A DNA stretch of 21,794 bases from a virus: positions 1 to 21,794 of IMG/VR virus record IMGVR_UViG_3300031951_019746; one strand, given 5' to 3'. The position numbers and the translations under genes were made by a program. Positions 1 to 21,794 of this stretch are shown in pieces (the first letter of the stretch is position 1; every line of letters begins with the position of its first letter). The notes beneath the pieces are model-generated. The model was not told where the DNA came from and searched no databases. It saw only the letters and a program-made list of their open reading frames with translations.

Positions 1-929
1 GATACACCATCAGATGCGGATGGCAATACAGCATTAGCGCTATTGCAATTTACGCACTGTCTTGCTGGTCCAGAGTATACATCAGAGAATACTTTTTTAC
101 AATCTTTACAATGATATGTAAATAGTGCCCTATTTAGCATTCTATTTTCTTTTAGTAATTTTGGTATTTCCCAACACATATAGTCTGGATAACTAGTGTG
201 CAAGTATAGAAATATTTTCTTATTCGTTTTTCCAGAACTTTCATATGAGTCTATAACTTTTCTAACAGATTGTATTAATTCTGGTATCAGTTTTCTTTTT
301 TGATTTCTCATAACTGATCCAATAATAATACTATCATTTGGTATTAGTAAACTAGATCTACAAGCTTGCTGGTTTTTCATGCAAAAAATATCAGTGTCTA
401 CTCCTGGAGAAGTAGTATCTATATATTTGATTTTATTAGAAGTTTGCTGATTTATGATATCTCTTGCCCAATCAGAATATGTAAAAATAGCATCGGCAGT
501 TAAATATGTGGACATCCACAAGTCTTGTTGTGGAGCGGAGTCAATCGTTGGCATCACTGTCCAATTAAAATATTCCCTTAAAGGAGAAAATGCCTGATAC
601 TGATTCATCCAGTAATCTCTTATATCTATAACAACATCAGGTTTAAAATCTATTAAGACTTTTTCAAATCGCCATCGCCCAAAAGAATTATCCGTGGACG
701 ACATATACTGAGAAAACCTTGGGTCGTTTGGAGGTACTGCATTAGCATAATATCTCCAATTTATATTAGTATCTCTACTATCATTAATAGATCCATAGCA
801 AGCTAATTCAGCAATATATAATGAAGGATTATTATTTAATCTTTTAATGAGTTCTCTGTAATAACTGGCATATCCAGTTTTTAGAAAACTTGCTTCTCCA
901 CAGAATAGTACTTTTAATTTTTTAGACAT
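1..929 (-). CDS. GT4-like glycosyltransferase with inserted zinc ribbon (C-terminus cut by window edge)
   Basis: Open frame with an ATG at 927-929 running off the left edge; 309 residues are visible. The N-terminus (KVLFCGEASFLKTGY, about residues 6-20) reads as the first Rossmann strand and loop of a GT-B fold. GVDTDIF (about 176-182) and GSVMRNQKRK (about 204-213) match the linker and start of the second Rossmann domain in GT4-type enzymes. It probably transfers a nucleotide-activated sugar to phage DNA, a virion protein or a cell-surface glycan; the acceptor is unknown. Unusual: Cys274, Cys277, Cys292 and Cys295 form a CxxC-x14-CxxC zinc ribbon inside the second domain. The start lies 7 bases after a strong hairpin and has no Shine-Dalgarno site. 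Fold assignment is fairly sure; substrate is not. Confidence 0.85.
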   Translation of the reverse strand, partial: MSKKLKVLFCGEASFLKTGYASYYRELIKRLNNNPSLYIAELACYGSINDSRDTNINWRYYANAVPPNDPRFSQYMSSTDNSFGRWRFEKVLIDFKPDVVIDIRDYWMNQYQAFSPLREYFNWTVMPTIDSAPQQDLWMSTYLTADAIFTYSDWARDIINQQTSNKIKYIDTTSPGVDTDIFCMKNQQACRSSLLIPNDSIIIGSVMRNQKRKLIPELIQSVRKVIDSYESSGKTNKKIFLYLHTSYPDYMCWEIPKLLKENRMLNRALFTYHCKDCKKVFSDVYSGPARQCVNCNSANAVLPSASDGV

Positions 930-936
930 ATAAAAT

Positions 937-964
937 AGAAGGCTATGGTTTCCCATAGCCCTCT
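937..964 (-). terminator. Hairpin with GAAA tetraloop between ssb and the glycosyltransferase
   Basis: On the minus strand AGAGGGCTATGG, loop GAAA, CCATAGCCTTCT form a 12-pair stem with one G.U pair, followed by ATTTTAT. It lies between the ssb stop and the glycosyltransferase start. The position and following U-rich stretch suit an intrinsic terminator, but the U run is short and interrupted, so it could instead be an RNA stability or translation-control hairpin. Confidence 0.6.
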
Positions 965-996
965 TTAGTTGTGAATGATATTAAATTAGTCTAATA

Positions 997-1368
997 TCAA
1001 AATGCTACGGCTTCTTCTTCAACAGAATCCTGTCTCTTAGATAGCTTAGTAATTTTTGAAAAATTATTCACTCTAATTTTTAGTGTCGAGTGCTTTACGC
1101 CATCTTTTTCCCACGAATCATTCCTAAGCGATCCTTCTACCATCACAAGATCACCCTTCTTAAAAGAGTCTCCGATGATTTCCGCCCCAGTATCCCATGC
1201 CTCACAAGGAATAAATGAAGTAACTTTGTCCTTACTTCCATTTGCCTTGGTATATTCACGAGATGTTGCAACAGTAAAGTTAACAACTGAAGTCTGCTTG
1301 CCATTACTGCTAACAGTCCTTAGTTCTGGGTCACGAGCTAAATTTCCTCTAACAATTACAATATTCAT
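997..1368 (-). CDS. ssb: Single-stranded DNA-binding protein
   Basis: 123-residue SSB. The OB-fold pattern is clear from the N-terminus: MNIVIVRGNLARDPELR, then VVNFTVATSREY and the KGDLVMVEGSL strand. The protein ends in a short acidic tail, EEEAVAF, like the bacterial SSB tip that docks polymerase, primase and repair partners. It should coat ssDNA during phage replication and recombination. It is shorter than cellular SSBs (about 170-180 residues) because the disordered linker is nearly missing. The ATG has a strong site (AAGGAG, 6 bases away). It is the first gene after a near-consensus promoter at 1415-1442, so it can be transcribed independently of the replication operon upstream. Confidence 0.95.
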   Translation of the reverse strand: MNIVIVRGNLARDPELRTVSSNGKQTSVVNFTVATSREYTKANGSKDKVTSFIPCEAWDTGAEIIGDSFKKGDLVMVEGSLRNDSWEKDGVKHSTLKIRVNNFSKITKLSKRQDSVEEEAVAF

Positions 1369-1414
1369 ATCGGCTCCTTAAATTTAAAATACCAAAAATC
1401 CGAAATCCTAGCAT

Positions 1415-1442
1415 ATTATACGATTGTGTGGCGAGTAGTCAA
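1415..1442 (-). promoter_or_regulatory. Sigma70-type promoter for ssb
   Basis: Minus strand: -35 TTGACT (1442-1437), 16-base spacer, -10 TATAAT (1420-1415), 11 of 12 consensus bases. Expected start is near 1408, giving a leader of about 39 bases that contains the AAGGAG site of ssb. The -35 box contains the TGA stop codon of the upstream polymerase gene. The same arrangement occurs at 19200-19227. Confidence 0.8.
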
Positions 1443-3058
1443 GTCCTTGGAGTATAACATTTTTCTACGATTAGATCTGTTTTCTTTTGGGATTTAGACC
1501 CTTGAAAAATAAGAATGTTTCCTTCAAATAATTGATTTCTATATATAGTTAATTGATCAGTAAAGAAAATAACAGAGTCTATATATCCAGTGCTATCTTT
1601 GATACTGACAAATGCCATATCTAGACCTTTATTTTTTCCATTCTTTATTTTTATAATGTTGACTCCATCTATTTCACCAGCAATAATAATATTTTTCCTT
1701 GTCGTATCTTTAAATTCTTTACAGCTAGTATTAGTCATACTAATATCATATGAATCAACTTTAGAATATGTTATATTGATTCCAAGTAGTGATGTTTCAT
1801 TATCACATATCCATTCAATCTTGTCCTCTGTAGAATATGGAGGTCTAATCAATGAGTTAACTAAATTAGATATAATTTTTCTTCTTGGCTCTGTTAGTCT
1901 GGGTTTTTTAGATAAAATATTCAATAGCTGTGTTAAAGAAAATTCGTTATTATTAATTTGATCTATATATTCTATTTCTTTATTTGTTAACTGAGATATA
2001 ATCTCATATTCAAACAGCATTAAAGTTCTATCTTTCTTAATATAATCTAAAGCTCCAGAACAAATTAAAGATTTTGCAGCTGTGGAATTGATTTTCATTA
2101 ATATCTGAAATAATAGCTTAGTCCAGGATAATTCTTTAGATATTTGTGTCGAATAAAGTTCTACTATTTTCTTATATACAGAATCTCCTACTCCTTTGAT
2201 ATCTGTTAGACCAAAATATATATTCTTATTGATGATAAAATTTTTATTTAATAATCTAATATCTGGAACACAGATCGCTATATCCATATCTGTAGCATTT
2301 TTTACCAATTCTTTTATTTCTTGCTGAGGATCTATTTTATCCTTAGCATATTTTAAGTATGATGCAAAAAATACTTTTGGGAAATGAGCTTTACTATAAG
2401 CCGAAATATATGCATTAATAGCATAACTGACCGCATGAGACTTATTAAACGAATATCTTTGAGATTTTTCTATCCAACTAAATATCTGTTCTGCCTCATT
2501 ACTAGATACTATTTTATGGTTTACACAACCATCGATAAATCTGGTTTTTAGTTTGGCCATTTCTTCTGGCTTTTTCTTTCCAATGGCTTTTCTTAACATA
2601 TCCGCTTCTTGTAGATCAAAACCAGCTATCTTTTGGGCTATTTCCATGGCTTGCTCTTGATAAACCATTTCCCCATATGTGGTTGTTAATATAGGTTCTA
2701 AAGAAGGATGAAAGTAATCAACAGATTCTTGAGCATTCTTTTTGTCTATAAAATGATTGCTAACTGTTTTTCCGTCTCTAACAGCCTCCAGACATCCTGG
2801 CCTCATGATTGAAATCAGAGCGGCTAATTCTTCTATATTTGAAGGCTTTAATTTCTTAGACATAGACTGACCCAATCTCGACTCTAATTGGAAACAACCC
2901 TTGGTATTCCCATCAGATAAAAGATCCCAGGTTTTAGTGCAATCTATAGGAATATCCTCTATATTAGGAGAGAAGGATAAACTTGGCATAGATTCGTTAT
3001 TCTCAGATTTTTTTAATACTGGGAATTTACATCCACAACTAAACTGATAATATTCCAT
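1439..3058 (-). CDS. dnaE: DNA polymerase III alpha subunit, C-terminal half (fingers, beta-binding region, OB fold)
   Basis: 539 residues matching the DnaE region downstream of the palm. Seen: GCFQLES (about 54-60), the RPGCLEAV loop (86-93), TYGEMVYQEQAM (127-138), ADMLRKAIGKKKPEEM (152-167) and YSFNKSHAVSY (202-212), all fingers-domain hallmarks; a helix-hairpin-helix (GLTDIKGVGD, about 285-294); and a C-terminal OB fold (about 455-535). The palm and PHP parts are in a separate gene at 3928-5805, with two genes between. The first 40 residues, with a CGC at 8-10, precede recognisable DnaE sequence. It ends after the OB fold, so the tau-binding domain of cellular DnaE is missing. The start follows the exonuclease stop by a few bases with no clear ribosome site, suggesting translational coupling. 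Not a fragment pseudogene: the motifs are intact. Confidence 0.92.
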   Translation of the reverse strand: MEYYQFSCGCKFPVLKKSENNESMPSLSFSPNIEDIPIDCTKTWDLLSDGNTKGCFQLESRLGQSMSKKLKPSNIEELAALISIMRPGCLEAVRDGKTVSNHFIDKKNAQESVDYFHPSLEPILTTTYGEMVYQEQAMEIAQKIAGFDLQEADMLRKAIGKKKPEEMAKLKTRFIDGCVNHKIVSSNEAEQIFSWIEKSQRYSFNKSHAVSYAINAYISAYSKAHFPKVFFASYLKYAKDKIDPQQEIKELVKNATDMDIAICVPDIRLLNKNFIINKNIYFGLTDIKGVGDSVYKKIVELYSTQISKELSWTKLLFQILMKINSTAAKSLICSGALDYIKKDRTLMLFEYEIISQLTNKEIEYIDQINNNEFSLTQLLNILSKKPRLTEPRRKIISNLVNSLIRPPYSTEDKIEWICDNETSLLGINITYSKVDSYDISMTNTSCKEFKDTTRKNIIIAGEIDGVNIIKIKNGKNKGLDMAFVSIKDSTGYIDSVIFFTDQLTIYRNQLFEGNILIFQGSKSQKKTDLIVEKCYTPRT

Positions 3059-3063
3059 TTGAT

Positions 3064-3753
3064 TTATTTGAAAGAACCTTGAAACTTAATTTTCCCAAAC
3101 ATATTCCTATGCAATCTTAAAAAGCGAATTAAGATTTCTGCACAATCTTTTACATCCTTTAAAGCATCGTGGGCACCATCTTTTGATATTCCTAGATATT
3201 CTCTTAGATTATCTAACGAGTAGCTTTTAAGATCATTTGATCCCTCGAACCAATAAAAAATAAGGTTCATTATATCTATAACATCTCTTGGATAGAATAA
3301 TGAAGAAACTCCTTCTTTATTAACGTTTTTATATTTTTTGCTTAACCTATCTACTATCTTCATATCAAATCTATTGATATTGTAGCCAGCAGCTATAGGA
3401 GCAGTAAAACATGATTTCCTATCAGATCTTAAATGATACATTTCTAGATAAGAAACAAACATTTTCCAGCTAGTATCCTGATCAGGATATTCATGCCAGG
3501 ATTTCAGAATATCTTCTTTAGTCGAACCCCTAACCTTAGCATGAAAATCCAAAATATCACTATCCTCATAGGCATAGTTTTTGTCTTTTTCTAATGCTAG
3601 AGGTTTAATACTGATATTGAATTCAGAATCAGATACAATTTCTAATTTTACTGGATCTATAATTACTGCTGCTAATTGCACTGGACTACATACATTTGGA
3701 TCCTTACCGTCTGTTTCAAAATCGAAAACACAAATTTTTTGATTGTTAGCCAT
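3064..3753 (-). CDS. DnaQ-like 3'-5' exonuclease (proofreading subunit candidate)
   Basis: 229 residues with the DEDDh exonuclease set: VFDFETDG gives Asp11 and Glu13, YNINRFD gives Asp130, and HDALKDVKD gives His195 and Asp200. This is the fold of Pol III epsilon and of phage proofreading exonucleases. It removes mispaired 3' nucleotides and, from its position between the two dnaE halves, probably works with that polymerase. The ATG overlaps the stop of the 61-residue gene by 8 bases, with AAAGG just upstream. No clamp-binding motif was identified with confidence. RNase T/Orn-type activity cannot be excluded from sequence alone. Confidence 0.88.
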   Translation of the reverse strand: MANNQKICVFDFETDGKDPNVCSPVQLAAVIIDPVKLEIVSDSEFNISIKPLALEKDKNYAYEDSDILDFHAKVRGSTKEDILKSWHEYPDQDTSWKMFVSYLEMYHLRSDRKSCFTAPIAAGYNINRFDMKIVDRLSKKYKNVNKEGVSSLFYPRDVIDIMNLIFYWFEGSNDLKSYSLDNLREYLGISKDGAHDALKDVKDCAEILIRFLRLHRNMFGKIKFQGSFK

Positions 3754-3931
3754 TTACCTTTACTACTGTTCCTGGTGCGAGATATGTTTTATTATTTGAG
3801 TTAGCATCTTCTTCTGCATTATATACTTTGCAGCAACTAACTCTTACGTCTGCGATCCTACGATATACTAGGGGAGAGCCCGAGATTGTGAACTTTTCAT
3901 CAACTGCTACCTCTGAAAATAACTTATTCAT
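3746..3931 (-). CDS. Small conserved-looking protein between the DnaE halves
   Basis: 61 residues, function not recognised. The opening LFSEVAVDEKFTISG followed by VYRRIADV resembles the small phage proteins of the type 'F-x-x-L-x-x-G-x-x-F ... Y-x-K-I', which look like single beta-barrel domains; this is a loose resemblance. It has adjacent cysteines (CC, about 33-34). The ATG has a strong GGAGG site, and its ATGA overlaps the stop of the N-terminal polymerase gene; its own stop overlaps the exonuclease start. Wedged in the polymerase operon, it could be a polymerase accessory factor, but that is only inferred from position. Confidence 0.72.
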   Translation of the reverse strand: MNKLFSEVAVDEKFTISGSPLVYRRIADVRVSCCKVYNAEEDANSNNKTYLAPGTVVKVNG

Positions 3932-5805
3932 ATAGTACCTCCATTTTGTAATAAGTCACTAACTGTCATTACCTTATCTAACATTGCTACACCGAGTATA
4001 TCAAATTTTATAATACCTAAAGACTCTAAGTCTTGCATTTCCATGCCAGCAATTTGTTGTTTATTTTTGCTGTCATATACCATAGGACATATGTCTCCAA
4101 GTTTATTATTTGATATAACAATTCCGGCCGCATGTTTCGATTGATTAACTTTAGTCCCCTCTAATCTTATGGCTTGTTCAAACCTCTTAGCTAGAGGACC
4201 AACTAAAGTTCCATTCTCTATATAACACCAATTTTTCAATTTGTCAACATTATTTTCTAATGCCCACTGTATAATAGATGCTTCTCCGAATTCTTCTTTC
4301 ATTTCTTGTAATTCGTCAGCAATCTTAGCTTCATCAGGTATAAATTGTGTTATATTATTCATTTCATCAAACGAAACATCTCCGTATACTCTTAGCACAT
4401 CTTTAAGAGCACCCCTACCCTTTAGAGTATTAAATGTTATCATTTGAGAAACATTTTCATCTCCATATCTATCTTTGATATAGTTAATAACATTCTCTCT
4501 CTTATTGATTGGCACATCGACATCAATATCTGGCATGGAAATTCTATCTTGAGTATTTCTTCCGGAATTATAAAATCTTTCAAAGATTAGATTATATTTT
4601 ATTGGATCAATAGAGGTTATTCCGATTAAATATGATACTAAACATCCAGCAGCAGAACCTCTTCCTGGTCCAGGTAGCCAGTTATTATCTCTCACATATT
4701 TCACTATATCTGAGACAATCAAAAAATAACTAGAAAGACCAGCACCTTGCAATATAGATAACTCATATTTTATTCTATCAACATAAACTTGCTCAATATC
4801 TTTTGAGATATTGTTTGCTATTTTTTCTTTCCATCCTTGTCTACACAAATGTCTGAGATATTCATCTGGGTTTTCTCCGTTTTCGCATTCAAAAGGAGGA
4901 AGCATCGGCTTATGGGTAATATCATAGTCTTCACACATACTATCTACTAGATTAGTATTATCTATCTCTTGATCAGTATGAATTTCTCTTATTTCTTCCG
5001 GAGATAATATATGATAATTATCCGATAGAAAAAATGTTGACATAGGAACTTGTTGTCCTGATACTATCTTTTTATTTATTTCTGAAAATGTAGTTTTAAG
5101 ATTATTACACAATAATATTCTTTGATCTATTGAGTCGTCTTTTTCTGCATAGTGAGCATCCGGAGTACAGATTGTTTTAACTTTGGTTAAATTGGCTAAT
5201 TCGTTTATACAATCAGACAATATCTTTTGAGCAGGATTATTCTCTTTATCCATTAGCTGGATTTCTAAAAAGAAATTATCTTTACCAAAAACATTTTTGA
5301 GTTGTTCTATTTTTGCTGTGCCTATATTTTTCCAATCCGGGATAATTTGATTATTGACAAAAATATGGTTTGCCAAATACGAACCTAAATGGCCGCAAAA
5401 TCCTATTAAGTTATTGTCTACTAACTCAGATAACGAAGACATATTAAGTCTTGGCTTATGATAAAAATGATCAGACCTATTGGACTCTGATATGATTTTT
5501 ATTAACTTTTTCCAACCTTGTAAATTCTTAGCAAGAACCAGAAAATGATGTAATTCTGAATTTTCTTTTGTTTTGATTGTTGGACTATCGTCACAAATAT
5601 AAAGCTCACAACCTAATATTGGCTTAATGCCAGACTTTTTCATCACTGAATGAAACTGTACGGCACCAGATATGTTTCCGTGATCAGTTAAGGCGCAAGA
5701 AGATACTCCGATTTTTGAACATCTATCCGCTATTTGTTTTGGCTTACTTAATCCGTCAAGTAAACTATAATGAGAATGTACATGCAGTGGTATATATTTC
5801 TTCAT
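3928..5805 (-). CDS. dnaE: DNA polymerase III alpha subunit, N-terminal half (PHP, palm, thumb)
   Basis: 625 residues covering the first half of a bacterial-type replicative polymerase. The PHP domain (about 1-260) has HVHSHYSLLDG (His8, His10, Asp17), DHGN (Asp41, His42), GCE (Glu67), CGH (137-139) and PDAHY (Asp216, His218); the metal-binding set looks complete, unlike the degenerate E. coli PHP. The palm has GPGRGSAAG (379-387), PDIDVD with catalytic Asp426 and Asp428, HAAG (558-561), and KFDILG with the third catalytic Asp602. It stops about 23 residues later, just where the fingers domain would begin; the rest is encoded at 1439-3058. There is no intein-like sequence at its end. ATGA overlap with the upstream nuclease gene and AGGAAG site support the start. 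Confidence 0.94.
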   Translation of the reverse strand: MKKYIPLHVHSHYSLLDGLSKPKQIADRCSKIGVSSCALTDHGNISGAVQFHSVMKKSGIKPILGCELYICDDSPTIKTKENSELHHFLVLAKNLQGWKKLIKIISESNRSDHFYHKPRLNMSSLSELVDNNLIGFCGHLGSYLANHIFVNNQIIPDWKNIGTAKIEQLKNVFGKDNFFLEIQLMDKENNPAQKILSDCINELANLTKVKTICTPDAHYAEKDDSIDQRILLCNNLKTTFSEINKKIVSGQQVPMSTFFLSDNYHILSPEEIREIHTDQEIDNTNLVDSMCEDYDITHKPMLPPFECENGENPDEYLRHLCRQGWKEKIANNISKDIEQVYVDRIKYELSILQGAGLSSYFLIVSDIVKYVRDNNWLPGPGRGSAAGCLVSYLIGITSIDPIKYNLIFERFYNSGRNTQDRISMPDIDVDVPINKRENVINYIKDRYGDENVSQMITFNTLKGRGALKDVLRVYGDVSFDEMNNITQFIPDEAKIADELQEMKEEFGEASIIQWALENNVDKLKNWCYIENGTLVGPLAKRFEQAIRLEGTKVNQSKHAAGIVISNNKLGDICPMVYDSKNKQQIAGMEMQDLESLGIIKFDILGVAMLDKVMTVSDLLQNGGTI

Positions 5806-6800
5806 TCTACGCTTCCTGGTGCTTTGTACTTACCTACAGTATAGCCAGGAACCGTGTATTCGTCAACTACGGAATTTAATCCCTTTAGCTCTATATCGTG
5901 TCTAACTTGCTCACACTTGGTCATATTATTATCTATAGAACATAGCTGGTTTTCTCTATACTCTTTGATTGATGACACATGAGTATTTTCAAATGTGCTT
6001 TTGCCAAAATGACACAATTTACTACACATCCAAGTTTTATTTAGTCTGGGTTTTTTAGTTTTCTTTATTATCTCAAACTTATTTTTTAGCATTTCTTCTG
6101 TTGCTGGTAAATCTTTTTTATCAAATGATATACTAAATGGTCCTCCATCATTAATGAAAAATATAGTAACCATTATATGTTCAATATCTGGATATAATTT
6201 TTGTACAGCATAGTGGTATATTCTTAATTGTGGATCATTCTCTAGTTTTTCTTGTGTTTTCTCTTGTCCTGTAGCCCAATCTAATCTTTTACCTGTTTTC
6301 CAATCTACTATTTCTAATGTTTTGTCATCTACTCTGGTTATTAGATCTATAGTGCCTTTGATGGCAAGATTTCCTTCTATAATCCCGTCTTTTGTATCAT
6401 ATTTATATGCTGCCCATGGCTTATCTATTACAATATCAAAATGTTGTTCTGGACAGACAATATCTTTGTTTCTTGGGTCAAACATACCACCAGCATAATG
6501 AATAGCTTTATATGTCCAATTGTAGCAATCCTTGTAGTCTTTATCTGACCATTTATGGTGAGAAAATTTAGAGGTATAATATTTATAGACTTGTTCTATT
6601 ATATGATCTAAATTATATGTTGATGTTGATATTTCTCCTAATATATCATCTTCAATAGTTTTATTAGAATTCTGTTGTCCTTGTTTGATACAGGCTAGGA
6701 TCTCCAGAGCCTTATGGACTATAGTTCCTTTATCTGCTTTTTGATTACTCGGTCCTCTCCATCCTAATACATATTCAAAGAAATATTGTTGCTCACACAT
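5802..6800 (-). CDS. PD-(D/E)XK nuclease, RecB/Cas4-like
   Basis: 332 residues from the first ATG. Core motifs: KGTIVHKALE (His29), GTID (Asp152), EIVDWKTG (Asp166, Lys168) and QLRIYHYA (Gln191, Tyr195), the RecB-family PD-(D/E)XK set. Cysteines at residue 2 and at 259, 263, 287 and 296 could ligate an iron-sulfur cluster as in Cas4 and AddB, but spacing is not canonical. Likely a DNA end-processing nuclease for phage recombination or replication. The frame stays open upstream of the ATG and encodes YFRSSSYNTHS, which fits the conserved start of this family, so the true start is probably a non-ATG codon near 6839-6845 with AAAGGA upstream. Its stop overlaps the polymerase start (ATGA). Confidence 0.88.
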   Translation of the reverse strand: MCEQQYFFEYVLGWRGPSNQKADKGTIVHKALEILACIKQGQQNSNKTIEDDILGEISTSTYNLDHIIEQVYKYYTSKFSHHKWSDKDYKDCYNWTYKAIHYAGGMFDPRNKDIVCPEQHFDIVIDKPWAAYKYDTKDGIIEGNLAIKGTIDLITRVDDKTLEIVDWKTGKRLDWATGQEKTQEKLENDPQLRIYHYAVQKLYPDIEHIMVTIFFINDGGPFSISFDKKDLPATEEMLKNKFEIIKKTKKPRLNKTWMCSKLCHFGKSTFENTHVSSIKEYRENQLCSIDNNMTKCEQVRHDIELKGLNSVVDEYTVPGYTVGKYKAPGSVE

Positions 6801-6838
6801 AGAGTGAGTATTATAAGATGAACTTCTAAAATAGGTAA

Positions 6839-7435
6839 TTATAATGGTAATATTCCTTTTTCTTTGAGAAAACTATCTAAGGTTTTATTTTGCTCTGTAA
6901 TAGACAAACAGTGATTGCTAATAATCAAATCAAAATTTGATTGATCGTAATTGTCTGTATCCAAGGCAGTCTCGCTAGAATGATCAGAATGGTAAGGATC
7001 TCTAGTCAATTTAATCACTATTCCTCCAGCATTGCGAACCACATCAACTTCATTAGGGAATCTGCAATCTGCAATAATGGCTATATTGGGATTTTCTCTT
7101 TTAATTTTATTAATTGTAGCACTTGCCCAGACATCATTCTTCATTTTTCTAAAAATATCAGTACCAACAAATTGCATAACTTCTCTTGCTGTAAGATTAT
7201 GGTCTTCCCAAACAATATCGGTTTTCATATTTTTTTGAGTATCATCACCATAGCATTGTTCATAAGATAATCCTAAAATATTAATACAAATTTCTTGCTT
7301 AAGAGGATCTGCAAAATTATATATCTTTACAGAACCAGTAGGATTATTTTGTATAAAAAGATTCTCTATAAATTGGGAGCAGGTTGTTTTCCCCGATTGT
7401 TTACGACCAGCAAATGCTATAATTTTAGGATTCAT
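6839..7435 (-). CDS. Deoxynucleoside monophosphate kinase (T4 gp1-like)
   Basis: 198 residues with a P-loop, AGRKQSGKTT (about 9-18), then ADPLK (43-47), TAREVMQFVGTDIFR (about 82-96) and IADCRFPNEVDVVRNAGG (about 120-137). This order is typical of phage dNMP kinases related to T4 gene 1, which phosphorylate dNMPs to dNDPs. It supplies substrate to the ribonucleotide reductase and deaminase pathway encoded upstream. ATGA overlap with the primase stop. I am sure of the family; which of the dNMPs it accepts cannot be read from sequence. Confidence 0.88.
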   Translation of the reverse strand: MNPKIIAFAGRKQSGKTTCSQFIENLFIQNNPTGSVKIYNFADPLKQEICINILGLSYEQCYGDDTQKNMKTDIVWEDHNLTAREVMQFVGTDIFRKMKNDVWASATINKIKRENPNIAIIADCRFPNEVDVVRNAGGIVIKLTRDPYHSDHSSETALDTDNYDQSNFDLIISNHCLSITEQNKTLDSFLKEKGILPL

Positions 7436-8595
7436 TTGATCTCATTCTTTATAAATTGTTTGATTTGAATATCTATTTCTTCAGACGTCATGTCTCCTAT
7501 ATCATTTTTAGATATAACTGGTCTATAGATTCTATAGATTTTTTTACACTTATCTGTAATTTGTTGATATGCTTTTTCGCCAGCCTCATCATTGTCTGTT
7601 AAAACTATAATATTCATAGCTCCAGAACAATCAATTAATAATTTTTGTCTATCGCTTAAATTACATCCAAAAATAGCCACACTATTATGTATATCATTCT
7701 GTTCCAGTCTCCATACGTTTCCTGGACTTTCTACTATGATAATAGTTTTTGTTTTTTGTATATAATCTTTTGCATTAGCAAAATTATATAAATGATTTTG
7801 ACATTTAAATCCGTGATTATGCTTCCACTTAGAAAACTTCCAAAGATTATCTTTATCAGGACAACCATCTAATGGATCATGAAATCCGGAACATTTAGAG
7901 CATTTTTCAAATACACTCCTGCCGGTACAACCTATGATATTTTTCCCTTCATGACAATAAATTGGAACGACAACACGGTTATACATCTCTTTATTTGGCT
8001 TATTACATAGCCCCACATCATATTTATTCAATATCTCTTTAGTATAGTTTCTATCCAGATAATACTCTGCAGGAATTTCTAGCGATTGCCTTACTTGAGT
8101 TCTGGTAATCTTTGGCAGAGATCCTTCTGATTCGGGTTGTGTTATATTCTGAACAATTCTAGTAAATGATGTTTTCTCAGCCTGTGTTTTAGAAACACTA
8201 ATTTGCTTAATATCTTTGTTGATAAACTCCAAACCAAATTTAACAGCTTCATCAAAAGAACAAGTATCGTCTCCTTCTTTTGACCAATTATATTTTTGTT
8301 TGGAAATAACACCTCTAATGAAACCTATAATAGACCCCTTGAAAATATTATCGCATCCGTGTGTTCTACATTTCCAATTGCCTCTATAATAGTCTCCATG
8401 AGGATATACATTAACAGCGGATGGATTGTCTCCTCCGTGTATGGGACAACACATCGTTATCATTTTGTTATTTATTTTATATTCTATATTAAGAATATTC
8501 AATAAATTCTCTATATCGTCACAAATATGATCACAAACTATTTTTAGTCTAGATTGATCATGTAAAGGAGATTTGGTTTTCTTCATTGTTTTCAT
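7432..8595 (-). CDS. dnaG: DnaG-type primase
   Basis: 387 residues. An N-terminal CHC2-type zinc finger has CPIHGGDNPSA (Cys50, His53) and WKCRTHGC (Cys76, Cys81). A TOPRIM domain follows with IIIVESPGN (Glu289) and LTDNDEAG (Asp334, Asp336). It synthesises RNA primers for lagging-strand replication with the DnaB helicase encoded just upstream. A second Cys cluster, CSKCSGFHDPLDGC (232-245), lies in the catalytic core and may be an inserted zinc site. It lacks the C-terminal helicase-binding domain of cellular DnaG (about 600 residues). The start overlaps the helicase gene by 38 bases; a second in-frame ATG at 8584-8586 is an alternative, and neither has a clear ribosome site. Confidence 0.92.
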   Translation of the reverse strand: MKTMKKTKSPLHDQSRLKIVCDHICDDIENLLNILNIEYKINNKMITMCCPIHGGDNPSAVNVYPHGDYYRGNWKCRTHGCDNIFKGSIIGFIRGVISKQKYNWSKEGDDTCSFDEAVKFGLEFINKDIKQISVSKTQAEKTSFTRIVQNITQPESEGSLPKITRTQVRQSLEIPAEYYLDRNYTKEILNKYDVGLCNKPNKEMYNRVVVPIYCHEGKNIIGCTGRSVFEKCSKCSGFHDPLDGCPDKDNLWKFSKWKHNHGFKCQNHLYNFANAKDYIQKTKTIIIVESPGNVWRLEQNDIHNSVAIFGCNLSDRQKLLIDCSGAMNIIVLTDNDEAGEKAYQQITDKCKKIYRIYRPVISKNDIGDMTSEEIDIQIKQFIKNEIK

Positions 8596-10018
8596 CTACT
8601 ATAAATCCGTCTTTTTCTGTATTTTTTCCACTACTTAATTCTAGCTTAGTTTTACCTTCTGTAATTTTTGCACACCAACCCTTCATGTTGCAGTTGATGT
8701 AATCGTTATCATCTAATCCTCCTCCGTGGCGACTAATAAGAGGAACTAATTTTCTGTTACCACTCTTAGATCCATCCTCAGCTATTTCTTCATCAGATTT
8801 TCTTTTGAATATAGTAAAGTTGCTGCATAGCCAGATAATTCTGTCCGATCCAGACGCTGTGTCTGTGCTTTCTTTACTAATACCATCTCTATTTAATTGA
8901 ATAAAGCTTAATATTGGAACTTTATATTTAATAGCAAAATTATGTAGTGATGTCATCATGAAACCTAAAAGTTGATATTCTTTTAAATCCTGAGACATAC
9001 CCTGAGTATCCATTAGTTTTAAATAGTCATAAAAAATGACACAGTCTTTTGCTGTTCCATCAGGATTTAGACCAACATCTTTAACAAGCCATCTTCTCAT
9101 AATTGATAGTTGTTCATCAAATGGTTTTCCAGCAATACATTTATAGTATAGTTTGGTTTTCTCCAACTCTTTTACAGCATCGTAGATCTTTGTTTTTTGA
9201 TCATTGCTTTCCCCGAATTTACCTGTCTCTATGCTGTTGATCTCTATTTCCGTCATCATCGCCAAAATTCTATTAATATGGTCTTCTTTGGTCATTTCTG
9301 TATCCATATTCAATACTGGTAATTTTAATTTATTGGCTATATAAAATCCCATATTATCTGCTAATAATGTCTTACCTGTTTTGGGTCTAGCAGCAATAAC
9401 ATTGACTGTTCCTTTTCTTAATCCTCCACCAATTGCTTGATCATATATTGGAAATCCTGTAGATATACCAACTTGATCAACTTTGTTTTCTTCTAAGAAT
9501 TGAACATATTCATTAATATTATGTCCTATAGATATAGGATTATTTTCAGTATCACTAAGCTTTGAAGCAAAATCAAATATGGTATCCTCAGCTACGCCCA
9601 AAATCGAACTAATAGGCTCGCTTCCTGTAACATCTAATAGTTTTTCTTTTGCCGTCTCTAGTTCTTTATGTAATAGTCTTGCTATTTCAAGCTTTCTAAT
9701 TTTGGCAGCAAACTTTCTGATATTCTCAGTGCTAACAGGAAAATCTAATATGGCTTTTAGATGCTGAACTTCTTCTTTTTTAGATAATATATGAGAAAAT
9801 CCAAGTTCTTGGGCTACAGAATATATAGATGCTATATCTATAGTCGGTCTATGTTCTTTTTCACAAATACTTTTTAGACACTTATAAATGATAGCATTAC
9901 TATCAACAGTGAATGACGTTTCCTGTACAATATCTGCAATATCAAGATATGTAGTTTCACCATATGAACATATACCAGCTAACACAGCCCTCTCGGCTGC
10001 TGGATCGCACAGAATCAT
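8558..10018 (-). CDS. dnaB: Replicative DNA helicase DnaB
   Basis: 486 residues, the usual DnaB length. The N-terminal helical domain (about 1-110) includes DPAAERAVLAG; the RecA-like motor follows with Walker A ARPKTGKT (210-217), Walker B CVIFYDYLKL (Asp331), and a sensor-like SFIQLNRDG (371-379). A hexameric 5'-3' helicase that unwinds the phage fork and partners the primase encoded immediately downstream. The ATG has a GGAG site. The C-terminus is acidic and hydrophilic (about the last 25 residues). No separate helicase loader was recognised in the window, though one of the unknown small genes at 11909-13801 might serve. Confidence 0.95.
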   Translation of the reverse strand: MILCDPAAERAVLAGICSYGETTYLDIADIVQETSFTVDSNAIIYKCLKSICEKEHRPTIDIASIYSVAQELGFSHILSKKEEVQHLKAILDFPVSTENIRKFAAKIRKLEIARLLHKELETAKEKLLDVTGSEPISSILGVAEDTIFDFASKLSDTENNPISIGHNINEYVQFLEENKVDQVGISTGFPIYDQAIGGGLRKGTVNVIAARPKTGKTLLADNMGFYIANKLKLPVLNMDTEMTKEDHINRILAMMTEIEINSIETGKFGESNDQKTKIYDAVKELEKTKLYYKCIAGKPFDEQLSIMRRWLVKDVGLNPDGTAKDCVIFYDYLKLMDTQGMSQDLKEYQLLGFMMTSLHNFAIKYKVPILSFIQLNRDGISKESTDTASGSDRIIWLCSNFTIFKRKSDEEIAEDGSKSGNRKLVPLISRHGGGLDDNDYINCNMKGWCAKITEGKTKLELSSGKNTEKDGFIVDENNEENQISFT

Positions 10019-10032
10019 ATTATCTCCAATAA

Positions 10033-10509
10033 TTAATGTTTATTCTTTGTTTTTTGTATCGATAGCATTATATTTGATAGATTATTAATGCTATTAGCTA
10101 AATATACCAATCTGTCACTTCTTTGTTTAGCATATTTTTTAATTTTGTTTAATGATGTAGCTTTCTCATTATGTTTGATAGCTTGTAAAGATTTTTCTAC
10201 GAAACCATAACCTTTATAGTTATTAATCTCATCAGCTATAACTTCCTTAATTGTTTCTTCCGCCCAGTTCATTCTGGCTATTTCTCTATTTACTGTTCTT
10301 TGGATATGAAAAGAAAATTGACCTAATCTATATGATATTTGGGCACAATCTTCTGGAGTTAGCTTTTCTATTTGATCTCTACTCATTGTAAAATAAAGAT
10401 CTAACTCATCACTTGGCAACACATCATTTTTATATGTAGATAGACCTATTGAGCTTTCATACTCATCTAGAACTTTATCCCAAGATTCAACTTGCTCTTT
10501 ACTAGTCAT
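10033..10509 (-). CDS. Charged helical protein, possible UvsY-like recombination mediator
   Basis: 158 residues from an ATG at 10507-10509; an upstream start at 10548 is possible but the inner ATG has an AAGGA site at good spacing and forms an 8-base overlap with the nuclease stop. Sequence is mostly alpha-helical and highly charged: LTPEDCAQISYRLGQFSFH, then NREIARMNWAEETIKE, and a basic C-terminus ending KTKNKH. Size, basic helical character and position two genes after RecA/UvsX resemble T4 UvsY, which loads UvsX on SSB-coated DNA. This is a structural and positional guess; there is no diagnostic motif. It could equally be an unrelated replication accessory protein. Confidence 0.8.
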   Translation of the reverse strand: MTSKEQVESWDKVLDEYESSIGLSTYKNDVLPSDELDLYFTMSRDQIEKLTPEDCAQISYRLGQFSFHIQRTVNREIARMNWAEETIKEVIADEINNYKGYGFVEKSLQAIKHNEKATSLNKIKKYAKQRSDRLVYLANSINNLSNIMLSIQKTKNKH

Positions 10510-10909
10510 TTTTAATCCTTTTAGACCATTGAGAATCTTCTTCATCAAATGGTAATTCTATATATGTGATATTATTAGTATTGCACCATTCTATCTTTTC
10601 CCTGTCTCTTTTTTGATGCTTCATAAAGCCTAATCTTGTATGATGATAATGAGAAACAAATTTATAATGTTGTTCGCCATGTACTTCTATACATGTTTTG
10701 ATTAGCGGACAATAAAAATCTAAATATAATGTTTCTGATTTCCTTAAATGTATCGGAACTTCCTCCAAAACTTGCATGGTAGGAAATATTTCCGAAAGAA
10801 GCTTCCTAGCCCTAAGGTGCAGAGACGACTTTGCACTAATTCTAGCATGAGCCAAATTACCTGTCAAGTGCCAATTATGTGTGTTTCCATCAAGATCCTT
10901 TACTATCAT
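10502..10909 (-). CDS. Vsr/DUF559-like PD-(D/E)XK endonuclease
   Basis: 135 residues. The pattern is that of small one-domain restriction-fold nucleases: Glu in LEEVPIHLRKSE (about residues 48-59), Asp in YLDFYCP, then the strand CIEVHGEQHY (Glu and His in place of E-x-K), and a final NITYIELPFDEE. It probably nicks or cuts DNA. It is embedded between recA and the possible mediator gene, sharing ATGA with recA and 8 bases with the next gene, so it behaves as an operon member rather than a free-standing homing nuclease. A role in recombination or replication is inferred from that. Confidence 0.8.
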   Translation of the reverse strand: MIVKDLDGNTHNWHLTGNLAHARISAKSSLHLRARKLLSEIFPTMQVLEEVPIHLRKSETLYLDFYCPLIKTCIEVHGEQHYKFVSHYHHTRLGFMKHQKRDREKIEWCNTNNITYIELPFDEEDSQWSKRIKND

Positions 10910-11919
10910 TTAATTCCCATCATATTTTTTACTTCAATATAAAGCTTATCATATGCTTCTGGATGATCAACAAGATATTGTCTGACTTTTTCTGTCCCCT
11001 GGAATTTTGGTTTTTCTTCCTTTAGATAGTCCAGAGTATACCAAGCACCACCCTTATTAATAAGACCCATATCAGATGCTAGTATAATCACTTCCATATA
11101 CTTATCTATTCCTTCTCCATATCTGATATAACTTGTTATCTGGCCTCCAGGAGGACCAAGGGCAGAACACAGAACTTGCCATTCTACTTCTTGTCCTATT
11201 TGAGTACTATCGGAACTTAGTACCCACGGCTTAAATGATTTTGCTCTAATTTTTACGTCTGTTTGATAAGCAATAGCCTGTCCAGATTTTTCTTTAAATT
11301 CTGCACCATATCCTGTTGGATTACCCATTAAGTGAGTAATTCCTATTACAATATTTCTATTAACAGGAATAACATTGGCCACCTTACGACAAAATTTAGC
11401 TAATAGCTTTGCTCCATCTGCTCTTTGCATTTTGTCCATTTCGCTTGTTATTTCTGCTTCTGTACATAATGCAGAATATGAGTCTATGATGAGCACTGAC
11501 CCTGGCTCCTCATTTATGATTCGTTCGGCTATTTGAAGATATTCTTCTGCATGTAATATTTTGCCTTGCTGTGATCCTATAACATCAAACCTGTTAAGAT
11601 CTAATCCTGGAATTCCTTCAAGATCTCTTTTCTTTAGTCTACCTTCAATATTTAGGTAGTACACTTTTCGACCACCTTTAATGCCACCAGCATATTGTTC
11701 TTGTTGTGCTGTTGCGGCCAAAAAAAGTGATGTGGTAGTCTTTCCGCATTTGGGCTGGCCCGTTAAAACAACAAAACTGCCTTCTGGTATGCCTCCATTT
11801 AATATCATGTCTAGGGCAGGGCTTACGGGGATCACAACGGACTTCCTGTCCACTATGGAACTGCCAGAAAGGATAATGTCGTTCCCGAAATCTTTCATTA
11901 CTGCTTCTTTAATTCCCAT
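10906..11919 (-). CDS. recA: RecA/UvsX-like recombinase
   Basis: 337 residues from the ATG at 11917-11919, which has GAGG 9 bases upstream; a TTG six bases earlier is too close to that site. The ATPase core shows Walker A GQPKCGKTT (54-62), Walker B VLIIDSYSAL (Asp146), and a disordered-loop region around NPTGYGAEFKEKSGQA. It polymerises on ssDNA and drives strand exchange for recombination-dependent replication and repair. The central TEAEITSEMDKMQRADGAKLLAKF segment is closer to phage UvsX-type proteins than to cellular RecA by impression; the long C-terminal domain of RecA is reduced. It overlaps the upstream unknown gene by 11 bases and the downstream nuclease by ATGA. Confidence 0.92.
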   Translation of the reverse strand: MGIKEAVMKDFGNDIILSGSSIVDRKSVVIPVSPALDMILNGGIPEGSFVVLTGQPKCGKTTTSLFLAATAQQEQYAGGIKGGRKVYYLNIEGRLKKRDLEGIPGLDLNRFDVIGSQQGKILHAEEYLQIAERIINEEPGSVLIIDSYSALCTEAEITSEMDKMQRADGAKLLAKFCRKVANVIPVNRNIVIGITHLMGNPTGYGAEFKEKSGQAIAYQTDVKIRAKSFKPWVLSSDSTQIGQEVEWQVLCSALGPPGGQITSYIRYGEGIDKYMEVIILASDMGLINKGGAWYTLDYLKEEKPKFQGTEKVRQYLVDHPEAYDKLYIEVKNMMGIK

Positions 11920-12328
11920 GATCAATATCCTCTAGTTTAGATAAAATGGATTTTTTATTACCAATATTGCTTCTATATATAACATCTTCTTTGCGAACAA
12001 GATTTTGAGACAACTCAGTATTCTCTTGTTCAAGAACAGACTTCTGCTCAAGGATAATACCCTTGAGATGGGGCGCTCGCAAGGAATAGATTCGATCAGT
12101 TTTGGTATTATTTAAAGCTCTAATAATAGCCTTTTCTCCAAACTCATCAATGAGTTTATTCGCAGTGGCTATTTGATCTCTAAAAAATCTACTCCATTTT
12201 TTATTAGTCCAAAACCGATAGTGAAGATCTTCTTTGTCCATCTTCGCTTTTTTCTCGCAAATAATCTCAGTGATATATTGAGCCGCTGAGACTTCTTTGC
12301 CATTAGAATACCTTGATGGATATTTCAT
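11909..12328 (-). CDS. Unknown protein upstream of recA
   Basis: 139 residues, not recognised. The first 90 residues look like a folded helical domain with several aromatic positions (YRFWTNKKWSRFFRDQ, about 41-56, and GEKAIIRALNNTKTDRIYS); the rest is a charged, probably coiled tail rich in Glu, Lys and Ser. The ATGA overlap at the start and an 11-base overlap with recA place it in the replication and recombination operon. It could be a DNA-binding accessory factor, but nothing in the sequence proves this. Confidence 0.8.
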   Translation of the reverse strand: MKYPSRYSNGKEVSAAQYITEIICEKKAKMDKEDLHYRFWTNKKWSRFFRDQIATANKLIDEFGEKAIIRALNNTKTDRIYSLRAPHLKGIILEQKSVLEQENTELSQNLVRKEDVIYRSNIGNKKSILSKLEDIDHGN

Positions 12329-12666
12329 GATACTTCGTTACTAGCCTCTACTATAGCCTTTTTGAGAGAGGAATTAAATTTATCTATATATTTGTTAAAA
12401 TCTTCTTTAACAGGAAGGGGGACGTAATAATTCTCTTCTATCATTTTCGTTGTTGTTTGATTCTGGGTTTCAGAGTCTAATGATATTACATGAAATACTA
12501 CATTTATAAAAATTTCATGAGGAGCAGATGTTTTTTTTTGCTGTGCTTCAAATAATTCTCCATAGTTACCTTGACTATTTTGTAGTAGATCTTTATTTCT
12601 ACCCTCAAATAATTCATTTACAAATTGAAGTATTTTTTCTTCTTCAGACAATTCTTTTTCTGACAT
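12325..12666 (-). CDS. Unknown acidic protein
   Basis: 113 residues, not recognised. The N-terminus is strongly acidic (SEKELSEEEKILQFVNELFEG). A middle segment, HEIFINVVFHVISLDSE (about 50-66), looks like a beta strand pair, followed by a helical C-terminus. No cysteines and no membrane segment. A good AGGA site lies 6 bases before the ATG, and the stop overlaps the next gene by ATGA, so expression looks real. No function can be assigned. Confidence 0.75.
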   Translation of the reverse strand: MSEKELSEEEKILQFVNELFEGRNKDLLQNSQGNYGELFEAQQKKTSAPHEIFINVVFHVISLDSETQNQTTTKMIEENYYVPLPVKEDFNKYIDKFNSSLKKAIVEASNEVS

Positions 12667-12669
12667 TTG

Positions 12670-13041
12670 TTATCCTGCTGATGTTGAACACTGGTTACAT
12701 TTGTATCTGTCTAATGAATCTACTAATCCTGAACTAATTTTTTCTTTCCTTCCACAAATTCTACATGAAGCCTCAACCAAAGAAGACTCTCTACTTCTTG
12801 GGGTTGGCGGCCCCTTTTGTAACTTTTTATCTATTTCTACGTCTTCTTTATGCATATTTTTTTCTGGCATATCAGTAAATTTGTTCTTTCTTTTTTTGCC
12901 AGAGTTTAACTTAGTAGTTTTACTTTTTATTGGACTATCATTAGTTTCTTCATTATCATTTGTATCTGGTAAAAAAGAACTTAATAATGAAATTAATTGT
13001 TTAATTTTATCTGGATCTTTAGATAATTCATTAATATCCAT
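12670..13041 (-). CDS. Small protein with C-terminal zinc ribbon
   Basis: 123 residues. The N-terminal 25 are helical; residues about 30-85 are low-complexity and basic (KSKTTKLNSGKKRKNK) and probably disordered; the C-terminus carries CRICGRKEKISSGLV...YKCNQC, a CxxC-x18-CxxC zinc ribbon. This layout suits a nucleic-acid or RNA-polymerase-binding adaptor. It sits next to a helix-turn-helix protein and two genes from an FmdB-type zinc ribbon protein, so a regulatory role is plausible but unproven. The ribosome site is weak. Confidence 0.78.
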   Translation of the reverse strand: MDINELSKDPDKIKQLISLLSSFLPDTNDNEETNDSPIKSKTTKLNSGKKRKNKFTDMPEKNMHKEDVEIDKKLQKGPPTPRSRESSLVEASCRICGRKEKISSGLVDSLDRYKCNQCSTSAG

Positions 13042-13046
13042 AGTTA

Positions 13047-13406
13047 TTATTTCTTCTTTGGTCTATATATTGACTGTTGTACAGCACTATGATTGATGCT
13101 CGCTCTGTGGTGCTTTTTGCTTTCGTCATTAAGAGCGGATGCTTCTCTTGTCATAATAGCCACACTATTATGTCCTTTTGAAGAAGTTTTTGTTATCATA
13201 AGATCTTTACTTTTAATAGGGGTTGCAGCACTACTTTTCGCTTCTTTGATTTTTGCTCCGTCTTTATTAGTCTTAGAATATTTTTCTAGAACCGAAGATA
13301 CTTGCTTAGGAGTAATCTTAAGTTCTTCTGAAATCTCATCTAAAGATTTGTTTTGACTTTGAAGCCACTGTATTGCATAGATTTGTGTTTTATTTATTCT
13401 TGACAT
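13047..13406 (-). CDS. Helix-turn-helix DNA-binding protein
   Basis: 119 residues. Residues about 5-42 (TQIYAIQWLQSQNKSLDEI then ITPKQVSSVLEKYS) form a helix-turn-helix of the sigma-region-4/Trp-repressor-like kind. The rest is basic and probably extended, with the segment GHNSVAIMTREASALNDE (about 79-96) that looks like a short conserved peptide motif. It may be a phage transcription regulator. The start shares TAATG with the upstream stop, and AAAGGG lies upstream. The target operator is not identifiable here. Confidence 0.8.
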   Translation of the reverse strand: MSRINKTQIYAIQWLQSQNKSLDEISEELKITPKQVSSVLEKYSKTNKDGAKIKEAKSSAATPIKSKDLMITKTSSKGHNSVAIMTREASALNDESKKHHRASINHSAVQQSIYRPKKK

Positions 13407-13801
13407 TAGGATAGTTCCCTTTCTGCGTTATTGAACCAAGACAGATTTTTGGTTCTTAAAAAATTGATATAATGATCAAATACCTTTGGACTTACTTCTT
13501 TAAATTCCCACTCTGATTTTCTAACTCTTGTCATAAACTTGGGCTGTTTAGCATCAGGATCGTATATGGAAATAGGATTATATATTTTACCATATGCCCC
13601 TATTTTTATTAAGTACTTATATGAAGAATTATCAGATCTGGCCAATGCCTTTGCTACAGTTTTATCATTGTCTTTTTTTAATCTTGGATTTAGCTCTTGA
13701 TCTAGATAGTCTTCCTGACCAGACATAGTATAGAACTTATTTTCTGTATTTGTTTTCGTTAGTTCTTTCTTTATAATAAATTCATCAAAATTTACGTCCA
13801 T
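13406..13801 (-). CDS. Unknown protein
   Basis: 131 residues, not recognised. Mixed charged sequence; the central part (YKYLIKIGAYGKIYNPISIY, about 61-80) looks beta-rich, and the C-terminus (VFDHYINFLRTKNLSWFNNAERE) looks helical. Good GAGG site before the ATG, which lies 10 bases inside the FmdB-like gene. The gene sits in a run of small proteins with zinc ribbons and a helix-turn-helix. No function assigned. Confidence 0.77.
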   Translation of the reverse strand: MDVNFDEFIIKKELTKTNTENKFYTMSGQEDYLDQELNPRLKKDNDKTVAKALARSDNSSYKYLIKIGAYGKIYNPISIYDPDAKQPKFMTRVRKSEWEFKEVSPKVFDHYINFLRTKNLSWFNNAERELS

Positions 13802-14136
13802 TTTATCCTCTTTGTTGGTTTCTTCATTCTGCTCATTCCTTTTGGAAGAGGATTCTCTTCTTTATCTCTATAAGCATTATGCTTTTCATGTAAATGCTGT
13901 TTGTGGTCATCGCTCATTTTTTCTGCATTTCTATTAGCTAGATCACCAATAGTTTTTAGTTCATTGTCTGATAATTTTATTGAAGTATTTAACCCTAATA
14001 AATCGTCTCTATATGATCTTTCTGTATTTTTAGACTTACAAAATTGACATTCTGCTTTTTCTTCATATTTTGCTATACTACAAACCAACGAGAATTTCTC
14101 ATTACAACTATTACAAAGATATGTATACTCTGGCAT
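13792..14136 (-). CDS. FmdB-type zinc ribbon protein
   Basis: 114 residues. The first 45 match the FmdB/CxxC-CxxC regulatory protein family: MPEYTYLCNSCNEKFSL, then ECQFCKSKNTERSY, giving four zinc-binding cysteines. The remainder is charged and helical (SDNELKTIGDLANRNAEKMSDDHK) with a basic end. Family members are proposed regulators, although biochemical evidence is thin. It follows the HNH nuclease gene by one base with no clear ribosome site, which suggests coupled translation. Confidence 0.85.
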   Translation of the reverse strand: MPEYTYLCNSCNEKFSLVCSIAKYEEKAECQFCKSKNTERSYRDDLLGLNTSIKLSDNELKTIGDLANRNAEKMSDDHKQHLHEKHNAYRDKEENPLPKGMSRMKKPTKRIKWT

Positions 14137-14137
14137 A

Positions 14138-14734
14138 TTAGTATGAAAAATCTAGATAGGAAGGAGGCAAATAAATCGACCATTCTTCTGGCAGATCGTG
14201 CTTTATTTTATGTAGATATGTCCTCAGTGGCAAGTATTTAATATTTTTATGAGGTTTTTCTGGAAGACGATTAAGAGGCATATGTGCTTGTTTTGGAGTT
14301 TTGTTGCCTTTTCTCCTGTTGCAATATAAACAAGCAGTAACTATATTTGTCCAATTTGTTGGAGTTCCTAATTTAGAATAATCCCATTGAGATTTTGGAA
14401 TAACATGATCATATGTTAGATCTTTTATCTCATATTGTTTATTACAATATTGACAAGTAAAATTATCTCTAATAAATAAATTTTTCCTAGAAAAATTAAC
14501 ACTATCAGAATTAAACTTTTTATATTGACATAATTTGGCTACTGAGGGAATAGGGAATTTTTTATTATTTGCACCAACTATATGATCATTTTTATAGAAA
14601 TCTATGATCTCAATTCCCATAGTCTGAGTATGTTCATACTTGATAGACCATATCAACGCTCTTTTCCAATTAACTACACAAATAGGGGTATAGTCAGCAT
14701 TTAATATTAAACATTTAGTGTTTTGGTTTTTCAT
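14138..14734 (-). CDS. HNH endonuclease
   Basis: 198 residues. A McrA-like HNH domain spans about 88-150: RDNFTCQYCNK (Cys94, Cys97), TYDHVIPKS (Asp109, His110), TNWTNIVTACLYCNRRKG (Asn130, Cys135, Cys138). Two CxxC pairs bind structural zinc and the DH/N/H residues form the beta-beta-alpha metal site. The N-terminal 85 residues (LILNADYTPICVVNWKRALIW) are typical of a common phage and bacterial HNH family. It cuts or nicks DNA; whether it acts in packaging, host DNA degradation or as a selfish nuclease is not shown. It overlaps phoH by 20 bases. Confidence 0.9.
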   Translation of the reverse strand: MKNQNTKCLILNADYTPICVVNWKRALIWSIKYEHTQTMGIEIIDFYKNDHIVGANNKKFPIPSVAKLCQYKKFNSDSVNFSRKNLFIRDNFTCQYCNKQYEIKDLTYDHVIPKSQWDYSKLGTPTNWTNIVTACLYCNRRKGNKTPKQAHMPLNRLPEKPHKNIKYLPLRTYLHKIKHDLPEEWSIYLPPSYLDFSY

Positions 14735-15443
14735 TTTCGTAAAAGTCTAAACGTCCTAAAATTTTTCCAATTATTGGATGTCTTACTATATCACTAGATA
14801 GTAGTCTAGAAAATCCAATACCATCTAATCCGTTAAGTGCTTCCATCATATTAAAAAATCCACCTTGATAGTTTCTGTGTAAATCTGACTGACTAACGTC
14901 ACCAGTTAATACCATTTTACTATTATTGCCTAGTCTTGTTATAAGCATTTTAATCTGTTCATATGATGCATTCTGACATTCATCTGCAACTATGAAAGAG
15001 TCATGAAAATTTCTACCTCTCATAAGTCCCAAAGGAACTATCTCAATTTTATTATTTGTTTTAAGACTAGAATAATATGATGCTGATATAAAATGATTTA
15101 CTTCATCCAATAAAGGCAAAAGATAAGGATGCAATTTTTCTTCTGCGGTCCCTGGAAGATAACCTATTTTTTCTCCTGATTCTACAACTGGTCTTGTAAT
15201 GATAATCTTTTTTACTTTTTCATCTAATAAATATTCCAAAGCCATGCCGACAGCAATGTGGGTCTTACCGCTTCCTGCAACACCCTGACAAAAAGTAATA
15301 CTGTTTTCTGCTACAGTTCTTATGTATTCTTTTTGATTATCTGTTCTGGGTTTTAATTTATTCCTATAAGCTTGCGGGACATGAATCTCGTTAGTTGCAT
15401 CAATCGGCCTAGATCTTTTAGATCTTTTATTATTTTTTTTCAA
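14715..15443 (-). CDS. phoH: PhoH-like ATPase (TTG start)
   Basis: 242 residues. Walker A GVAGSGKT (54-61), TRPVVESGEKIGYLPG (83-98) and Walker B FIVADECQNAS (Asp154, Glu155) are PhoH hallmarks, as is LTGDVSQSD further on. PhoH proteins are RNA-linked P-loop ATPases common in lytic phages; the phage role is unsettled. The start is TTG (15443-15441) with AAGGG 7 bases upstream; there is no in-frame ATG before Walker A. The first 20 residues are very basic (KKNNKRSKRSR). The 78-base gap upstream holds a possible structured leader at 15442-15509 whose outer stem covers the start codon. Confidence 0.93.
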   Translation of the reverse strand: MKKNNKRSKRSRPIDATNEIHVPQAYRNKLKPRTDNQKEYIRTVAENSITFCQGVAGSGKTHIAVGMALEYLLDEKVKKIIITRPVVESGEKIGYLPGTAEEKLHPYLLPLLDEVNHFISASYYSSLKTNNKIEIVPLGLMRGRNFHDSFIVADECQNASYEQIKMLITRLGNNSKMVLTGDVSQSDLHRNYQGGFFNMMEALNGLDGIGFSRLLSSDIVRHPIIGKILGRLDFYENEKPKH

Positions 15444-15509
15444 GAGTGAGCCCTTATTAATGAGTTATAGTAATTAGCTCTTGTACCAATACTATACACC
15501 GACACTCTT
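15442..15509 (-). promoter_or_regulatory. Candidate structured RNA leader of phoH
   Basis: Nested inverted repeats in the only sizeable gap of the central operon. The outer stem pairs AAGAGTG (minus strand, 15509-15503) with CACTCTT (15448-15442), whose last two bases are the first two of the TTG start. The inner stem pairs TATAGTA (15496-15490) with TACTATA (15472-15466), extended by TTGG/CTAA across a one-base bulge, around an 8-base loop. The AAGGG site lies between inner and outer stems. Possibly translational control; chance pairing in AT-rich DNA is not excluded. Confidence 0.4.
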
Positions 15510-15521
15510 ATTTAATATCTA

Positions 15522-15890
15522 TTAATTTAGTATAAATTCCGCTAAATTTGGCGGTCTCCAGCCATCTGGTTTTAAAACTTTTCCATCATCTCTCTTTCTG
15601 ACTTTTCCAGTTTCATGATCAATTTTAGCAAAATTAGTTTTCATTACCTCATTCCATGCTCCTTCTCCATCTGCCCCTAGAGAATTAATTGCTCCAATAG
15701 TAACTACTAAAATATCTGTTAAAGCATCTAATTGTTCTACTCTATTGTTTTCTGTTATAGCAGCATGTAATTCGTCGTATTCTTCTCTAATAAGATTACA
15801 ATACAAATTATATTGTTGCTCATTATAAGACTGTGTTGTTTGGTCGCAAGCGTTCATGAATTTTGTTTGATCTGCAAATGGATTTGTCAT
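15522..15890 (-). CDS. MazG-like nucleotide pyrophosphohydrolase
   Basis: 122 residues. The metal-binding helix pair of all-alpha NTP pyrophosphatases is visible: IREEYDEL (Glu36, Glu37, Glu40) and EQLDALTDILVV (Glu/Asp at about 52, 55, 59). The pattern is the short phage MazG/PRA-PH-like form, which hydrolyses (d)NTPs or related nucleotides to monophosphates. A C-terminal segment with DDGKVLKPDGWRPPNL is typical of this phage type. AAGGA lies upstream of the ATG. Its place directly after ribonucleotide reductase supports a role in nucleotide pool control; ppGpp hydrolysis is another idea in the literature for phage MazG. Confidence 0.85.
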   Translation of the reverse strand: MTNPFADQTKFMNACDQTTQSYNEQQYNLYCNLIREEYDELHAAITENNRVEQLDALTDILVVTIGAINSLGADGEGAWNEVMKTNFAKIDHETGKVRKRDDGKVLKPDGWRPPNLAEFILN

Positions 15891-15904
15891 TTAATATTTC
15901 CTTA

Positions 15905-17560
15905 TTAAGATTCACAAGACGAACATGTTAAAATACTTCGAGCCAACTCTTGTGCTGGATTAGCTGATCTTTGATAGTAAAAGGTTTTGATTCCCATTTC
16001 CCAACCATCGATTAATAAACTGCTCACTTCTTTTGGAGAGCACGTTGGACTAATCATAATATTTAATGATTGAGACTGATCTATATATTTTTGTCTCTGT
16101 GCAGCTTGAATAACTATTTCTTTTTGACTTATTTCTCCAAATGTTTTAAATACATTCTTTTCTTTTTCTGATAAAAAATCTAAGTGTTGTACTGACCCAC
16201 CACGAACTAATATGCTTTTCCATGTTTGATCATCATTTTTTTGATAGTGTTTGAGTATCTCTTTAAGATATGGGTTTTTATATGTAAATTTACCTTTAGC
16301 TAAATTTTTAACAAAATAGTTACTATTAAGAGGTTCTATACTGGGACTGACTTGTCCAAGGATAAACGAACTAGATGTTGTTGGAGCAACAGCAAGAGTT
16401 GTGACATTTCTTCTTCCATATCCTTTTAATAATTCTGGCTCTCCCAATAACTTTGCTAGTTCTTCTGATGCATTATTTGATTTTTCTTTTATAGTTTTCC
16501 AGATCTCTGTATTTAGATATTTGGCTTCCATTGATTCGAATGGTATCATTTTAGATTGTAATAATGAATGCCATCCTAGAACACCCATACCTAATGCTCT
16601 TTGAGATTTAGCAAATCTATTGGCCGACTCCATAAATCTCATGTTTTCTGTTTTTGTTATGAATTCTTCATTAACGGCATCCAAAAAGCAAATTAGAGTT
16701 TCGATAGCATCTGTTTCTTTGATTTCGTCCCAATGCAATAAATTTAAAGAAGAAAGAACGCAAACGAAAGAATTATCTTTGTCGGACAATAGCTGTATCT
16801 CACTGCACAAATTAGATGCTTTTATTTTTAATTTTTTATCTTTATAAACTTTTGGAGCATTTTTATTTGCCGTATCACTAAACATGATATATGGATAGCC
16901 TGTCTCAAATCTTTTTTGAATAATCTTAGCCCAGATCTTTCTTTTTTCTTTATCTCCATCTTTTAATTCTTGCATCCACTTATCAGTAATAGTAATACCA
17001 ATACTCATATTTTGAATAGAATGTCCTTCTGAACGTATCTGTAAAAATTCCTCTATATCAGGATGATCTACCGAAATATATGCTGCAAAAGATCCTCTTC
17101 TTGCTGCTCCCTGAGATACAACATCTGCTACTTTGTCAAATAATTCCATAAAGTGAATTGGTCCGCTAGATTCTCCACCTACACTAATCTTAGTGCCTCT
17201 TGCTCTTAAATCGCCGAAATAGCCGCTTGTGCCGCCGCCCATTTTACTCATGGTTCCTACTTCTGCAGTTTTATCTAATATGGATTCCATAGTGTCTTGC
17301 ACATATGAGCCAAAACAAGATACTGGTAATCCTCGACTATTTCCAAAATTTGTCCATACAGGAGTAGCTAAAGAATAAAATCCTCTACTCATATAGTCTT
17401 CGAATTTTGCAGCGAATCCTTTAATTTTAAGTATTTTTTCAGCATTTTTGGCTATATCTTCAATCCTTTGCTCAGGAGTAACTCCTTCATTCAGATAGCC
17501 TCTCTCTAGAAAAATCCTGCTATGAGAATTAAGCCAATAATACTTCTTACTACTTGTCAT
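15905..17560 (-). CDS. nrdA: Ribonucleoside-diphosphate reductase, large (alpha) subunit
   Basis: 551 residues from the ATG at 17558-17560, chosen because AGGA lies 6 bases upstream; an earlier ATG at 17587 would add nine residues and has AGG directly against it. Class I catalytic residues are present: Cys82 (LPVSCFGS), NLCSEI (Asn250, Cys252 thiyl, Glu254), Cys267 (FVCVLSS), the radical-transfer tyrosines Tyr528-Tyr529 (FYYQRS), and the C-terminal redox pair Cys546/Cys549 (CSSCES). It reduces NDPs to dNDPs with NrdB. There is no N-terminal ATP-cone (E. coli NrdA has 761 residues), so classical dATP feedback at that site should be missing. A thioredoxin or glutaredoxin partner is not encoded in this window. 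Confidence 0.95.
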   Translation of the reverse strand: MTSSKKYYWLNSHSRIFLERGYLNEGVTPEQRIEDIAKNAEKILKIKGFAAKFEDYMSRGFYSLATPVWTNFGNSRGLPVSCFGSYVQDTMESILDKTAEVGTMSKMGGGTSGYFGDLRARGTKISVGGESSGPIHFMELFDKVADVVSQGAARRGSFAAYISVDHPDIEEFLQIRSEGHSIQNMSIGITITDKWMQELKDGDKEKRKIWAKIIQKRFETGYPYIMFSDTANKNAPKVYKDKKLKIKASNLCSEIQLLSDKDNSFVCVLSSLNLLHWDEIKETDAIETLICFLDAVNEEFITKTENMRFMESANRFAKSQRALGMGVLGWHSLLQSKMIPFESMEAKYLNTEIWKTIKEKSNNASEELAKLLGEPELLKGYGRRNVTTLAVAPTTSSSFILGQVSPSIEPLNSNYFVKNLAKGKFTYKNPYLKEILKHYQKNDDQTWKSILVRGGSVQHLDFLSEKEKNVFKTFGEISQKEIVIQAAQRQKYIDQSQSLNIMISPTCSPKEVSSLLIDGWEMGIKTFYYQRSANPAQELARSILTCSSCES

Positions 17561-17593
17561 CTTATTTCCTATTCCTAAAGTACTCATCCTAAA

Positions 17594-18565
17594 TTAGAAT
17601 AAATCTTCCACAGAAAAACTCTGAGACTTTTTAGAGTATTCGACAGGACGGCTATGGAAAAAATCTGTCATATTATTGCCAAGAACCTGTTCATCAAACC
17701 AAGTTGTTTTAGATAACATTTCTTGATCTACTTCAAAAATAGCGTCATATCCTATTTGAACTAATGATTCATTCATTCTATTTTTAATAAATTCTTTCAA
17801 AAGTCCCGAGTTTAATTTGTCATGATCGTATCCATTAACAATCCATTCAACGATCTGACACTCATATTTTATGGCTTCGGCAGCTTCATGCATGATTTTA
17901 TTTTTTAGTTCATCGTCAAAGATTTCCGGATATTCTGATTTTATTACATTAATAAGTTTAATACCTATTATAGCATGTAAATTTTCTTCCCTTGAGGTAT
18001 ATTCAACTTGTTTGTTCGTGTCTTTGAGAGAATTTTTATATCTTCCAAAAAAACCTATGGTATAGAATTGCGAAAACAAAGCAATATTTTCTACAAATAA
18101 AGTGAAAAGTATCAAAGAATAGATAAATTGTTTTTTGTTATCCGCATGAAATTTATGCAAATGTTTTCTAAGATAATTTACTCGTCCTTTGATCATATCT
18201 AATTTGAGTATCTCTTCGAAGGAATCTTCTATTCCTAATACTTCTAGTAGTCTTTCATATGCATCTCCATGAATAACTTCAGTATTGGCCATAACATAAC
18301 CCATATCATTTATTGATGGGTGAGGCAGATTATCTCCTAGTTTAGCCCAAAATTTCTTAACAGATATTTCTAATTGTCCAATAGTAGACAATGCCCTTGT
18401 TATTATATTTCTTTCTTGGTCGGTTAGATTGACCCTAAAGTCTTGAATGTCGCTTTGAAAATTAAACTCTTTATGGGTCCAAAATCCATTGTGCATAGCT
18501 TCTATAAATTCTTGAGTCCAAGGATAGTTGTCTGGTTTTCTTGTTATTTGTTCATCAAATATCAT
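17594..18565 (-). CDS. nrdB: Ribonucleoside-diphosphate reductase, small (beta) subunit
   Basis: 323 residues, ferritin-like fold. Metal ligands by pattern: Glu66 (QLEIS), Glu96 and His99 (TEVIHGDAY), Glu159 (LFVENI), and Glu194 with His197 (REENLH). Tyr103 occupies the position of the E. coli Tyr122 radical, so a tyrosyl-radical cofactor is expected. The first ligand is Glu rather than the Asp84 of E. coli. The acidic C-terminus (SVEDLF) should bind the large subunit. ATGA overlap with the small membrane protein gene upstream, and nrdA follows at once. Confidence 0.95.
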   Translation of the reverse strand: MIFDEQITRKPDNYPWTQEFIEAMHNGFWTHKEFNFQSDIQDFRVNLTDQERNIITRALSTIGQLEISVKKFWAKLGDNLPHPSINDMGYVMANTEVIHGDAYERLLEVLGIEDSFEEILKLDMIKGRVNYLRKHLHKFHADNKKQFIYSLILFTLFVENIALFSQFYTIGFFGRYKNSLKDTNKQVEYTSREENLHAIIGIKLINVIKSEYPEIFDDELKNKIMHEAAEAIKYECQIVEWIVNGYDHDKLNSGLLKEFIKNRMNESLVQIGYDAIFEVDQEMLSKTTWFDEQVLGNNMTDFFHSRPVEYSKKSQSFSVEDLF

Positions 18566-18729
18566 GTTTTTTTACTCTTGAATAAATTTTCTGTGGATGG
18601 TTTTAGAATTGATATTAAACCAATCAATATGGTATACTGAAATTGTTTATTTATTATTTCGATATCACTATTATAGTATTGTAAATATAGATAATAAAAC
18701 AAAGATAAATAAAAACATAGTATAGTCAT
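18562..18729 (-). CDS. Small membrane protein between dCMP deaminase and nrdB
   Basis: 55 residues, unrecognised. The start at 18727-18729 is chosen because its ATGA overlaps the deaminase stop; a longer version beginning with TTG at 18756 would sit inside the deaminase gene. Its own stop overlaps nrdB by ATGA. Two hydrophobic stretches are visible (MTILCFYLSLFYYLYLQYY and YTILIGLISIL), followed by a basic end (NLFKSKKT). Coupling at both ends argues that it is translated. A membrane anchor for nucleotide enzymes or an unrelated small membrane protein are both possible. Confidence 0.55.
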   Translation of the reverse strand: MTILCFYLSLFYYLYLQYYNSDIEIINKQFQYTILIGLISILKPSTENLFKSKKT

Positions 18730-19193
18730 AGTACACCGCACAGATTTTTGATCCAAGAAAGATCAGGAGAGATTTTATATATTTTCATATTGCTCATTTC
18801 GATAAAAGTATCAAATATTTTTTGTTGCTCAGTATCAAATAATTTTGTTCCGTGATCATCAATCATGAATACTTTCTTTATTCCTTCTTGCCACAAAGCC
18901 ATAATACAGTCGTTGCAGCATTGACCAGTTACATAAGCGATACCTTCATCTGGTCTGACCACGCAATTAGACAAAGCGTTTCTTTCTGCATGAATCATCC
19001 AAGGATACTTTTCTGGTCTATTTTTAGGCAATAACGAATCATCTAACTCTTTGGGGAATCCATTATATCCTACTCCAAGAATTCTATTATTTCTATCCGT
19101 AATAACGCAACCATGTTGCGTATGAATATCATGACTTCTTTGAGAAGCCACTTTAGCTAGTCCTAAGAAATAGTCGTTCCATGTTGGTCGCAT
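18726..19193 (-). CDS. dCMP deaminase
   Basis: 155 residues. The zinc-deaminase motif is HAERNAL (His68, Glu70) with CCNDC (Cys93, Cys96). The opening, RPTWNDYFLGLAKVASQRS, is the standard beginning of phage and ComEB-type dCMP deaminases. It converts dCMP to dUMP for thymidylate synthesis; no thymidylate synthase is in the window. The ATG has no Shine-Dalgarno site, and a near-consensus promoter ends six bases before it, so the mRNA probably begins at the A of the start codon. The family motif at the N-terminus rules out a later start. Confidence 0.93.
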   Translation of the reverse strand: MRPTWNDYFLGLAKVASQRSHDIHTQHGCVITDRNNRILGVGYNGFPKELDDSLLPKNRPEKYPWMIHAERNALSNCVVRPDEGIAYVTGQCCNDCIMALWQEGIKKVFMIDDHGTKLFDTEQQKIFDTFIEMSNMKIYKISPDLSWIKNLCGVL

Positions 19194-19199
19194 GAAACT

Positions 19200-19227
19200 A
19201 TTATACGGACATCAGTTACTAAGTCAA
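19200..19227 (-). promoter_or_regulatory. Sigma70-type promoter giving a probable leaderless dCMP deaminase mRNA
   Basis: Minus strand: TTGACT (19227-19222), 16-base spacer, TATAAT (19205-19200), the same hexamers and spacing as the ssb promoter. The six bases AGTTTC follow and then the ATG at 19193, so the expected start of transcription is the initiation codon itself. The -35 box contains the TGA stop of the upstream membrane-protein gene. Confidence 0.8.
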
Positions 19228-19478
19228 GAAACTTTTGTTGTGAGTTTGTTGTATAGAACCAGGGTTAAAACAGCTCCTGCTACGCCCATAAATAAACCTG
19301 TAGGAGATAATGATTCGTATTTTCCTAGTAAGTATAGAATAGCTCCGCCCATATAAGACCCACTTACTCCAAGAGCAACAGTTTTTACAAATCCAAAGTT
19401 TTCATCTCCTGGAACTAAAGTTTTTGCTATGCTGCCAACAAAAATTCCGTAAACACACCATATTAATATACTAAACAT
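19224..19478 (-). CDS. GlsB/YeaQ-like small membrane protein
   Basis: 84 residues with three hydrophobic segments. The first two thirds follow the GlsB/YeaQ/YmgE (transglycosylase-associated) pattern: YGIFVGSIAKTLVPGDENFG, then LGVSGSYMGGAILYLLG. Family members are small inner-membrane proteins of unclear function; in phages they are sometimes considered holin-like. It overlaps the preceding membrane protein gene by 8 bases. Being next to other membrane and exported proteins, a lysis or envelope role is possible but not shown. Confidence 0.82.
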   Translation of the reverse strand: MFSILIWCVYGIFVGSIAKTLVPGDENFGFVKTVALGVSGSYMGGAILYLLGKYESLSPTGLFMGVAGAVLTLVLYNKLTTKVS

Positions 19479-19869
19479 TTGCTGCCTCCACTAGTGTTGT
19501 TACTTCGTCACTATCAAGAACTTCTCCGGTATCTAATAAAGCCTCAACAAGCTTGATACCATATTTGTTATAGTCCTCATGGCTCATTTCTTTTTTAACA
19601 ATTCTTTTGATTCTCATACGAGTAAACCATCCTCGTTTTTTACTAAATGAATGGATATTTTCGGCATACACAGCATATTTATCTTCTGCTGTCATATTTT
19701 TTGTTTTATTTTTATTGCATTCTTGTAATACTCTAATAACTGTTAATATTATACTAATCATCATTAATATTGCTATTACACTGCCAAATTTTTCGTCATT
19801 TGGTACGTTAGCTCTTTTTAATACTTTTTCAGCTATTGCTTTTAATTTAATGTCAGAATTATTATCCAT
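19471..19869 (-). CDS. Single-pass membrane protein
   Basis: 132 residues from the ATG at 19867-19869, preferred over an ATG at 19908 because AAAGG lies 7 bases upstream and the gene then no longer overlaps its neighbour. One strong transmembrane segment (SVIAILMMISIILTVIRVL, about 31-49) is preceded by a helical lysine-rich N-terminus and followed by a basic region (KKRGWFTRMRIKRIVKK) and an acidic, helical C-terminus. Not recognised as a named family. Its shape could suit a holin, antiholin or membrane adaptor. Confidence 0.78.
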   Translation of the reverse strand: MDNNSDIKLKAIAEKVLKRANVPNDEKFGSVIAILMMISIILTVIRVLQECNKNKTKNMTAEDKYAVYAENIHSFSKKRGWFTRMRIKRIVKKEMSHEDYNKYGIKLVEALLDTGEVLDSDEVTTLVEAANV

Positions 19870-19879
19870 TATAAAACCT

Positions 19880-20227
19880 TTATTTTTTAGGAATTGGACA
19901 AACGCCATTTGGACAGTTTTGCTGAATAGTTATTGGGGGATGAACAATAACTTTAGGATATTCTTTTAACTGATTATTTTTTGGAACTTCTGCTTTGTCA
20001 GGAATACAATATCCACAATTGACTTTAGTAATTTTATCGCCACTAATATAATAGCCAGTGCCTTTGCATACTGGACAATCTTTTCTTCTATATTTTTTAA
20101 CGCTTTCTGTGTGTTGAGCTTTTACTATTCCTCCAACAAGAGTAACCGCAGAAGTTGTCGATCCATTGTATCCATATGAACCAAATAGCATAGCAGCAGC
20201 CAAAATTGGAACTAGTATTTTATTCAT
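19880..20227 (-). CDS. Exported protein with DnaJ-like CxxCxGxG zinc site
   Basis: 115 residues. The N-terminus, MNKILVPILAAAMLFGSYGY, is a probable Sec signal peptide or membrane anchor; there is no lipobox cysteine. Residues about 51-75 contain CPVCKGTGYY and VNCGYC, similar to a DnaJ zinc-finger repeat. A further CPNGVC lies near the C-terminus, in a proline-rich tail. Good GGAG site before the ATG. If exported, the cysteines may form disulfides or bind zinc in the cell envelope. Function unknown. Confidence 0.8.
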   Translation of the reverse strand: MNKILVPILAAAMLFGSYGYNGSTTSAVTLVGGIVKAQHTESVKKYRRKDCPVCKGTGYYISGDKITKVNCGYCIPDKAEVPKNNQLKEYPKVIVHPPITIQQNCPNGVCPIPKK

Positions 20228-20414
20228 CTTTTGTTCTCCATGGAACAGGAATTAGATCTATGATTTTTTTCAAAGGTCGTGGCTTGTTAGGAACTGGTTT
20301 TGGTTGAGGTTTAACTGGCTTATTTTGTTTTTCAAAAAAGTCAGCTATTCGTATAATAAGATCTCTTATTATTCGTAAAAAATTATTTAGAACAATTCTA
20401 TCTAAAAGTTTCAT
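20220..20414 (-). CDS. Small amphipathic, proline-rich protein
   Basis: 64 residues, unrecognised. An amphipathic or membrane-surface helix (LDRIVLNNFLRIIRDLIIRIADFF, about 4-27) is followed by a lysine-proline-rich stretch (KPVKPQPKPVPNKPRPLKK) and a short tail. AGGG lies 7 bases before the ATG. Its stop overlaps the exported protein gene by 8 bases. The helix plus rigid Pro-rich arm recalls spanin-type or envelope-spanning small proteins, but there is no signal peptide or lipobox, so this is only a suggestion. Confidence 0.65.
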   Translation of the reverse strand: MKLLDRIVLNNFLRIIRDLIIRIADFFEKQNKPVKPQPKPVPNKPRPLKKIIDLIPVPWRTKDE

Positions 20415-20476
20415 AGTATAACCCTAAGGTATAAATTATAATACACCAAACTTAAAGTTACCTATTAGACTATATA

Positions 20477-21403
20477 TTATAGATAGTCTTCGAAACCGTA
20501 AGATGGTAGCTTTTGTACAGGGAACCCGTCAAAATTACTAAATGCATAACTTCCATTTTGTGAAAGCATCCCTGCTGCTACGTCGGCTCGTATTAAAAAA
20601 CTTCCATCCGGAATAGGCCCCCATTCTGGATGACCTCCATCATTCCATTTCCCCCAACTATTTTGTACCAAAAATAATGGTTCGCTGCCAGTATCATCAC
20701 ATGCTATCCAAGCCATACAATGGGCCCAGCTACCACTAGTATTAGATATGCCCTTTTTATCTCTTTTATTACTAAATCCATAGCTAGAACATACAGCTAA
20801 ACCATAGCCATTAGCTAGGGCGTCTCTTGCTTCTTCTACGGTTCGTATTAAACTAGTTGTTCTAATCTGGTGATCATTTGCTACGTCAATAACTTTATCT
20901 GGTAATCCTCTGGCCCCCCATCCTGCGCCAAGACTACCATTATATTTAGTAAAATCAGCAACTCCTTTATAATTTTGTCTTAATAGTATTCCACCATTTT
21001 TACTAACAAATTCAGCTGCTCTTGAGCAACTCATTCCTTCTCCGCCATGGCCACGAGCGCCATAAATGGCTTCTGTCGCTCCTTTGGCGACCCAGGCTTC
21101 TTTTTCCCCATTTACATCTATCTCTACTGCTCTACTAACATCACATGCGTTTCTCGTTCCGTGAGATACACAATCTCCTGTTGTTTGTCTTTCGTTATAG
21201 GGACTTTTCTCAAATTTTAAAACACTTTTATATGGTGTTGATAATTTACCCTTGCCACTACTTTTTATTTTTTTGCTAGCATCACCGAATAATGGATATT
21301 TACTATGTTCCATCAAATGATCAAAAACATGCTGCTCCCACAAACAACCACTAAAGCCATTACGATAATTATCATATAATTCTTGTGGTGAATATCTTGC
21401 CAT
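20477..21403 (-). CDS. Papain-like (C1 family) cysteine peptidase
   Basis: 308 residues. The triad region is clear: ERQTTGDCVSHGTRNA (oxyanion-hole Gln and nucleophile Cys, about 91-106), GSWAHCMAWIA (catalytic His), and LVQNSWGKWNDGG (catalytic Asn), in the order of papain. There is no signal peptide or obvious propeptide; about 65 residues precede the core. It may cut a virion or host protein, or act in lysis or maturation; the sequence does not decide. The start shares TAATG with the upstream gene and has AAGGAAG. It heads a run of small membrane and exported proteins. Confidence 0.9.
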   Translation of the reverse strand: MARYSPQELYDNYRNGFSGCLWEQHVFDHLMEHSKYPLFGDASKKIKSSGKGKLSTPYKSVLKFEKSPYNERQTTGDCVSHGTRNACDVSRAVEIDVNGEKEAWVAKGATEAIYGARGHGGEGMSCSRAAEFVSKNGGILLRQNYKGVADFTKYNGSLGAGWGARGLPDKVIDVANDHQIRTTSLIRTVEEARDALANGYGLAVCSSYGFSNKRDKKGISNTSGSWAHCMAWIACDDTGSEPLFLVQNSWGKWNDGGHPEWGPIPDGSFLIRADVAAGMLSQNGSYAFSNFDGFPVQKLPSYGFEDYL

Positions 21404-21794
21404 TATTTACTTCCTTCTAAACAAGCCCATGATAAAGCCTTAAAACCTTGAACAGCTTTTTCTCTCAGATCTTCATTTAGTAAAACATTGTCGTCTCCAA
21501 TTGCTGTTAATACTAAGTCTTGAGCAGCTTCTGGTAGGTCTTCATATTTGCCTTTGATATCTAGTTTTAGCATTGCTCCCGTTAGTCTATTAGCTTGTCT
21601 AATTTCTTCAGTATTTTTAATAACTTCATCTTTGCCATCAAGAGCTATTAAAGTTGCCATATCATTATATAATTGGGCTAATCTGAAACCGTCTTTTTTA
21701 CGATCAGAATTAACTGATAGAGCTTTAATAACAATATCTGCTTTCTTTCTTAACTCGACAGATTCTGGTTCCTTGACATCTAGTTGTACAACAG
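21403..21794 (-). CDS. Unknown helical protein (N-terminus beyond right edge)
   Basis: 129 residues are visible. The first in-frame ATG is at 21660, but the same frame is open and protein-like from there to the window edge (for example KADIVIKALSVNSDRKKDGF and RLAQLYNDMATLIALDGKD), so the true start lies outside. The sequence is mostly helical, with EEIRQANRLTGAMLKLDIKG and a conserved-looking GDDNVLLNEDLREKA. No domain recognised. It is coupled to the peptidase gene by TAATG, so the two may work together. Confidence 0.78.
   Translation of the reverse strand, partial: VVQLDVKEPESVELRKKADIVIKALSVNSDRKKDGFRLAQLYNDMATLIALDGKDEVIKNTEEIRQANRLTGAMLKLDIKGKYEDLPEAAQDLVLTAIGDDNVLLNEDLREKAVQGFKALSWACLEGSK

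Follow-up and report, generated by a model that had tools for sequence, protein, structure and literature searches.

The window analysed here is an entire virus record of 21,794 bases, and the features discussed below are collected in Table 1. At one end, a minus-strand reading frame is open from an ATG at position 929 to the end of the contig and encodes 309 amino acids, reading ...YHCKDCKKVFSDVYSGPARQCVNC.... The same frame is also open at position 956, but because that position sits within the hairpin upstream of the gene, 929 is the likelier start. The encoded protein contains four cysteines arranged as CKDC-x14-CVNC, with the minus-strand codons of Cys274, Cys277, Cys292 and Cys295 at positions 108-110, 99-101, 54-56 and 45-47, respectively. 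The original prediction had read a CxxC-x14-CxxC motif between Cys274 and Cys295, and this reading is confirmed from the letters and by the retention of the motif among the relatives described below. A chance origin of the four-cysteine motif was ruled out. The exact spacing arose in 17 of 200,000 shuffles of the window protein, any CxxC-x8..30-CxxC arrangement arose in 99 of 50,000, and the exact motif was found in none of 1080 other ORFs from the loci of the relatives. Conservation is stronger evidence for the motif than these shuffle statistics.

Table 1. Position, strand and basis of assignment of the features at the glycosyltransferase locus.
Feature	Position	Strand	Basis
Start of predicted nucleobase loop, Gly308-Val309 (L005 Gly309-Val310)	3..8	-	28-residue offset, no gap assumed, and alignment
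GT4-type glycosyltransferase gene, 5' 309 codons	3..929	-	C-terminal part beyond contig end; relatives L002-L084
Zinc ribbon insert, CxxC-x14-CxxC, Cys274-Cys295	45..110	-	Sequence, relatives, predicted ribbon fold (pLDDT 87.9)
RNQKRK motif with Arg208 and Lys213, expected donor-pyrophosphate contacts	291..308	-	Analogy with PglH R191/K196
Terminator-like hairpin between SSB and glycosyltransferase genes	937..964	-	Folding of the intergenic stretch
Single-strand DNA-binding protein (SSB), syntenic neighbour	997..1368	-	Pfam SSB, E=4.7e-26
DNA polymerase III alpha, C-terminal piece, syntenic neighbour	1439..3058	-	tblastn to annotated dnaE genes
Exonuclease-like gene, conserved replication block	3064..3753	-	Named by eye; relatives in 84 loci
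DNA polymerase III alpha, N-terminal piece	3928..5805	-	By eye, PHP-type N-terminus; relatives in 84 loci

An hmmscan search of the 309-residue protein gave no match to a glycosyltransferase profile, because the best-conserved part of the family lies past the contig end. It gave a weak match to Zn_ribbon_8 (E=0.0037, residues 269-299) and two weaker, unrelated matches. Zn_ribbon_8 (PF09723, FmdB-type) is the best Pfam match of the insert; at 17.7 bits, below the gathering cut-off of 34.4, the window protein falls outside this family, and the profile is matched by 3 of 37 aligned members at E≤0.01. A stand-alone FmdB-type gene is also present in the window at 13792-14136 (Zn_ribbon_8 E=2.8e-7, 30.9 bits against the cut-off of 34.4), and ribbons of this type within phage proteins may derive from such a gene. 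A candidate papain-like cysteine protease gene lies at 20477-21403 (Peptidase_C1 E=0.0097, below cut-off).

Distribution and conservation of the four-cysteine insert

Complete relatives of the window protein are about 550 residues long. The first search, carried out with six patterns of which one was a ribbon peptide, yielded two loci (L002 and L003) at 42% identity, and the relatives from viral contigs are the best 80 of 140, with identities of 40-63%. With the window excluded, CxxC-x14-CxxC is found at a fixed position in 84 of the 89 loci that span the region, corresponding to 67 of 69 distinct proteins (85 of 90 loci and 68 of 70 proteins with the window included). Left out of the count of 89 are two loci that end before the insert (L076 and L097) and a distant viral GT4 relative without the ribbon (L098, 26% identity). 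The figure of 67 of 69 is unbiased by the ribbon pattern save for the origin of L002 and L003. The larger set of 134 distinct proteins includes loci picked by that pattern, and its count of 132 with a ribbon is biased accordingly.

A scan of viral metagenomes for the exact ribbon spacing together with EGFG returned at least 120 stretches. Of the 120 listed, 119 encode the ribbon-GT4 family (79 of the first 80 and all of the other 40); the remaining one (L153) is a chance match outside the family, and 16 of the 79 members duplicate earlier proteins at 100% identity. When 84,980 species genomes were scanned with two peptide patterns, three loci (L088-L090) were found, all on contigs of metagenome-assembled genomes (MAGs). 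Their gene order is the same as or similar to that of the viral loci and they are probably viral contigs within bins; no relatives of L090 were found in viral contigs. The DNA polymerase piece on the latter contig (L090:2576-4867) seems, by eye, to bear a mini-intein of its own.

Cultured phages were also considered as a source of ribbon-bearing relatives and rejected, as all that tblastn turned up in 50,697 phage records were remote GT4 genes at 20-29% identity to the ribbon family. The six proteins inspected, from phages S-CBS4, S-EIVl, TJE1, RM378, phiPsal1 and Mae-JY09, comprise 380-484 residues compared with about 550 in the ribbon family, and no CxxC is present in any of them. The original prediction held that ordinary GT4 enzymes have no such insert, and this is true of the phage GT4 proteins examined, namely those of the six cultured phages and L098.

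The exceptions within the family are L079-L083, which represent two distinct proteins. In these, three of the four cysteines are replaced and the length of the insert is about unchanged. A tree of 127 sequences was built with the insert columns excluded and with the intein-bearing L013 omitted, as it was from the residue-conservation alignment. The exceptions are nested among ribbon-bearing members with a support of 0.989, in a clade of five leaves of which the remaining three have the ribbon. Judged from this sequence tree, the absence of the cysteines in the L079-L083 clade is a secondary loss. Homologues without the cysteines had been named in advance as what would count against the motif, and the only close homologues of this kind are those of the one nested clade.

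In L013 (5989-8850) an intein splits the glycosyltransferase; it matches LAGLIDADG_3 (E=7.9e-11) and, below cut-off, Intein_splicing (E=8e-4). It lies at the catalytic motif, with QYSI before the junction, C... after it and CEGFG where the enzyme resumes, a site which suggests that the catalytic motif is important to the phage.

Searches with the DNA polymerase and the terminase place the lineage far from cultured phages. Among 19 long records drawn from 82 viral loci, all 19 match in a terminase scan and only seven do so with a full-size ORF (675-683 residues) and E below 1e-20; it is because of these seven that we speak of tailed phages. The ribbon enzyme is a GT4 variant of a broad uncultured tailed-phage lineage.

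Predicted fold and position of the insert

Glycos_transf_1 (Pfam, E≤0.01) and phrog_2170 (glycosyltransferase) are each matched by 36 of 37 aligned members, the exception in both cases being the window protein, which is cut by the contig end. The fold was predicted for L005, a full-length relative that is 63% identical to the window protein and scores 39.1 bits with Glycos_transf_1 (cut-off 26.4). The model has a pLDDT of 91.4 and a pTM of 0.89. Its nearest solved structure is BshA (3mbo; Z 31.2, rmsd 3.5 Å, 361 aligned), and it is also close to a structure from Chlorella virus PBCV-NY2A (3oy2; Z 30.8, 2.9 Å, 372 aligned) and to MshA (3c4q; Z 28.9, 3.1 Å, 363 aligned). From these comparisons, the window gene product would be a retaining GT4 glycosyltransferase with a predicted GT-B fold. 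The CAZy GT4 enzymes of the BshA/MshA/PglH type (3mbo, 2jjm, 3c4q) likewise have the GT-B fold, with Z of 28.9-31.2 for the BshA and MshA rows. The ribbon family differs from them by the extra four-cysteine insert of about 28 residues ahead of the base loop and by a C-terminal extension of about 120 residues that is predicted to be mostly helical, and identity to the BshA and MshA rows is only 13-16%.

In the L005 model the ribbon is predicted to comprise strands at residues 270-276, 282-286, 291-293 and 300-302, with Cys276/279 and Cys294/297 at two knuckles (block pLDDT 95/93/95). Both the sequence and the predicted secondary structure therefore contain the elements by which a zinc ribbon is recognized, two CxxC knuckles and short beta strands. 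The ribbon of the window protein was also folded alone (51 residues; pLDDT in Table 1). Its matches to solved folds are weak, with Z no higher than 3.8 and Foldseek E no lower than 0.17, and include Pirh2 (2k2d, Z 3.7), the small subunit of RNA polymerase II (5xog chain L, Z 3.5), MCM N-terminal domains (Z about 3; 4ywl, Z 3.3) and RbpA (2m6o, Z 3.1), all of them zinc-ribbon proteins. The zinc-bound adenylate kinase 5g3y appears at rank 44 (Z 2.6, rmsd 5.6). A profile of the ribbon searched against the PDB says little: C2H2 fingers came out on top (E 0.0013) although none of their single stretches passed, and zinc adenylate kinase followed at E 0.72. The topology of the model and the structural matches suggest that the four cysteines cluster together and that the insert binds metal. 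Structure prediction gives a confident zinc-ribbon-like fold, with topology as the ground for the clustering of the cysteines. The predicted fold of L005 and the sequence also agree with the original placement of the insert within the nucleotide-sugar-binding half of a phage GT-B enzyme.

Alignment with ribbonless phage GT4 proteins locates about 28 extra residues between a strand ending in F-T-Y and the loop preceding the helix ...IYNxFD; this length is read from three of the four outgroup rows (L004, L085 and L086), that of RM378 (L087) being aligned ambiguously. The donor-binding residues R-x4-K and EX7E of PglH are common to the ribbon family. In L005 numbering, R209/K214 occur without exception in 131 aligned proteins, as do E332/E340 of EX7E in 132. 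The window protein itself shows R-x4-K only, as its gene ends earlier, and EX7E is known from the relatives. In PglH, R191 and K196 hold the pyrophosphate, EX7E is E267/E275, the main chain of Val247 holds the uracil, and Glu275, the second glutamate of EX7E, holds the ribose (PMC5792488). DGD2 contacts the uracil through Arg293 and the ribose through Glu321 (PMC12022483). The offset from the uracil contact to the ribose glutamate is 28 residues in both enzymes. Because the second glutamate of L005 is E340, an offset of 28 puts its expected base contact near residue 312, assuming no gap, which is a short way past both G309 (80% conserved) and the ribbon. By analogy with these two enzymes, the insert probably lies beside the donor base, a placement absent from the original prediction.

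The replication block and the glycan-type cluster

Upstream, the glycosyltransferase gene adjoins a conserved block of replication genes. The C-terminal piece of DnaE is found upstream in 85 of 85 loci, and the SSB gene just upstream in at least 64 of 85, a lower bound since greedy ORF calling takes some antisense ORFs. In the window (1439-5805), DNA polymerase III alpha is apparently split in two with the exonuclease-like gene between the pieces, an order common to many relatives; a long form of 1139 residues is encoded in L159.

A terminator-like hairpin precedes the glycosyltransferase gene in 58 of 121 sequences, the window included, compared with a mean of 1.5 in shuffles that preserve base composition only. 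The count of 58 is probably low, as L005 was missed even though the stretch ahead of its gene folds at -24.2 kcal/mol. Stem sequences vary between members, and a hairpin of this type stands at the end of the glycosyltransferase gene in 1 of 108. By this count, the glycan cluster looks like a separate transcription unit in roughly half of the members, if not more.

Downstream of the ribbon gene are a second glycosyltransferase-like gene (74 of 77 loci), a short methyltransferase-like gene (68 of 70), a nucleotidyltransferase-like gene (69 of 70) and a gene for a four-cysteine protein (49 of 70), and 59 loci contain a third glycosyltransferase-like gene that was labelled by eye with no profile support. 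All of these labels denote similarity to gene clusters derived from the same loci. That of the second glycosyltransferase rests on Glycos_transf_1 matches in L002 and L090, with none in L089, and that of the methyltransferase comes from weak matches (DUF3419 E 0.0074, ArsM E 0.02). The best PDB match of the nucleotidyltransferase-like profile is CTP:phosphocholine cytidylyltransferase (E=5.8e-7). The profiles of the second and third glycosyltransferase-like genes had no match in the PDB, and neither gene gave a convincing alignment with the first. In one cluster protein (L012:9923-10672 and relatives), four cysteines (6, 9, 22 and 50) are invariant in 22 aligned members, and for the L012 protein no match was found in Pfam, NCBIfam or PHROG. 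Its invariant cysteines make it a possible second metal protein of the glycan cluster. The ribbon glycosyltransferase gene heads a glycan-type cluster.

Role of the ribbon at the donor or the acceptor side

Across 133 aligned proteins the insert cysteines are 98-100% conserved, figures that are biased by loci chosen for their ribbon. The other insert positions from 277 to 303 reach at most 65%, and nearly all at most 50%, and these values are unaffected by that bias. The ribbon is basic, with a charge of +1 or more in 61 of 62 distinct ribbons (mean +2.6), and its 22-residue stretch ranks only 38th of 511 by charge.

We propose that the ribbon is a structural zinc lid at the donor side of a GT4 enzyme in a phage glycan pathway, a proposal that we regard as evenly poised between right and wrong. 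The four-cysteine ribbon of about 28 residues would interrupt the C-terminal Rossmann domain after its third strand and ahead of the loop expected to grip the nucleobase of the NDP-sugar. The metal would fold this long loop, and the lid would keep the base-recognition element (from Gly308-Val309 onward in the window protein) positioned over the donor pocket. The enzyme would work in a phage-encoded glycan pathway together with the genes downstream. A structural lid fits because constraint falls on the metal ligands alone and because the clade without the ligands keeps the loop. The LID of zinc adenylate kinases (1zin, 5g3y), a four-cysteine zinc loop above the nucleotide-binding site, offers an analogy only, as these enzymes are unrelated to the ribbon GT4 proteins and the likeness in sequence and fold is weak (scores above). 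In Gram-positive adenylate kinases, zinc in the LID holds the loop above the nucleotide site, and relatives without the cysteines retain the LID loop.

The original prediction suggested that the ribbon could recognise a nucleic-acid or protein acceptor, and this is the part of it that is not supported. The insert is unconserved beyond its cysteines and abuts the expected donor-base loop, one clade has lost three of the four cysteines, no hydroxymethylase is seen in 18 of the 19 long records, and a hairpin separates the glycosyltransferase from the replication genes in 58 of the 121 members. A donor-side lid is likelier than acceptor recognition.

Among the acceptor-side readings, the one that survives best, unlikely as we consider it, is that the ribbon docks an acceptor or partner (a protein of the virion, a lipid-linked glycan or a further cluster enzyme) to which the sugar is added. 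The fixed place of the insert in nearly every member found is in keeping with such a role, as is a cluster that contains a second glycosyltransferase (Glycos_transf_1 in L002 and L090) and further conserved genes. Virion glycosylation is moreover reasonable given that the ribbonless GT4 genes of three of the six cultured phages adjoin portal or major capsid genes. However, the ribbonless genes of RM378 and S-EIVl adjoin replication genes too, the neighbours of the ribbon family are replication and glycan-type genes, and within the ribbon only the cysteines are conserved, with these ligands lost in one clade. More doubtful again is an extended form in which the ribbon is the dedicated recognition module of an undescribed phage glycan-assembly line that decorates the virion or phage nucleic acid with a new glycan. 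Here the ribbon would give acceptor specificity, and the gene block would be common to a large uncultured tailed-phage lineage.

We think it improbable that the cluster serves superinfection exclusion by altering glycans of the host surface (LPS or capsule), with the ribbon incidental. The match to CTP:phosphocholine cytidylyltransferase would suit surface decoration, and a study of jumbo cyanophages proposes such a role for similar clusters; however, that study calls its clusters sporadic and polymorphic, whereas gene order is strongly conserved here (PMC7824862).

Least probable of all, and in our view quite unlikely, is the DNA reading of the original prediction, in which the ribbon would bind DNA and modified bases of the phage genome would receive the sugar. 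The gene adjoins SSB and DNA polymerase genes, the ribbon is basic and many zinc ribbons bind nucleic acid; indeed, a phosphate-bearing ligand, nucleic acid included, would also explain a basic ribbon. However, since the hairpin sets off the glycosyltransferase cluster in roughly half of the members or more, its position beside replication genes says little for a DNA target, and the argument that a gene adjoining SSB acts on DNA was rejected on this evidence. The cluster also resembles a multi-step glycan pathway. Known hydroxymethyl-pyrimidine sugars need a thymidylate-synthase-type gene, and a thymidylate-synthase/hydroxymethylase homologue was found in one of the 19 long related records, all of which may be fragments (the control search was positive in 9 of 14 genomes). 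This sole gene is on the record of L073 (G013:58880-59809, E=1.7e-87). A search for Tet_JBP (PF12851) found it in none of the 19 records and was equally silent in the control. Glycosylation of hydroxymethyl-pyrimidine DNA is tentatively disfavoured by this gene content.

GT4 is a very large family, and no description of a zinc ribbon or zinc-binding insert in such enzymes was found in the literature searched, in which subscription journals were thinly covered; an insert stabilised by metal at the mouth of the donor pocket would be new to that literature. Viral metagenomes contain the ribbon variant in abundance, and the six relatives inspected from the 50,697 phage records lack it. It marks a conserved glycan-type cluster beside the replication block in a lineage that has no close relatives in culture, and the four cysteines, together with a natural clade lacking the ligands, provide a handle on whether zinc tunes donor specificity.
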